From Robiginitomaculum sp. (GTDB taxonomy: Bacteria; Pseudomonadota; Alphaproteobacteria; Caulobacterales; Maricaulaceae): a stretch of DNA of 64,000 nucleotides. Shown here piece after piece: positions 1 to 64,000 of this stretch (positions within the stretch are counted from its first letter, which is position 1; every line of letters starts with the position of its first letter). The notes beneath the pieces are model-generated. The model had not been told where the DNA came from. It did no database searches and saw only the letters and a list, made by a program, of their open reading frames with translations. Where the stretch lies: assembly GCA_021776515.1 (NCBI GenBank), contig JAJFFS010000015.1, forward strand, positions 124,001-188,000. Reading direction: 5' to 3'. The position numbers and the translations under genes were made by a program.

Positions 1-69
1 ACGGGCAGCTAACGTCTGGTTAACCATAAAGTAGGAACCTGTCTTTTGTATCACAAAGAAAGAATCGTC

Positions 70-1146
70 ATGGCACAACCAGCCCTAAAACCCGCATCCC
101 CTGTTCAAACAACGGCCATCCACCGTGACTTTTGCAATCCACGCATCAATCTGGATGGCAAAGTTGTCATGATAACCGGGGGTACTGGTTCATTTGGCAA
201 GCAAATCACCCGCACCATTTGTGATGAGTTCAAGCCATCCAAGCTGATTATTTTTTCTCGAGACGAATTAAAACAGTATGAAATGGCGCAAGTGTTTAAC
301 CCTGATGAGCACACGTATATGCGTTATTTTATTGGCGACGTGCGCGATCAATCCAGGCTTGAACAAGCCATGCGGGGCGTTGATGTGGTTATCCACGCCG
401 CTGCGCTAAAACATGTCCCGATTGCCGAATACAATCCATTTGAATGTATAAAAACCAATGTTATGGGTGCAGAAAATGTGGTGCGCGCCGCCATTGCTGC
501 CGGGGTTAGCAAGGTCTGCGCACTGTCCACAGACAAGGCCGCCAGCCCGATCAATCTTTATGGTGCATCCAAGCTGGCTTCTGACAAAATTTTTGCTGCC
601 GCCAGCGCCATGGGCGGTAATGATGGCCCGGTCTTTTCTATTGTACGCTACGGCAATGTGGTTGGTTCCCGAGGCTCTGTTGCCCCTTTTTTCAAAAAAC
701 TGGTCGATGAAGGTGCCCAGGATTTACCGATCACCGACCCGCGTATGACACGGTTCTGGATTACGTTGCCGCAAGCTGTAAATTTTGTACTTTCCTCGCT
801 GTCAATGGCACGGGGAGGCGAGGTTTTTGTGCCAAAAATCCCATCAATGAGCACGGTTGAGATGGCCAACTCTATTGCACCAGGTCTTGCTCATCGCATT
901 ATTGGCATCCGTCCGGGCGAGAAACTACACGAAACCATGGTGCCTCTTGATGACGCGCATTCCACGCTGGAACTGGAAGATCGCTATGTTATTTTACCCA
1001 GCCACAACAACACTCACCGGCAAAGTTATCTGGACACAAATGCAAAAGCCGTAGCCTCTGACTTTTCCTATGTTTCAAATACCAATCCAGAACATTTGAA
1101 TGCGCGCGGATTACAAAATTTGCTTAAACTTATGTTTGCCGGTTAA
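70..1146 (+). CDS. pseB: UDP-N-acetylglucosamine 4,6-dehydratase (inverting), PseB/FlmA family
   Basis: Extended short-chain dehydrogenase of about 358 residues. It would carry out the first step of CMP-pseudaminic acid synthesis, the sugar that decorates flagellin in many alphaproteobacteria. Visible motifs are the NAD-binding GGTGSFG turn near residue 38, DVRD, and the catalytic YGASK with a preceding STDKAA segment typical of this family. The ATG at 70 is preferred over an upstream TTG at 46 because an AGAAAGA ribosome-binding stretch sits just before it. About 30 residues precede the Rossmann fold. The gene converges on a heme-protein gene with a 4-nt overlap of the 3' ends and lies next to the flagellin cluster, which supports a flagellin-modification role. 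No other pse gene is in the window. Confidence 0.9.
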   Translation: MAQPALKPASPVQTTAIHRDFCNPRINLDGKVVMITGGTGSFGKQITRTICDEFKPSKLIIFSRDELKQYEMAQVFNPDEHTYMRYFIGDVRDQSRLEQAMRGVDVVIHAAALKHVPIAEYNPFECIKTNVMGAENVVRAAIAAGVSKVCALSTDKAASPINLYGASKLASDKIFAAASAMGGNDGPVFSIVRYGNVVGSRGSVAPFFKKLVDEGAQDLPITDPRMTRFWITLPQAVNFVLSSLSMARGGEVFVPKIPSMSTVEMANSIAPGLAHRIIGIRPGEKLHETMVPLDDAHSTLELEDRYVILPSHNNTHRQSYLDTNAKAVASDFSYVSNTNPEHLNARGLQNLLKLMFAG

Positions 1147-1727
1147 GGCATTTCTCTGGTGATGGTGAAGGCACCACGTAAATCGCCAGGTTCAAAATCC
1201 ACCGCCCTGTCTTCGGGGTATTGTTGTGCCAGAATTTCACGAACGGATGGGGATATAGTACTGCCGTGACAAGCCAGACAGGGTTTACCCACCGGGATAG
1301 CTTTCATATAACGGAACGTCCTCCCCTCCCCTTTTTTGGCAATAAATTCAAACCGTTCCAGTTCCTTTGGGCTTACCCCTTTTGCCATTGCTGCCTTAAA
1401 GCCTGTTAGCACACTACGCTCCCACTCATCTGGTGTATTGGCCGGATTACGGAGTTTCAGCGCCGTGCGCCCAATTTGCATATCATCGGTTGCGTATAGC
1501 GCAGAAGTTTCCGGAGCAATGTGTTGACATACACCAATAGCCCCCTCGGGACCGCCTGCATTTATGGCGCTGATCAATTGTTGTTTAAGGGTTTTTGAAA
1601 AATCCTGACTAGCTGTGCGGGCTATGTCTGCCTGTTGGCGTAAACTTGCCTGTTCAGCAGCATTACCAATTGCCAAAAGTGCAAACCCGGCAAGAACCAA
1701 AACAACCATGATGATAACAGTACGCAT
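1143..1727 (-). CDS. DUF3365-type periplasmic c-type heme protein
   Basis: Protein of about 194 residues with one N-terminal hydrophobic segment (residues 4-22), either a signal anchor or an uncleaved signal peptide, followed by a soluble domain. A c-type heme motif CLACHG lies at about residues 150-155, near the C-terminus. Its position and the context KAIPVGKPCLACHG match the DUF3365 family, thought to be periplasmic sensor or redox modules. The ATG at 1727 is chosen because GGGGGATGAG lies just upstream; the open frame reaches a TTG at 1742. A partner is not evident. It is convergent with pseB and upstream-adjacent to a flagellin gene, but no flagellar role can be inferred. Confidence 0.75.
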   Translation of the reverse strand: MRTVIIMVVLVLAGFALLAIGNAAEQASLRQQADIARTASQDFSKTLKQQLISAINAGGPEGAIGVCQHIAPETSALYATDDMQIGRTALKLRNPANTPDEWERSVLTGFKAAMAKGVSPKELERFEFIAKKGEGRTFRYMKAIPVGKPCLACHGSTISPSVREILAQQYPEDRAVDFEPGDLRGAFTITREMP

Positions 1728-1808
1728 GCACTCATCCCCCAAAAAGGGAAGTGTAAAACAATGTCAGTAAAAAGATAGCCGACGACTAAACGCCGATTTG
1801 TCCGGAGC

Positions 1809-2642
1809 CTAGTTCTGGAACAGTGACAAAATTATCTGGGGCCGCGAATTGGCAATGCCCAGCGCCTGCACCCCTAATTGTTGTTGTACCTGCAAGGCTT
1901 GCAACTTGGCGCTTTCCACCGCCAGATCAGCATCAACAAGGTTGCCCACACCAACATTAAGCGAGTCTGTCAGTTTGTTGACAAATATACTGTGCGCTTC
2001 AATTTTTTTGATGTCCGAACCCAGATTTGCAAGGGCCTGATTAACATTGTCCAGTGACGTTTTAACAGCGGTTACAGCGGCATTGGCCAGTGTTACCGTT
2101 CCCAGGCTGGCCGTGGCAGCCAGTGTTATAATTGTTCCCCCAAAAGACAGGTTCTGGGTTTTTAGCGTCAAGACACTCGTTCCATCTGCATCGGCAAGAA
2201 ACCCGATACCAGGTGAGTTTGAGTTATCGAGAATATTAGCACCATCAAAAGCAGCATTGTTCAGGATAGTACTGATCTGTGAAATGATGGCCTTGAAGTC
2301 AGCATCAAAAGCCTTGCGAGAAAATGTATCGATTGAAGTATCAATGGCTGCTGTCGCCTTTGTTCGCAATTCGATAAGCAGATCGGAAATGGATTCGCCC
2401 GCAGCTAATGCCACATTGCCGATTGATGCGGCCCGGTCCAGCGAGGTGCTGACAGCATCATAAGCTCCAATATCTGATCGCAATCCTTGCGCAACGGCAA
2501 AAATTGCTGCGTTGTCCTTGGCACCGGCCACCTTCAACCCGGTATTAATTCGTGACTGAACGTTATCCAGCGAAGAATTTGTCTTATTCAGTTGTTGAAG
2601 AGCCGCAAGGGCTGAGGAATTAGTATGGACGCTGACTGTCAT
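1809..2642 (-). CDS. Flagellin (paralog 1, divergent)
   Basis: Flagellar filament subunit of about 277 residues, the short alphaproteobacterial type. The conserved N-terminal D0/D1 helix contains QSRINTGLKVAGAKDNAA. The C-terminal D1/D0 helix contains NLVDADLAVESAKLQALQ and ends in RPQIILSLFQN. The central variable part is small. It is more divergent from the other two flagellins here than they are from each other. The start at 2642 follows a GGAGCC ribosome-binding site; an upstream in-frame ATG at 2669 lacks one. A perfect sigma-54-type promoter lies about 70-85 nt upstream. Export is expected through the flagellar type III system, so no signal peptide is present. Confidence 0.95.
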   Translation of the reverse strand: MTVSVHTNSSALAALQQLNKTNSSLDNVQSRINTGLKVAGAKDNAAIFAVAQGLRSDIGAYDAVSTSLDRAASIGNVALAAGESISDLLIELRTKATAAIDTSIDTFSRKAFDADFKAIISQISTILNNAAFDGANILDNSNSPGIGFLADADGTSVLTLKTQNLSFGGTIITLAATASLGTVTLANAAVTAVKTSLDNVNQALANLGSDIKKIEAHSIFVNKLTDSLNVGVGNLVDADLAVESAKLQALQVQQQLGVQALGIANSRPQIILSLFQN

Positions 2643-2709
2643 GATAGGCTCCGACTCGTAAGTTTTCACTCATAGGGCAGCATTATCCGCCCCCCTGACA
2701 CATAGACAG

Positions 2710-2725
2710 AGCAACACTCGTGCCA
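2710..2725 (-). promoter_or_regulatory. Sigma-54 promoter of flagellin 1
   Basis: Reading leftwards the sequence is TGGCACGAGTGTTGCT, an exact match to the -24 TGGCAC / -12 TTGC consensus with the correct 5-nt spacer. It lies 68 nt upstream of the flagellin start at 2642. Class IV flagellin genes of Caulobacter-type alphaproteobacteria are known to use sigma-54 with an FlbD-type activator. Confidence 0.85.
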
Positions 2726-2876
2726 AAATTATGAACACGAATAATTTGTTTAATTTCAAAGATTTACACAGTTGATATTTTTTTTGGTCGGCAAGATTAA
2801 CCATAACATCCAGACCTGACCTGCCGGTCGGCGGCTTTTGCCGGGTGCCATTTTAGCGGCAAGAGTATCAGGCCTG

Positions 2877-3227
2877 TCAGGCCTCGGTATCAATGATCAT
2901 GCCTTCGGCAGCACGTGAGGCTGCGATAACGCGCAAAATTTCTTCACGAGGGAATTGCTGAATAACCTCACCTGTATTACCGTCTATACTTTTATAGATA
3001 TATCCGCCTGAAACTTCATTTTTTTCAATAACCAGACGTACATTAGCAGCGACCTGCACAGGCTCACTTTCAATCCTGGTTGAAGCGACGTCAGATACGG
3101 AAGTGTTTGTATCTACAGTAGCGTCCTGAACTTCTTTTTTGGGCGATTCCGTGGCTGTACCGCCACCACTACCAACTTTGGTTGAAGGCGGTACAAGAAA
3201 CGGAAATTTTCGTATCTCGTTTGCCAT
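2877..3227 (-). CDS. flaG: FlaG-family flagellar protein
   Basis: Protein of 116 residues. The first two thirds are low-complexity and Ser/Thr/Val-rich. The C-terminal part (about residues 60-110) has the FlaG pattern: VRLVIEKNEVSGGYIYKSID followed by TGEVIQQFPREEIL. FlaG proteins influence filament length or assembly. The start follows a TAGGA ribosome-binding site. The gene lies 134 nt downstream of flagellin 2 on the same strand with no convincing terminator or sigma-54 site in between, so it may be read from the flagellin 2 promoter. Confidence 0.8.
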   Translation of the reverse strand: MANEIRKFPFLVPPSTKVGSGGGTATESPKKEVQDATVDTNTSVSDVASTRIESEPVQVAANVRLVIEKNEVSGGYIYKSIDGNTGEVIQQFPREEILRVIAASRAAEGMIIDTEA

Positions 3228-3317
3228 TTTTCCTAAACCGTCTTTTCGGCCTCCTCGATGGGCCTGGCCACCGCGTCTTCTGCGCGTTTAGACCAGGCCG
3301 TTCGAAGGAAGTGTTGA

Positions 3318-3340
3318 CGAAAGCGGACCCCATGCTTTCG
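3318..3340 (-). other. Hairpin between flagellin 2 and flaG
   Basis: Inverted repeat CGAAAGC / GCTTTCG with a 9-nt loop just after the flagellin 2 stop. No T-tract follows, so it is more likely an mRNA-stabilising or partial attenuator structure than a full rho-independent terminator. This would allow high flagellin and lower flaG expression from one transcript. Confidence 0.4.
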
Positions 3341-3361
3341 CCAACATCCCTATCGTTTAGA

Positions 3362-4186
3362 CTATCGGAAGAATCCGAGAATCGTTTGTGGTGCCTGGTT
3401 GGCGATTGAAAGCGCCTGTACGCCAAGCTGTTGCTTGACCTGCAAGGCTTGCAAGTTCGCACTTTCCTTGGCCAGATCTGCATCGACAAGGTTGCCAATA
3501 CTGGCGGTCAGGGCATCAGACAGTTTCGTTACGAATCCTGACTGAATTTCCAAAGCCTTTGACTTGGTACCCAAACGCGCCAATGAAGCATTGATATTAG
3601 TGATCGAAGCTTCAATTTTGGCCAGATTTGTCGAGGCAAGAGTTTGCGTTGAAACATCATCTGCCGCAGCTAGAGTAACAATGGCTCCACCCAGTTGCAG
3701 GGCTTCATCCAAAACCGTAATTACGGATGAACCTGAAGCATTTGCCAAAGCTGCGATAGAAGCAGTTGTATTGTTAATCAGGTTTGTACCATTAAACGTA
3801 GCGTTGGTAACAATAGTTGTGATCTGATCGCGTAGCGCCTTAAAGTCTTCGTTAATCGCGGTACGAGATGCAGCATCAAGGGACGTATCTTTTGCTGCCA
3901 AAGCCTTTTCTTTCAAATCAATCAACAGATCAGAAATCGCCAGACCGGCAGCAGACGCAACATCCACAGCAGAACCAACACGGCTCAGAGACTCTTTAAC
4001 AACATCAAAAGCACGAACATCGCCACGCAATTTTTGCGCGATGGCAAATACACCGCCATTGTCTTTTGCACTGGCAACCTTCAAACCCGTACTAATACGG
4101 TTTTGAACTGTTTCCAAAGCACTAGAAGTTCTATTGAGGTTTTGTAGGGCGACAAGCGCGCCCGCATTAGTATTTACAGAAGCCAT
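3362..4186 (-). CDS. Flagellin (paralog 2)
   Basis: Flagellin of about 274 residues. The N-terminal helix includes NLNRTSSALETVQNRI and GLKVASAKDNGG; the C-terminal helix includes NLVDADLAKESANLQALQ and ends QTILGFFR. The ATG at 4186 follows AAAGGAACC; an upstream in-frame ATG at 4204 is less well placed. It is highly similar to flagellin 3 at both ends, including an 86-nt stretch identical base for base (3387-3472 versus 4528-4613). Its own sigma-54 promoter lies at 4263-4278. Multi-flagellin filaments are usual in alphaproteobacteria. Confidence 0.95.
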   Translation of the reverse strand: MASVNTNAGALVALQNLNRTSSALETVQNRISTGLKVASAKDNGGVFAIAQKLRGDVRAFDVVKESLSRVGSAVDVASAAGLAISDLLIDLKEKALAAKDTSLDAASRTAINEDFKALRDQITTIVTNATFNGTNLINNTTASIAALANASGSSVITVLDEALQLGGAIVTLAAADDVSTQTLASTNLAKIEASITNINASLARLGTKSKALEIQSGFVTKLSDALTASIGNLVDADLAKESANLQALQVKQQLGVQALSIANQAPQTILGFFR

Positions 4187-4262
4187 TTCTTGGTTCCTTT
4201 CCATTCTGGCTATTCACGCCGCGCATTTTGCGCAGCCGGGGTCTTTGACCCGTCGGAGCACT

Positions 4263-4278
4263 TGCAAGGCACGCGCCA
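4263..4278 (-). promoter_or_regulatory. Sigma-54 promoter of flagellin 2
   Basis: Reading leftwards TGGCGCGTGCCTTGCA matches TGGCAC-N5-TTGC with one change. It lies 77 nt upstream of the flagellin 2 start and downstream of the flagellin 3 terminator. Confidence 0.8.
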
Positions 4279-4455
4279 GTTGAAAATCTATTGAGGAGGT
4301 TTTTGCCTAGTAATCAGGAAAATCAAGAGCTTACCGCCAAAAAACAAGAACTTGCGCCATATTGGCACGGCAAAAAATGCCGGGATATGCGATTTTTGGC
4401 CGGTATTTCTTGCCGGGTCGGAATAAACGCACCAGAGTTATGGTAAATAAAATGC

Positions 4456-4488
4456 AAAAAAATGGGGCCGCGTAGAAACGCGACCCCA
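4456..4488 (-). terminator. Rho-independent terminator of flagellin 3
   Basis: On the minus strand a 10-bp stem TGGGGTCGCG / CGCGGCCCCA (one T-G wobble) with loop TTTCTA is followed by seven T residues. It begins 15 nt past the flagellin 3 stop codon. Confidence 0.9.
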
Positions 4489-4502
4489 GAAATTGAGTGA
4501 CC

Positions 4503-5330
4503 TTACTGGAAGAAAGCCAGTATTGTCTGTGGTGCCTGGTTGGCGATTGAAAGCGCCTGTACGCCAAGCTGTTGCTTGACCTGCAAGGCTTGCAAGTTCG
4601 CACTTTCCTTGGCTAGATCAGCATCGACAAGATTGCCAATACTGGCTGTCAGGGCATCAGACAGTTTGGTGGTGAAACTCGTATGAATTTCAAGCGCTTT
4701 TGACTTGGTGCCAAGTCGTGCCAATGAGGAATTAACATTCGTCAATGACGCATTGACGGCGGCCAAAGCCGTTGCCGCTGCCGCTGAAGTGTTAATCACT
4801 TCTGCCGCACCAACTGTAACAACGGCACCACCCAGTGACAGATCTTCATCCAGGACGGTAATGACCGCTGAACCAGCAGCATTTGCCAGTGCCGTAACGG
4901 AATTAGTACTACCATTAATCAGGTTTTTCCCGTTAAAACTGGCATTTGCCACTATAGTCTTGATCTGGTCTCGCAATGCTACGAAGTCTTCGTTTAATGC
5001 AGTACGAGACTGCGCATCCAGTGACGTATCCGTCGCTGCAAGCGCCTTTTCTTTCAAATCAATCAGCAAATCTGAAATTGCCTGCCCAGCGGCCGAAGCC
5101 ACATCAACAAGCGATTGCACCCGATTCAACGACTGATCCACAACACCCAAGCTTCGCACATCTCCGCGCAATTTTTGAGCAATAGCGAACACGCCGCCGT
5201 TATCCTTGGCAGATGCTACTTTCAAACCTGTACTAATACGATTTTGCACGCTTTCTAACTGCCTACTGGTCACATTCAAGTTTTGCAGGGCAACAAGCGC
5301 ACCTGCATTGGTATTGACTGATATAGCCAT
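4503..5330 (-). CDS. Flagellin (paralog 3)
   Basis: Flagellin of about 275 residues, closely related to paralog 2. The N-terminus is MAISVNTNAGALVALQNLN, and the C-terminal helix ends in QAPQTILAFFQ. The start at 5330 follows AAGGACC. A start at 5366 would add 12 residues that other flagellins lack. It is transcribed alone: a sigma-54 site lies at 5403-5417 and a strong terminator at 4456-4488. The variable centre (about residues 130-200) differs from paralog 2 while both termini are nearly identical, consistent with gene conversion. Confidence 0.95.
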   Translation of the reverse strand: MAISVNTNAGALVALQNLNVTSRQLESVQNRISTGLKVASAKDNGGVFAIAQKLRGDVRSLGVVDQSLNRVQSLVDVASAAGQAISDLLIDLKEKALAATDTSLDAQSRTALNEDFVALRDQIKTIVANASFNGKNLINGSTNSVTALANAAGSAVITVLDEDLSLGGAVVTVGAAEVINTSAAAATALAAVNASLTNVNSSLARLGTKSKALEIHTSFTTKLSDALTASIGNLVDADLAKESANLQALQVKQQLGVQALSIANQAPQTILAFFQ

Positions 5331-5402
5331 TTTGGGGTCCTTCCATTCTGTAAGGGGAACGGCCATTTTGGCCGATAGACATTCTTGTCCATCAGATACT
5401 TC

Positions 5403-5417
5403 GCAATGAACATGCCG
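5403..5417 (-). promoter_or_regulatory. Sigma-54 promoter of flagellin 3
   Basis: Reading leftwards CGGCATGTTCATTGC fits the -24 GG / -12 GC pattern with the correct 5-nt spacer, with two mismatches to TGGCAC. It is 73 nt upstream of the flagellin 3 start. Confidence 0.7.
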
Positions 5418-5591
5418 AACCAGCCATCAAAAGTAACAATGTATGGCTTTGTATTTATTGATGTTTTTAAAAGACAATCAGTATTCGCTTTGAACCAATA
5501 TCAAAACCGGCATATTTGACCAGGCACAAACTGTCATACCGGCAAATACTGCTTATAAAATTGTTAGAAATATACGATGCAAACTTGCGAT

Positions 5592-5996
5592 TCAGCCTGT
5601 GGCCGGAACCATGCCCGCTGGCGGGGCATTGTTATGGGTTGGCGCTGCCGCCGGTGCCAATCCCTGCATAACGGTGCGGTTAATATCAATCAGAGGGTCA
5701 ATCTCTACGCCGTCACGAATAACCTGAGTTGAATAATTTTCGACAAAAATAGACAGAGAAATAATACCGGCACGCAGGGAATCATTAAGGCCATTGCGGT
5801 CATCAGCACAATCCTGTGCCAGTGCCGCCCAAACACGTTTATTCCAGTCTATGACCGAAGCCAAGGCACCCAGATTACTCCGGTCGTACCCCTTAACTTC
5901 TACCAATGCCCGAACAACCATCCCGAATAAACGATATTCAGTGTCTCGTGGATCTTCAGCCCGTGCGGACGCCTGCTGGTAAGCCGTCAGTGACAT
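5592..5996 (-). CDS. flaF: Flagellar biosynthesis regulator FlaF
   Basis: Protein of about 134 residues beginning MSLTAYQQASARAEDPRDTE, which is the FlaF family signature, with RDTEYRLF and WAALAQDCAD further on. FlaF is needed for flagellin synthesis and secretion in Caulobacter and related bacteria and counteracts FlbT. The C-terminus has an extra Pro/Ala-rich tail of about 25 residues. The start at 5996 is inside the end of flbT (41-nt overlap), so translation of the two is probably coupled. The open frame continues upstream, but only from within flbT. Confidence 0.9.
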   Translation of the reverse strand: MSLTAYQQASARAEDPRDTEYRLFGMVVRALVEVKGYDRSNLGALASVIDWNKRVWAALAQDCADDRNGLNDSLRAGIISLSIFVENYSTQVIRDGVEIDPLIDINRTVMQGLAPAAAPTHNNAPPAGMVPATG

Positions 5997-6381
5997 GCGC
6001 CAACCTTCCCTCTTCGTATTCCATGAGCTTACGGCACTTATTGAGTGCCTTATAATACTCACCCGCCATTACATCCCGACTGATGGCAACGCATTGCGTC
6101 AGCATTTCAGGATTGCGCACTGCGCTCATAAAATCACTCATGCGCAATACAAATTCATCGTAATTTTTGTCACTTTGTTCTGCATCAAGATACATCAACA
6201 TAACCGGAAAATAGACCCGCCTCGCCGGTGTGTTGGCTTCACTTTCCTGCATAATATCTTTTTCGCGCAAGATAGCCGCATGGTTTTGCAAAACCAGATT
6301 GGATCGCCGATCACCGTTCTCCAGAACGGCACCATTAAGCACAAAACGCTCTCCAGGCTTTAGTGATAATTTTAGAGGCAT
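5956..6381 (-). CDS. flbT: Flagellin mRNA regulator FlbT
   Basis: Protein of 141 residues starting MPLKLSLKPGERFVLNGAVL, diagnostic of FlbT. FlbT binds the 5' leader of flagellin mRNA and represses its translation or stability until the hook is complete. FlbT and FlaF are a known antagonistic pair. The gene overlaps flaF by 41 nt and has a sigma-54 promoter about 29-43 nt upstream, so regulator and target share the same promoter class here. Confidence 0.93.
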   Translation of the reverse strand: MPLKLSLKPGERFVLNGAVLENGDRRSNLVLQNHAAILREKDIMQESEANTPARRVYFPVMLMYLDAEQSDKNYDEFVLRMSDFMSAVRNPEMLTQCVAISRDVMAGEYYKALNKCRKLMEYEEGRLAHVTDGLPAGVRTG

Positions 6382-6409
6382 ATTCCCCGCTCCAATCCAT
6401 TCCCTTCAC

Positions 6410-6424
6410 GCAATACATTTGCCA
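6410..6424 (-). promoter_or_regulatory. Sigma-54 promoter of flbT-flaF
   Basis: Reading leftwards TGGCAAATGTATTGC matches TGGCAC-N5-TTGC with one change. With the usual 12-nt distance to the start of transcription, the 5' leader before the flbT ATG would be under 20 nt. Confidence 0.8.
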
Positions 6425-6581
6425 GAAGAGACATTCTGGTGAAAACATCTATGCAAATGGTAAAACAGATTGGTTAACGAAGCCCTGCGATTCAATCGCA
6501 ACAGGCTTCTAATGTTAGCACCACATTAATCGATACACCCCATCCTTTGTACTCCCGACCCAGTCAGAGAAGGTGTTCCCC

Positions 6582-8348
6582 GTGTCGATTGCATTACAGT
6601 CCATACTTGCTGAAAGCCCCCAACAACAAGAACGAGAGGCGAAAGGTTCTGTTGGCGGTGCACGATTACCCGACTTGGCAAAAGCAGGAGGTACAAAGGC
6701 AAATAAAAAAATAATACCGATTTTACGCCGGGCTAAGAAATCAATCGATGCTACTGACTATGCCGCTGCTGCCAAACTGACGATGCGTGCGCTGGATATT
6801 GACGAAGACAATGCTGCGGCCAACCACATTATGGCGATTGCCCTGGAAAAGCTGGGACATTTATCAAAGGCACTGGATTTTTATGAACGCGCCTGGCGGC
6901 TAAACCCCAGTGATGGTGAGGTGTATCAAAACATAGCCCTGGTTGCCTGGAAACTGGACATGTTGCCTGCAGCCAGAAAATTTTTACAATTATTTCTCGA
7001 TTTACAACCAAATGATCCCAATGGTGTGATCAATCTGGGTGGTGTATTGCGGGATTTGGGCGAATTTGATGAGGCCATAGAACTGATCCGCGCGGCCATA
7101 TACACGCATCAGGACTACACGATGCTATGGAATGCGCTGGCGACGGTCATGCTGGAATCCGGTGAACCTGAGCAGGCCCTTACCTTTTACGATGAAGCCT
7201 TGCGTCTTGACCCCAAAAGCGCCCGCGTCTGGCATAATATAGCCTATGCGGCTGGGTTGGGCGGTGATCGCCCCCGTGCCGCCGAAGCGGGTGAAAAAGC
7301 CTTGTCTTTGACCACAGATCCGGAAGACCGGGTCACCATAGAGCACGGGCTTGCCCATACCTATCTGGCACTGGGGCGACTGAAAGAAGGTTGGAAAGCT
7401 TATATTTCCCGCTTCAACCCCATTGCTGCTTCAAATGTAATCGACGCCATCGAAGCCCCTCGCTGGGATGGCGCAGAGGATATAACGGGCAAGCGCGTCC
7501 TGCTTATGGGCGAGCAGGGATTGGGCGATGAAGTACTTTATATGAACGCCGCCCAGGATTTAATCGACACTGTAGGCCCAAAAGGCAGAGTTGATTTTGC
7601 CGTGGAACGGCGCCTTATGCCCATGGTACAGCGTACTTTTGCACCTAAAACTCTGGTCCGGCATATAACAGTCGACAATGAAGGGCGGAAAATCCGTGCC
7701 ATCCCTGACATCAAGGACTGGGGCCAATATGATTTTTACATTCCCATGGGTAACGCAGTTTCGGCACACCGCAGTACATTAGACGACTTTCCAAGCCATC
7801 ACGGTTATCTCATCCCCGACCCGCAAAAGGTCAAAACCATGGCAGATGCCGTTGCCGCCCTTCCCGCTGGGCCAAAGATTGGCCTGTGCTGGAAATCCAT
7901 GCTGATGAATGTTAGCCGGTCAAAATATTTCAGTCCGTTTGATGCCTGGAAACCGGTACTGGAAACGCCGGGCGCTGTATTTGTCAGCATGCAATATGGC
8001 GACTGCGAAGAGGAAATTACCCAGGCCCAAAAAGAGCTGGGCGTAACCATCCATGAAATTCCGGGGCTAGACCTCAAAGATGACCTTGATGGCGTTGCCG
8101 CCGCTGGTTTGGCAATTGACCTGACTATCGGTCCAATGAATGCCTCAACCAACCTTGCTGCGGCCCACGGCGGATTGGTGTGGTTTCTGGCCAGCGCTGA
8201 TCACTGGCCTTTGCACGGTACTCATGGAATCCCCTGGTATCCTACGGCGCAGGTTTTTTCACCAAAGCAATTTGGTGCCTGGGATGAGACCATGGTGCGG
8301 GTTGCCAGCGCACTGGCACAACAGATCAAATGCAGCAAAGCCGCCTGA
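6582..8348 (+). CDS. TPR protein with C-terminal glycosyltransferase-like domain, candidate flagellin glycosyltransferase (FlmG-like)
   Basis: Protein of about 588 residues. Residues about 45-270 carry repeated TPR helices, for example the AWRLNPSDGEVYQNIALVAW and ALRLDPKSARVWHNIAYAAG segments. The C-terminal 300 residues resemble the GT-B-type domain found behind TPRs, with LLMGEQGLGDEVLYMNAAQD and, later, GPKIGLCWKS and DLTIGPMNASTNLAAAHGG. In Caulobacter, FlmG is a modular TPR plus glycosyltransferase protein that puts pseudaminic acid on flagellins. The neighbourhood (pseB, three flagellins, flbT) makes that role likely here, by inference. The GTG at 6582 is preferred for its GAAGG site; an in-frame GTG at 6573 is possible. 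It is divergent from flbT. Confidence 0.7.
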   Translation: MSIALQSILAESPQQQEREAKGSVGGARLPDLAKAGGTKANKKIIPILRRAKKSIDATDYAAAAKLTMRALDIDEDNAAANHIMAIALEKLGHLSKALDFYERAWRLNPSDGEVYQNIALVAWKLDMLPAARKFLQLFLDLQPNDPNGVINLGGVLRDLGEFDEAIELIRAAIYTHQDYTMLWNALATVMLESGEPEQALTFYDEALRLDPKSARVWHNIAYAAGLGGDRPRAAEAGEKALSLTTDPEDRVTIEHGLAHTYLALGRLKEGWKAYISRFNPIAASNVIDAIEAPRWDGAEDITGKRVLLMGEQGLGDEVLYMNAAQDLIDTVGPKGRVDFAVERRLMPMVQRTFAPKTLVRHITVDNEGRKIRAIPDIKDWGQYDFYIPMGNAVSAHRSTLDDFPSHHGYLIPDPQKVKTMADAVAALPAGPKIGLCWKSMLMNVSRSKYFSPFDAWKPVLETPGAVFVSMQYGDCEEEITQAQKELGVTIHEIPGLDLKDDLDGVAAAGLAIDLTIGPMNASTNLAAAHGGLVWFLASADHWPLHGTHGIPWYPTAQVFSPKQFGAWDETMVRVASALAQQIKCSKAA

Positions 8349-8427
8349 ATATCTGATTGAGGGTAATTTCTGCTTGCGGGGCAGAACCTGTACCGTTACC
8401 TAATTCCCTAGAAAAAAGGGAAAAGCC

Positions 8428-9270
8428 ATGCGTTTTGAAGGTACAGAAAACTACGTTTCCACTGACGATTTATCCATTGCAGTCAATGCCGCCATCACCC
8501 TGGAACGGCCCTTGCTGATCAAGGGCGAGCCGGGCACCGGCAAAACCATGCTGGCCATTGAAGTTGCCAAAGCCTTGGATGCACCGCTTATTGAATGGCA
8601 CGTCAAATCCACCACCAAGGCACAGCAAGGGCTTTATGAATATGACGCCGTGGCCCGGCTGCGCGATAGCCAACTTGGCGACCCACGTGTTGAGGACGTT
8701 AAAAACTATATTCGCAAGGGTAAATTGTGGGAGGCGTTTACCTCAAAAACGCGCCCTGTCCTGCTGATTGATGAAGTTGATAAGGCCGACATCGAGTTTC
8801 CCAACGATCTGTTGCAGGAACTCGACCGTATGGAGTTTCATGTTTATGAAACCGGCGAAATTATCAGCGCCAAAACGCGCCCTGTCATCATTATCACCTC
8901 GAACAATGAAAAAGAACTGCCCGACGCCTTTTTGCGCCGCTGCTTCTTCCACTTCATTCGTTTTCCTGATGACGACACCATGCAGGCCATTGTTGATGTG
9001 CATTTCCCCGGCATCAAAAAACGCCTTGTCGCCGAAGCTCTGAAAATATTTTATGACATCCGCAAGGCACCCGGCCTGAAGAAAAAACCCTCCACATCGG
9101 AACTCCTGGACTGGCTGAAACTGCTCATGGCCGAAGACATCGACGCCATGACGCTGCGCGAACGTGACCCACGTAAACTCATCCCGCCACTGCACGGCGC
9201 ACTCCTGAAAAACGAACAGGATGTACAATTGTTTGAACGCCTGGCGTTTATGGCGCAGCGCGAGGGGTAG
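8428..9270 (+). CDS. MoxR-family AAA+ ATPase
   Basis: Protein of 280 residues. Walker A is GEPGTGKT (about residues 38-45), Walker B is PVLLIDEVDKAD, and sensor 1 is in VIIITSNNEKELPDAFLRRC. The length and sequence fit the CoxD/MoxR group, ATP-dependent chaperones that usually activate metalloenzymes together with a von Willebrand factor A protein. That VWA partner is normally the next gene but is absent here; a broken small gene follows instead (3-nt gap). Its client therefore cannot be read from context. Confidence 0.85.
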   Translation: MRFEGTENYVSTDDLSIAVNAAITLERPLLIKGEPGTGKTMLAIEVAKALDAPLIEWHVKSTTKAQQGLYEYDAVARLRDSQLGDPRVEDVKNYIRKGKLWEAFTSKTRPVLLIDEVDKADIEFPNDLLQELDRMEFHVYETGEIISAKTRPVIIITSNNEKELPDAFLRRCFFHFIRFPDDDTMQAIVDVHFPGIKKRLVAEALKIFYDIRKAPGLKKKPSTSELLDWLKLLMAEDIDAMTLRERDPRKLIPPLHGALLKNEQDVQLFERLAFMAQREG

Positions 9271-9273
9271 TAA

Positions 9274-9881
9274 ATGTCCTTCGGTCCCTGGCAGTTTGGC
9301 ACGACCGAAGTGATAGCGTTATTGCAGACCGGAACAGTCCTGCTCGTAGCTTGGTGGGCCAAGGAAACTGCCGAACTCTGGATCAAAAAAAGAGCGACCT
9401 TACGTAAAGCGGAGGTCGCTGAAAAATGCCTTGAGTTGATATACGAGGCGGATGATGTTTTCAAGAATATCCGGTATGTAGGCGCACCTATTTCCGTTGA
9501 AAATTTGAGCCTTACAGGCAATAAAAAAATGAAGCCGAATATAAACGCGGTTTAGAGCGCATAGTGCGCCATGAGGCGTTTTTCGAGAAAGTAACAGCGC
9601 ACCTTCCTATTACCAAAGCCCTTCTGGGGGATGAAGTTCATAAGGTATTTGTAGAAATATTATGGATACGTAACGAGATAGTTTCTGCTTTAGAAGAGCG
9701 TTACAACCGTGCTGATGAGTACGAAAGGGAGAATAATTTAACTGAAATTCGCGAACGTGGAAACGCTCTCAGGCGCATCATTCAAGGTATTTCTGATGAT
9801 AAAGATGAATTTTACCAGAAATACAAAACAGCATTAAAAGCACTTGAAGACAAACTGCTACCCATGATTAGTTCTGCATAA
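9274..9881 (+). pseudogene. Small membrane-anchored coiled-coil protein, frameshifted at a poly-A run
   Basis: Two open frames lie end to end in different frames: 9274-9555 and the continuation ending at 9881. Reading back from the second frame gives NEAEYKRGLERIVRHEAFFE, open to just after a run of seven A residues at 9523-9529. Restoring one A (eight) would join both halves into a single protein of about 202 residues: one membrane segment near residues 12-28, then a helical, charged cytoplasmic part. So this is one gene with a one-base deletion in a homopolymer. It may be a decaying gene, a phase-variable gene, or a sequencing error. I do not recognise the family. Confidence 0.7.
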
Positions 9882-9890
9882 AAAACAATC

Positions 9891-9930
9891 CATCCCTCGA
9901 GGGCGCTTCGCGCCACCTCAGGATGAGGCG
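9891..9930 (+). repeat. Intergenic palindromic repeat, copy A
   Basis: Carries CCCTCGAGGGCG, then GCGCCACCTCAGGATGAGG. It is the same family as copies B, C and D below, with a common core of a CCTTCGA-like arm and a CTCAGGATGAGG arm. It follows the frameshifted gene directly. Confidence 0.6.
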
Positions 9931-9980
9931 TTAAAGTTAAAAGCAATAGCAGAGGGCTAAAAAGCAAGGTTATAAAAAAC

Positions 9981-10023
9981 ACCTCATCCTGAGGTGCGAG
10001 GCGAAGCCGAGCCTCGAAGGATC
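9981..10023 (-). repeat. Intergenic palindromic repeat, copy B
   Basis: Inverted relative to copy A: read on the minus strand it gives ATCCTTCGAGGCTCGGCTTC and then CACCTCAGGATGAGG. It sits immediately upstream of the GIY-YIG gene. Confidence 0.65.
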
Positions 10024-10041
10024 GTCAAAGGAAAACACTCC

Positions 10042-10344
10042 ATGACCGCATGGGCTTATATGCTGCGATGTTCAGATGGGTCATATTATGTCGGCTCGCA
10101 TCGCGGCGAATACGTTGAACAAAGAGTAAGGGAGCATCAATCCGGTTTTGGAGGCGGTTATACCAAGCACAGACTCCCGGTGGAACTGATCTGGTGCCAG
10201 CATTTTGAACGCATTACCGACGCAATCGCCGCAGAACGCCAAATCAAGGGCTGGAGCCGAAAGAAAAAAGAAGCATTGATACATAAGGACTGGGACGGCA
10301 TTAAAATGCTTTCCAAAAGGCGGGGCGGGAAACAAAGGACATAA
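10042..10344 (+). CDS. Small GIY-YIG domain nuclease
   Basis: Protein of 100 residues that is essentially one GIY-YIG domain. The two short strands are AYMLRCSDGSYYVGS (GIY-YIG variant YM..YYVG), followed by the conserved Arg in RVREHQSG and Glu in AIAAERQIKGWSRKKKEALI. This is the UPF0213-like family of single-domain nucleases. The ATG at 10042 follows AAAGGAAAA. The gene is flanked on both sides by inverted copies of a palindromic repeat, a frequent setting for this family. Its cellular job is unknown; a repair or mobile-DNA role is speculation. Confidence 0.85.
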   Translation: MTAWAYMLRCSDGSYYVGSHRGEYVEQRVREHQSGFGGGYTKHRLPVELIWCQHFERITDAIAAERQIKGWSRKKKEALIHKDWDGIKMLSKRRGGKQRT

Positions 10345-10356
10345 ATTTTCAGAAGC

Positions 10357-10408
10357 ACCCTTCGAGTCTCGGCCCAAAAAACGGGCCTTCGCATCTCAGG
10401 GTGAAGAG
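10357..10408 (+). repeat. Intergenic palindromic repeat, copy C
   Basis: ACCCTTCGAGTCTCGGCCC, then an A-rich loop, GGGCC, and CATCTCAGGGTGAAG. It is in the opposite orientation to copy B and starts just past the GIY-YIG stop codon, so B and C bracket that gene as inverted repeats. Confidence 0.6.
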
Positions 10409-10483
10409 GGTATGACTATGAGGGTTCTCACATCATGCCTTTTTACAAAACCATAGAAGAGCAAAATACAAAGGAGGTCAGAC

Positions 10484-10909
10484 ATGCCGATTGAAAGCGC
10501 TAAGATATTATTATTCAGCGGCGGTGCAGCCATTTTGTTTTCTTCCCTTATCGGGTTTCTCATGCTCATCCCGCTGCAAGCCCATGAGAATAAATCCACC
10601 AGCCGTATAAACCTCAAACATATTGGCGCTGCACATCTGGACTGGATTATGCTGGGCCTGATGCAGGGGCTGGCTGGCGGCCTGATCTTGCTGTTTGAGT
10701 TAGCACCGCCTTTGTGGATTGTGTTCCTCATGGTCTTTGGCGGGTGGGCTAATCCATTGCCTTATGTATTTCGGGCGTTTGGCATTAATGCCTTTCGGTT
10801 TTCCGGCGGAGCGGTTCAGCGCCTGGCTGCCGCACTTGGCGGCCTTTCCAGCCTGTCGATTGTAACGGCATGGCTCGTATTGTTGTATTGTGCCGTACAA
10901 AACTGGTAG
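10484..10909 (+). CDS. Four-helix integral membrane protein, possibly styrene-oxide isomerase/hydroxylaminobenzene mutase-like
   Basis: Protein of 141 residues with four predicted membrane segments (about residues 8-28, 50-68, 74-96 and 115-136). The pattern of conserved polar residues in the helices (KHIGAAHLDWIMLGLMQGL; GGWANPLPYVF) is reminiscent of the small four-helix isomerase superfamily, but the match is by eye only. It has a near-ideal AAGGAGGT ribosome-binding site, suggesting good expression. It stands alone between the GIY-YIG gene and a secreted protein gene. Confidence 0.6.
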   Translation: MPIESAKILLFSGGAAILFSSLIGFLMLIPLQAHENKSTSRINLKHIGAAHLDWIMLGLMQGLAGGLILLFELAPPLWIVFLMVFGGWANPLPYVFRAFGINAFRFSGGAVQRLAAALGGLSSLSIVTAWLVLLYCAVQNW

Positions 10910-10961
10910 AAGCAGTGAATGAAAAGGACTACAAATTTTCGCGGGACAACATGGAGGCTAA

Positions 10962-11321
10962 ATGCTTATTAAGCGCTTTATGATGACTTTGAGTGTGGGC
11001 TTTGTTGCTTTAGTTCATACCAGTAACGCATGGGCTTATTGTAACGAACCCAGAATGCCGGAACATGAGCCTTATCCGCCTTCACCGTCTAACAAACCTG
11101 ATGCGCCACAATGCCTGTCAGATATTAAACTTACAGGCAAACATAATTGCACCCAATGGGAAATGGATCAGTACATTTCAGAAATTTACGAATACATCCG
11201 CCTGTTACAAAAATACAGGAAAAAGGCAGAGCGGTTTGAAGACGCCGCCCGGCAATTTAAATATGAGGTAGATGACTACATTGCCTGCGAAGCTCTTGAG
11301 ACAAATAGTGATTTTCAGTAA
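10962..11321 (+). CDS. Small secreted Cys-containing protein, unknown function
   Basis: Protein of 119 residues with a clear Sec signal peptide (cleavage after SNAWA, about residue 25). The mature part has a Pro-rich stretch, CLSDIKL and HNCTQWEMDQYISEIYEY, then an amphipathic helix, and ends with a lone Cys. Four cysteines in the mature part could form two disulfides in the periplasm. A GGAGG ribosome-binding site precedes the ATG. No family recognised. Confidence 0.7.
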   Translation: MLIKRFMMTLSVGFVALVHTSNAWAYCNEPRMPEHEPYPPSPSNKPDAPQCLSDIKLTGKHNCTQWEMDQYISEIYEYIRLLQKYRKKAERFEDAARQFKYEVDDYIACEALETNSDFQ

Positions 11322-11335
11322 TCCACAATAAGCGG

Positions 11336-11974
11336 TTATTCTACCTCGTCGACCACAGATATGGTCCCGCTTTCCGCCAGGGCCGCCATCTCCCATTCCA
11401 GATAATGTTCATCGGCCAGCAATTCGCTGAAATAGGTGTCCACCTTGAGACCGGGGGCAATGCCATAAGAATGAAACCGTGTGGCATAGGGCGTGGCAAA
11501 AGCATCAGCAATTGACCAGTCATCAAACAAAAACGGCCCGTCATGGCGGCTTAAACAATCTTCAAAGCAAGCTTGTAAATGCGCGGCATCCTGCAGCCCA
11601 TCCTCTGGCATTTGGTTGTTTGTGCGCCTGCGCAAATTCATCGGGGCGGCATTTCTGAATGCACCAAAATCATCTTGCATTTGTTTGCAAAGCTCTTGCG
11701 CACACTGTTTATCGTCCGGGTTCTTTGGCCACAGGTTCGGCACACATTTAGCCGCCCATTCGGCAATCGCCAGACTATCGGGGATCATTTCATCCTTAAC
11801 CTGCAAGACCGGCACGGTACCTGCTGGTGAAAGTGCCAAAAGCTTGGCTTTTACCCCCGGCACATAAAGCTGTATCAGCTTTTCATCAAAGGATAATTCG
11901 GATTTTTTGAGAACCAGCCAAGGCCGCATAGACCATGAGGAATAGTTTTTGTTGCCAATATAAAGCGTCAGCAT
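11336..11974 (-). CDS. Glutathione S-transferase family protein
   Basis: Protein of 212 residues. The N-terminal thioredoxin-like domain starts MLTLYIGNKNYSSWSMRPWL, with the catalytic Ser likely in NYSSWS and the GSH-binding SPAGTVPVLQ followed by DSLAIAEWAA. An all-helical C-terminal domain follows. The SSWSMR start is typical of a beta-/zeta-like bacterial subgroup. It lies 6 nt downstream of the histidine kinase gene on the same strand, so the two are probably co-transcribed; a functional link is not known. Confidence 0.88.
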   Translation of the reverse strand: MLTLYIGNKNYSSWSMRPWLVLKKSELSFDEKLIQLYVPGVKAKLLALSPAGTVPVLQVKDEMIPDSLAIAEWAAKCVPNLWPKNPDDKQCAQELCKQMQDDFGAFRNAAPMNLRRRTNNQMPEDGLQDAAHLQACFEDCLSRHDGPFLFDDWSIADAFATPYATRFHSYGIAPGLKVDTYFSELLADEHYLEWEMAALAESGTISVVDEVE

Positions 11975-11980
11975 ACCGAC

Positions 11981-13702
11981 TTACTGAACCCCGGCAATTT
12001 TCCTTGAGCCCTCAGCGATCTCTTCACTGGCACTTTGTGCGCGGCGGATATGATCACGCACGTCAAGCTGTGTCACTTCACCTAACCCCAGGGCGCTACC
12101 ATCAATCACGGGCAAGCGAACACAAACATCAGTGCCACATCCCAGTTCGCTTTGTACACGCATACTACCGCCATGCAGCTCGGCAAGAGAGCTTACCAGA
12201 GCCATACCAAGACCCGTACCACGGGCATTCGTGATCTGTGCACTGGCAGCCTGTTGATACGGTTTACCAATAAGGGCGGCATCCTCCGTTGACATGCCAA
12301 CGCCATTATCCCGGACGGCAATCAAGGCATCGTCGCCTTGCGCGCTCAGGGTGATCGTTACCGTGCCTTCTGACGGTGTGAATTTAATGGCATTGGAAAT
12401 CAGGTTGAATAAAATCTGCCGCAAAGCCTTTCGATCCGCAAATACAGGCACGACGCCATCTGGCAAATGTGACCTTAGCTTCACCCCGGCCTCTTCTGCA
12501 CCAAGATGCATCAGCTTCACACTTGAACTGATGACATCACGAGCATCAAAGCCGGTTTTTGTCAGAACATAATGGTCGGCCTCAATCTTGGACATGTCGA
12601 GCACATCGCCAACAAGGTCAACCAGATGACGACCACTGTCATAAATCAGATCGGCATATTCAGCATATTTTGCTGGCAATGGACCAAACAACCTTGCCTT
12701 CATCATATCAGAAAACCCGATGATGGCGTTTAGCGGCGTTCGCAATTCATGACTGATGCCCGCCAGGAATTGTGATTTTTCCCGGGCAGCACTTAACGCG
12801 GCATCCCGCTCAGCGATTAATTTTTCCTCGCGTTCAGCGCGCTCGGTAATATCGTTCAGCGAAACCATCAATATATTTCCGGCATCACGGGCCAGACGCA
12901 ACTCAAACAGGCGTACCGGCTCTCCCTTTTGCAAAGGTATTTCCACCTCAACGTCTTCGCTATGGCCCGAGCGCATAACCCGCTCGGCAGCAGCAGAGTA
13001 GCTCTCCCGGTGCGATGCACTTAATACGCTGCCCAATCGTCTAGCCCCGCCCAGAATACGCCTTGCCTCAGGTGAAGCGGCAAGATTTCGCCCTCTCGAG
13101 TCAATATATAATAGAGGGTCCGTTGCAAAACGTAGCAGACGCAGACGCGAAGAGTGCGCATCCCAGCCCCCCTGGCGACGCACAACAAGCGCACTGGCGC
13201 TGGCAATCAATGTCAGAATAACACTTAACGGTCCGGTTAAACCTGCCGGGTCTGCACTGACAGGCACAGAAGGCAATATGCCACCGGATTCCATAGCAAC
13301 AACCAAAGCCACAGCAAACATGGTCAGTGCAGCAGCCTCCATCGTCAGACGCGGACCGCCCAGGCTATGCGCCGCAGCCACCGGCAATATAAAAAGAACC
13401 ACAAACGGCGTTGACATAGTCCCCACAGCAGCCACAGCTAATCCGGCCAGTGCGGTCCAGGCCAACACCACAAGGGCCTGTGCCCAGTCTTCTTCCAAAA
13501 ACGGGCTGACGATTACACTCAGCACAGCCGGCGCACTGGCGATTAATGCCAGTATCAGTACGGTCGGACGGGCAGCAGCCACGTTTAAAAATAACGTAAT
13601 AACGGCGCAAACCAGCACACCACCACCCCATAATAAAGGCATGGCCAGAGCATTAACGGAAACACGTCGCGGTTTGTTTTTTGGAATCAACTCATCTGTC
13701 AT
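11981..13702 (-). CDS. Membrane sensor histidine kinase with PAS domain
   Basis: Protein of 573 residues. The first about 180 residues form five or six membrane helices. A PAS-like region (about 190-290) follows, then the HisKA motif GISHELRTPLNAIIGFSD with the phospho-acceptor His near residue 321, and the HATPase boxes NLISNAIKFTPSEG (N), DNGVGM (G1) and GTGLGMAL (G2). The kinase core resembles the PleC/DivJ/PdhS type of cell-cycle or cell-envelope kinases of alphaproteobacteria. No response regulator is adjacent, so it is an orphan here. It is divergent from a secreted-protein gene. Confidence 0.9.
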   Translation of the reverse strand: MTDELIPKNKPRRVSVNALAMPLLWGGGVLVCAVITLFLNVAAARPTVLILALIASAPAVLSVIVSPFLEEDWAQALVVLAWTALAGLAVAAVGTMSTPFVVLFILPVAAAHSLGGPRLTMEAAALTMFAVALVVAMESGGILPSVPVSADPAGLTGPLSVILTLIASASALVVRRQGGWDAHSSRLRLLRFATDPLLYIDSRGRNLAASPEARRILGGARRLGSVLSASHRESYSAAAERVMRSGHSEDVEVEIPLQKGEPVRLFELRLARDAGNILMVSLNDITERAEREEKLIAERDAALSAAREKSQFLAGISHELRTPLNAIIGFSDMMKARLFGPLPAKYAEYADLIYDSGRHLVDLVGDVLDMSKIEADHYVLTKTGFDARDVISSSVKLMHLGAEEAGVKLRSHLPDGVVPVFADRKALRQILFNLISNAIKFTPSEGTVTITLSAQGDDALIAVRDNGVGMSTEDAALIGKPYQQAASAQITNARGTGLGMALVSSLAELHGGSMRVQSELGCGTDVCVRLPVIDGSALGLGEVTQLDVRDHIRRAQSASEEIAEGSRKIAGVQ

Positions 13703-13830
13703 GAGGCAATTCTTTGCCTACACTATTAACAAATACTGAATCAAACGTGGTGACATCAAGGCGGGTAAAACAATCATCCAATTGTTTTTATTGATTATTT
13801 TTCAATAACACGGTAACATGGACCTAGGCA

Positions 13831-13915
13831 TTGCACTAATTTTACAGATAAACTGAGCGCTTGGTGAAACTCACCTAATAGTCTAAAATGATGGCAAGGT
13901 AATTGCACTAATTTT
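13831..13915. promoter_or_regulatory. Direct repeat TTGCACTAATTTT in a divergent promoter region
   Basis: The 13-mer TTGCACTAATTTT occurs exactly at 13831-13843 and 13903-13915, 72 bp apart, between the histidine kinase and a secreted-protein gene that diverge here. Exact repeats in such a region suggest a shared regulator binding site. The protein is unknown. Confidence 0.4.
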
Positions 13916-13965
13916 GCCAAGCGTAACTAATGTGCACACACAATAGTAAGGAAAAGCAACAAGCC

Positions 13966-15132
13966 ATGGCCCGATATTTGTTTATTATTGTTGGCGCCTT
14001 TTTGCTTTCCCTGGCCAATACAGCTAACGCCACAAACGCGGAACCAACGCCAAGACTAGCCCCCGACAAAATCAAGGCATCCCATACGGCCGCTATTGGT
14101 GGCCTGTACGAGAATACCGGACTGCCTGCACAAACATTGATATCCGAAGGCACGCCCATAACCATATTACCCAAGACCTGGCCAGCGTTGGTTCTGGCGG
14201 CCGGGCCTTATGCTCGTTTTCGCACTATCATTCAACATGCCACACACGTTTCACCCACTTCTGCAGAAGATCTGGAACGGCTTATGGTCGACCTGGCCAG
14301 TTTTGATGGTGCCAAATTTTCCAGAGCGTTCCACGCCCATGCTGTTCTGGACGCCATGAAAAATTCTTTTTTTGTCGCCGGTATAGAAAGCTGGGGCAGC
14401 ACATACGACCGAAAAGTACTGATCAAAAATTTACTCATAAATCCCGCCTATGTGGAACAAATGCCAGGTTATCAACAGGCACGGGTACAAGTTCTGAAAA
14501 CTATTGAAGAGGATGGACGCACAGCCTTGCTCGCGGGCAAAATTTATAAAACCCATGCCTACACCTTGCAACGCCTGAAATGGGCATCAAAAGCGCGAGG
14601 CGGAAAGGCGGCAAGGTTGGCAGGTTTGCGCGATGCACCATTTGCGCCGCAGGATATGCCAGAGCATCTGTTGCACTCTCTCATGGGGGCTTACGAACCA
14701 TTGCCACCCACAACCTTTGTCAGCCCTGCCAACAGTACAGCCCTTGTGTCCTTGCCATCCAACCAGAATTTACTGGCCAAAATAGTGAGCAATATTGGCC
14801 CCAATGCGGCCATGGCCAACAGCCCGGCGCAAACAACCCCGCCAGCACCAACCGTAGCTCCTTCATATCAAGGTCAGTTGCAGGATATTTTAGCTGCCGC
14901 AGCCTTGCAGATCCTTGACCATGACACCCCCTACCCAAGCGTTCCTCCCCCGCACAACACACCCGATTATATGGCTGAATGTGTGGACTGGGCACGTCTG
15001 CACCTTAATCAATGTGTGGCCGCCACACGCTATGCTTATGAGGATAGTTTTTGCATTTCCCGCCATCAGCTTAACGATGCGGGACAGTGCATCGCAGCAT
15101 TTACAGGCACAGCACAACCAACAACACATTAG
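13966..15132 (+). CDS. Secreted protein of unknown function with Cys-rich C-terminus
   Basis: Protein of about 388 residues with a signal peptide (MARYLFIIVGAFLLSLANTA, cleavage around NATNA). The body is mostly helical, with segments such as LVLAAGPYARFRTIIQHATH and GIESWGSTYDRKVLIKNLLI, then a Pro/Thr/Ala-rich linker (about 285-310). A C-terminal domain contains spaced cysteines in YMAECVDWARLHLNQC, then DSFCISRHQ and AGQC. The ATG at 13966 is chosen for its AAGGAAAA site; an ATG at 13930 would spoil the signal peptide. No family recognised. It is probably periplasmic or outer-surface. Confidence 0.7.
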   Translation: MARYLFIIVGAFLLSLANTANATNAEPTPRLAPDKIKASHTAAIGGLYENTGLPAQTLISEGTPITILPKTWPALVLAAGPYARFRTIIQHATHVSPTSAEDLERLMVDLASFDGAKFSRAFHAHAVLDAMKNSFFVAGIESWGSTYDRKVLIKNLLINPAYVEQMPGYQQARVQVLKTIEEDGRTALLAGKIYKTHAYTLQRLKWASKARGGKAARLAGLRDAPFAPQDMPEHLLHSLMGAYEPLPPTTFVSPANSTALVSLPSNQNLLAKIVSNIGPNAAMANSPAQTTPPAPTVAPSYQGQLQDILAAAALQILDHDTPYPSVPPPHNTPDYMAECVDWARLHLNQCVAATRYAYEDSFCISRHQLNDAGQCIAAFTGTAQPTTH

Positions 15133-15205
15133 ATCAAATTTTAATCAAATTCGTTTCTTGTTTGAACAATAATTGCATAAAAACAATCGGTTAAAGCAAC
15201 TGTTT

Positions 15206-15220
15206 CTTAACGTCGTTAAG
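15206..15220. promoter_or_regulatory. Perfect 15-nt palindrome upstream of the DUF5330 gene
   Basis: CTTAACG-T-CGTTAAG, with outer arms AAGCAA and TTGCTT around it. It lies 68 nt before the DUF5330 start. It could be an operator or a transcript hairpin ending the previous gene; no T-tract follows, so an operator is slightly preferred. Confidence 0.35.
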
Positions 15221-15287
15221 AGGCTTTGCTTGCTTATAAAATGAGTTTGAGCATACTCCCCTCATACATCGCAATAGAGCGATTGAG

Positions 15288-15581
15288 ATGGGGAATACAT
15301 TGGGTTTCATTCTAAAATCCATATTCTGGGTAGGCATTGTATGCCTTTTCCTGCCACGCGATCCAGCGGCGCTAAAAACGCCTGAAATGGTTGCCAATAT
15401 ATCCACGACAACCGTACTGGACGCGGCAGCGGCTGGTGCCCGGTTTTGCGAAAAACAGCCAGAAGTATGCGAATCCGCGCTTAAAACCGGCGCGGCTGGC
15501 CGCGATATACTGAGCATGGCGGCATCAACACTCTCTGGCCAGCTATCTAAAGACCCAGAGACGAAACAACCTTCCAACTGA
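15288..15581 (+). CDS. DUF5330 protein
   Basis: Protein of 97 residues with an N-terminal membrane segment (about residues 5-22: LGFILKSIFWVGIVCLFLP) and the family pattern ARFCEKQPEVCESA, in which two Cys flank a Gln-Pro pair. This is a small conserved alphaproteobacterial protein of unknown role, probably inner-membrane anchored with a periplasmic disulfide-bonded tail. It sits just upstream of sufE. Confidence 0.75.
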   Translation: MGNTLGFILKSIFWVGIVCLFLPRDPAALKTPEMVANISTTTVLDAAAAGARFCEKQPEVCESALKTGAAGRDILSMAASTLSGQLSKDPETKQPSN

Positions 15582-15663
15582 TCTGAATACCTTGCCAGCA
15601 GGCGTCCGTGCGACTATGTGCCAAATGAATATCGATATTTCATGGCAAGAAACCTGACCCCTC

Positions 15664-16092
15664 ATGGACGACACCCGCGCGCGCGCCATCATTGACGAAT
15701 TTGACTTTCTGGACGATTGGGAAGAACGCTACACCCACGTCATCGAACTGGGCAAGGCGCTTGAACCACTTGCGCCAGAAGAGCGCAATGAAACCAACAA
15801 GGTCAAGGGCTGCGTTAGTCAGGCCTGGCTGGTCAGTGAAACAGTGGCAGACAATCCACCGCGCCTTCGTTTTCGCGCTGATAGCGATGCCCATATTGTA
15901 CGCGGACTGGCCGCTTTGCTCATCAGGCTTATGTCAGACCGCCCAGCCACAGAAATAGCTGCCATTGATGCCCGCGCCCTGTTTGATGCTATTGGCCTGG
16001 CTGAAAACCTATCGGCACAACGGGCCAACGGCCTTAACATCATGATCGAGCGGATACAGGCTGAAGCACAAGCTACGCTCACGAAAACCTGA
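15664..16092 (+). CDS. sufE: SufE family sulfur acceptor
   Basis: Cytoplasmic protein of 142 residues. It accepts persulfide sulfur from the cysteine desulfurase SufS for Fe-S cluster assembly. The catalytic Cys is in NKVKGCVSQAWL (about residue 57), the hallmark of SufE; the N-terminal WEERYTHVIELGK also matches. Length is normal. The suf operon itself is not in the window. Confidence 0.92.
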   Translation: MDDTRARAIIDEFDFLDDWEERYTHVIELGKALEPLAPEERNETNKVKGCVSQAWLVSETVADNPPRLRFRADSDAHIVRGLAALLIRLMSDRPATEIAAIDARALFDAIGLAENLSAQRANGLNIMIERIQAEAQATLTKT

Positions 16093-16182
16093 GACAAGAA
16101 CACATCTGTGTGCTCATATCGTGTCTTGATCTGCTGCCTACTGCACTGATAGCGTCTATCTTCGATGATAGAGAGAAAGTTT

Positions 16183-16602
16183 ATGACAATACTACGTTGG
16201 GGACTGGCCATTATTTTGGCAGGTTTTTTTATTTTGATGGGTGCGCAGAAATTCGGCGGCGCTAATCCGGTATTCCAGTACATGGCGGAACAATCCGGCA
16301 TTGGTTTATTCGAGCCAGGCGCGCGCATGATAACGGGCGCGGGCGAGATCACTGCAGCGCTTTTACTTTTGCTGCCACGGACACGCCTTTATGGCGCCCT
16401 TCTGGCACTGGCTTTACTGGCGGGCGCGTTGACCTTTCACCTCTCCCCCTGGCTGGGCATTAATGCCCCGGTCGCCTTTGCCGATGATGGCAGTTATATC
16501 AAAAGCCCTATGCTGTTTATTATGGCGGTGAGTTTCTTTGTCGCCAGCCTTGGCATGTTGTTTGTGGAAAATGCCGAACGCGACAAACCCGTATTACCGT
16601 GA
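16183..16602 (+). CDS. DoxX-like membrane protein
   Basis: Protein of about 139 residues with four membrane helices. The N-terminus has GFFILMGAQKFGGAN, a DoxX-type ...A..K.. pattern. It resembles DoxX/DoxD-like proteins linked to oxidative-stress or thiosulfate:quinone functions, but the substrate is unclear. The ATG at 16183 follows a GAGAGAAAG site. A strong terminator follows directly. Confidence 0.7.
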   Translation: MTILRWGLAIILAGFFILMGAQKFGGANPVFQYMAEQSGIGLFEPGARMITGAGEITAALLLLLPRTRLYGALLALALLAGALTFHLSPWLGINAPVAFADDGSYIKSPMLFIMAVSFFVASLGMLFVENAERDKPVLP

Positions 16603-16612
16603 TGAACAGGTT

Positions 16613-16636
16613 CTGCCCCCAAGGGCAGCTTTTTTG
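16613..16636 (+). terminator. Rho-independent terminator after the DoxX-like gene
   Basis: Stem CTGCCC / GGGCAG with a 4-nt CCAA loop, followed by CTTTTTTG. It starts 11 nt after the stop codon. Confidence 0.9.
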
Positions 16637-16694
16637 ACCAAAGGTTAACCCACTAATGCTTGACTGGCCTCTCTAGTCATCAAAAGGCCAAATC

Positions 16695-17915
16695 ATGCCG
16701 CTCGTCAGCGCTATTGCATCAGACGTTACGCCAGATACTAATACAGGGCATACACGCACTATCCTTGCCCGGCGTCTGGCAGACATTCTATGCCTGCCAT
16801 CCAGTCGAATTACGCCGGTAGAAAGGCATATGTCTGGTGATTTACTGGTCGGTATTCTGACACAAAGTTCAATCAAATTACGCAAACAATGCGCACGCCG
16901 CATTGCGCCGCTGGGCGATGTAGCCACTGGTTTAATACGCTTTCTTGCCCGGGACGATATAGAAATTGCCCGCATTATTCTGGCCGACAGCGAGGCCATT
17001 AGCGATGTTCAATTGGTGGAAACAGCCCGCACGGCGACACTGGACCACCGTCTGGTCATCGCCCGCCGCAAAGAATTGAGTGAACTGGTCTGTGAGGCTT
17101 TATTAGCCCCTGGCGAACCAGAGGTTGTGGCCCATGTGCTCAACAATCAAACAGCGCACATCCCGCAAGATGCCCTGGAACATGCCGTGGAGCTAAGCCG
17201 GGAATATCCTTCGCTTTGCGGCGCACTTTTGAAACGTGCAGAGTTACGCCCGGCGCAGGGGTTCGCCCTATTCTGGTGGGCAGACGCAGCAGAACGCACT
17301 CGTGCACTTGAGCGTTTCGCGGTGGGGCGAGAAATAATGCAGGATGCTGCCGGGGATATTTTTACCATGATGGCCGAAGAAGACTGGCAAGACCCGCTGG
17401 TGCGTTCGGCCATGCAATTTATTGAACGTCGCCAGCGAAGCCGGGGTGCCATAGATAAAAGCCTTTATAGCAGCCTCGAAAACGCCATTGATATGGCTAT
17501 GGAAATTGGCCTGGATGCCAGTATGGCTGAGGAAATTTCTTACCTGAGTGGCATCAAGCCGGTCACTGGTGCCAAGATTATGAGTGACCATGGTGGAGAA
17601 CCGCTGGCTGTTTTGTGCAAAGCTACCGGATTAAAGAGAGCTTATCTTGTTAAACTCTGGCATGCGCTAAAACGCCCTGTAGGCACACAGGAAAACCCCG
17701 ATGCCGATATGCAAAGAGTTATTCATTGTTTCGACAGCCTGTCATCAAACAAGGCGCAAACTGTTTTGCGATACTGGAACTGGACACTCAGTGCTGAAAT
17801 GACGACAGAAACCAAGAGTGAAATACGGGCGCCAAGGGGCATAGGCAACGACACGGACGTATCCACATCAGAGCGCACTGCTGCGTTGGGATATGGCCAC
17901 TGGGGTGATAATTAA
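16695..17915 (+). CDS. DUF2336 protein
   Basis: Protein of 406 residues, all-helical and HEAT-like. Typical family segments include DDIEIARIILADSEAISDVQ, LDHRLVIARRKELSELVCEA and EPEVVAHVLNN. DUF2336 proteins are widespread in alphaproteobacteria with no established biochemical role. It is monocistronic: a terminator lies upstream and the riboswitch leader begins about 70 nt downstream. Confidence 0.8.
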   Translation: MPLVSAIASDVTPDTNTGHTRTILARRLADILCLPSSRITPVERHMSGDLLVGILTQSSIKLRKQCARRIAPLGDVATGLIRFLARDDIEIARIILADSEAISDVQLVETARTATLDHRLVIARRKELSELVCEALLAPGEPEVVAHVLNNQTAHIPQDALEHAVELSREYPSLCGALLKRAELRPAQGFALFWWADAAERTRALERFAVGREIMQDAAGDIFTMMAEEDWQDPLVRSAMQFIERRQRSRGAIDKSLYSSLENAIDMAMEIGLDASMAEEISYLSGIKPVTGAKIMSDHGGEPLAVLCKATGLKRAYLVKLWHALKRPVGTQENPDADMQRVIHCFDSLSSNKAQTVLRYWNWTLSAEMTTETKSEIRAPRGIGNDTDVSTSERTAALGYGHWGDN

Positions 17916-17982
17916 TCGAAACGCGTGTTGCGCATTTTATCGCGCATGCTAAAGCCAGCGCGCGGGTTTTCCGCAATTATAG

Positions 17983-18141
17983 ATCTTCGGGGCGGGGTGA
18001 AAGTCCCCACCGGCGGTAATGCCAGCCATGTTTGTGTGACTGGACAAGCCCGCGAGCCGGTCTTTTGTATGAAAGCAACTGACTAGCAGATACCGGTGAG
18101 AGCCCGGAGCCGACGGTTATAGTCCGGATGGTAGAAGGTCG
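17983..18141 (+). ncRNA. FMN riboswitch (RFN element)
   Basis: All the conserved RFN blocks are visible in order: CTTCGGGGCGGGGTGAAAGT, CCCCACCGGCGGTAATGCC, AGCCCGCGAGCC, the GCAGATACCGGTGAGAGCCC and GGAGCCGACGGTTATAGTCC segments, and GGATGGTAGAAGG. This is the FMN-binding aptamer that normally shuts off riboflavin biosynthesis or transport genes when FMN is abundant. Here the only gene behind it is a TonB-dependent receptor starting at 18258, so it most likely controls outer-membrane uptake. The variable arm between the third and fourth blocks is of ordinary size. Confidence 0.97.
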
Positions 18142-18218
18142 AACAGACGAGCGTGTCTCGCACACACTTTTGCATGTCCAAACGGCATGCAGAGGGCGTG
18201 TGCGTTATCTAGGTCTGT

Positions 18219-18257
18219 AAAACGCCCCGAAGCTGACTGTAGCTAAAGGGTTTTTTT
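18219..18257 (+). promoter_or_regulatory. Expression platform of the FMN riboswitch
   Basis: CGCCCCGAAG at 18223-18232 is the exact reverse complement of 17985-17994, the 5' strand of riboswitch stem P1, so it can act as an anti-P1 element. The same region can instead fold on the Shine-Dalgarno AAAGGG (18245-18250) and the T7 run (18251-18257): AAAA and CCC pair with GGG and TTTT, and AGCT pairs with AGCT in the loop. FMN binding would free this region to hide the ribosome site and/or end transcription. An upstream hairpin, GCACACACTTTTGC paired with the later GCGTGTGCG, also lies between. The mechanism is inferred. Confidence 0.7.
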
Positions 18258-20528
18258 ATGTACGCGTTTTCAAACATCAATACCGAGCAGTATTTTGGGC
18301 TAGCTTTGCTGTGCAAAGGCAAGAGGTATTCAGCATTCGGTATATTTTTTCTGCTTTGGGCTCTCTTGTCCCCGACGCCCTCCCGGGGAGCCGAAGATAA
18401 AAATTATAAAGGGAGTAATACGGTTGATCAGATCATTGTTACCGCGACAAGGCGTGCTGAAAATTTGCAGGACGTACCGATCTCTATCACCACTTTTTCA
18501 GCCCAGGAAATCAAGGCCTATCAACCTGTAGACCTTGAAGACCTGAGTGACCATGTACCCAATATGTGGATGCCTGCTTCTACAGAAGCCGGGCAAAGTT
18601 TCATTACTATTCGCGGGATCAATGCCGGCATAACACGAAGTACCGGGCGCGCTGTTGGCGTGTATATTGACGGCGTTTATGTCAATGCCGATACGGCCAT
18701 GAATATTGCCATGACAGACATTACCCGCATTGAAGTTCTAAAAGGGCCGCAAGGGACTTTGTTTGGCCGCGACACCATCGGAGGCGCCATCAACATCACC
18801 ACCGTTCAACCGGATGGCGCCACAGATGGCGGCATTCAAATTGATCTTGGCAATCAGGATTTGCGACAGATTTTGGCCCGGGCCAACCTGCCACTGGCAA
18901 AGGATATTTTGTCCTTGCGCCTTGCCGCCTATAAACGTGACAAAAGTGGTTATATCGCAAACGCTTTCACAGGACGAAAGGCCGGCGCAGAAGACCATAC
19001 CGCCTTTAGTGCGCAAGTTAGCTACCACCCCAATACACAACTGACTGCACAATTGGCCTTGCGGGTGCAGGAGAAGGACGACAGACCCAATACCATGGGC
19101 GAAGCCATAACCAATATTGGCTCTGACACTATTCCCTTTACCATTAATCTCGATCAGGATGAAATTCACAAACAATCAGCCCAAAGTTTATCGTTTAATG
19201 CTGATTACTCTTTTGCCAAAGGCCATACATTAAACTGGACAACGGGCTGGTCACATGTGGATGATTTTTACCTGCAAGATGGCGACCGGCTGCCCCTCTC
19301 CATTACAGAGGCACAGTTTGACGGCAAGGCAGAAGAATTTTCACAGGAAATCCGCCTGACCTCCCCGCAACACTCTCGCTTTGATTATCTTGTTGGTCTT
19401 TATTACCTTGATGCTCAAAGAAATTTTGACCCGACATTCCCGGTCATGGGCAGCGCCTTCCTGCAACAGGTCATCGGCATTCCGTCGCAATTCCACCCAC
19501 CAGATACACTGGACGGACAACGCGTCGCCGCAGATACAAAAAGTCTGGCTGCCTTTGCCCATGCCAATTTTTATCTTGATGACAAACTCACAGTATATGG
19601 CGGCATACGTTACACTCATGACCGCAAAACAGTAGATTATAACAGCTTTGGCGAAGTGTTTGAGGTCTTCGGCCTACCGCCCTTTAGTGCCAAATCCCGG
19701 GTTAGCGATAAGCCCGTTTCCTGGATGGTTGGCACACGCTATCAGTTTCACGATGAGATTATGGGGTATGCCAACATCAGCCGTGGCTATCGCAGCGCTG
19801 CCATCAAGGATGACTTTGTTTCTGCCGCCGACATCGCTGCCGGTGAAGGCTTTTTTACCAAACCCGAATTTGTAACCAATTATGAGACTGGGATAAAATC
19901 CCGGTTTCTGGATAATAAAATACGCGTCAATGCCACAGCTTTTTTTATGGATTATACAGACATACAAGCCTCGGTTTCCCGACCACCTTTTTTGTTTCTG
20001 CAAAGCCTGACCAATGCCGCCAAGGCTCATATCAGCGGATTTGAGGCAGACCTTACCGCCCGTCTCTCCAATCATTTGAACGCTTCAGCAGTAGTGGGTT
20101 ATGTGCGAACACGCTATGATGAATTTAGCCCCAGCCCCGGGGTAAGCCTTGCCGGGACCAGTTTTGGTACGGCGCCGGTATGGAGCTTGAGCACTGCTCT
20201 GGACTACCATCGGCCTCTGACCAACGGTGGGGAGTTATCCGCACATATCGACTATGTGAACAGAACTGCGCCCGCAACTGTACCACCTGGGTCTCCTGGT
20301 TTTGTAGGGGATTATGGTCTTGCCAATGGCTGGGTAGGTTATGAACCCGGTCACGGAAATTGGCAGGTACGCCTTTGGGTGAAAAACATTGCAGACGTGA
20401 ACCTGCCTGCGGTGAATAAATTGTGGGGCGCTGGCCTTGGCCCCCTGATCGAGAACGAGACTGTTCGTTATGAGCCTCCTCGCACCTTTGGTCTCTCGTT
20501 CAGCATCCAGTTTGGGGAACGTACATAA
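18258..20528 (+). CDS. TonB-dependent outer-membrane receptor under FMN riboswitch control
   Basis: Protein of 756 residues. A long N-terminal region with a hydrophobic signal segment (about residues 27-40) is cleaved near PSRGA. A plug domain follows: DQIIVTATRRAENLQDVPIS, FITIRGINAG, then VEVLKGPQGTLFGRDTIGGA as IEVLKGPQGTLFGRDTIGG. The beta-barrel comes last, ending FGLSFSIQFGERT. Overall it is like the large Caulobacterales/Sphingomonadales TonB receptor family, whose substrates are mostly unknown. The riboswitch suggests a flavin or a flavin-regulated compound as cargo. The gene has AAAGGG seven bases before the ATG. It is alone on its transcript, with a strong hairpin terminator after it. 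Confidence 0.93.
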   Translation: MYAFSNINTEQYFGLALLCKGKRYSAFGIFFLLWALLSPTPSRGAEDKNYKGSNTVDQIIVTATRRAENLQDVPISITTFSAQEIKAYQPVDLEDLSDHVPNMWMPASTEAGQSFITIRGINAGITRSTGRAVGVYIDGVYVNADTAMNIAMTDITRIEVLKGPQGTLFGRDTIGGAINITTVQPDGATDGGIQIDLGNQDLRQILARANLPLAKDILSLRLAAYKRDKSGYIANAFTGRKAGAEDHTAFSAQVSYHPNTQLTAQLALRVQEKDDRPNTMGEAITNIGSDTIPFTINLDQDEIHKQSAQSLSFNADYSFAKGHTLNWTTGWSHVDDFYLQDGDRLPLSITEAQFDGKAEEFSQEIRLTSPQHSRFDYLVGLYYLDAQRNFDPTFPVMGSAFLQQVIGIPSQFHPPDTLDGQRVAADTKSLAAFAHANFYLDDKLTVYGGIRYTHDRKTVDYNSFGEVFEVFGLPPFSAKSRVSDKPVSWMVGTRYQFHDEIMGYANISRGYRSAAIKDDFVSAADIAAGEGFFTKPEFVTNYETGIKSRFLDNKIRVNATAFFMDYTDIQASVSRPPFLFLQSLTNAAKAHISGFEADLTARLSNHLNASAVVGYVRTRYDEFSPSPGVSLAGTSFGTAPVWSLSTALDYHRPLTNGGELSAHIDYVNRTAPATVPPGSPGFVGDYGLANGWVGYEPGHGNWQVRLWVKNIADVNLPAVNKLWGAGLGPLIENETVRYEPPRTFGLSFSIQFGERT

Positions 20529-20532
20529 TAAA

Positions 20533-20589
20533 CGGCCTTGGTAGCGAGTGTTGCTCTTTCTTCAAAGCAAGACTCGCCAAGGCGGTTTT
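20533..20589 (+). terminator. Terminator after the riboswitch-controlled receptor
   Basis: Long hairpin: GCCTTGG-GCGAGT-TTGCT pairs with AGCAA-ACTCGC-CCAAGGC, with single-base bulges and a 10-nt loop, followed by GGTTTTCC. It separates the receptor from the Mrp operon. Confidence 0.75.
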
Positions 20590-20646
20590 CCGTCGTTAGA
20601 AAAGATGGACGTGATCATTGTTAACGAATCGCGAAATGGGGAGTAA

Positions 20647-21138
20647 ATGGGGTACGCAATATCCTTGACGACTGCGATGGCGGTGCTTTGGCTAGTGTTG
20701 TCAGGCCATTATGACAACACGTTATTGCTTGGTCTGGGTGCTGGATCTGCAATATTCACAACGGCCCTGGCCTGGCGGTTGCACATACTTGATACGGAAA
20801 CTTCGCCTTATCACAAGCTGTGGCAATTTATGCTCTATTGGCCTTGGCTATTAAAAGAAGTCATCAAGGCAAATATTATCGTCATCCGCACCATTCTGGC
20901 ACCAGATATGGTTCTAACCCCTCGTATGGTCCGCGTAAAAACCTTGCCACGTACGGATTTTGCCCGAGCGTTATACGCCAATTCAATCACGCTAACACCG
21001 GGTACAGTCAGTGTTGATCTGGATGACGACGAAATCATTGTTCATGCCGTGCTTAAAGAAATGACCGGCAAAGGCGGATTTGCTGAAATGTCGGCCCGGT
21101 GTGCCCGGGCCTGCGGTGAAAAGGAAAGTTCTGCATGA
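20647..21138 (+). CDS. mrpE: Mrp cation/proton antiporter subunit E
   Basis: Protein of 163 residues, MnhE/MrpE family. Two or three N-terminal membrane helices are followed by the typical cytoplasmic part: ALYANSITLTPGTVSVDLDDDEIIVHAV, where the SITLTPGT motif is diagnostic. It is the first gene of a nine-gene operon that exports Na+ or other monovalent cations in exchange for protons. GGGGAG lies before the ATG. The ATGA overlap with mrpF indicates coupled translation. Confidence 0.93.
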   Translation: MGYAISLTTAMAVLWLVLSGHYDNTLLLGLGAGSAIFTTALAWRLHILDTETSPYHKLWQFMLYWPWLLKEVIKANIIVIRTILAPDMVLTPRMVRVKTLPRTDFARALYANSITLTPGTVSVDLDDDEIIVHAVLKEMTGKGGFAEMSARCARACGEKESSA

Positions 21139-21428
21139 TTTTTGCCGCTAATTTACTGTTGATGGCCAGTATGACATTGATGCTGGTGCGCCTGTTACGC
21201 GGACCGGAGCTTTATGACCGTGTGCTGGCGGTAAATTCCTTTGGCACCAAGACGGTACTTTTTCTTTGTGTTTTTGCCTTCCTGATCGGGCGACCCGATG
21301 CCGTTGATATTGCCCTGCTTTACGCGTTGATGAACTTTATAGCCACCATCGCCATTTTGAAGTTCTTCCGTTATCGCACACTGGATGTAGCGCTTTCACG
21401 TATGCAGCGTCGTGGCGAAAATTCATGA
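21135..21428 (+). CDS. mrpF: Mrp antiporter subunit F
   Basis: Protein of 97 residues with three membrane helices. The MrpF signature LLRGPELYDRVLAVNSFGTK is followed by DAVDIALLYALMNFIATIAI, including the conserved Asp. It overlaps mrpE and mrpG by 4 nt each. Confidence 0.93.
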   Translation: MIFAANLLLMASMTLMLVRLLRGPELYDRVLAVNSFGTKTVLFLCVFAFLIGRPDAVDIALLYALMNFIATIAILKFFRYRTLDVALSRMQRRGENS

Positions 21429-21793
21429 GCGAGATCATACACATATTGGATACTATACGCCCTTTTCTTGCTGGCATCGTGCTTCTGGCTGGTGGTGTTA
21501 TTATCTTAATCGGGGCCAGCGGCGTCTTACGCCTGCCAGACTTTTATACCCGCCTGCATGCCGCAGGCGTAACCGATACGTTGGGAACATTGTTGGTTCT
21601 TACGGGGCTTATCCTGTTTTCCGGGCTCACATTGCTCAGTGCCAAACTAGCCCTGGTTGGGCTGTTTTTATTGCTGACCAGCCCGGCGGCAACACACGCG
21701 GTGGCCAATGCCGCACACAAGGCCGGTCTAAAACCGCGCCTTGGCACATACCATAGCAATCCGCCCGAAGACGACACGGATGTAAAATCATGA
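21425..21793 (+). CDS. mrpG: Mrp antiporter subunit G
   Basis: Protein of 122 residues with three membrane helices. The MrpG motif GVLRLPDFYTRLHAAGVTDT (about residues 33-52) and LLTSPAATHAVANAAHKAGL are both present. It overlaps the neighbours on both sides by 4 nt. Confidence 0.93.
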   Translation: MSEIIHILDTIRPFLAGIVLLAGGVIILIGASGVLRLPDFYTRLHAAGVTDTLGTLLVLTGLILFSGLTLLSAKLALVGLFLLLTSPAATHAVANAAHKAGLKPRLGTYHSNPPEDDTDVKS

Positions 21794-22839
21794 ACGGTGA
21801 GTTTCTGACCCCCATCGACGCCTTCACGGTGATTGATCTTGTTTTCATGATGATGCTGGTCACTGTCGGCATTGCTATTGTGCGTTTAAAAGACCTGTTT
21901 GCCATCGTGATGTTATCAGGTGTGTATTCACTGGTTTCTGCCGCATGGTTTGTCTCACTGGATGCTGTTGACGTCGCCTTTACCGAAGCAGCGGTTGGTG
22001 CCGGTATTGCTACCGTTCTGATGTTAGGGGCCATGTTGCTAACTGCCCGCAAGGCCGCCCCTGCCAAACCGGCACGACACTGGGCAGCACTCATCATTGT
22101 TTGTGCCACTGGTGCGGCACTACTTTATGCCACGGTGGATATGCCCTCCTTTGGCGATCCTTTATCAGCACCTAATGCCTATGTCGGCCTTGAATACCTT
22201 AAACAAACTGGTCCTGATACTGGTGTTCCCAATGTCGTCAGTGCCATTCTGGCCAGTTATCGGGGCTATGACACGTTTGGTGAAACCACTGTGATCCTGA
22301 CAGCGGGGCTGGGGGTCATTCTTATTCTGGGCCTTGGCGGTCCGGCGCGGCGCAAAAAGAAAAGTGTCGCCGCCAAGACAGCGGCAGGAAAATCGCTGAG
22401 CTCACACCATGTGGTGTTGCGGGTGGTTTCCAAATTGATGATCCCGATAATCATCGTCTATGGTGCCTATGTTCAATTTCATGGTGATTTTGGTCCCGGT
22501 GGCGGTTTTCAGGCCGGTTTAATCATAGCCTCTTCCATTGTTCTTTATGCGTTGATTTTTGGTATTGATGCCGCCAAGGAAGCTGTACCTCCGTCATTGG
22601 TGCGCCTTGGTGCGGCGCTGGGGGTGCTGATCTATGGTGGCGTCGGGGTGATTAACCTGCTGCTTGGCGGCAATTTTCTCAGTTACAACACTTTGAACCC
22701 GGCCCATCCAACTCATGGGCAAGAATTGGGCATTATGTTTGTAGAGATAGGCGTACTGGTCACCGTCGCTTCGGTTATGCTGATTATTTTTTATGGGTTC
22801 ACCTCACGTCAGCCCGACATCAGTGACAAGGACTGGTAG
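21790..22839 (+). CDS. mrpB: DUF4040-MrpB fusion subunit (C-terminal part of MrpA joined to MrpB)
   Basis: Protein of 349 residues in two parts. Residues 1-170 match the DUF4040 domain, which in canonical systems forms the C-terminal part of MrpA: FAIVMLSGVYSLVSAAWFVS and DVAFTEAAVGAGIATVLMLG. Residues about 205-349 are an MnhB domain: VPIIIVYGAYVQFHGDFGPG-like stretch, GGGFQAGLI, and HPTHGQELGIMFVEIGV. So the large MrpA protein is split. Its distal domain is fused to MrpB, and its NuoL-like part is probably one of the three antiporter-like subunits further down the operon. Confidence 0.88.
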   Translation: MNGEFLTPIDAFTVIDLVFMMMLVTVGIAIVRLKDLFAIVMLSGVYSLVSAAWFVSLDAVDVAFTEAAVGAGIATVLMLGAMLLTARKAAPAKPARHWAALIIVCATGAALLYATVDMPSFGDPLSAPNAYVGLEYLKQTGPDTGVPNVVSAILASYRGYDTFGETTVILTAGLGVILILGLGGPARRKKKSVAAKTAAGKSLSSHHVVLRVVSKLMIPIIIVYGAYVQFHGDFGPGGGFQAGLIIASSIVLYALIFGIDAAKEAVPPSLVRLGAALGVLIYGGVGVINLLLGGNFLSYNTLNPAHPTHGQELGIMFVEIGVLVTVASVMLIIFYGFTSRQPDISDKDW

Positions 22840-22840
22840 A

Positions 22841-23410
22841 ATGGGATCAAACATTGATATCTGGCATTTCCTGACCGGCCATTTCAACTATTTTATCGTC
22901 ATTATATTGATGATGACCGGGCTTTATATCGTCATTGCCACGGGCAATCTGATTAAAAAACTTGTCGGCCTGGGTGTTTTCCAAACTTCGGTTTTTCAGC
23001 TGTATATCACTATTTCAAAAGTGGCCGGTGGCCAGCCGCCCATTCTGGAAGGTGTGCACGGCGAAACCGATACCAGTCACGGTGAAACCATAGCAGATCA
23101 TGGTGAAGCCATAGCAGATCACGGTGAAGCCATAGCAGATCACGGTGAAGCCGTAGCAGAGCATGCAACCACAGGCACCCGACACGCGGCATCATCCATG
23201 GCGCAAAGCATAGATGAGGCTATGGTGGGCGGCGTTCTTTACTCCAATCCGCTTCCCCATGTACTGATCCTCACGGCGATTGTGGTGGGTGTCGCCACTT
23301 TGGCTGTCGGGTTGGCACTGGTTGTTCGTATTCGTGAGGCATACGGCTCTATCGAAGAGGATGAATTGCAAGAAGCCGATCATCAATTTGTGAAAGGTGC
23401 CGCATCATGA
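22841..23410 (+). CDS. mrpC: Mrp antiporter subunit C with a His/Glu-rich repeated loop
   Basis: Protein of about 189 residues; canonical MrpC is about 110-120. The three MnhC/NuoK-like helices are present (TGLYIVIATGNLIKKLVGLG; PLPHVLILTAIVVGVATLAV). An insertion of about 60 residues separates PPILEG from YSNPLPH, in the loop between helices 2 and 3. The loop contains four tandem heptapeptides of the type DHGEAIA, encoded by 21-bp DNA repeats at 23078-23161. His and Glu/Asp dominate, so metal or proton sensing is conceivable. The ATG at 22841 is 1 nt after the preceding stop codon; upstream in-frame starts lie in mrpB. Confidence 0.9.
   Translation: MGSNIDIWHFLTGHFNYFIVIILMMTGLYIVIATGNLIKKLVGLGVFQTSVFQLYITISKVAGGQPPILEGVHGETDTSHGETIADHGEAIADHGEAIADHGEAVAEHATTGTRHAASSMAQSIDEAMVGGVLYSNPLPHVLILTAIVVGVATLAVGLALVVRIREAYGSIEEDELQEADHQFVKGAAS
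23078..23161 (+). repeat. Four tandem 21-bp coding repeats in mrpC
   Basis: Units start at 23078, 23099, 23120 and 23141, each close to CACGGTGAAGCCATAGCAGA plus T. Multiples of three keep the frame, so copy number can change by slippage without breaking the protein. Confidence 0.9.
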
Positions 23411-24954
23411 ATGCTTCTTTCGCCCCGGATTTTCTGACATGGCTACCAGCCTGGCTGGTTATGCAATCTGCTGCCCTTTTGGTGGTTATGCCATTACTTA
23501 GCGGCCCTATTGCCCTTGTGCTCTCGCGCGGACGGCTTGCCTGGACCTGGGCGATCATCATCAGCCTGGCCACCTTTGCCATGGCGCTGATCCTTTATGG
23601 GCAGGTACTTGAACACGGCAGTGTGGAATATGCCTTTGGTGATTGGGCCCCTCCCCTGGGGATCACTTATAATATTGATGCGCTGAACATGCTGATCCTC
23701 TTATTGGTGGCGGGAATGGGTGTGCTTTCACTTTTTTATGGCTTGCCAAGCGTATTGAGAGAAATTGCCCCCAAGGATCAAGCCGCGTTCTTTGCCGCAT
23801 TTATGCTCTGTCTTACAGGCTTGTTGGGCGTTGCCATTACCGGGGACGCATTCAACGTCTTTGTGTTTTTGGAAATTTCCTCAATTTCCACTTACGTTCT
23901 GATTGCCATGGGCGGCAGACAAGACAGGCGCGCCCTGACGGCCAGCTTTCATTATCTCATTTTAGGCACTATTGGCGCGACGTTTTTTGTCATTGGCATT
24001 GGCCTTCTTTATATGGCGACCGGCACCCTCAACATGGCGGACATAACGGCGCAATTGCGCCTGCACGGTGATGATCGCGTTGTGCGCGCTGCCTTTGCCT
24101 TTATCGTTATTGGACTGGGGCTGAAAACAGCCATGTTCCCCCTGCACACCTGGTTGCCCAATGCCTATGCCTATTCGCCAACAGTTGTCGGGGCATTTCT
24201 GGCTTCCACGGCAACCAAGGTGGCATTTTATGCCATGGTGCGCTTTACGCTGGGTGTGTTCTTGCCTGGATCGCCCTTTAGCGACGCGTTTTTAGGATTG
24301 GTGCTCGCCCCCATGGCTGTTGCTGCCATGGTTATTTGCTCGGTACAGGCACTGTACCAAACTGATTTGCGCAAACTTCTTGCTTATTCCTCGGTGGCCC
24401 AGCTTGGCTATATGCTGTTGGGGCTTTCCATGGGTACGATGGCAGGCGTCTCAGCCAGCCTGTTGCACCTTTTCAACCATGCCCTGCTCAAGGGTGGGTT
24501 GTTCATGGGGCTTGGCATTTTTGCGCTTAGCTTTGGCGTGCGTCAGGTTCAGGATTTACGCGGGCTTGGCAAAACCATGCCTGTCGCCGCCGCCGCGTTT
24601 GCCATTTGTGGCCTCAGCCTTATTGGCGTGCCGCTTACGGCCGGGTTTTGGGGTAAATATTTCCTGATTACCGCTGCGCTGGAAAAAGGCTGGTGGTGGG
24701 CAGCCACAGCGATCCTTATTTCTTCTGTATTAGCCATATTCTATGTCGGCAGAATGCTGGAGACGATGTATTTGCAACCTGCCCCCAAAACCAAAGGACG
24801 TTCGAAAAAAATAACAGCCAAAGCTCCCCTGCTGGCACTCATTCCCCTGGTATTACTGGCTGTGGCCAACGTCTGGTTCTTTGTTGATGCCAGCTTGCCC
24901 AAGGGATTGGCCGATGCCGCTGCAAATGTACTTTTTGGTGGAGGCGCACCATGA
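23407..24954 (+). CDS. mrpD: Mrp antiporter subunit D (NuoN/M-like proton translocator, first of three)
   Basis: Protein of 515 residues with about 14 membrane helices. Key charged residues of the family are present: Glu in NVFVFLEISSISTYVL (TM5), Lys in LGLKTAMFPLHTWLPNAY (TM7) and Lys in NHALLKGGLFMG. This proton-antiporter family is homologous to complex I subunits NuoL/M/N. The ATGA overlap with mrpC and with the next gene marks tight operon structure. Confidence 0.92.
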   Translation: MNASFAPDFLTWLPAWLVMQSAALLVVMPLLSGPIALVLSRGRLAWTWAIIISLATFAMALILYGQVLEHGSVEYAFGDWAPPLGITYNIDALNMLILLLVAGMGVLSLFYGLPSVLREIAPKDQAAFFAAFMLCLTGLLGVAITGDAFNVFVFLEISSISTYVLIAMGGRQDRRALTASFHYLILGTIGATFFVIGIGLLYMATGTLNMADITAQLRLHGDDRVVRAAFAFIVIGLGLKTAMFPLHTWLPNAYAYSPTVVGAFLASTATKVAFYAMVRFTLGVFLPGSPFSDAFLGLVLAPMAVAAMVICSVQALYQTDLRKLLAYSSVAQLGYMLLGLSMGTMAGVSASLLHLFNHALLKGGLFMGLGIFALSFGVRQVQDLRGLGKTMPVAAAAFAICGLSLIGVPLTAGFWGKYFLITAALEKGWWWAATAILISSVLAIFYVGRMLETMYLQPAPKTKGRSKKITAKAPLLALIPLVLLAVANVWFFVDASLPKGLADAAANVLFGGGAP

Positions 24955-26426
24955 GCTGGACACCGGAACTTGGCTTATTACTTCTGCTGGCCGTACCGCT
25001 TACCGGCGCTGTTGGCGTGCTGGCTCTTTCACGTTGGCCGAACCTGCGTGAGAGCGCTACACTGCTTACCGGTGTGGCATTGCTGGCCAATGTCACCCTT
25101 TTAGTAATGGCTGTGGATACAGGTGCCCGCCCTACCCTAACCCTGATAAACATGGTCGGCGGATTATCGCTTAACTTTACACTGGAGCCTTTAGGCGCAG
25201 TGTTTGCGGCACTGGCCAGTGCGCTCTGGCTCATCAATTCGCTTTATTCCATTGGTTATATGCGGGGCAATCACGCCCAGGACCAAACCCGCTTTTATCT
25301 CAGCTTCACCATTGCCATAGCTGCTGCCATGGGGGTTGCCGCATCGGGCAACATGTTCACTTTGTTTGTGTTTTACGAAGCACTGACCCTCTCAACCTAT
25401 CCGCTGGTTACCCATAACGGCGATGAAAAGGCCCGGCGCGGTGGCCGTATTTATCTAAGCATATTGATGGGTACTTCCATTGGGCTATTTTTGCCTGCGG
25501 TCATTGCCACTCAGGTTTTAACCGGGTCCACAGACTTCATGGCTGGCGGACTTCTGGCGGGCAGTATCACCCCCGCATTGGCCAGCGTCCTGCTGATCCT
25601 TTACGTATTTGGCATTGGCAAGGCAGCCATTATGCCGGTGCAAAACTGGCTGCCCAATGCCATGGTCGCCCCAACACCGGTAAGCGCATTTCTGCATGCT
25701 GTGGCGGTGGTCAAGGCCGGGGTTTTCACCATGCTGAAAATGTCGGTCTATATCTTTGGGCTGGACTTTATGCGCACATTACCGGCGGCCCACTGGTTGG
25801 CCTGGGTCGCGGCAATTTCAATTGTGCTGGCATCTCTGATTGCGCTTTCCAAGGATAATTTAAAAGAGCGACTGGCCTATTCCACCATCAGCCAGCTTTC
25901 CTACATTACCCTGGGGGCGATGATTGCCACACCTCTGGCCGCACTTGGTGCGGCGCTGCACATCATCATGCACGCCTGGGGCAAAATCACGCTGTTTATG
26001 TGCGCCGGCGCCATTTATACCGCACGACATATTACCAATGTCAGCGGCATGAAAGGGCTGGGGAAATCCATGCCCTGGGTATTTGGTGCCTTTTTAATCG
26101 GCTCCCTATCCATCATTGGTCTGCCGCCTCTAGCCGGTGCCTGGCCCAAATTAATGTTGATGATGGGGGCAACTGACCCGATCAATCGTATCTTTATTGG
26201 CGCCCTTATTGTCTCTTCACTATTGAATGTGGCCTATCTTTTGCCCATACCTGTACGTGCCTTTTTTGGTAAGCCGGATGTGAAAAAAGGTAAAATACCA
26301 GCGGCACCACGCCTGACGGTTATTCCGCCTGTATTAACCGCCGCAGGAACCATCCTCCTGTTCTTTGCCATTGGGCCTATCCTTGATTTTTTACGCCCCG
26401 TTTTTGAAAGCGGAGGAATGCAATGA
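24951..26426 (+). CDS. Second NuoM/N-like antiporter subunit of the Mrp operon
   Basis: Protein of 491 residues, about 14 membrane helices, same superfamily as MrpD. Conserved charges are kept: Glu in FTLFVFYEALTLSTYPLV, Lys in FGIGKAAIMPVQNWLPNAM, and Lys in MHAWGKITLFMCAGA. It is shorter than MrpA and lacks the DUF4040 part. It overlaps both neighbours by 4 nt. It may serve as an additional ion channel, or replace the NuoL-like half of MrpA together with the third subunit. Confidence 0.88.
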   Translation: MSWTPELGLLLLLAVPLTGAVGVLALSRWPNLRESATLLTGVALLANVTLLVMAVDTGARPTLTLINMVGGLSLNFTLEPLGAVFAALASALWLINSLYSIGYMRGNHAQDQTRFYLSFTIAIAAAMGVAASGNMFTLFVFYEALTLSTYPLVTHNGDEKARRGGRIYLSILMGTSIGLFLPAVIATQVLTGSTDFMAGGLLAGSITPALASVLLILYVFGIGKAAIMPVQNWLPNAMVAPTPVSAFLHAVAVVKAGVFTMLKMSVYIFGLDFMRTLPAAHWLAWVAAISIVLASLIALSKDNLKERLAYSTISQLSYITLGAMIATPLAALGAALHIIMHAWGKITLFMCAGAIYTARHITNVSGMKGLGKSMPWVFGAFLIGSLSIIGLPPLAGAWPKLMLMMGATDPINRIFIGALIVSSLLNVAYLLPIPVRAFFGKPDVKKGKIPAAPRLTVIPPVLTAAGTILLFFAIGPILDFLRPVFESGGMQ

Positions 26427-26767
26427 GCACCACCAAAACACCTAAAAAGGCATCTTCCAAATCTGCTGCACCGCGCAAGCCCGCCCATGATGAGGATATT
26501 CATCCTGTTGCGCGGCCTTTTTTGTGGCTGGTTAGCGATAGGGTGCGCAAAGGTTTTTTATATTTTGTAGGCTTTGCCATGGTGCTCAGCATGGGTGCGG
26601 ACTTTCTGATCCATCGGCACGGTCATTTCCACTTTGAAGAATACCAAGGTTTTTTTGCCTTTTTTGGCTTTGCCGCCTTTGCCTTTGTCGTGTTGATGGG
26701 GTGGCCATTACGCCGCGCCACCGGTCGTTCCGAGGACTATTACCCGGAGAGCACCGAAGATGACTGA
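26423..26767 (+). CDS. Small two-helix membrane protein in the Mrp operon
   Basis: Protein of 114 residues. A Lys/Ser/Pro-rich N-terminal tail (about 25 residues) is followed by two membrane helices (about 43-60 and 75-96), with the His-rich connector FLIHRHGHFHFEEYQGFF and an acidic C-terminus. It overlaps the second subunit by 4 nt and the third by 8 nt, so it is expressed with the complex and is likely an accessory subunit. The family is not recognised by name; the His-rich loop echoes that of MrpC. Confidence 0.75.
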   Translation: MSTTKTPKKASSKSAAPRKPAHDEDIHPVARPFLWLVSDRVRKGFLYFVGFAMVLSMGADFLIHRHGHFHFEEYQGFFAFFGFAAFAFVVLMGWPLRRATGRSEDYYPESTEDD

Positions 26768-28484
26768 GCTTCTTGGCAATGCAATTAATCCTGCCTGGGT
26801 CATTCTGGCTGCTGGCCTGCTGATCGCCGCATTGCCTTGGCATCATGCACGCAAGTCAGTGATGCTTTTGGCGCCAGTGCTGGCACTCTATTTCTGGCTC
26901 AGAATGAATGCCTTTGGCGATTTTGCTCACATGGACATTGATACTATCGGCATCAGTCTTACCACGTTTCGTTTTGACGGGTTAAGCCGAATATGGGGTT
27001 TGATTTTTATCATTGCGGCGTTCCTTAATGCGATCTACGCCCTGCATGAACGTGATCGCCTGCAAGATAGTATGAGCGTACTTTACGGCGGCGCAGCAAT
27101 GGCGGCGGTTTTTGCTGGTGATCTCATTACCCTGTTTGTGTTCTGGGAAATAACTGCATTTACCTCGGTTTTTCTTATCTGGCGCACCGGTACTGCGGCG
27201 GCGCGCAATGCAGGCATACGCTATCTTGTCATGCATATTGCTTCCGGCGTGCTCTTGCTGGCCGGTGCGGTGTTACTTCACGCGCAAACCGGGTCCTGGG
27301 CATTTGAACATATCGGGCTTGAGGCCGGGCTGGCTGGTTGGCTCATCCTTATTGGGTTTGGCGTCAAAGCCGCTTTCCCGCTGCTGCACAGCTGGTTGCA
27401 AGATGCTTACCCCAAGGCAACCATAACCGGTGCCGTTGTGCTTTCTGCCTTTACCACCAAAATGGCAATTTATGCGCTGGCGCGCGGGTATGCCGGGACC
27501 GAAATTCTGATTTATGTCGGCGTTATCATGGCGCTCTTTCCCGTGTTTTTTGCAGTTATTGAAAACGATTTACGCCGCGTTCTCTCTTTCTCTATCAACA
27601 ACCAGCTTGGCTTTATGGTTGTGGGTATTGGGGTCGGCACCAGCCTTGGCATTAATGGCGCGGCGGCTCACGCCTTCGCTGATGTGCTGTTCAAAGGGCT
27701 TTTGTTCATGAGCATGGGGGCCGTACTTTATCGCACCGGCACCACCAAAGCCTCAGAGCTTGGTGGGCTTTTCCGCTCCATGCCCATCACGGCATTCTTC
27801 TGCCTTATCGGGGCCGGTGCCATCTCTGCTTTCCCGTTCCTCTCTGCCTTTGTCACCAAAGCGCTTATCCTGGCCGCCGTTGCCGATGAAGGCCACTGGA
27901 TTATTTGGCTAGCCCTCGTGTTTGCCAGCGCCGGGGTGCTGGAACATGCCGGGATTAAAATCCCGTACTTCTCTTTCTTTGCCCACGATAGCGGTCGCCG
28001 GGTCAAGGAAGCCCCGTGGAACATGTTGTTGGCCATGGGAATCGCCGCATTTTTAAGTGTTTTCATTGGCGTTAATCATCGTTGGCTTTATGCACTTCTG
28101 CCTTACGCCAATAATTATGAGCCTTATACGCTTGGCCACATTGTTGGCCAGATGCAGCTATTACTGGCTGCCATTTTCGCCTTTGCCCTGCTTATGCGGC
28201 TTGGTTGGTACCCATCTGAAAAACGTATGACAATTCTGGATGTAGACTGGTTCTGGCGCAAACCCGGTAAGGCCATTGGGCAATGGGCTTATGCCATTAT
28301 TGCGCGCCTTTGGGCACATTCAATGCGTGGGTTGAGTACATCATTTCGTAGTATTTCTACCATGCTGGCTATATTTCTTAGCCCGAATGGCGGTATTAGC
28401 CGGTCATTCCCCGCCGGAGCATTGGCCGGGTGGGCAGCGGCATTTCTCACATTGGCTTTGATGGCCGTATATATGGCAAACTAA
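26760..28484 (+). CDS. Third NuoL-like antiporter subunit of the Mrp operon
   Basis: Protein of 574 residues with about 15-16 membrane helices. Conserved charges: Glu in LITLFVFWEITAFTSVFL, Lys in GFGVKAAFPLLHSWLQDAY, and Lys in ADVLFKGLLFMSMGA. A C-terminal extension (about residues 480-574) contains a lateral helix-like segment and a final membrane helix, as in NuoL/MrpA-N proteins, so this is the best candidate for the MrpA N-terminal equivalent. Last gene of the operon. Confidence 0.88.
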   Translation: MTELLGNAINPAWVILAAGLLIAALPWHHARKSVMLLAPVLALYFWLRMNAFGDFAHMDIDTIGISLTTFRFDGLSRIWGLIFIIAAFLNAIYALHERDRLQDSMSVLYGGAAMAAVFAGDLITLFVFWEITAFTSVFLIWRTGTAAARNAGIRYLVMHIASGVLLLAGAVLLHAQTGSWAFEHIGLEAGLAGWLILIGFGVKAAFPLLHSWLQDAYPKATITGAVVLSAFTTKMAIYALARGYAGTEILIYVGVIMALFPVFFAVIENDLRRVLSFSINNQLGFMVVGIGVGTSLGINGAAAHAFADVLFKGLLFMSMGAVLYRTGTTKASELGGLFRSMPITAFFCLIGAGAISAFPFLSAFVTKALILAAVADEGHWIIWLALVFASAGVLEHAGIKIPYFSFFAHDSGRRVKEAPWNMLLAMGIAAFLSVFIGVNHRWLYALLPYANNYEPYTLGHIVGQMQLLLAAIFAFALLMRLGWYPSEKRMTILDVDWFWRKPGKAIGQWAYAIIARLWAHSMRGLSTSFRSISTMLAIFLSPNGGISRSFPAGALAGWAAAFLTLALMAVYMAN

Positions 28485-28826
28485 TTAAGAATTATTTTAA
28501 CTACACAACCCATACATGCTAATATTGATATAATATTACCGCCTTAATTGTATCGTTTTCATGCTCTGCCATAAATGTCATTCATAAATTAGTGTCTGCG
28601 AATAATAAAAATAATTTTATAACTATATTTATTCATTTATTTAAATAGGATAAAAATTTGAAAATCCTTAACCATACATCTATACCATAATTAATTTCAC
28701 GCTTTATGCAGACTTTCTGCGTGCAGACACATGATCACTACTATGTGCCCTGTACATCAATCAGTGGTATTAACTAAACATGACGCCTACTTAAGTTTTA
28801 TTTTTTGCTGCTATTTATATAAAAGC
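28485..28826. other. AT-rich intergenic region between the Mrp operon and mucR
   Basis: About 340 nt, strongly AT-rich, with no open frame that looks coding and no clear terminator for the Mrp operon. It contains T-A-step-rich stretches of the kind MucR/Ros proteins bind, so autoregulation of mucR is plausible. No RNA gene was seen. Confidence 0.5.
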
Positions 28827-28856
28827 TTGATTGTCATTCCCATTTTTGGCTATTAT
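28827..28856 (+). promoter_or_regulatory. Candidate promoter of mucR
   Basis: TTGATT, an 18-nt spacer, then TATTAT, ending 37 nt before the preferred mucR start at 28894. Confidence 0.5.
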
Positions 28857-28893
28857 ATTAATTGAACACGTTTAGTTTAAGATGAGATCTAAT

Positions 28894-29304
28894 ATGACTG
28901 AAAAAACTGCAATCACTGAAATGGCCGTCGATATTGTTACCGCCTATGTTGGCAATAACACTGTTTCAACATCTGAATTGCCAGATGTTATTCGCTGTGT
29001 ATATAGCGCCTTGAGCCTGGCAGAGACAGAGGGTAATGCGCCGCCGGCACCACCACAAAAGCCAGCTGTTTCACCCCGCCGTTCCATCACACCTGATTAT
29101 ATAATCTGTCTGGAAGATGGGGGGAAATACAAATCCCTTAAACGGCACTTACGGGCTAAATATGACATATCTCCAGATGAGTATCGTGCAAAATGGGGAC
29201 TGGCTTCCGACTACCCCATGGTAGCGCCAAATTATGCCGAAGCACGCTCAAAACTAGCCAAAGAGATGGGATTGGGACGCGGAAGGCGTGGCCGAGGTCG
29301 GTAA
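28894..29304 (+). CDS. mucR: MucR/Ros-family transcriptional regulator
   Basis: Protein of about 136 residues. The N-terminal oligomerisation part is ITEMAVDIVTAYVGNNTVST. The C-terminal prokaryotic zinc-finger DNA-binding domain has DYIICLEDGGKYKSLKRHLR, DISPDEYRAKWGL, DYPMVAPNYAE and an Arg-rich tail. It is an H-NS-like or global regulator of surface polysaccharide, motility and cell cycle in alphaproteobacteria. Cys, Asp and the first His of the finger are present, but the second His (in MTHY of canonical MucR) is replaced by the sequence AKY. The ATG at 28894 is preferred (GATGAGA before it); an in-frame ATG lies at 28882. Confidence 0.92.
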   Translation: MTEKTAITEMAVDIVTAYVGNNTVSTSELPDVIRCVYSALSLAETEGNAPPAPPQKPAVSPRRSITPDYIICLEDGGKYKSLKRHLRAKYDISPDEYRAKWGLASDYPMVAPNYAEARSKLAKEMGLGRGRRGRGR

Positions 29305-29331
29305 ACACAAGTTCTTAACAAGTTTTTCTGC

Positions 29332-29363
29332 AAAGCCCGGCTCACCGCCGGGCTTTGTTTTTA
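29332..29363 (+). terminator. Rho-independent terminator of mucR
   Basis: Perfect 10-bp stem AAAGCCCGGC / GCCGGGCTTT with a 5-nt TCACC loop, followed by GTTTTTATT. Confidence 0.95.
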
Positions 29364-29422
29364 TTGGCATATTACCCGATTAATCGATTCGGCTCCTGCT
29401 TTCTGATTCCCTAATGTAAAAA

Positions 29423-29440
29423 AAGAGTCAAGAGACTCTT
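29423..29440. promoter_or_regulatory. Inverted repeat upstream of the PAS-domain gene
   Basis: AAGAGTC-AAGA-GACTCTT, about 80 nt before the start at 29521. Possible operator; no regulator can be assigned. Confidence 0.35.
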
Positions 29441-29520
29441 GCGCAGATTCCACAAGTTAATAGATATTAACCAAACGAATCACTTTGCTAACAAACCATA
29501 CGGCAACGAGGGGGTTGAAA

Positions 29521-30045
29521 ATGGGCGAACGCACAGAACCATTCAAGCATCAACTTGAATTCGACGAACAGCGTAGCTTATACGATTATTGGCGCAGTAA
29601 ATGCCGTCCTGGTATTTTGCCATCTCGCCAGGCATTACACCCTCGAGATATGATCAAATTTCTTCCCTACATAACACTGACAGATGTTATCCAGAATGAC
29701 ACGGCACGTTCATTCAAGATCAGACTGGCTGGCACAGGGTTACGCTCAGTTCTGGAAACTGAAATTACCGGTAAAGCGCTTGATGACTTACCCTTTGGGC
29801 AAGCCTTACCTCATTGGAAACAGGTTCACGAAAAACTGGTTGATGATCGCAAACCCTTATGCGGCGTCACTCCCCTTGTCTGGCACGGTGGTGATTATCA
29901 AGTGCTTTCCACTTTGGCCCAATATTGGCTTAAATTTCCTCTGGTTGATAATAACGGGGATGTCAGCACTATACTGGCTTATGATATTTTTACGCCACTT
30001 GCGGACTTATCCCCGGGATTAAACCTGCGCACAGCCAACACATAA
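29521..30045 (+). CDS. PAS-domain (PAS_5 type) protein
   Basis: Protein of about 174 residues. The pattern is LYDYWRSKCRPGILPSRQAL and PRDMIKFLPYITLTDVI, then FKIRLAGTGLRSVLETEITG, typical of the alphaproteobacterial PAS_5 family. These are single-domain sensor-like proteins of unknown ligand; no output domain is attached. The ATG at 29521 follows GAGGGGG; the longer frame from 29485 lacks a ribosome site. A weak hairpin terminator follows. Confidence 0.8.
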   Translation: MGERTEPFKHQLEFDEQRSLYDYWRSKCRPGILPSRQALHPRDMIKFLPYITLTDVIQNDTARSFKIRLAGTGLRSVLETEITGKALDDLPFGQALPHWKQVHEKLVDDRKPLCGVTPLVWHGGDYQVLSTLAQYWLKFPLVDNNGDVSTILAYDIFTPLADLSPGLNLRTANT

Positions 30046-30047
30046 AC

Positions 30048-30073
30048 CATGATTTTTATCATGTTTTATGTTT
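30048..30073 (+). terminator. Weak terminator-like hairpin after the PAS gene
   Basis: CATGAT-TTTT-ATCATG followed by TTTTATGTTTT. It has only six base pairs, mostly A-T, so efficiency is doubtful. Confidence 0.4.
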
Positions 30074-30171
30074 TCAACAGGCTTTACACACTCGCATAAT
30101 AGGAACATAATCCTACAACCGGGGATAGCAATTATCCTACCTCCCGATCATTAATTTAGTTGGAGGACAAG

Positions 30172-30531
30172 ATGAACCCTGAATATTATCGCCGTCGGGA
30201 GCAAGATGAAGCTCGCGCCCGCCTCACCCGCACCCTGGTGGCTTATGCCCTTGGGGTGCCTGAACAGGACATGGATGCCATAACGCGCAGAACCGCCAAT
30301 GTCGCCTTTGGCCGACAAGTCGCCATGTACCTTGCTCACATCTCGTTTGAACTTAGCCTTTCTCGGGTTGCTATGGCGTTTGGCCGTGACCGCACTACCG
30401 TTTCTCACGCCTGCCACCTCGTTGAAGATCGCCGTGATGACCCAAAATTTGACGCCTTGCTTGAAGGGTTGGAAAGCGTTCTGCGCGCAGCACCGGCCCC
30501 GGCTATTCTGCACGCTGCGTTTCAAAGCTGA
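30172..30531 (+). CDS. Stand-alone DnaA domain IV-like DNA-binding protein
   Basis: Protein of about 119 residues. The centre contains FELSLSRVAMAFGRDRTTVS followed by HACHLVEDRRDD, which is the helix-turn-helix and signature of DnaA domain IV (GRDHTTV.HA in DnaA), with no ATPase domain. Such short DnaA-like proteins occur in alphaproteobacteria; binding to DnaA boxes or related sites is expected, and a function in replication or transcription is unproven. A perfect GGAGGA site precedes ATG 30172. The stop overlaps the next gene start by 1 nt (TGATG), so the pair is translationally coupled. Confidence 0.85.
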   Translation: MNPEYYRRREQDEARARLTRTLVAYALGVPEQDMDAITRRTANVAFGRQVAMYLAHISFELSLSRVAMAFGRDRTTVSHACHLVEDRRDDPKFDALLEGLESVLRAAPAPAILHAAFQS

Positions 30532-31280
30532 TGTCTCCGCGACAGCAAAAAAAAATGATCCGTGTTATTGAGCGCATGGTGGAAAACAAACTTGTTTTAA
30601 AGGTCCAGCCAGATGGCTCGTTTGCGGCCAGTATTGATGACAAGCTTTGCGCCAGGCTTAATGCCGCAGAAGCAAAAAAAGCTTGTAGCGAAGGTGTATT
30701 AGACGCTCAGAACCGGCACACATTGTGCACCAATGCACAGTCAAGAGCCTGGTTGTCCCGACAACGGGCGGGCGACGATGATGAAGCTTATGCAGCACAG
30801 CACTGTGACATACAAACGGTTCACCTTATTGACCAGAATGGTAAATTTTTCAAAGCCAGGAAAAACACTACCGTGTCACCGCTGGCATGGTTGCGCAGGC
30901 GGTCCGGGACAAACAGCACGCCTTTTTTAACCGCCGCCGAATTTGCCGCCGCCGAACGTCTGCGTGAGGATTATGAACGATCTTCATTGGCACAAAAGCT
31001 TTGTGCCAACTGGGATGCACCGGCACGCAGCTCTACTGCATCAGGACCACGCAATGCGGTACTGGACGCCGCAGACAGCGCCCTTGCTGCCAAGGACAGG
31101 TTTATGGAAGCCTTAAACGCACTTGGCCCCGGCCTGGATGATATAGTGTTCAGCCTGTGTATTCGTGAGACCAATCTGGAAGGGCTGGAAAAATCCCGCA
31201 AATGGCCAAAACGCACCGCTAAAATAGTGCTTAAGCTCGCGCTTGACCGCCTGGCCCGCCATTATGGCTTGATGAGGTAG
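30531..31280 (+). CDS. DUF6456 protein
   Basis: Protein of 249 residues. The N-terminal part (about 1-70) looks like a winged-helix module (ERMVENKLVLKVQPDGSFAA). A typical DUF6456 C-terminal domain follows: SPLAWLRRRSGTNSTPFLTA, AAERLREDYERSSLAQKLCA, NWDAP, and the C-terminal WPKRTAKIVLKLALDRLARH. DNA-binding is likely. It is always or often found beside the small DnaA-like protein in this lineage by my recollection, and the 1-nt overlap here supports a joint role. Confidence 0.85.
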   Translation: MSPRQQKKMIRVIERMVENKLVLKVQPDGSFAASIDDKLCARLNAAEAKKACSEGVLDAQNRHTLCTNAQSRAWLSRQRAGDDDEAYAAQHCDIQTVHLIDQNGKFFKARKNTTVSPLAWLRRRSGTNSTPFLTAAEFAAAERLREDYERSSLAQKLCANWDAPARSSTASGPRNAVLDAADSALAAKDRFMEALNALGPGLDDIVFSLCIRETNLEGLEKSRKWPKRTAKIVLKLALDRLARHYGLMR

Positions 31281-31335
31281 CGCACGGCCTTTATGCACAC
31301 ATTAAACGCACAATGCCTTATCAAGGGGAAAACAG

Positions 31336-31701
31336 GTGGCCGACAATAAACTGACACCAGAGCAACAGCGCATTGCCCGGTCCTGTGCTACCGAAGCCGC
31401 TTTCACTGGCCCATGGCTGGATGAAAAACGGGCGGGCATTTATTCCTGTGTTGCCTGTGATGCACCGTTATTTTCATCAGCCTATAAATATGATTCCGGC
31501 TCTGGCTGGCCATCATTTTTTAATGTCATTACCCCTGATGCCTTGGGCCAAAACACTGATAACAGTTTGTCTATGTCCCGCAACGAAATCCATTGCGCCA
31601 ATTGCAAAGCCCATATGGGTCACGTGTTTGATGATGGGCCAAGGCCCACCGGGTTGCGCTATTGCGTCAATGGTACCGTGCTTGACTTCACCCCTGAATA
31701 A
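31336..31701 (+). CDS. msrB: Peptide-methionine (R)-S-oxide reductase
   Basis: Protein of 121 residues that reduces methionine-R-sulfoxide in oxidised proteins. Two CxxC pairs (CVAC, CANC) bind structural Zn. GSGWPSFF and HMGHVFDDGPRPTGLRYCVN carry the catalytic Cys in RYC; the usual RYCINS is RYCVNG here. Starts with GTG after GGGGAAAACAG. It lies 22 nt upstream of the peptidase gene. Confidence 0.94.
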   Translation: MADNKLTPEQQRIARSCATEAAFTGPWLDEKRAGIYSCVACDAPLFSSAYKYDSGSGWPSFFNVITPDALGQNTDNSLSMSRNEIHCANCKAHMGHVFDDGPRPTGLRYCVNGTVLDFTPE

Positions 31702-31723
31702 AACATCTGGTCATATATAGCCC

Positions 31724-33844
31724 ATGAACCCTGCCTCAAAAATATTCACCTCCCCCCTGGCTGCCCCCAAGGCAGTGAAACGCAAACACATAACACAGCA
31801 TGGTACTGAACACATCGAGGACAACTACTTCTGGTTGCGGGCGCAAAACTGGCAAGAGGTTATGCTTGCCCCCGAGGCCCTGCCCGCTGATATACGCACC
31901 CACCTTCTGGCTGAAAATACCTATTGCGATGACGCTTTGGCTGACACCAAGGGTTTACAGAAAACCCTCATAGCTGAAATGCGTGCCCGGATACGCGAAG
32001 ACGATGAAGACGTACCTGTTGAAGATGGCCCCTACGCTTATTTTAGCGCCTATAAAACCGGCAGCGAACACCCGGTTTATGCCCGCCGTGCGGTTTTAAG
32101 CGATGATGGATTATCGAAAACAACAGAGGAATTACTGGATGCCGAAGCCCTCGCCCGCCAATGCGATTATTTTGACCTTGGCACAATTGCCCATAGCCCG
32201 GATCACCGGCTTCTGGCCTATGCGGTAGATCGACAGGGTAGCGAGTATTTCGAGATCCGCATAAAGAATTTGAAAACCGGCGAGGATTTACCTGACCTGA
32301 TTGTTTCTGCCAGTGACGAATTTATCTGGTGTGCAGACAGCGCCGCACTGGTTTGGGTCTGGCGCGATGAGAACAATCGGCCACGTGAAGTGCGCGTCCA
32401 TAAACTGGGTGCCGCAATACAGTCTGACACACCGATTTACCGCGAAGAGGATGAAGGTTTTTTCCTCAGCCTGGGGCAAACCAGTGACAAGCGCTTTATT
32501 CTTATATGCTCAAACGACCACAGCACCAGCGAAGTCCATGTGCTGGACACCCAAAGCCCAAACGCCACACCAAAGCTTATTGCCCCCAGAACACGCGATA
32601 TGGAATATCATGTAGACCATGCAGGCGCGACTTTTTACATCCTGAGCAATGCCGATGGGGCTGAAGATTTCAAGGTCGTTACCGCACCAGAAGCAACACC
32701 CGGGCGGGAACACTGGCAAGACCTCATTGCGCCCAAAAATGGCGTGCAGCGCCTCTCTCAAAGATTGTTTCAGGGCTATCATGTGCGCCTCGAACGCGAG
32801 AATGCGTTGCCGCGGATCATTGTGCGGGACCTGAAAACAGGCACCGAGCACGATATTCACTTTGACGGTGACGCCTATGATCTCGACCTGGAGCCCCTGC
32901 TGGATTTTGAGACAACGCGCCTGCGCTTCTCCACCTCATCACCGGCTGGGCCAGAACAGATATATGATTATGACTTGCACACACGCAAACGAACAGTGCG
33001 CAAAACCCAGGATATTCCTTCCGGGCATAACCCGGACGATTATAGCGTTGAGCGCATTATGGCCAAGACGGATGATGGCGAACAGGTGCCCGTCAGCCTT
33101 GTCTATCGCAAAGGGCTAAAACGTGACGGTTCTGCGCCGCTATTGCTTTACGGCTATGGCTCTTATGGCATCACCATCCCGGCCGCCTTCTCCACCCGGC
33201 GACTTTGCCTGCTGGACCGGGGGTTTGTCTATGCCATCGCCCATATTCGCGGCGGCAGTGCCAAAGGCCATGCCTGGTACATGGCGGCAAAAGGCGCGGG
33301 AAAACCCAAAACTTTTCATGATTTCATAGCTGTGGCACAAATCCTGATCGACAAAGGCTACACCGCTGAAAAGCGCATTATTGCCATGGGTGGTTCCGCC
33401 GGTGGGTTGCTGGTGGGCGCTGCCATGAATATGGCACCAGAATTATTTGGCGGCATTATTGCCGCCGTGCCGTTTGTCGATGTGCTGAATACGATGTCAG
33501 ATGAAACCCTGCCACTTACCCCGCCGGAATGGCCCGAATGGGGAAATCCATGCGAAGATAAAACCGCCTTTGCCAATATCGCCAGTTATAGCCCCTATGA
33601 TAATGTTGCTGAACGCACTTACCCGCCTCTTCTTGCAACCGCCGGACTAACCGACCCTCGCGTCACCTATTGGGAACCGACAAAATGGGTGGCGAAATTG
33701 CGCGAAGTTGCGCCCAATGCAGGCCCATACTTTCTCAAAACAGAAATGCACGCCGGACATGGCGGCGCTACGGGCCGCTTTGAAGGCCTGAAAACCGTGG
33801 CGCTGGAATATGCCTTTGCCCTCAAAGTCGCCGGATTAAGCTGA
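31724..33844 (+). CDS. S9 family serine peptidase (oligopeptidase B-like)
   Basis: Cytoplasmic peptidase of 706 residues with no signal peptide. The N-terminal seven-bladed propeller (about residues 70-410) includes ENTYCDDALADTKGLQ and EDNYFWLRAQ. The C-terminal alpha/beta-hydrolase domain contains the nucleophile motif GGSAGGLLVGA (about residue 552), the Asp in LTDPRVTYWEPTKW, and the His in HAGHGGATGRFEGL. The length and motifs match oligopeptidase B, which cleaves short peptides after Lys/Arg. Confidence 0.93.
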   Translation: MNPASKIFTSPLAAPKAVKRKHITQHGTEHIEDNYFWLRAQNWQEVMLAPEALPADIRTHLLAENTYCDDALADTKGLQKTLIAEMRARIREDDEDVPVEDGPYAYFSAYKTGSEHPVYARRAVLSDDGLSKTTEELLDAEALARQCDYFDLGTIAHSPDHRLLAYAVDRQGSEYFEIRIKNLKTGEDLPDLIVSASDEFIWCADSAALVWVWRDENNRPREVRVHKLGAAIQSDTPIYREEDEGFFLSLGQTSDKRFILICSNDHSTSEVHVLDTQSPNATPKLIAPRTRDMEYHVDHAGATFYILSNADGAEDFKVVTAPEATPGREHWQDLIAPKNGVQRLSQRLFQGYHVRLERENALPRIIVRDLKTGTEHDIHFDGDAYDLDLEPLLDFETTRLRFSTSSPAGPEQIYDYDLHTRKRTVRKTQDIPSGHNPDDYSVERIMAKTDDGEQVPVSLVYRKGLKRDGSAPLLLYGYGSYGITIPAAFSTRRLCLLDRGFVYAIAHIRGGSAKGHAWYMAAKGAGKPKTFHDFIAVAQILIDKGYTAEKRIIAMGGSAGGLLVGAAMNMAPELFGGIIAAVPFVDVLNTMSDETLPLTPPEWPEWGNPCEDKTAFANIASYSPYDNVAERTYPPLLATAGLTDPRVTYWEPTKWVAKLREVAPNAGPYFLKTEMHAGHGGATGRFEGLKTVALEYAFALKVAGLS

Positions 33845-34065
33845 GGCTTTTATCATTGCCCTTCCTCACCCGCTTGCGCGAAGTACTGGATAAGGAACGC
33901 GGTTAAACACAAAGAAAGAGACCATTACTTAGCTGGTTAGGATGGGTGAATGGGTCTTGAATGTTTATGTAACGACAACTCTTAGTCAGTCACAAATCGT
34001 ACGAATAAACCCTTACAGGGTACAAGTCCTATTATGAAGGTGATCAATGGTTGCTAATCGAATGA

Positions 34066-34809
34066 CTATTTAATTAAGTTGCTGTCAAACCAATCAACCA
34101 GCGTTTTTGCTAAGTATTTATCCTGTTTTAGCAGGGGGTAACCGTGGGCTTTGCCTTTATAAGAAACAAATTTAGAATTTATGTTTTCATTTAGCTTAAA
34201 GCCTCTCTGGGTACCGTCAAAGGTGCCGTCCTCTTCTGCCGAAATGAATAAAGTTGGTTTTTTTGCTATTGCTTTGTAATCAGCGATCGTGTCCTCATTA
34301 TCATTATGTACTACGGCTGATGAAAAGAAACTTATCGCATTGATAGGGTTATTTTCTGCCAATACTTTTGCTTGACGACCACCACAACTTGCGCCGGTCA
34401 CACCAATTATGCCATTTTTGCCCACTTTCTTGCGTAGAAAATCATAAGCCAATTGCACGTCTTTTGGCCAATGCTTCAAATAAGCCATCAAAGCATTTCT
34501 TCCGAATTTTTTCATGTCAGTCTCTTCGTTAATACTCTCACCGAACCCACGAAAATCTAGGCTTAGTGCATGTATGCCACGCAGACTGAGTTCCCTACCT
34601 ATATCATCATACATAGTGCGATTAAAATTGCATTGGTGCAATAAAAGAACCGCTCTTTCCCCATTGTTTTCAGGCTGATAATAATCCGCTTTAAGTTCAA
34701 AGCCTTTTTCTGTCGTTAAGACTAGCGCTTCTGCTTGGCTGGCAGTTGCTTGATTGGAAATTATTATTGTAAATATTGCAAATGAGAGTATTTTTATTAG
34801 TGATGGCAT
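34066..34809 (-). CDS. Secreted alpha/beta hydrolase
   Basis: Protein of 247 residues with a signal peptide (LIKILSFAIFTIIISNQATA). The fold is clear from AVLLLHQCNFNRTMYDDIGR, ALSLDFRGFGES, the nucleophile elbow VTGASCGGRQAKVLA (GxSxG with a Cys after the Ser), an acidic FISAEEDGTFDGTQ, and the terminal His in KAHGYPLL. It is distinctly AT-richer than neighbouring genes and stands alone beside a decayed transposase, which suggests acquisition by transfer. Substrate unknown (esterase or dienelactone-hydrolase-like). Confidence 0.8.
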   Translation of the reverse strand: MPSLIKILSFAIFTIIISNQATASQAEALVLTTEKGFELKADYYQPENNGERAVLLLHQCNFNRTMYDDIGRELSLRGIHALSLDFRGFGESINEETDMKKFGRNALMAYLKHWPKDVQLAYDFLRKKVGKNGIIGVTGASCGGRQAKVLAENNPINAISFFSSAVVHNDNEDTIADYKAIAKKPTLFISAEEDGTFDGTQRGFKLNENINSKFVSYKGKAHGYPLLKQDKYLAKTLVDWFDSNLIK

Positions 34810-34978
34810 AACATTTCCTATTACTTGCTTGGTATGATTGACCTAACAGTAATTTATCGCATCGTTTAAAACTAACATGCCGCCCTTTGCCATCGCTTGC
34901 TTTCACTGGTTAGGGTGCGATTTATCAGATTTTCACCTTATCAAATTTTGGCTATGCAAGATAAATAATGCACGCTAA

Positions 34979-35126
34979 AAAAACCTGCGCACACCATCTC
35001 TCACTGCTTCCTTGTAATGATAGAAAACGCCACGACTGAGACCCATTACCCTACAGGCCCTAGAAACGTTGCCAGGTTGAGAAGGTCGATTTTGTGTTTT
35101 ACGATACGTTCAATACTATTAATCAT
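34979..35126 (-). pseudogene. Remnant of an IS481-like transposase N-terminus
   Basis: Reading leftwards from an ATG at 35126 (GAGG site before it) gives MINSIERIVKHKIDLLNL, then, after a short frame-changing deletion, NVSRACRVMGLSRGVFYHY and KEAVRDGVRRFF. This is the helix-turn-helix start of IS481/IS3-type transposases (usual form LLNLAEQLGNVSKACKVMG...RYKEAVE). Everything after about residue 55 is missing. It is a dead fragment in the 490-nt region between the AT-rich hydrolase and sucB. Confidence 0.75.
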
Positions 35127-35217
35127 GAGAATGACCTCTTTAAAGCTCTCATCATATATAAGCACCTAAAAAAGCTTTAATGTTGAATGACACCCGCGAC
35201 AAAACTGATTGCCTTTA

Positions 35218-35280
35218 CCCTGAGCTTGTAGAAGGGCGAGGGGTTTTATACTCCATCCTTCGACAAGCTCAGGATGAGGA
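35218..35280. repeat. Intergenic palindromic repeat, copy D
   Basis: CCCTGAGCTTGTAGAAGGGC at the left and CATCCTTCGACAAGCTCAGG at the right form an imperfect inverted repeat. The right arm shares the CTTCGA...CTCAGGATGAGG core with copies A-C. It sits just past the sucB stop codon and could protect or end that transcript. Confidence 0.65.
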
Positions 35281-35297
35281 TAGTGTGAGGATTAACT

Positions 35298-36749
35298 TTA
35301 CAAATCAAACAGCAGGCGTTCCGGGTCTTCCAGGCATTCCTTGACGCGAACGAGAAAGGTTACCGCGCCTTTGCCATCAACCACACGGTGGTCATAGGAC
35401 AGCGCCAGATACATCATGGGCCGGATAACAACTTCGCCGTTCACCGCCATGGGGCGTTCCTTGATGGCGTGCATCCCCAAAATGCCGCTTTGCGGGGCGT
35501 TGAGGATGGGTGTGGACATCAGCGAGCCATAAACCCCGCCATTAGTGATGGTAAAGGTTGCCCCCTGCATATCGGCCATGGATAGTTTGCCGTCACGGGC
35601 CTTTTTTCCCAAGCCTGCAATGCCCATCTCGATCTGGTCCATCGAGAGAACATCGCAATCGCGCACCACCGGCACCACCAGGCCTTTGTCGATACCCACG
35701 GCAACGCCAATGTCATAATGGTTTTTATAAATCAGATCAGTGCCGTCCAGTTCAGCATTAACCTCTGGCACGTCTTTAAGCGCGGTAACACAAGCCTTCA
35801 CAAAGAACGACATGAAGCCAAGTTTAATCCCGTGTTTTTTAGCAAACAGGTCTTTGTATTTCGCCCGCGACGCCATAATGGCGCTCATATCCACCTCGTT
35901 AAAGGTAGTCAGCATGGCGGCGGTGTTTTGTGCTTCTTTCAGGCGTTTGGCGATGGTTTGGCGCAGGCGCGACATACGCACCCGCTCTTCGCGTGGGCCT
36001 GTATCTCGCGGTGCAACGGAAGCCGCCGGTGGTGTGACCGTCGCGCTGAGGGCATCACCCTTGGTAATGCGCCCGGCTTTGCCTGTGCCGGAAATACTGG
36101 CCGGATCAACGCCCTTTTCCGCCATCACACGAGCCGCAGACGGCATAGACTTTGGCGCACTGTCTTGAGTGGCCGGGGCCGCAGAGGCAGGTGCCGCAAC
36201 AGGTGCGCTGGCATCACCGCCCTGACTAACTCGCGCAATGACCGATCCAACCTCGACCGTATCGCCTTCGCTGACCAATTGTTCGACCAGAACGCCGTCA
36301 ACTGGCGATGGTACTTCGATGGCCACCTTATCGGTTTCCACTTCCACCAGCGGCGCATCTTTTTTCACCGCCTCGCCGATCTGGGCCATCCAGGAGGCAA
36401 TGACCCCCTCGCCTACGCTTTCGCCCATTTGCGGGATGGCAATATCGATGATTTTTCCGCTGTCCTTTTTGGGTGAGGCCTTTTTTGGGGCGGCCTTTGG
36501 TTTGGCGGCACTTGCCCCTTCTTCCAACACCGCCAACAATGCGCCGATCTCCACCTCATCACCTTCCTGAGCAGCAATCTTGTTGATCACTCCATCGGCG
36601 GGGGCGCTAACCTCCAGCGAGACCTTGTCAGTTTCCAGTTCGACCAAAAGCTGGTCCTTTTTTACCGCATCGCCCTCGCCTACTTTCCAGTCGGCAACAA
36701 TGGCTTCGGTAACGCTTTCACCAAGTACGGGAACAACAATATCGGTCAT
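35298..36749 (-). CDS. sucB: 2-oxoglutarate dehydrogenase E2, dihydrolipoyl succinyltransferase, with two lipoyl domains
   Basis: Protein of 483 residues. Two lipoyl domains in tandem each carry the modifiable Lys in a VETDKV / ELETDKV motif (about residues 43 and 146). Then come Ala/Pro linkers, the E3-binding domain ([20 protein letters not shown]), and the catalytic domain with the HxxxD motif [11 protein letters not shown] near the end. It transfers succinyl groups to CoA in the citric acid cycle. Most SucB proteins have one lipoyl domain, so two is less common. The ATGA overlap with sucA indicates coupled translation. No E3 gene follows. Confidence 0.95.
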
Positions 36750-39667
36750 GATTTTTTCTCTAGGTTCAGGGCTTCATCCATAAAGGCATTCAGTTCGGCC
36801 ATATGCCTGGCCATGGTGCCCGTGGCCGTTGAGGCCGAGGCATGACGCCCCACGTAACGCGGGCGGTGCAACCGCGCCTTGATGCGTGTCAGCACCCATT
36901 CCAGGTTGGGTTCTATAAAGTTCCAGGCCCCCATGTTACGGGGTTCTTCCTGACACCAGACCATGTCAGCATTTTTAAAACGCGACAGCTCATTAATCAG
37001 GGATTTTGCCGGAAAAGGATAAAGCTGCTCGACGCGCATAAGGTAGACATTATCAATGCCGCGCTTCTCACGCTCCTCGAACAGATCGTAATAAACCTTG
37101 CCCGAACACAGGACGACACGAGCAATATCCTTATCGGCTTTCAGCTTTACCTTGGCGCGGCGATCCTTGATTTGTGCATCATCCCACAACACCCGGTGAA
37201 AAGATGACCGGGCGCCGATTTCATTTAAATCTGAAACACACCGTTTGTGCCTCAGCAATGATTTGGGGGCCATCAGGATCAATGGTTTGCGAAATTGACG
37301 GTGGATCTGGCGGCGCAGAATATGGAAATAATTTGCCGGCGTGGTGCAATTTGCCACCTGCATATTGTCCTGGGCACACATTTGCAAATACCGCTCCAGG
37401 CGCGCCGAAGAGTGCTCTGGCCCCTGCCCCTCATACCCATGAGGCAGCAGCATAACCAGGCCCGACATACGCAGCCATTTGCGCTCGCCAGCCGATATAA
37501 ACTGGTCCACCACCATTTGTGCGCCATTGGCAAAATCACCAAATTGCGCTTCCCACAAGGTCAAGGCGTTAGGGGCCGACAGAGAATAACCATACTCGAA
37601 CCCCAGCACGGCTTCTTCGGACAAGAGCGAGTCGATGACCTCAAATGTTCCCTGATCTTCACTGATATGGTGCAGGAAAGTATGACGGTGCTCGGTTTCC
37701 TGGTCGATGGCGCGGCTATGACGGTGCGAGAATGTGCCACGGCCACTATCCTGACCGGAAAGACGCACCGGAAAACCCTCATCCAGCAAAGTGGCAAAGG
37801 CCAGCATTTCCGCACTGGCCCAATCCAGTCCTTTGCCAGTGTCAATGGCCTTGGCTCGTGCATCAATCACCCGTTTCAAGGTTTTATGTACGGCCAAATC
37901 AGCTGGAAATGTCGTGACCCTTTTGCCAAGACTTTTTAAGCGTTTTAGCGAAACCCCTGTGCGGCCCCGGCGTTCTTCCCCATCGGGGGCAACACCAAGA
38001 CCGGCCCATTCGCCATCCAGCCAGTCGGCCTTTTTGGCCTCATGTGTTTTACCGCGTTCAAATTCAGCATCCAGAAAATCTTCAAATTCAGTAATCCAGT
38101 CGGTTACTTCACCTGATGTTGTTACACCTTCGTCTATCAGGCGTTTTTCATAAATCGCCCGGGTGGTCGGATGCCCCTTGATGCGCTTGTACATAATCGG
38201 TTGGGTGAACGAGGGGTCATCACCCTCATTATGGCCATAACGGCGATAGCAAAACATGTCGATCACGGCATCCACGCCAAATTTCTGGCGAAACTCGGTA
38301 GCAATTTTTGCGGCATAGACCACGGCTTCAGGGTCATCGCCGTTCACATGAAACACCGGAGGCTGCACCATCAGGGCAATATCGGTAGGGTAAGGCGAAG
38401 AACGTGAAAAATGCGGCGCGGTGGTAAAACCGATCTGATTATTGACAATCAGGTGCAGCGTGCCGCCAGTGCCGTGGCCCACAAGGCCTGACATGGCAAA
38501 ACATTCCGCCACAATGCCCTGCCCCGCAAAAGCCGCATCACCATGCAGCAAAATTGGCATCACATGGCCGCGTTCCGTATGGCCGTCATCAGGTGCTGTT
38601 GGTTCCTGTTTAGCCCGCACCTTGCCCAGGACCACCGGGTTGACGGCCTCCAGATGCGACGGGTTGGCGGTCAGTGACAAATGCACATTATTGCCATCAA
38701 ACTCGCGGTCTGATGACGCGCCCAAATGGTATTTCACATCGCCCGAAGCAAAATCATCCGCGCCCCAGCTATGACCGCCAGCAAATTCATTGAATACCTG
38801 ATGATAGGGCTTGCCCATCACGGCGGTCAGCACGTTCAGCCGCCCCCGGTGTGGCATACCCAGCACAATTTCGGAAACCCCCAGTGCACCGCCGCGTTTT
38901 AAAATTTGTTCCATCGCCGGAACCAGGGCTTCGCCGCCATCAAGGCCGAAACGCTTGGTTCCGGGATAACGCTTGTGCAGAAACTGTTCAAAAACCTCTG
39001 CCTCAATCAATTTACGCAAAATTGCCTTGCGGCCCATTTCCGTAAAATGAATTTCCTTGTCCTTGCCCTCAATGCGGCGCTGCACCCAGGATTTCTGCTC
39101 CGGGTTGGAAATGTGCATAAATTCAATAGCAAAAGTGCCGCAATATGTGCGCTTCAATATTTCCAGCATTTGCCGGGGCGTAGCACTTTCCATTCCCATC
39201 ACATGGTCGATGAATATTTCCCGGTCCATGTCATCAGGGCCAAACCCGTAAGTGGCCGGGTCCAGCTCTGGCCAGGGTCCACGTTTTTCAATGCCCAAGG
39301 GATCCAGATCAGCCGCCAGGTGCCCACGGATACGATAGGCACGGATCATCATCAGCGCCCGGATACTATCCAGCGTCGCCGCACGCACATCATGGGCGCT
39401 GGCCTCGGGGCTGCGGGTTTTGACCTTATCCGCAATCGCGGCCTCGTCCGGCCAGTCAGAGGTTAACGCCGAGGTTAGCTCGCCATTGGCTTCAACCGGC
39501 CAGTCCCCACGCTCCCAGGATGGACGCGGGGATGGCATAACGTCATTTTCAGCCTTGAAATAGGCCTGCCAGTCTTCGGGTACGCTTTGCGGATCGAGGG
39601 CAAAACGCACCTGCATCATTTCAAGATAAGCAGTATTAGTGCCGGAAAGAAAATCGGGATCTGCCAT
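36746..39667 (-). CDS. sucA: 2-oxoglutarate dehydrogenase E1
   Basis: ThDP-dependent decarboxylase of 973 residues. The N-terminal E1 helper segment is [20 protein letters not shown]. ThDP/Mg-binding residues lie in [13 protein letters not shown]...NNQIGFTT, and the substrate pocket in [12 protein letters not shown]. The transketolase-like C-terminal half includes [20 protein letters not shown]. Full-length and intact. Third gene of the sucCDAB cluster. Confidence 0.96.
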
Positions 39668-39684
39668 GAGCGACTATCCTTGTT

Positions 39685-40560
39685 TTAGCCTTTGAGAACC
39701 TCGACCAGCGTAGACCCCAACGCGGCTGGTGAAGGTGAAACGGTAATGCCAGCACTACGCATGGCTTCGATTTTGTCTTCGGCGCCGCCCTTGCCGCCCG
39801 AAACAATCGCCCCGGCATGGCCCATGGTGCGCCCCGGCGGAGCCGTACGCCCGGCAATAAAGCCCACGACAGGCTTTTTAATTTTGGATTGTTTAAGAAA
39901 TTCAGCGGCATCTTCTTCGGCAGAACCACCAATTTCACCAATCATAACAATGGATTCAGTTTCAGGATCACCAAGAAACATTTCAAGGCAGTCAATAAAA
40001 TTAGTGCCGTTCACCGGATCACCACCAATACCGATGCAGGTGCTTTGCCCCAGACCCACAGCCGTGGTTTGCCCCACAGCCTCGTAAGTTAACGTGCCCG
40101 AGCGCGAAACCACGCCAACCGAGCCGCGTTTGTGAATATGGCCCGGCATAATGCCGATCTTGCACTCACCCGGGGTAATAACACCCGGGCAATTTGGACC
40201 GACAAGGCGCGTGTTAGATCCGCACAAGGCACGCTTTACCCGCACCATATCAAGAACCGGAATGCCTTCGGTAATACAAACCACCAGCTCGATCTCGGCG
40301 GCTATGGCTTCGGCAATGGCGTCGGCGGCAAAGGGTGGCGGCACATAAATAACGCTGGCCGTGGCCCCGGTGGCCTCTTTGGCGCCAATCACGGTATTAA
40401 AAACAGGGAGACCAATATGTTTGGACCCGCCTTTGCCGGGGGTAACCCCGCCAACCATTTGCGTGCCGTAAGCCAGCGCCTGTTCAGTATGGAATGTGCC
40501 GTTTTTGCCCGTAAGGCCCTGCACAATGACTTTGGTGTTTTTATCAACGAGGACAGACAT
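39685..40560 (-). CDS. sucD: Succinyl-CoA synthetase alpha subunit
   Basis: Protein of 291 residues. CoA-binding Rossmann domain at the start ([20 protein letters not shown]). The phosphorylated His is in [20 protein letters not shown] (near residue 246). It forms succinate and ATP/GTP from succinyl-CoA with SucC. It starts directly at the sucC stop with no gap. Confidence 0.96.
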
Positions 40561-41730
40561 TCAAGCGGCCTCCTTTACGGCGGCAACAATTTTTTGTGCC
40601 GCATCATCCAGATCATCGGCGGAGATCACATTCAAGCCTGAATTGGCGATGATTTCCTTGCCGCGTTTTACGTTGGTGCCTTCAAGACGCACCACCAATG
40701 GTACTTTCAGCCCCACATCCTGCACCGCAGTGATCACGCCCTCGGCGATGACATCACAGCGCATAATACCGCCAAATATATTGACCAGAATGCCTTTGAC
40801 CTGCGGATCAGAGGTGATGATTTTGAACGCCGCCGTTACTTTTTCTGCGGTGGCACCGCCACCAACATCAAGAAAATTGGCCGGCTCGGATCCGTAAAGC
40901 TTGATAATATCCATGGTTGACATGGCCAGACCAGCGCCATTGACCATGCAGCCAATTTGCCCATCCAGCGAGATATAGGAAAGATCATAGCCCGCCGCTT
41001 CCAGTTCTTTAGGGTCTTCTTCGCTTTCGTCGCGCAGCTCCATAATGTCCGGGTGGCGATATAGTGCGTTTCCGTCAAAGCCCATTTTGGCATCAAGGCA
41101 AACAAGATCACCGCCGCCAGTAAGCACCAGCGGGTTAATTTCCAACAGGCTCATATCCTTGGCGACAAACGCCTTGTAAAGAATACCGGCAAGCTTGCCG
41201 GCCTGTTTGGCGGCACCGCCCGAAAGGTTCAGCGCCCGCGCCACCGCCCGGCCATGATGAGGCAATAACCCGGTTGCCGGATCAACGCTAAATGTAATGA
41301 TTTTTTCAGGCGTATCAGCGGCCACTTCCTCAATATTCATACCGCCTTCGGTGGAAACCACAAAAGCAACTTGCGAGCTTTCCCGGTCCACCAACATGGA
41401 AAGGTAGAACTCGTTGGCAATATCGGCACCATCTTCAATATACAGCCGCCGCACTTCCTTGCCCGCCGGGCCTGTCTGGTGCGTGACCAGCGTCATGCCT
41501 AAAATTGCCTCGGCGTGTGTCCGAACTTCATCAATGCTTTTGGCAATTTTGACCCCGCCGCCCTTGCCACGCCCACCGGCGTGGATCTGCGCCTTGACCA
41601 CATAAACCGGGCCGGGCAATTGCTTGGCGGCCTCAACGGCCTCATCAACAGAAAAAACCGGGTAGCCTTGCGACACCGGCGCACCAAAACCGGCTAAAAC
41701 GGCTTTGGCCTGATATTCATGAATATTCAT
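40561..41730 (-). CDS. sucC: Succinyl-CoA synthetase beta subunit (ADP/GDP-forming)
   Basis: Protein of about 389 residues. The ATP-grasp domain begins [20 protein letters not shown] and has [16 protein letters not shown]. The C-terminal ligase domain contains [20 protein letters not shown] and [18 protein letters not shown]. The ATG at 41730 is preferred for its GAGAGGTTCC site. First gene of the cluster, with a TATAAT box about 60 nt upstream. Confidence 0.96.
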
Positions 41731-41788
41731 GGAACCTCTCGGCAAATTGCTGGTTGTTACTAATCAAAATGACACCCTAAACTGGCGC

Positions 41789-41794
41789 ATTATA
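41789..41794 (-). promoter_or_regulatory. Candidate -10 box of the sucCDAB cluster
   Basis: A perfect TATAAT on the minus strand within CTGTTTACTATAATGCGCC, 59 nt upstream of sucC. The -35 is weak (TTATCG at 16-nt spacing). Confidence 0.5.
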
Positions 41795-41997
41795 GTAAAC
41801 AGACTCTTAGCGATAATCGTATTCGCATTTCAGGACAATGGGTGATGCAGAATTTAATACTCATTTTGAGCAAATATGACTGATCTGCGATTCTCAGCCA
41901 TTTTGACCATGTATATGAAACCATGACCTGGTCACCGTAATGCGTAATAAGGGCAAACCTGTGATCTGCCCGGTGTTTTTCCCCTCTCACTTGAGGG

Positions 41998-43062
41998 CTA
42001 TGGCTGGGCTTGCTCGGGGTTTGTATGCCTCTGTCTGCGGGTCCATTCCTCCAATGTGTTTTTATGCCCCCAATGCAATGGCTGGTCAGGTGTGGTCGCC
42101 GAGACATAACCTCCAGCTGTGAGTCCTCTGATATGAGCTTCAAATGCGACAGGGTCTTGCACGAATGCTCTGCACCGCTGGCGAAGTTCTTGCGCCTGGG
42201 GGCTGCCATCATAAATAATATGATGCCCACCGGTGATTTTGGACCACATGGTTTGATATAACAGGCTGCCTGCTGGCCCCTTCATGAATGGCTTAAGCTC
42301 TTTTGGACGGTTAAGTATTATATCGGTCCAGCCTGCGCCTTTTTGCTCTTCCGCATCATAGGCTTGTTGCACGTTCAAAAGCGTATAGGCAAAGCCAATA
42401 CTGTCCAGTGCCGTACAGGTCGATTGCAGGGTGGCCAGCGATTCCTCCAGAATCTTGTTTTCGGATACTGCCCCCTTGTAGGATGGCTTCTCATAGGATG
42501 TCAGCAAGTGATACAGCTCGTGAAAAAGGGTAGCCAGCACCGCGAATCCGTCAGGTGCATCAAGATCATCTTTATGGAAGTAAAAAGTGATTCGAATATT
42601 CTTCTTTCTGTTAAAAAAGTAATGGGTTTTATCGAGAAAAACATCTGAATCTACAAAAACAAGTGTCACCGTATATTTAATTTGGCTGTCCCATCCATAG
42701 TTGGACAGTGTCTGCAATCCGGAAGTAATGTTGTCTGCAAGGGTTTGGGTTTTCTTCAAAAAACTCGGGCTAACATTTTTTTTTCCCACATTTCCGCGAT
42801 AAGAAATTTTAATGTGTGTGGCCGGTGTATGAACCTCGATCAAATACCGTTTTTGGTAGATTTTTTGTTTTTTGTTACCACCTAGGATGGATTGTGTTCC
42901 ATAAACGGGGAAGATAATACTGCGGTGAAATAACTGAACAGCGTGTATAGATACATTCTGCCGCTCACCCAGAGTGGGTTTTTTGAATCCGCCGATGTGA
43001 CTGCAAGCCGTTATTGAAAAAAAGGCAAGGAGTACAAACGTGCGAAGAATAGAAATATGCAT
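41998..43062 (-). CDS. Lipoprotein with HExxH metallopeptidase-like motif
   Basis: Protein of about 354 residues. Lipoprotein signal with lipobox SITAC, Cys at residue 20. An HELYH motif at residues 181-185 (ATLFHELYHLLTSYE) and ENKILEESLA about 25 residues later (candidate third ligand Glu) fit a gluzincin-type zinc site. The rest has beta-rich stretches before and a helical C-terminal half after. I do not recognise the family. The ATG at 43062 follows CAGGGGGTGCAC. Codon use is more AT-rich than the neighbouring suc genes. The next lipoprotein gene lies 63 nt upstream on the same strand. Confidence 0.75.
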   Translation of the reverse strand: MHISILRTFVLLAFFSITACSHIGGFKKPTLGERQNVSIHAVQLFHRSIIFPVYGTQSILGGNKKQKIYQKRYLIEVHTPATHIKISYRGNVGKKNVSPSFLKKTQTLADNITSGLQTLSNYGWDSQIKYTVTLVFVDSDVFLDKTHYFFNRKKNIRITFYFHKDDLDAPDGFAVLATLFHELYHLLTSYEKPSYKGAVSENKILEESLATLQSTCTALDSIGFAYTLLNVQQAYDAEEQKGAGWTDIILNRPKELKPFMKGPAGSLLYQTMWSKITGGHHIIYDGSPQAQELRQRCRAFVQDPVAFEAHIRGLTAGGYVSATTPDQPLHWGHKNTLEEWTRRQRHTNPEQAQP

Positions 43063-43125
43063 GTGCACCCCCTGCATAACTGCCCTTTCTTGATATAGGT
43101 AAATTCTAGAAAGAAAGTTAGAATT

Positions 43126-43689
43126 TTATGGCTCAAGGCAGAGATTACCATCTTGGCACACTGTCACATTTTCTGTCCATACTTCCCCACCAGCAGCTAG
43201 TGGATTACCATTTTCCTCAAGTGCAAACATGAAAGCATTTATTCCTGTCGTCGTTTCCAGCGATATGGAAGGGAAAGTAAATTCTAACTTAGCAGCATTG
43301 CTCATAGGCCCTGCCCATGTTGAGGCCGCTGCTGGATCGTCTAGTTCAATTTTGTCGCCATTTTTATGCCAAGAAAAAGCATTTGCGCCCAGCTTATTAT
43401 TATTCTCGTCTTTGATGTTTATAAGAACAAGTCCCGAATTTTCCACGCCTACATTTGTTCCTGTAAGATTAAGGCTTAAGCTTGCAATAGCACTCTGCAA
43501 AGCACTCGTCCCACCGAATATAGTACTCAAAGCATTTGCCGAGCGTGTCCAGGTACAGCTTCCACCTATTTTTTCGGTTGACCCACCGGGGCCGGTTGTC
43601 CTCTCCCCGCTGACAGTACATGTAGAAGCGCAACCACTCAACACCAACGCTGTTCCGCCAAGCAAAACGGCCATTAAACTATATTTCAT
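43126..43689 (-). CDS. Small lipoprotein of unknown function
   Basis: Protein of about 187 residues. Signal with lipobox LVLSGC (Cys near residue 20), then a beta-rich mature domain with CTVSGERTTGPGGSTEKIGG and a C-terminal pair of Cys in VCQDGNLCLEP. No family recognised. The ATG at 43689 has a GGGAGAAAG site. The likely promoter region contains a run of ten C residues on the coding strand at 43759-43750. It may be co-transcribed with the HExxH lipoprotein downstream. Confidence 0.7.
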   Translation of the reverse strand: MKYSLMAVLLGGTALVLSGCASTCTVSGERTTGPGGSTEKIGGSCTWTRSANALSTIFGGTSALQSAIASLSLNLTGTNVGVENSGLVLINIKDENNNKLGANAFSWHKNGDKIELDDPAAASTWAGPMSNAAKLEFTFPSISLETTTGINAFMFALEENGNPLAAGGEVWTENVTVCQDGNLCLEP

Positions 43690-43736
43690 TACTTTCTCCC
43701 TGAAATGTATTCTCGCAAAGCACGAAAAACAATATA

Positions 43737-43767
43737 TGGTTACGATAGTGGGGGGGGGGATAGTCAA
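43737..43767 (-). promoter_or_regulatory. Candidate promoter with homopolymer spacer
   Basis: Minus strand: TTGACT at 43767-43762, then AT, ten C, ACTATCG, then TAACCA at 43742-43737, a spacer of 19. Losing two C would give the ideal 17. The -10 assignment is tentative. Confidence 0.45.
43750..43759. repeat. G10/C10 homopolymer tract
   Basis: Ten consecutive G on the plus strand, the longest homopolymer noticed in the window, located 61-70 nt upstream of the lipoprotein start codon. Confidence 0.9.
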
Positions 43768-43860
43768 TATAGAAACTGAACCACCATTTGTGGAGTGTTT
43801 TGTCGAGGTTGGCAAGACTGTGTTGGCACAAAATCAGGCTGGCAGGTGCCCGGTCAAGAC

Positions 43861-44364
43861 TCAGCCACGTTTTGCAAATCGCCCAAACTGGACCACCAGT
43901 TCGTCATAGACATGGCGTTTCCAGGAGATGATCTTGTCTGGTGCCTTTTTAAGGCTCACCCATTTCCAGTCATCAAATTCAGGCGGCTTATGCGCATTAA
44001 GATCAACGTGCTTGTCCTTGCCCGTAAACTGAAAAGCAAACCACTTTTGTTTTTGCCCGTCCCAATTCAACCTTTTGCTAGGGGCATGGCGTACATCTTC
44101 CGGGAAATCGTAAGATAGCCAGCCTTTGACCTTGCCTATTTTTTTAATATGTTTTGGCTTTATACCGGTTTCTTCTTCCAGTTCACGAAGCGCCGCCGCC
44201 AAGGGTTTCTCGCCCGGATCAATACCCCCTTGGGGAAACTGCCAACATTGATCCCCAATGCCCCCGGCACGATGCCCCATCCAGACCTTGCCGTCCTTGT
44301 TAAATAATACCACTGCGGCATTGGGCCGATGTCTGACCAGCTTGTCTTTTTTACGCTTGGTCAT
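43861..44364 (-). CDS. rppH: RNA pyrophosphohydrolase (Nudix)
   Basis: Protein of about 167 residues, normal for RppH. The Nudix box is intact: GGIDPGEKPLAAALRELEEE plus TGI. The start MTKRKKDKLVRHRPNAAVVL at 44364 lies 10 nt past the stop of the deacetylase gene. A longer frame to 44451 would overlap that gene and is rejected. RppH removes pyrophosphate from mRNA 5' ends to start decay. The ctpA-deacetylase-rppH order is typical of alphaproteobacteria. Confidence 0.93.
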   Translation of the reverse strand: MTKRKKDKLVRHRPNAAVVLFNKDGKVWMGHRAGGIGDQCWQFPQGGIDPGEKPLAAALRELEEETGIKPKHIKKIGKVKGWLSYDFPEDVRHAPSKRLNWDGQKQKWFAFQFTGKDKHVDLNAHKPPEFDDWKWVSLKKAPDKIISWKRHVYDELVVQFGRFAKRG

Positions 44365-44374
44365 GTGATGCCCG

Positions 44375-45601
44375 TTAATGCCCCGCGCGCGCAACCATTT
44401 GTGGATCACTGCTGGTTGGTGTTTCAATACTGGCACTTCCTTTGCGCGCACTCAAAACAGCCGATGCTGGTGCCAGCACATACCCCTTACTGCTCACGGT
44501 GTCAGTCCAGTGTTTTAACCGCTCCATGGTAATGGGCCAGGAAAACCCGGCCCCAAGAGCCGTACCGTTCTGAATGGCAATGGCCTCCAGGTGCAATAAC
44601 TGCTCATCAATGGCAGTTGATGAAGGTTCCGTATCAATAATACGATCCGCCGTCGTCCACCTTAAATGCTCGGCATCCGCAACACTGCTTAACGAAGAGC
44701 GCCGGGCCTCGCCATCATAAATAAAATCCACGCCGCGTTGGCGTAATGCGCGCAAAACCGGCGCCAAAGCAGTTTCCGAGGCAGTGAATTTTGACCCCAT
44801 ATAATTGGTAACAGCAAAATAACCCCATGCCCGGCTTAACAACCATTCAAGGCGGCGGGTGTTTTCGGCGGCGCTTACTGTCGCCAGCAAGGTTTGTGGG
44901 CCGGGATCATTTTGTGGGTAATCAAAAGGCTCCATTGGCAATTCCAGCATAACCTCATGACCGGCCGCACGGGCACGGTTAATCCAGCCCTGCAGGTCAC
45001 GGGTATAGGGCACAAAAGAAAGCGTTACCTCTGGCGGTAAATCGTTGATCGCAGCAAGTGTTGAGGCCTCTTTTAACCCCAACCCCCCAACGATAAGAGC
45101 AATCGTCGGAGATTTTGCCGGCAAGTTAAATGGCCGTGCATACACGTCTGCCGGACGGCGTCCGTCGGCGGCAATAACAGGTAAAACACCACCCGGCCCC
45201 GGTGCCGTTAAGGCCTTATCCGGCACAGGCCCTGTTGGCGTAGCTTTGGCCGCAGCATGTCTCGAAGAACCATTATCATCGTCAACGCTATGATGAGCCC
45301 TGCCCGGATCCTCAACCCCATCCAGTACAGGCTCGTCATGAGGCGTTGTAATGACAAAGCCCCCGTCAGCCTCATGCCCCTTATCGATACGTAAATGCCC
45401 GGAAAGCGAGGCAGATTGGCTAACCGCAGGAATGGCCAATACCTGTTCCATCTGTCCGGCTAAAGGATCACCAAAAACCAGCACACGCACAGCCCCAAGC
45501 ACCAGAACACTGCTGAGCACAATGGCCCCCAGCACGTGAGGATTGATCCGGGGTACCCGGGGCATTGAAAACCTGCTTAATATATTTGCACTAATTGCCA
45601 T
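44375..45601 (-). CDS. Divergent polysaccharide deacetylase family protein
   Basis: Protein of 408 residues. A membrane anchor lies at about residues 24-42, then a low-complexity linker, and the domain from about 165 on: PTIALIVGGLGLKEASTLAA, LSFVPYTRDLQGWINRARAA, GHEVMLELPMEPFDYP and DFIYDGEARRSS. This family has a deacetylase-like barrel, but catalytic activity is uncertain. It is consistently next to ctpA and envC-like genes and so is probably envelope-related. Confidence 0.9.
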   Translation of the reverse strand: MAISANILSRFSMPRVPRINPHVLGAIVLSSVLVLGAVRVLVFGDPLAGQMEQVLAIPAVSQSASLSGHLRIDKGHEADGGFVITTPHDEPVLDGVEDPGRAHHSVDDDNGSSRHAAAKATPTGPVPDKALTAPGPGGVLPVIAADGRRPADVYARPFNLPAKSPTIALIVGGLGLKEASTLAAINDLPPEVTLSFVPYTRDLQGWINRARAAGHEVMLELPMEPFDYPQNDPGPQTLLATVSAAENTRRLEWLLSRAWGYFAVTNYMGSKFTASETALAPVLRALRQRGVDFIYDGEARRSSLSSVADAEHLRWTTADRIIDTEPSSTAIDEQLLHLEAIAIQNGTALGAGFSWPITMERLKHWTDTVSSKGYVLAPASAVLSARKGSASIETPTSSDPQMVARAGH

Positions 45602-45682
45602 AATTATCCGCTCACCAAAACATGGTTAACGAAATATAGGCACGCAGTTAAGAAAGCGGTAACGCCGCAATAATCCAGAGGA

Positions 45683-47026
45683 TTACCCGGCGTTGGCCAA
45701 TATTTCTCCGCTAAGGACCATTTGCCCTAGAATTTCCTTGGCACGTTCCAACTGGAAATCCTTGTCCTTTGGATAATCCTCGGGTGGCATTTCAGCAGAA
45801 GCAACATCTTTTTCTGCTTCGGCATCCTCTTTCAGGGCTTCTTCTTTTTCAAAATTTTCCAGCTCATTTTTCAGGGCATTGGGAAGATCAGCTTCGCTAA
45901 TCCGCTCTACGGGTTCTTCGCTACGCTCGGCGGCAATTTCAATATCCGGTTCAATACCAGTAGCCTGAATAGAACGCCCGGCGGGTGTATAATAACGCGC
46001 CGTCGTCAGCCGCAAGGCACCGTTACGCCCACCATTAAGCGGGATCACTGTCTGTACGGAACCCTTGCCGAATGAGGTTGTACCAACCAGCGTAGCCCGT
46101 TTGCGGTCCTGCAACGCGCCCGCAACAATCTCGGAAGCCGAGGCGCTGCCACCATTAATCAACACCACCACGGGAAGATTACCAATGCGAGAACCACGCC
46201 GGGCGTTATGACGCTCTATGTCTTCGGGGTCACGACCACGGGTAGAAACAACCTCCCCGCCGTCCAGAAAGGCGTCTGACACGGCAATGGCCTGATCCAG
46301 AAGGCCACCCGGATCATTACGCAAATCCAGAATAATGCCGCTTAAGTTATCACCAAGCTCTTCGGTAAGGCCATCAAAGGCTTTACCCAGAAGGTCGTCA
46401 GTGTTTTCGTTAAAAGTGGCAACGCGGATATAGCCCAGGCTATCACCTTCAACCCGCCAGGTGACCGAACGCACTGTTATCACGGCACGAATAATTTCAA
46501 TTTCCAGAGGCTCATCAAGCCCTTTTCGGGCAATGCTGAGGGTAATGGGCGCACCCGCCGGGCCGCGCATTTTATCGATGGATTCGTCCAGTGATTCGCC
46601 GATAATGGATTTACCATTAATGCCCGTAATGTAATCACCCGGTTTAACACCGGCGCGCATCGCTGGCGTATCATCAATTGGAGATACGACTTTGACGACA
46701 CCACGTTCTGTTGTCACTTCGATACCCAGACCACCATATTCGCCGCTGGACTGCACCTGCATGTCACGAAATCCCTCCGGTGGCAGATAGCTTGAATGCG
46801 GATCCAGTGAGTGCAACATACCCTGAATGGCCGCTTCAACCAGTTCCGGCCCTTCGGTCTCGCTCACGTAATCGGCTTTGACGCGATTAAGAATATCGCC
46901 CATCAGGCCAAGTTCCTGAAATGTTGCCCGATTACCTGATTCTGCTGAGGCCATAGTGAAGGTCAGGCCCACACCACCAGCCAGCAAACCGGCAACCGCC
47001 ACCAGAACCAAAGATAAATACCGCAT
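45683..47026 (-). CDS. ctpA: Carboxyl-terminal processing protease (S41)
   Basis: Protein of about 447 residues. A signal anchor is at the N-terminus. The PDZ domain covers about residues 85-165 (GGLGIEVTTERGVVKVVSPI). The S41 catalytic core has the Ser in NGGSASASEIVAGALQD and the Lys in GTTSFGKGSVQTVIPL. An acidic Glu-rich linker precedes the C-terminus. A periplasmic protease that trims envelope proteins. The ATG at 47026 follows AAAGGTGG. Confidence 0.94.
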   Translation of the reverse strand: MRYLSLVLVAVAGLLAGGVGLTFTMASAESGNRATFQELGLMGDILNRVKADYVSETEGPELVEAAIQGMLHSLDPHSSYLPPEGFRDMQVQSSGEYGGLGIEVTTERGVVKVVSPIDDTPAMRAGVKPGDYITGINGKSIIGESLDESIDKMRGPAGAPITLSIARKGLDEPLEIEIIRAVITVRSVTWRVEGDSLGYIRVATFNENTDDLLGKAFDGLTEELGDNLSGIILDLRNDPGGLLDQAIAVSDAFLDGGEVVSTRGRDPEDIERHNARRGSRIGNLPVVVLINGGSASASEIVAGALQDRKRATLVGTTSFGKGSVQTVIPLNGGRNGALRLTTARYYTPAGRSIQATGIEPDIEIAAERSEEPVERISEADLPNALKNELENFEKEEALKEDAEAEKDVASAEMPPEDYPKDKDFQLERAKEILGQMVLSGEILANAG

Positions 47027-47142
47027 GTTCACCACCTTTATGTTTGACCCTGTTTATGGGCCTATACCCCGGATCTATTCAAATCCCGGGCCAGTTTATT
47101 TTGGGACACTTTGGCCCCTTTTGTATTCCCGTCTGCCCTTTT

Positions 47143-48396
47143 CTAGCCCCCGGTCTTTTTATGACCCCCATCTTTTTCAAGCCAGGGTGCCGGATCAATA
47201 GAACGCCCGTCCTTCTGGAACTCAAGATAAAGTTCCGGGGCTGGTCGTGATCGATCCGCCAGTTCGCCAACCGGTTCGCCCGCAAGAACAAGCTGATCTG
47301 ACACGACGAAAGAGCGCTCCAAGCCTGCGATAATAATATGGTAACCATTACCGACGTTCAGGATCAAGAGACGACCGAGATTTCTAAACAGCCCGGAATA
47401 CAAAATACGACCGTCAAAAGGGACTGTTACCTGCGCACCGCGCCGCGCCTGAACAACCAGACCCGAGCGACGAGGTTTATCTTTTGCCTGGCCAAAAGCA
47501 TAGGCGATCGTCCCCTGTACGGGCAGCCGTAAAAGCCCGCGACTATCAGCAAAACGGCCACTTGGCGCGATAAACGGATCAAATGGCATAACCGCATCAG
47601 GGTCTGGTTTTTGCCGAGGACTGGCCTGGTCGGAAGGGTCGGGTATGAGTTCTTTTGATGGTTTGTGACGAGGTGAATTATGGCTGGCAGCAAGCTCAAG
47701 CTGATCAATCAATTCACGTAATGTTGATGCCCGGCTGGCAAAAACCTGCGCCTGCCTGGCCGCTGTATTGGCGTTACGGCGTAATGTTTTCTCCAATGCC
47801 TGTCTCTGCGTCAAAAGATTTTCCAGCGTCGCCGTACTGGTTTGCAAGGTCTGGCCCTGTAACAAAAGCCGTTCTTTTTCCACAATTATACTGGCGCGCA
47901 CCTGATTTAACGTCGTCAGGGTCGTGGCCAGCGCATCGCCGCGCGCCTTTAATTCCGGTGCGGCGCCCGACAGCAACAGCGCCGCGCGTGCGGCCGCTGT
48001 AATATCATCGGGCGACACAGCCAGTGCTGGCGGATGGTTCATTCCGGCACGCTCCAGCGCCGCCAGCAAATCCATCAACCCGGCGCGCTCGGCATCCAGC
48101 TTTTTCAAAATTGCTGTTTCTTCAAAGGAAAGTGTTCTCAGTTTATCTTCAGTATCACTAAGCGTTTCCTGGTAGGTCGAACGCTTCGCCGCAAGGGCGA
48201 TGAGCTGCTGTTGTAAATCAGCAATTTCTATACGAACCCGGTCTGTGCTTTTACGCAATGCGCTGGCCTGCGCTTCGGCCTTTTCGTGCTCGGTATCCAA
48301 TCGGTCGGCGGCTTCCCGGCCCGGCGCTTCTTGCGCCATTGCCGGCATATTAAACATCATCAATATCAGGAAAAACCACCTGCCAGGGCCAGCCAT
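47143..48396 (-). CDS. EnvC-like murein hydrolase activator with degenerate M23 domain
   Basis: Protein of 417 residues. Signal peptide (WFFLILMMFNMPAMA), then two long coiled coils (about residues 25-250) and a LytM-like domain. The zinc-binding residues of active M23 peptidases appear lost: the place of HxxxD reads GLVVQARRGAQV and the final HxH reads YLEFQKDG. This is typical of EnvC/NlpD-type proteins, which activate amidases at the septum instead of cutting peptidoglycan. It begins exactly after the rlmH stop. Confidence 0.9.
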   Translation of the reverse strand: MAGPGRWFFLILMMFNMPAMAQEAPGREAADRLDTEHEKAEAQASALRKSTDRVRIEIADLQQQLIALAAKRSTYQETLSDTEDKLRTLSFEETAILKKLDAERAGLMDLLAALERAGMNHPPALAVSPDDITAAARAALLLSGAAPELKARGDALATTLTTLNQVRASIIVEKERLLLQGQTLQTSTATLENLLTQRQALEKTLRRNANTAARQAQVFASRASTLRELIDQLELAASHNSPRHKPSKELIPDPSDQASPRQKPDPDAVMPFDPFIAPSGRFADSRGLLRLPVQGTIAYAFGQAKDKPRRSGLVVQARRGAQVTVPFDGRILYSGLFRNLGRLLILNVGNGYHIIIAGLERSFVVSDQLVLAGEPVGELADRSRPAPELYLEFQKDGRSIDPAPWLEKDGGHKKTGG

Positions 48397-48870
48397 CTAG
48401 TCCTCCCGGTGGTAAGGTGATTGTGCTAATATAGAGAGCCCCCGGTATATTTGCTCGGCCGCCATAACGCGAACCAGCCGGTGCGGCCATGTCCATGAAC
48501 CAAAGCGCAAAACCGCGGCGGCACCATCGCGCATCTGTCCGCCCCAGCCATCGGCACCCCCAATGAGCAGAGCTGCATGACTGGCGCCCTCATCACGCCA
48601 GCGCGCCAATAAACGGGCAAATTCGGTTGAACTTATGTCCTTGCCGCGCTCATCCAGTACAATGCGCATGGTCCCCACAGGCAACGCATCCAGCACATGA
48701 CAGGTCATGGCTGTTTTATCGGCCTTACCCTTGGGGTGAAACTCGGTCAGCTCAATTTTTGAAAACCCAAGCCCCCGGCCCAGTGGGGCCGCGCGGGTGA
48801 TATAGTCCGATGCCAGGTCTTTTTCTGGCCCGGCCCGTAACCGGCCCACCACACCCAGCGTCAGCTTCAC
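48397..48870 (-). CDS. rlmH: 23S rRNA pseudouridine-1915 N3-methyltransferase
   Basis: SPOUT-fold enzyme of 157 residues. The SAM-binding trefoil knot is seen in VLDERGKDISSTEFARLLAR, LIGGADGW and FGSWTWPHRLVRVMAAEQIY. It matches YbeA/RlmH. It starts 1 nt after rsfS ends, and envC begins at its stop: a tight operon. Confidence 0.95.
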   Translation of the reverse strand: MKLTLGVVGRLRAGPEKDLASDYITRAAPLGRGLGFSKIELTEFHPKGKADKTAMTCHVLDALPVGTMRIVLDERGKDISSTEFARLLARWRDEGASHAALLIGGADGWGGQMRDGAAAVLRFGSWTWPHRLVRVMAAEQIYRGLSILAQSPYHRED

Positions 48871-49224
48871 TTAAGCTTCACCATCCGCTGAGGATGCCTC
48901 AGCAGACCACATTTTTTCAAGATTATAAAACTCACGAACTTCGGGGCGAAAGAGGTGCAATATTACATCGCCAGCATCAATCAGCACCCAGTCACAGGCT
49001 GGCATGCCTTCGATGGCAACCTTACCCAGACCTTCTTTTTTTAATGTCCGCACTATGTGATCGGCAAGCGCACTGACGTGGCGCTGCGAGCGTCCGCTGG
49101 CAACAATCATAACATCGGTAACAGAAGATTTTTCGTGCAAATCTATACAGACAATATCTTCGGCTTTGTCTGCATCCAGAGTGGATACAATCAACGTCTG
49201 CATTTGCTGCGTTGATAGTTCCAT
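48871..49224 (-). CDS. rsfS: Ribosomal silencing factor
   Basis: Protein of 117 residues. The family signature KAEDIVCIDLHEKSSVTDVM and GDVILHLFRPEVREFYNLEK (RsfS/Iojap) is complete. It binds uL14 and blocks subunit joining under starvation. The ATG at 49224 has a poor ribosome site. The frame stays open about 70 nt further without an ATG, GTG or TTG but with an AGAAAGGAAT stretch, so the true start could be unusual. Gap to nadD about 160 nt. Confidence 0.93.
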   Translation of the reverse strand: MELSTQQMQTLIVSTLDADKAEDIVCIDLHEKSSVTDVMIVASGRSQRHVSALADHIVRTLKKEGLGKVAIEGMPACDWVLIDAGDVILHLFRPEVREFYNLEKMWSAEASSADGEA

Positions 49225-49385
49225 CAGTCCAGGCTGAGGGGCATTTGTACTTTCCTCAAGGCTCTGGTTGGCCGTTTCGGTGCTCAGGGGAGGATTCCTT
49301 TCTCTCCGGTGATAACAGGCGAACCTGATAACACGCCTTGCCCCTGCACGCCATGCCTGAATTGCGGTGTAAATGCAGTCGTTTA

Positions 49386-50015
49386 TCAGCCTGTAAGACT
49401 GTCTCTTAACTGTGTTGAGGACTGATCATGCAAGGGCGCCGTCAGATAGACCCATGCCGGACTTTTTTTATTCGCCAGCACAGGTGCTGCCTCTTGCGGC
49501 AAACGCGCAAAACCAAAGCGCTGCACAAAAGGTGAAAATCGCGCCCGGACCTCATCCTGTGGCCGGGCAATAACCGCCATAGGCATGGCAAAGACCATAT
49601 CCTCCCATTTTTTCCACAGATGAAAACTGGCCAGATTATCTGCTCCCATAAGCCAAACCGGCCGGATAGCCGGGCGAATAGCCCCCACCGCCGCAAAGAT
49701 GTCTATGGAATAGCGCGTCCCCAATGCCGCCTCTGCAGTACAGACGAAATGGCCGGGGTTTTTTTCAACCACCTTGTGCACTCCTGCCAGACGTTGGTCA
49801 TAATCGGCCTGTCCTGCATCACCTTTTAATGGATTTCCGGGCGAGACCAGCCACCATATCGCATCAAGATTCAGGCGTTTTTTTGCGGTTTGCGCCACAT
49901 GAAGATGACCTTCATGAACCGGGTTAAACGAGCCGCCAAACAGCCCGACCCGCAGACCCGCAGGGGCCGGGGGGAATATATTACGGGCGGATATGACCAC
50001 GTCCACGCACCACAT
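49386..50015 (-). CDS. nadD: Nicotinate-nucleotide adenylyltransferase
   Basis: Protein of up to 209 residues. [20 protein letters not shown] carries the nucleotidyltransferase GxFDPxHxGH signature and SSTQLRDSL is the C-terminal ISSTxxR equivalent. Final steps of NAD synthesis. The start is uncertain: ATG 50015 overlaps proA by 35 nt, with GTG alternatives at 50006 and 50000, and no clear ribosome site for any. Confidence 0.94.
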
Positions 50016-51245
50016 AATGATAGCTGGTTAATTGCGCCGGGCCGACGGGACCACGTGCGTGTAGCTTGCCAGTGGCAATGCCAATTTCGGCACCAAATCC
50101 AAATTCCCCGCCATCGGCATACTGGGTTGAAGCATTATGCAGCACAATGGCCGAATCAACGCCGTTCAAAAACTGTGTCGCCGCCTCGGCATTATCGGTG
50201 ACAATACTGTCGGTATGGGCCGAGCCATATTTGGCAATATGGGCCAAGGCATCATCCAGCCCATCGACGACACGGACGCTAAGAATTGCGTCCAGATATT
50301 CGGTTTTCCAGTCCTCTTCAGTGGCCGGTTCCATATCCGCAAACAGCGTGCGCGACCGGCCATCGCCGCGCAAAACACAGCCCGCTTCTCGCAAATCCTT
50401 GGCAATCAAGGGCAAGAGTTTGGGCGCGCATTTCTGGTCGATAAGCAGCGTTTCTGCAGAACCACAAATGCCGGTACGACGCATTTTAGCATTGAGCGTA
50501 ATTGCCCGCGCCATATCCGCATCAGCATCCTCATGCACATAGACATGGCACAACCCTTCCAGATGCGACAATACCGGGACACGCGCATCTGATTGTACGC
50601 GTGCAATCAGGCTTTTCCCGCCGCGCGGAATGATAAGGTCTATCGCACCATCCAACCCGCCGAGCATCGCCCCCACCGCAGCGCGATCCACACTGGGCAC
50701 CAATTGCACCGCATTGGCGGGCAATCCTTCGGCTTGCAATCCGGCACGAAAAGCATTGGCAATCGCCATGGACGAATGAAACCCATCGGCCCCGCCGCGT
50801 AAAATCACCGCATTGCCGGCCTTGACGCAGATCGCCCCGGCATCAGCGGTCACATTAGGGCGGCTTTCGTAGATCATGCCGATAACCCCCAGCGGCGTGC
50901 GCACGCGGGAGATACGCAATCCGTTAGGAGGGGTCCATTCCTGATCAATTTGCCCAACAGGATCATCAAGTTCGGCCACGGCATCCACACCGGCTGCCAT
51001 AGCCTCGATGCGGGCATCATCCAGCATCAATCGATCAAGAAATGATGGTGCCAGCCCTTTTTCCCGGGCGCGTTGCATATCCTGTTCGTTGGCCGTCAAA
51101 ATCCCCGCAGCGGATCCACGAACCGCATTTGCAGCAGAATGAAGGGCCCGGCATTTCTGATCGGCACCAAGGTATGCCAGCTGCTTTGCCGCACCACGTG
51201 CCGCAGTGCCCATGTCCAGCAGAACCGCCTCAATACCATCACCCG

Positions 51246-51249
<4 letters not shown>
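49981..51249 (-). CDS. proA: Glutamate-5-semialdehyde dehydrogenase
   Basis: Protein of 422 residues, ALDH superfamily, second step of proline synthesis. The catalytic Cys is in [16 protein letters not shown] and the gamma-glutamyl-phosphate site in [20 protein letters not shown]. It overlaps proB by 4 nt. Confidence 0.95.
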
Positions 51250-53449
<2,200 letters not shown>

Positions 53450-53475
53450 TCACCTTTTTTCGGATTAAGCCATCG

Positions 53476-53547
53476 CTGACATACCGGTGTAAACAGGCAT
53501 CCAGAGATAAGTCCCTGCTGGACGCCGGTTTTCATCAGGGTGACGCC
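53476..53547. repeat. Imperfect palindromic intergenic repeat (second family)
   Basis: CATACCGGTGTAAACAGGCA plus TCCAG at the left mirrors CTGGACGCCGGTTTTCATCA plus GGGTGACG at the right. The arms are of the widely dispersed alphaproteobacterial type that reads roughly ATGCCGG..CCGGCATCC. It lies between rpmA and obgE. Confidence 0.6.
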
Positions 53548-53688
53548 TAAAAAATACAAACACCATCCATTTCACGGTTTCAATTTCATAATCCATGGGG
53601 TCCTCCATGAAACAAAAAAAGGAGACGGCCCAGCCATCTCCCTTTTGAAAACTTACCGGCCACCAGTTAGGCGGCATGTTCCGCCGCT

Positions 53689-53952
53689 TTATTTTTCGTT
53701 TGCCGGGACAACCGATACATAGGAACGGTCATTCTTTTTGCGTGAAAACTGAATTTTGCCTTCTTCGAGGGCAAACAGGGTGTGGTCCTTGCCCATGCCA
53801 ACATTATCGCCCGGATACACCTTGGTGCCACGTTGGCGAATAATGATGTTACCAGCAATCACATGCTCGCCACCAAATTTCTTGACGCCAAGACGACGGC
53901 CAGCACTATCGCGACCATTGCGGGATGAACCACCAGCTTTTTTGTGTGCCAT
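53689..53952 (-). CDS. rpmA: Ribosomal protein bL27
   Basis: Protein of 87 residues: [30 protein letters not shown] and [18 protein letters not shown]. The N-terminal tail reaches the peptidyl-transferase centre. It follows rplU after 5 nt. Confidence 0.97.
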
Positions 53953-53957
53953 TGTAT

Positions 53958-54524
53958 TTAGTCCTTCTTAGCGGCAGCGGCTTTTTTAGCCGGTGCTTTT
54001 TTGGCAGCAGCAGGCTTCTTGGCAGCCGCCTTCTTTGCCGGCGCTTTTTTAGCGGCGGCAGGTTTGGCAGGTGCCTTTTTGGCTGCAGCAGGTTTAGCTT
54101 CTTTAGCCTCTGCCTTCTTGGCAGGCGCTTTCTTTTCAGCAACTGGCTTGGCTTCGGCCTTTTTGGCCGTGGGCTTTGCCACTGCTTTTTTAGCCGCAGC
54201 AGGTTTAGCGCCCTTGGCCAGAATGTCCGTAACCCGAACTACTGTTTCAAATTGCCGATGGCCCTTGGTGCGACGATAGTCCTTGCGGCGTTTTTTCTTG
54301 AAGATAATAATCTTGGCACCCTTGCGGGTTTCAAGAAGCTCGGCATGGACTTGAGCGCCTTCGACAATTGGCGAACCGACGGTGATGTTATCACCCTCAC
54401 CCATCATCAGCACCTGATCAAATACAACAGCCTCGCCGTCATTAACGTCCAGCTTTTCAACGATCAGCACGTCATTTTTGGCAACTTTATATTGCTTGCC
54501 ACCAGTTTTAATCACCGCAAACAT
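53958..54524 (-). CDS. rplU: Ribosomal protein bL21 with long Lys/Ala/Pro-rich tail
   Basis: Protein of about 188 residues. Residues 1-104 are a complete bL21 ([40 protein letters not shown]). About 84 further residues are built from imperfect KKAPAKPAA-type repeats of Lys, Ala and Pro, resembling histone H1-like tails. Standard bL21 ends near residue 103. Such tails are disordered and bind nucleic acid. The ATG at 54524 is the canonical start. Confidence 0.96.
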
Positions 54525-54750
54525 ATTTTTCTCGTTTTTCAAACGGCAAAGCCAAAGCCAGCCGTATCGGGTTTTCCCAAAATCTCATAGCGTCGCCTAC
54601 CACAAAACAAAAGCCTTGGGCAGCGAGCGGCGCACTATAGCCATGACCGCCCCCAAGTCAACGCGATTTGAAGCGCACATAACAGCCGCGCTTGCGTCAC
54701 CCAAATGTGACGTTACTCTGGGTATAAAATCTAAATGAGGAACTTGGCAA

Positions 54751-56181
54751 ATGCGTGAAATCAAACAGTTTTATATTGACGGGAAATGGATGACGCCAAC
54801 GGGAAGCCGCACCCTGACAGTGACCAACCCGGCCAATGAAGAACAAAGCGGCAGCGTCGCTGTTGGCGAACAAGCCGATGTAGACCAAGCCGTTAAGGCA
54901 GCAACACGCGCCTTTGAGTCGTTTTCCCAAACATCCCGCGAAGACCGCCTGGCGCTTTTACAGTCCATTATTGCCGCCTATCAGGCCCGTATGAACGATC
55001 TGGCCGAAGCCATGACCCTGGAAATGGGCGCACCCAAATGGTTGTCCGGTACAGCACAGGCCGGGTCAGCACTGGCACATTTTGCCGAAGCCGCCAAAGT
55101 GCTGGGCAGTTTTGAGTTTGAACATAAAAATGGCGACCATATAGTGCGCCATGAACCCATTGGTGTTTGCGGCCTTATCACCCCGTGGAACTGGCCAGTA
55201 AACCAGATCGCCTGCAAATTGGCCCCGGCACTGGCCACGGGCTGCACCAGCGTCTGGAAACCGTCAGAAATGTCCCCTTACTCGGCGCAAATTTTGATGC
55301 AAATCCTGCACGATGCCGGCGTTCCAGCCGGGGTTGTCAATCTGGTGCATGGGGATGGCCCCGGCGTCGGTGCCGCCATTTCAGCGCATTCGGGGATCGA
55401 CATGGTGTCGTTCACCGGCTCCACCCGCGCCGGGATCGAGGTGGCACGCGCCGCCGCCCCCACCATCAAGCGCGTCTCACAGGAATTAGGGGGCAAGTCA
55501 GCCAATATAATTCTTGATGACCTTGAAGGTGATGCCTTTGCCAAAGCGGTTACCGGCGGCATGCAAGCCATGTGCATCAATTCCGGCCAGAGCTGTAATG
55601 CTCCATCGCGTATGTTGGTGCCAACCAGTCGCATGGATGAAGCGGCCACTATTGCCGCCGCCGTGGCGCGTGCGGTTGTTGTCGCAGACCCGGGCGAAGA
55701 AGGCATGGTGATGGGGCCGGTCATCTCGGCCAATCAATGGGGCAAAATACAAGGTTTGATAGAGGTGGCTATAAAAGAAGGGGCCCGTGTGGCGGCGGGC
55801 GGCCCCGGACGGCCAGAAGGCCTCAATCGCGGGTATTTCGTACGCCCCACGGTTTTTGCCGATGTAACTAACGATATGACGATTGCCCGCGAGGAGGTGT
55901 TTGGTCCGGTGCTGTGCCTCATTGGCTATAAGGATGACGCCGATGCCATCAAAATTGCCAATGATACGCCCTATGGTCTGGCCGCTTATGTTTCGGGTGC
56001 TGATACCACGCGCGTACGCAACATAGCGGCGCAAATGCGGGCCGGACAAGTGATCGTCAATGGTGCCAGTTTAGATATGTCCGCCCCTTTTGGCGGCTAT
56101 AAACAATCTGGCAATGGCCGCGAATGGGGGGCATTCGGGTTTGAGGAATACCTGGAGACCAAGGCGATTATTGGGTCCTAG
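54751..56181 (+). CDS. NAD(P)-dependent aldehyde dehydrogenase
   Basis: Protein of 476 residues. Glu general base in VSQELGGKSANIILDD, catalytic Cys in NSGQSCNAPSRML, coenzyme site SFTGSTRAGIEVA, and PWNWPVNQIACKLAPALATG. Full length, substrate not predictable from sequence. A GAGGA site precedes the ATG. It begins a rightward block with an acyl-CoA synthetase and kynureninase, divergent from rplU. Confidence 0.93.
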   Translation: MREIKQFYIDGKWMTPTGSRTLTVTNPANEEQSGSVAVGEQADVDQAVKAATRAFESFSQTSREDRLALLQSIIAAYQARMNDLAEAMTLEMGAPKWLSGTAQAGSALAHFAEAAKVLGSFEFEHKNGDHIVRHEPIGVCGLITPWNWPVNQIACKLAPALATGCTSVWKPSEMSPYSAQILMQILHDAGVPAGVVNLVHGDGPGVGAAISAHSGIDMVSFTGSTRAGIEVARAAAPTIKRVSQELGGKSANIILDDLEGDAFAKAVTGGMQAMCINSGQSCNAPSRMLVPTSRMDEAATIAAAVARAVVVADPGEEGMVMGPVISANQWGKIQGLIEVAIKEGARVAAGGPGRPEGLNRGYFVRPTVFADVTNDMTIAREEVFGPVLCLIGYKDDADAIKIANDTPYGLAAYVSGADTTRVRNIAAQMRAGQVIVNGASLDMSAPFGGYKQSGNGREWGAFGFEEYLETKAIIGS

Positions 56182-56268
56182 CGGCAAAATAATCCAAAAA
56201 AACACTTATACAGCTATCCCGAGGCAAAAAATCCTGTAAAAAAATAAAGGAGACAACAGGGGAAAAAT

Positions 56269-57960
56269 ATGAGTTTTCTAGATCATGTTGAAGCTTTCAT
56301 CGCTGCGGCAACCGCACCGGATGCCGATCTGGCCGTAGGTCACGAAACCATCGATGGTATTGACTATGCGGTTTTTGCCAAAGCCCCGGCAAGTTTGCGC
56401 GATATGTTTGGCATGATGTTAGAACATGACGACCTACCTTTCGTTGTTGAAAATGATGTATGCTTAAGTTTTCGTGAAACCTATGAAGCTTCGGCACGCT
56501 TTGCTCATGTGCTTACCGGGCTTGGCATTAAAAAAGGCGACAAGGTCGCCATTTCCATGCGCAACCGGCCCGAATGGATTATCGGCTTTATCGGTGCCTT
56601 GATGACAGGTGCCGTGGCAACGCCGCTCAATTCCTGGTGGGGGACCGAAGAGGTCGCCTACGCGCTGGAAGATAGTGGTGCCAAAATCATTCTTGCTGAT
56701 CCCAGGCGGGCCAAAAACATTGCACCGCTTTTGAATAATCAGAATTTCACAATGATCGTCAGCGGTGAATTTGATCACAGGCACCCGCGCCTGCTGAACT
56801 ATGATGTCCTGATGGCCAGTAACAACAAAACCACACCACCAGAGGTCGCCATAGACCCAGAGGACGATGCCACATTAATGTACACCTCTGGCTCTACCGG
56901 CCATCCCAAGGGCGCTGTATCAACCAATCGCGGTGCTATTACCGGCATTCTTGGTTATGCCCTGATGGGCCTTGCCATGCAAAACGCACACGGCGAAACG
57001 CCCGGCGAAGACGCACCACAAGCGGTTATCCTGCAAACCATCCCGCTGTTCCACGTTACCGGATGTCTGGTGATTTTCCTCGTGTCCATTGTCGCCGCGC
57101 GCAAAATGGTTCTTATGCGCAAGTGGGATGTTAATGATGCCATGCGCCTTATTGAAAAAGAGCGTGTTACTTCGCTTACTGGCGTACCAACCATGTCTGC
57201 AGACCTTTTGAACGCCCCAAATCGTGACGATTATGACCTGTCCAGCCTTACGGATCTGGGTGCCGGTGGGGCAGCGCGCCCACCAGACCACGTCAAACCA
57301 CTCAACGATATGTTAAACCAGGCGCGTCCACTGGCTGGCTATGGCCTGACCGAAACCAATGGTATTGGTTCTATCATAGCCGGGAGCGATTACCTGGCCC
57401 GCCCTTCCAGCATTGGCAAACCACCACGCCCTATTGTTGAGATGAAAATCTGTGATCCGGATGGCAATGAAGTTCCCATTGGGGAGCGCGGCGAGATTTG
57501 TATCAAGTCAGCAGCCAATATTCGCGGTTACTGGAACCAACCCGATGCCACGGCGGAAGCCTTCAAAGATGGTTGGCTGCGTACCGGGGATGTGGGCGTC
57601 GAGGATGAAGAAGGCTATTTTTACGTCGTTGATCGCATTAAAGACATCATCATTCGCGGCGGCGAAAATATTGCCACCCTAGAGGTGGAAGCCGCTATAT
57701 GCGCCCACCCTGATATATTGGAAGCCACCGTTTTTGGTGTACCTCACGCCCGCCTTGGCGAAGTGGTGGCAACGGTGGTTTATGCCCGTCCCGAAAGCGG
57801 CCTTGATGCGCAAAAGCTCAGCACTGATCTGGCTGCGCAGCTTGCCACCTTTAAAATTCCCTCCATCATAGTGTTTCATGATGAAGCCCTGCCCCGGATC
57901 GCCTCTGGCAAAATAGCCAAAAAGGCCCTGCGCGAAGCGATGATTGCCGAGGCGGGGTAG
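56269..57960 (+). CDS. Acyl-CoA synthetase (AMP-binding family)
   Basis: Protein of 563 residues. P-loop-like YTSGSTGHPKGAVSTN, GYGLTETNG, LRTGDVG, DRIKDIIIRGGENIATLEVE, and the catalytic Lys in ASGKIAKKALRE. Activates a carboxylic acid as CoA thioester. It lies 87 nt after the aldehyde dehydrogenase; aldehyde to acid to acyl-CoA would be a logical sequence. Confidence 0.93.
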   Translation: MSFLDHVEAFIAAATAPDADLAVGHETIDGIDYAVFAKAPASLRDMFGMMLEHDDLPFVVENDVCLSFRETYEASARFAHVLTGLGIKKGDKVAISMRNRPEWIIGFIGALMTGAVATPLNSWWGTEEVAYALEDSGAKIILADPRRAKNIAPLLNNQNFTMIVSGEFDHRHPRLLNYDVLMASNNKTTPPEVAIDPEDDATLMYTSGSTGHPKGAVSTNRGAITGILGYALMGLAMQNAHGETPGEDAPQAVILQTIPLFHVTGCLVIFLVSIVAARKMVLMRKWDVNDAMRLIEKERVTSLTGVPTMSADLLNAPNRDDYDLSSLTDLGAGGAARPPDHVKPLNDMLNQARPLAGYGLTETNGIGSIIAGSDYLARPSSIGKPPRPIVEMKICDPDGNEVPIGERGEICIKSAANIRGYWNQPDATAEAFKDGWLRTGDVGVEDEEGYFYVVDRIKDIIIRGGENIATLEVEAAICAHPDILEATVFGVPHARLGEVVATVVYARPESGLDAQKLSTDLAAQLATFKIPSIIVFHDEALPRIASGKIAKKALREAMIAEAG

Positions 57961-58407
57961 AGGCCCCAACCAGCCACAACCATACCTCACCAGCGTCCCG
58001 GTTGGATAAAGTTTGGGATGTTTTCCGGGTTCAAACCACCGTCATTGCGGCGAAGGCCGCAATCCATAGTCGTGCATCAAAATAGGCCCCGGTCAGTTTA
58101 CCCTTACGAAAGTGAGGGCTGGGGTGACACTGTGGGGATAGTCATCACTTTATCCTCATGTTCGTACACGAGGGTCAGATGCTGTCCCTTAACTGATACT
58201 CACGCGCCCCATAAATTATGCTTACAGCGTGAAAAATGCCTATAATTGCCCCTCAAATCAGGCTTGGTGTCCCTAAATGACCCTGGTCAATGCGCAAGCC
58301 TGCTAAAGTTATCCCCGCACCAGCCAGTACAGCTATAATTATGTAATTTGCTTAGGCATGGGTTTTCAGGTGTGATAGCCATCAGGTTTTGATACTGGGA
58401 GCACCCT
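57961..58407. other. Intergenic region before kynU
   Basis: About 450 nt. Contains a palindromic repeat (58041-58130), then mixed sequence without coding potential, and near the end a TATAAT at 58334-58339 that could be the kynU -10 box. No RNA gene seen. Confidence 0.5.
58041..58130. repeat. Palindromic intergenic repeat (second family), upstream of kynU
   Basis: GTCATTGCGGCGAAGGCCGC plus AATCC, a perfect short inverted repeat GCGGC/GCCGC, and at the far end GAAAGTGAGGGCTGGGGTGA mirroring TCACCCC-type ends. Same general type as the 53476-53547 element. Confidence 0.55.
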
Positions 58408-59646
58408 GTGGCCCTGACCCGCGAAAGCCTTGTTACCCGCGATGCCAATGACCCACTTGGGAAATTTCGTGATGAGTTCACTCTGCCGGATGGTGTGATT
58501 TACCTTGATGGCAATTCACTGGGGGCCATGCCTGGTGCCGCTAAAGAACGCATTGAAACGCTGGTATCAAAAGAATGGGCGCAGGATTTGGTTACCAGCT
58601 GGAATGTAAATGGCTGGTTTGATCTACCCGCACGTATTGGCGCAAAAATCGCCCGTTTAATTGGCGCCCGGGAAAACGAAGTTCTGGTCACCGACAGCAC
58701 CGGGATTAACCTCTATAAGCTGTTATCCATGGCCCTTGAATTGCGCCCGGACCGCAAGATAATTTTGATGGAGGGGAGTAATTTCCCCACCGATAATTAC
58801 ATTGCGCAAGGGCTTGTCCGCCAGCTAGGCCAAGGCCATGAGGTTCGCTTTGCTGAAAAGCACGATTTTGAGGCGCAGATTACGCCAGATATTGCCGTCG
58901 TGGCGCTCACCCAGGTGCATTATAAAACCGGCCATGTTTATGACATGGACAAGATTACAGAGCGCGCCCATGACGCCGGGGCGCTGATCTGCTGGGACCT
59001 GTGCCATAGCGCCGGGGCATTGCCGGTTAATCTTGAGGCGGCCAAGGCCGACTTTGCCGTTGGCTGCGGATATAAATACTTGAATGGCGGCCCCGGTGCG
59101 CCAGCATTTCTGTATGTTGCGAAACGCCATCAGGGACAGGCGCAACAACCGCTAACCGGCTGGTGGGGCCATGCGGAGCCGTTCGCCTTTGAGCGCGATT
59201 ACCGCCCGGCGGGTGATATTCGTCAATTGATGAGCGGTACGCAGCCCGTTTTATCACTGGCTGCACTGGAAACTGGCGTGGATATGATGCTGCGCGCCGA
59301 CATGCACGTGGTGCGAGAGAAATCCATGGCACTTGGCGACCTGTTTATCGCACTTATGGAAGAGCAATGCGCACCATACGGGTTTGAACTGATTAGTCCG
59401 AAAAATGCCCAGGATCGTGGCAGCCAAATCGCGTTTGCTCACCCCCAAGGCTATGCCATCATGCAAGCCTTGATCGAGAAACGTATCATCGGCGATTTTC
59501 GGGCACCTGACGTAATGCGCTTTGGTCTGACGCCGCTTTATACGCGCCATGTTGATGTGTGGGATGCCGTGCAGGGCATCAAAACAGTGATGGAACAAAA
59601 CCTCTGGAAAAACCCGCGCTTTGCCAAGCGCGATGGCGTTACCTGA
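58408..59646 (+). CDS. kynU: Kynureninase
   Basis: PLP enzyme of 412 residues that splits kynurenine into anthranilate and alanine. IYLDGNSLGAMP, TDSTGINLYKLLSMAL, LICWDLCHSAGALPVNLEAA, and the Schiff-base Lys in GCGYKYLNGGPGAPAFLYV identify it. Starts with GTG after GGGAG. Tryptophan dioxygenase is not in the window, but a kynurenine-formamidase-like gene lies 2.6 kb downstream on the other strand. Confidence 0.95.
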   Translation: MALTRESLVTRDANDPLGKFRDEFTLPDGVIYLDGNSLGAMPGAAKERIETLVSKEWAQDLVTSWNVNGWFDLPARIGAKIARLIGARENEVLVTDSTGINLYKLLSMALELRPDRKIILMEGSNFPTDNYIAQGLVRQLGQGHEVRFAEKHDFEAQITPDIAVVALTQVHYKTGHVYDMDKITERAHDAGALICWDLCHSAGALPVNLEAAKADFAVGCGYKYLNGGPGAPAFLYVAKRHQGQAQQPLTGWWGHAEPFAFERDYRPAGDIRQLMSGTQPVLSLAALETGVDMMLRADMHVVREKSMALGDLFIALMEEQCAPYGFELISPKNAQDRGSQIAFAHPQGYAIMQALIEKRIIGDFRAPDVMRFGLTPLYTRHVDVWDAVQGIKTVMEQNLWKNPRFAKRDGVT

Positions 59647-59690
59647 CCCCCATCTGCCGTCACGAAACCTCTTCGCATTATCGCTTGCCC

Positions 59691-59730
59691 ATTTGCTTTA
59701 GTGTTAAAGCATTTACTTTAGTATTAAAAC
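59691..59730. promoter_or_regulatory. Tandem 20-bp operator-like repeat upstream of TonB receptor 2
   Basis: Two adjacent 20-mers, ATTTGCTTTAGTGTTAAAGC and ATTTACTTTAGTATTAAAAC, match at 16 of 20 positions. Each has a dyad core (GCTTTA-GTGT-TAAAGC in the first). A 20-bp period puts them on the same helix face. Typical of a dimeric repressor site; located 115-154 nt before the receptor start. Confidence 0.6.
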
Positions 59731-59844
59731 AAGCTAAATTATAAAAACATCAACTCACTCGCAGGAACGCAAAAACGGTTTTCTGTATTGTTTACGATGT
59801 TGAGAAAGCGACGCAATTGCAAATAAATTGAGGGGAACGTTATA

Positions 59845-62172
59845 ATGAAAGCAGAAATTTCAAAGAGGAAAAATTTTAGTGCTCATACCCGTGTACAGCT
59901 AGCCGCCGGCGCATCCATGCTGGTCATGGCATGTGTACCAACACTTGCCATGGCACAGAACAATAACGATGGCGATTCTGATGAAATCATCATTACGGCT
60001 TCTAAACGAGGCGGACAGTCTCTGCATGATGTCGCCATACCGGTGCAGGCGATTTCTGGTGATGAATTGGCCGCACGCGGCGTCAAGGATTTTGCCGACT
60101 GGGCCATAGCCGTACCTTCTTTGCGCTATGAAGACCTTGGACCGGGCGACAAGCGTATCTTTTTACGCGGCATTAATTCCATCGGAGCGTCAACTGCCGG
60201 TGTCTATTTCGATGAAGCCGTTATTACCGGTTCCAACAAGGAAGATGGCGGTGGACGCAGCGTGGACACCAAACTTTATGACCTTGAACGCATCGAAGTG
60301 CTGAAAGGGCCACAAGGCACACTCTATGGCGCAAATTCCATGTCTGGTACTATCAAGCTGATTCCGAAAAAGCCAAGTTTGGATCAAATGGAAAGCTATA
60401 TTGATAGCAGTGTGGGCGGCACAGAACACGGTGGTTTTGACTGGGGCGTTAACGCCATGGTCAATTTACCTCTGTCGCAGGACAAGTTGGGCCTACGGGT
60501 TGTGGCCTGGAATGACGAGCGCTCGGGCTATATTGATAATGTTCGTCTGGGGCAAAACAATATCAATGATGAAAACACCTGGGGTACGCGCGCCATGTTG
60601 CGCCTTGCCGCAAACGAGCAGTTTACGGTTGACGCCTCAGTTATGATACAACGCACTCATTCCAATGGCACCTCTCGTGAAACGCCGACAGGCACCATCG
60701 GCCATGTGCCCACCACTGTTCTGCCAACCTTTCAAGGCGGTGATTATACCACCACCTCGTTCACCAGCGATGTCTGGGATGATGATTGGGAAATTTACAG
60801 CCTGACAGGCGAGTACAGAATGGATAACGGTACCATTACCGCCACCACAAACTGGTTTGATCGGGAATTGAATTTCAATTTTGATTCAACGCCAATCCTG
60901 TTATTCTTTGGTGTTCCAATTCCGGCCATTACCAAGCAGCCACAATCACGCCGCGTCTGGTCTAATGAATTGCGCTATGCCTCAAACTGGGATGGACCAA
61001 TACAAGTTGTACTGGGCGGTTTGGTCCAGCGCGAAAAAACAAATTTTGAAGTGCAAGTAATCGCCTCTGATCCGGTTACCGGCTTTGCACTGGGACCATT
61101 TGATCCAGACACCGATGCACTGGCCGGTACGGGTAACGCCTTTTTTGGCCGGACTAATGACGGCACCATCAATCAGGAAGCCCTGTTTGGTGAAGCTTCA
61201 GTTGATCTGACTGACAAGCTGACAGCCACTGCCGGGCTTCGGTATTTCCATTCGAGACAAAAATCTTCTGAAGTACAAACTCACCCCTTTGGTGGATTTC
61301 CCAATGCCAACCGTCCGGACCCGGACCCCAATGATGACAGCAACAACAAAGTCACCTCTAAATTCAACCTGGCCTATAAAGCCGATGATAATCTGTTGAT
61401 CTTTGCTACCGCATCACAAGGTTTTCGGGTGGGTGGTCTGAACGCCGCCAGCCTGCCGTTGATCGCTGGTGTGCCGCGCAATTTTGGACCTGACAGCCTG
61501 TGGAACTATGAAGTTGGCATAAAGAACAGCGTGGCAGATGGCCGGGTTTTCTTTGACCTTTCTGTCTATCAGATCGATTGGTCAAACATGCAGTCGGTCA
61601 GTAAAGATGCAACCGGTGCGTTTCAGTTTATTGCCAATGCCGGTGATGCCCGCATTCAGGGGATCGAACTGAACGGCACAGCAAAGCTTACCGATAACTT
61701 TAAGGTGTCGGGCGGGCTTGCCTTTACCGACGCCAGACTGGTCAAGGATCAGCCCGGTGTAACCCCGGGTAATATTATCGAAGTGACCAATCCAGGCCAC
61801 AAAGGCGATGATATTCCTAATGTGCCAGAGTTCACGTTTAACGCTTCGGCTGAATACACCTACCCGGTTGGCGACACCTTGCAAGGCATAGCCAGGCTCG
61901 ATTTTTCCTATGTCGGAAAATACCAAACCGAGTTTCGCCCGCAAGGCACTGGCCCTGGCTTAAATCCCTTCACCCAGACCGTCGGCGGCTATGCCACAGT
62001 CAATTCGACCATCGGTGTGGAGAATGATCGCTGGGGTGCCAAATTATTTGTCAACAATTTGTTTGATGAACGCGGCATTGTTGATGCCATTGCCTCTGAC
62101 CAGGATCCACTGGCATTTCTTATAACCCGGCCAAGAACCTATGGCCTGAACATCACGGTACGCATGCCCTGA
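59845..62172 (+). CDS. TonB-dependent outer-membrane receptor (second)
   Basis: Protein of 775 residues. Signal peptide cleaved after LAMA (about residue 37), TonB-box region DEIIITASKRGGQSLHDVAI, plug domain with IFLRGINSIGA and IEVLKGPQGTLYGANSMSGT, beta-barrel ending TYGLNITVRMP. GGGGAAC ribosome site. Substrate unknown; context (kynU upstream, formamidase-like hydrolase downstream) suggests an aromatic or tryptophan-derived compound. Not preceded by a riboswitch. Confidence 0.93.
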   Translation: MKAEISKRKNFSAHTRVQLAAGASMLVMACVPTLAMAQNNNDGDSDEIIITASKRGGQSLHDVAIPVQAISGDELAARGVKDFADWAIAVPSLRYEDLGPGDKRIFLRGINSIGASTAGVYFDEAVITGSNKEDGGGRSVDTKLYDLERIEVLKGPQGTLYGANSMSGTIKLIPKKPSLDQMESYIDSSVGGTEHGGFDWGVNAMVNLPLSQDKLGLRVVAWNDERSGYIDNVRLGQNNINDENTWGTRAMLRLAANEQFTVDASVMIQRTHSNGTSRETPTGTIGHVPTTVLPTFQGGDYTTTSFTSDVWDDDWEIYSLTGEYRMDNGTITATTNWFDRELNFNFDSTPILLFFGVPIPAITKQPQSRRVWSNELRYASNWDGPIQVVLGGLVQREKTNFEVQVIASDPVTGFALGPFDPDTDALAGTGNAFFGRTNDGTINQEALFGEASVDLTDKLTATAGLRYFHSRQKSSEVQTHPFGGFPNANRPDPDPNDDSNNKVTSKFNLAYKADDNLLIFATASQGFRVGGLNAASLPLIAGVPRNFGPDSLWNYEVGIKNSVADGRVFFDLSVYQIDWSNMQSVSKDATGAFQFIANAGDARIQGIELNGTAKLTDNFKVSGGLAFTDARLVKDQPGVTPGNIIEVTNPGHKGDDIPNVPEFTFNASAEYTYPVGDTLQGIARLDFSYVGKYQTEFRPQGTGPGLNPFTQTVGGYATVNSTIGVENDRWGAKLFVNNLFDERGIVDAIASDQDPLAFLITRPRTYGLNITVRMP

Positions 62173-62190
62173 TTTATGGATTATCGCACC

Positions 62191-62237
62191 AAAACTTTCG
62201 CCGCCGATGGGTTAATTCCATCGGCGGCGTTGTTTTA
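62191..62237. terminator. Bidirectional terminator between receptor 2 and the convergent hydrolase gene
   Basis: Perfect 12-bp stem CGCCGCCGATGG / CCATCGGCGGCG with a 7-nt loop, T-rich on the right for the plus strand and AAAACTTT on the left, which serves the minus strand less well. Confidence 0.9.
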
Positions 62238-63095
62238 TTATGCTATGATCATCTGCTGCATGATCGCAACAAAGAGTGGGCTTTTCGGATCAGCCAGTTC
62301 CAGAATTATATCGAAATGATTAAACCCTGCCATAGGCATATATTCGCTTTCAAAGCCTTTTTCCTTCAAGGCGTTATGGAAAATTTTTGTCTGCTGTTTG
62401 AAAGCATCAGTTTCGTTATCGCCATGGGTGAAAATCAGCGGGCAAGCACTTTGCGGGAGGTGTAATAGCGGGCTGGCAGTGGCAGCATCCTCATCACTCA
62501 TACCAAGGGCGTCATTGATATATGTTTGTACAAGAGGGCGCAGATCATAAACGCCGCTAATCAGCGCTGCACCCGTTAGCGGACAAGTTTCAAACCCGGC
62601 ACCAGGCCAATCCATAGCAATAATCTCGGCCAGCAAATGCGCCCCCGCCGAATGGCCGGACATAGTGATATTGGTTGCATCACCGCCAAAACGCGATATT
62701 TCGCGCAATACCCACAATGCGCCAGCACGGGCTTCACTGGTGATTTGCGCTAAATTGGCATCCGGTGCCAGCGTGTAATCCAGAGCAATAAAAATAATGC
62801 CCTGGTCGAGAAAATTCTTGGCCGCAAAGATACTTTCGGCCTTGGATAACGCCTGCCAATACCCGCCATGAATGAAAACGTGAACTGGAAACGGGCCCGT
62901 GCCGGAGGGCACAAAAACATCCATCATCGCCCGCGGCGCATCACCATAGTGCAAATTCTCATACAAATTGGCAGCATAGGTTTTACGCATAAGCGCACTT
63001 TGCTGGATATACTCGTCAATAAAAACGCCAATATCATCTACACAGGAACTGGGTGAGTATTCGCGCTCCAGCGCGGTTTTGTTTGCCTCAGTCAT
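62238..63095 (-). CDS. Alpha/beta hydrolase of the kynurenine formamidase type
   Basis: Protein of about 285 residues. The oxyanion motif HGGYW (in VFIHGGYWQALSKAE) is typical of arylformamidases. The nucleophile is in MSGHSAGAHLLAEI, the acid in FTHGDNETDAF and the His in AGFNHFDIIL. No signal peptide. Arylformamidase turns N-formylkynurenine into kynurenine, the substrate of KynU, so the pairing with the nearby kynU is meaningful. The start at 63095 overlaps the previous gene stop by 8 nt (ATGACTGA); a longer frame would run inside that gene. Confidence 0.8.
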   Translation of the reverse strand: MTEANKTALEREYSPSSCVDDIGVFIDEYIQQSALMRKTYAANLYENLHYGDAPRAMMDVFVPSGTGPFPVHVFIHGGYWQALSKAESIFAAKNFLDQGIIFIALDYTLAPDANLAQITSEARAGALWVLREISRFGGDATNITMSGHSAGAHLLAEIIAMDWPGAGFETCPLTGAALISGVYDLRPLVQTYINDALGMSDEDAATASPLLHLPQSACPLIFTHGDNETDAFKQQTKIFHNALKEKGFESEYMPMAGFNHFDIILELADPKSPLFVAIMQQMIIA

Positions 63096-64000
63096 TATCT
63101 TCACCATTTTTGACAAGGTCTGCATAAACCATATCCAGAAGCCAGTCAGCGGTAATAAGGTTATCACCCCATTCCGGGTCCAGATCAGCCAAAGGTTTTG
63201 CCGCCTTGAGATCGGCCACACTGGTGCCTTTTGCAATCGCAATGGCAACGCGGTTGCGTACGGTTTTGAGCATACCCTGATAGACACGAACATCATCACG
63301 ATTGGCTATCGGTCCATGGCCAGGGATGATTTTAGTGTCCGGTCCGGCCATAGCGTACAGTTCATCATAAAACCGGATCATATTGTCAATCGAGCCGCCA
63401 AACTGCACGTCGATAAAGGGATAAAACCCCTGAAAATACATATCACCAGTCTGAATGACATCAGCCTTTTTAAAAATGACCAGGCTGTCTCCCGAGGTAT
63501 GTACAAAAGGGATATGTCGTACCTCAATGGTTTCCTCGCCAAGATAAAACGTTATCGATTTATCATAAGTCAGGGTCGGCAAGGTAGCTGGCGATGAAGT
63601 TATTTCGCTTTGCATCTGTGGTTCTGATTGCGCCCATTCTAATATGCGCCGTGTATCTTTCTGGGCAACAATAATGGCCCCGGCTTTGGCAAAGTTTTCA
63701 TTACCGCCACGATGATCCCGATGCAGTGGGTGTTGATCACAAAACGCACTTTGCTCTCGGTCAATTCGCCTAGAGCGGCCATAATTTTAGCTGATAACGG
63801 CGCGTATTCATTATCAACAAGAAAAACACCACCTGGCCCGGTATAGGCGCCAATATTGCTGCCAAAGCCTTGCAACATTGTGATATGGCTGCCCAAATCT
63901 ACCGTCGTTATTTCGACGCTGTCCCAATCAGGTAACTCGATCTGCGCGCGTACTGGCATCGCCAACGCCAGTGCTATCACTATAAACAGGCTGATTTTGC
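63088..64000 (-). pseudogene. Metallo-beta-lactamase-fold hydrolase, frameshifted and cut by the window end
   Basis: The start lies beyond 64000. The visible N-terminal part ends a signal peptide (ISLFIVIALALAMPVRA). The first frame runs to RFVINTHC. Restoring one G at 63723/63724 gives THWHRDHRGGNENFAKAGAI and continues in the second frame to the stop at 63088. The lost base lies inside the HxHxDH zinc motif, so the broken product cannot bind metal. The second half has the GHGP loop and helical tail of secreted MBL enzymes. Either a true inactivating mutation or a sequencing error. The overlapping start of the next gene shows it belongs to an operon. Confidence 0.85.

Follow-up and report, generated by a model that had tools for sequence, protein, structure and literature searches.

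The general assumption, to our knowledge, is that free flavins need no dedicated receptor to pass the outer membrane. Concerning other vitamins, systems have been described in which a cofactor riboswitch lies on the gene of that vitamin's TonB-dependent receptor (TBDR), i.e. the AdoCbl riboswitch of the vitamin B12 receptor BtuB (PMC11162775) and the TPP riboswitch of the thiamin (vitamin B1) receptors of the BT2390 type, as in Caldithrix abyssi (PMC5317091). For riboflavin, RibXY of Roseiflexus castenholzii is reported as an importer under FMN riboswitch control that offsets a missing rib operon (PMC3766115). No TBDR under an FMN riboswitch was found described in the open-licence literature, and in the passages of open-licence papers that hold both 'TonB-dependent' and 'FMN riboswitch' the two terms co-occur incidentally. 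Term searches revealed neither the word TonB nor 'outer membrane' in the main text of the surveys PMC3766115 (233 FMN sites) and PMC4418817, and these transporter surveys, as far as their main text goes, leave open how vitamin B2 crosses the outer membrane.

In the window, by which we mean the whole 64,000-nucleotide stretch of Robiginitomaculum sp. DNA that was analysed, a single Rfam match above gathering score was obtained, namely to the FMN riboswitch family RF00050 (97.3 bits, where the gathering threshold is 66.2; E 3e-21; model positions 1-138 of 138), and a search of the 2.57 Mb source genome, which is 99.85% complete, returned this FMN riboswitch only. The open reading frame of a TBDR starts 114 nt 3' of the aptamer, which bears out the first-pass annotation in its description of an RFN element ahead of a 756-residue TonB receptor, the gap having been put there at 116 nt. 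The features of the locus are as follows.

16695 to 17915, forward strand: DUF2336 gene (PF10098), the upstream neighbour, outside the system and used as a locus marker
17979 to 18143, forward strand: FMN riboswitch aptamer (RFN element, RF00050), matching the full model at 97.3 bits
17985 to 17994, forward strand: 5' strand of the aptamer closing stem region, CTTCGGGGCG, a segment open to competition as the 10-nt complement of 18223-18232
18223 to 18232, forward strand: anti-aptamer segment CGCCCCGAAG, a 10-nt Watson-Crick complement that may pair with 17985-17994 or join the start-site hairpin; relatives hold a similar segment
18224 to 18251, forward strand: start-site hairpin (ViennaRNA, -9.8 kcal/mol), its 3' strand covering the GGG in AAAGGG (18245-18250), which resembles a ribosome-binding site; U residues and then the start codon come next
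18258 to 20528, forward strand: TBDR of 756 aa with TonB plug and beta-barrel domains, the predicted flavin importer
20530 to 20588, forward strand: terminator-like hairpin between the receptor gene and mnhE (-29.4 kcal/mol, z -4.30; none of 200 shuffles reached this stability)
20647 to 21138, forward strand: Na+/H+ antiporter subunit MnhE gene (PF01899), the downstream neighbour, outside the system

The aptamer belongs to RF00050 by its score and by a core that is conserved across relatives, long invariant runs being present in an alignment of nine genomes in which each element scores 92-109 bits. As an element identified in this manner, it is predicted to bind FMN and thereby to change expression of the gene that follows. 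The first-pass annotation had held the receptor to be the sole target, with a terminator after it. A strong hairpin does indeed precede mnhE; its U tract is short, however, and it is absent from the list produced by a simple terminator scan (the simple promoter and terminator scans performed at chance level), and for these reasons the receptor is likely, rather than proven, to be the only gene under the riboswitch.

The receptor is a TBDR by its plug and beta-barrel domains and by the plugged barrel fold of a good-quality AlphaFold2 model built from a 45-sequence alignment. Its translation holds, ahead of the plug, the stretch DQIIVTA, which resembles a TonB box, and transport energised by TonB is accordingly a prediction from its sequence. 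The solved folds nearest to the model are those of siderophore receptors, with FyuA first, and BtuB (for B12) and PqqU (for PQQ) likewise appear among the structural matches. An assignment of the ligand from the fold was rejected as uninformative, since the matches span receptors for siderophores, B12, haem and PQQ. The best NCBIfam match is to a siderophore-receptor subfamily and lies under the cut-off (159 against 223.5), as do the scores for BtuB (44.5 against 836) and PqqU (31.1 against 1200). In seven receptors (alignment A1) 93 residues are invariant that are common to at most three of 38 homologs; phenylalanine is the commonest among them (13), and they cluster near residues 105-145, 390-421, 459-468, 516-538, 577-591 and 717-737, which is suggestive of a conserved ligand site. 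Among named records, from which near records of the source genome are possibly excluded, the closest TBDR (L083, from a Kordiimonadaceae metagenome genome) is 39% identical and has no riboswitch above threshold. By eye, this protein carries an N-terminal extension and its gene adjoins a FecR-like gene.

The gene content of the source genome provides a context for a riboswitch on such a receptor. Lumazine synthase (RibH, PF00885), riboflavin synthase (RibE, PF00677) and DHBP synthase (RibB, PF00926) gave no match in this genome, nor in 15 of the 17 other genomes of the genus, the three being present only in G010 and G015. PF00885 and PF00677 were present in all 19 non-genus relatives searched (among relatives, the PF00926 search was confined to the genus), and the 14 control genomes yielded PF00885 in 14, PF00926 in 14 and PF00677 in 11. 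The flavokinase RibF (riboflavin kinase/FAD synthetase, PF01687) was found in 15 of the 18 genus genomes, including the source, and the three genomes that lack a match are 70-77% complete. With RibH, RibE and RibB missing and RibF kept, the genus, apart from two genomes, would by this gene content depend on imported flavin for its FMN and FAD, and the source genome is predicted, from the searches for these four enzymes, to be that of a riboflavin auxotroph.

To place the locus in its lineage, a sample of 61 genomes, i.e. the source genome and 60 relatives, was searched, and the riboswitch was found in 17, which comprise ten of 18 in the genus (source included), none of the 19 other family members and seven of the 24 other members of the order; the genus count above the cut-off remained at ten of 18 under laxer filters. 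In nine of the ten riboswitch-bearing genus genomes an orthologous TBDR lies downstream, and at E <= 1e-100 the genus genomes with a TBDR match coincide with the nine of 18 that have the riboswitch-receptor pair. The first-pass annotation had made its reading dependent on conservation of the pairing in related genomes, and half of the genus thus holds it. Identity to the window receptor is 61-67% in the six full-length relatives and 55-70% over the matched part in all eight. The upstream neighbours sufE, a mauE-like gene and the DUF2336 gene are kept in seven of the eight relatives with the pair, and mnhE follows in six, the contigs of G007 and G001 stopping inside the receptor gene. G001 is the exception upstream, where 2,025 bases are without a match to sufE, the mauE-like gene or DUF2336 and other genes are present; since the pair occurs there in different surroundings, the riboswitch and the receptor have stayed together. 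By eye, the upstream genes of G001 resemble those for an aldehyde dehydrogenase and a phosphoribosyltransferase.

The tenth riboswitch of the genus, in G015, precedes ribD-ribE-ribBA-ribH. Outside the family, six of the seven order-level riboswitches belong to family f5 and lie, by eye, before a rib gene cluster (NCBIfam confirmed four rib genes in G060 and ribD in G040), and the seventh, in G054, precedes a lumazine synthase gene. In pairwise identity the receptor riboswitch is no closer to that of the G015 rib operon (63-69%) than to those of other families (up to 75%), so that identity favours no particular origin for it. Neither of the two genus genomes with the synthesis genes has the riboswitch-receptor pair; G010 gave no riboswitch match, and its rib contig stops approximately 1.2 kb upstream of ribE, such that the missing part could hold one. 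Among the 16 genomes without these genes, the pair is present in nine and absent from seven (G003, G006, G009, G012, G014, G016 and G017), where the receptor and any riboswitch above the cut-off are both missing; four of the seven are at least 92% complete. Auxotrophy therefore does not require the pair, and other routes must exist.

Proteobacterial FMN riboswitches employ a mutually exclusive anti-aptamer and sequestor layout, and the sequence of the leader in the window would allow the same arrangement. The anti-aptamer segment is the exact complement of the aptamer 5' strand, and none of 300 shuffled leaders held a match as long; a match of 8-10 nt was found in seven of the nine leaders (at most six of 300 shuffles as long), those of G004 and G001 being not above chance in the shuffle test. 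A start-site hairpin is predicted in all nine leaders, with start codons chosen by us, despite diverged sequences, and its strands differ between genomes (CGCC/GGCG in G011, CGCCC/GGGCG in G005 and ACACCC/GGGTGT in G008). In the source genome its z score is -1.45, with 28 of 300 shuffles as stable; the eight relatives range from -2.05 to -3.78. In the ligand-free minimum-energy folds of the nine leaders, the aptamer 5' strand pairs with the anti-aptamer in two (G005 and G008), forms its own aptamer stem in five and adopts other pairings in two, which signifies that energies alone do not decide between the structures. We infer that the layout fits shut-off by FMN, and the U run after the hairpin in the source genome means that termination could add to translational control.

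In order to view the receptor against FMN riboswitches at large, 385 genomes were drawn at class level, yielding 71 matches in 70 genomes, source included. Leaving out the source genome, 70 matches in 69 genomes remain, of which 60 precede rib genes, three precede genes of the EamA family (RibN-like), one precedes a gene of the NMN_transporter family and one precedes a TBDR gene, and the downstream gene of the remaining five, two of which are under the Rfam cut-off, was not assigned. The genome of the NMN_transporter case (G165) is without RibH at 95% completeness, and so an FMN riboswitch marks an importer in a synthesis-less genome with a known carrier family also; as regards the EamA cases, RibH is present in G278 and G310 and gave no match in G366 (83% complete).

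The TBDR of the class-level draw belongs to another family (G175), in which a riboswitch of 110 bits precedes an 806-aa TBDR gene and the gene of an MFS carrier lies 9 nt past the TBDR stop codon. By eye, a terminator-like hairpin with a U run stands between this riboswitch and the TBDR gene. Since the G175 receptor can be aligned with the window receptor over 24 plug residues only, its recruitment to an FMN riboswitch was probably independent. G175 keeps RibH, and among the four genomes of its family the TBDR was found in G175 itself and in none of the other three, so that a single genome underlies the independent case. The MFS carrier of G175 holds one MxxxM motif and no HxxxM motif, and both motifs are reported to be conserved in the copper importers now named CalT and previously RfnT (PMC6362234). 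RfnT itself, which the first-pass annotation had counted among the flavin carriers, has to be struck from that list, as its reported substrate is copper rather than riboflavin (PMC6362234). As regards an inner-membrane partner in the genus, a search that covered the G175 MFS carrier alone, at E <= 1e-15 and without a positive control, gave no match in the 18 genus genomes, an outcome that carries no weight by itself.

Based on these findings, we hold with good confidence that the receptor serves a predicted riboflavin auxotroph in importing riboflavin (or FMN/FAD) across the outer membrane, under repression by FMN. This reading is favoured because the only FMN riboswitch of the genome lies on the receptor, because RibH, RibE and RibB are missing with RibF kept, and because the pair is conserved; the switch logic of the leader, the independent case in G175 and the known carrier families under the same riboswitch point the same way. 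Against it weigh the seven genus genomes that lack both the synthesis genes and the pair, the empty search for the G175 type of inner-membrane partner, the weak start-site hairpin of the source genome, the chance-level anti-aptamer matches in G004 and G001, the competing pairing in just two of nine ligand-free folds, and the siderophore receptor FyuA as nearest solved fold. Of the properties of a flavin import system, a flavin-responsive element is thus present by sequence and a need for external flavin is present by gene content. Active outer-membrane uptake of riboflavin or another flavin, as proposed in the initial annotation, is strengthened by the missing synthesis genes, by the pair in nine of 18 genomes, by the rib operon under the G015 riboswitch and by G175, and the alternative raised alongside it, flavin-dependent control of another nutrient, is weakened.

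In the proposed mechanism, high cytoplasmic FMN would allow the aptamer to form and CGCCCCGAAG to be released, and the freed segment would fold onto the ribosome-binding site so that the receptor is not made; in the source genome the folded hairpin, with the U run after it, may possibly act as a terminator as well. At low FMN, CGCCCCGAAG would instead pair with the aptamer 5' strand, opening the start site so that the receptor is made. The receptor would then take up external flavin using TonB energy, a putative inner-membrane carrier would pass riboflavin to the cytoplasm and RibF would convert it to FMN and FAD, thereby closing the loop.

Within the importer reading, it is conceivable, and in our view rather unlikely, that the natural ligand is FMN, FAD, flavoprotein fragments or ferric-flavin complexes and not free riboflavin: any source of flavin would suit both the riboswitch and the auxotrophy, and RibF is retained. 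Nothing specific speaks against such a ligand, but it would call for a nucleotide carrier or a phosphatase in the periplasm. Precursors such as lumazine are unlikely ligands because RibH and RibE are absent. It is improbable that the receptor imports a different nutrient, e.g. an iron-siderophore complex, with FMN reporting on the redox or iron state of the cell. The siderophore receptors at the head of the fold and family matches would suit such a role, as would the reported coupling of iron and riboflavin regulation in Vibrio cholerae (PMC5816637; review PMC6041382); neither fold nor family fixes the ligand of a TBDR, however, BtuB and PqqU being matched also, and in a genome that lacks RibH, RibE and RibB the one FMN riboswitch heads this receptor gene, whereas 64 of the 70 other riboswitches in the class sample lie on rib genes or on families with known flavin carriers (names as in PMC6593275). 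Least of all do we expect the riboswitch to be a relic or the product of a chance translocation with no more control over the receptor, to which the weak start-site hairpin of the source genome and the short anti-aptamer matches in G004 and G001 might be ascribed, as a relic or chance element was rejected on score and on conservation in nine genomes, in which the riboswitches keep 92-109 bits and an invariant core beside receptors of 55-70% identity, the hairpin is predicted in every leader despite sequence divergence, and G001 retains the pair although other genes lie upstream.

The flavin-importer reading, if true, would provide a marker of riboflavin dependence in genomes and metagenomes, and dedicated B2 receptors would contradict the assumed receptor-free passage of free flavins through the outer membrane. 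It is in our estimate fairly likely that such receptors exist and that FMN riboswitches gained control of them on two or more occasions, in unrelated subfamilies: in a genus largely devoid of the rib genes and, with an MFS carrier in the operon, in a RibH-bearing lineage. A riboswitch-headed receptor in a predicted auxotroph offers a concrete gene and genus, plus a second, independent operon, for testing active outer-membrane flavin uptake.

In relation to known systems, the locus resembles proteobacterial FMN riboswitch regulons in its aptamer, its inferred OFF logic and the style of its leader, which by eye looks like that before ribD in the relative G040, and it differs from them in that the target is an outer-membrane receptor. 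With RibXY it has in common an importer under an FMN riboswitch that would make good the missing synthesis genes, although RibXY is an ABC-type transporter related to ThiXYZ, without a TBDR (PMC3766115). PqqU (YncD), a TBDR for the redox cofactor PQQ, is 14% identical to the window receptor. The BT2390 type follows the same logic for another vitamin with another riboswitch, and its locus adds a symporter and a thiamin pyrophosphokinase gene (PMC5317091), while the AdoCbl riboswitch of BtuB likewise places a cofactor riboswitch on the TBDR gene of its own vitamin (PMC11162775); if the present reading is true, vitamin B2 would join B12 and B1 as vitamins with a riboswitch-controlled TBDR.

Two further loci of the window lie apart from the riboswitch-headed receptor:

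window 1809-5366, minus strand: three flagellin-like genes in tandem
window 59845-62172: a second TonB-dependent receptor gene, 3' of a kynureninase gene

The first of the flagellin-like genes matches flagellin families, while the remaining two of the three were assigned by eye. The kynureninase gene, whose product matches TIGR01814 over the cut-off, is situated within window 58408-62172, and genes resembling those for an aldehyde dehydrogenase and an acyl-CoA ligase come before it; this region is possibly an uptake and catabolic locus related to tryptophan or kynurenine.

Within the genus, the riboswitch-receptor pair is absent from seven genomes (G003, G006, G009, G012, G014, G016 and G017), as are lumazine synthase (RibH), riboflavin synthase (RibE) and DHBP synthase (RibB). 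In the class-level sample, two riboswitches (on L214 and L237, from genomes G146 and G426 of a single family) have no recognised rib gene among the ORFs starting within 900 nt on their 3' side, where G258 and G349, also of that family, present a RibH match; RibH in G146 and G426 may be broken, absent or misassembled.

Riboswitch-headed carriers were observed in two other genomes:

L241:5871-9923, genome G175: FMN riboswitch, TonB-dependent receptor, then MFS carrier
L222:2424-3299, minus strand, genome G165: FMN riboswitch, then NMN_transporter-family carrier

For the MFS protein of G175, flavin transport across the inner membrane is a candidate function. Genome G165 lacks RibH, and its NMN_transporter-family carrier is likely a flavin importer of the PnuX/RibM type in an auxotrophic host.
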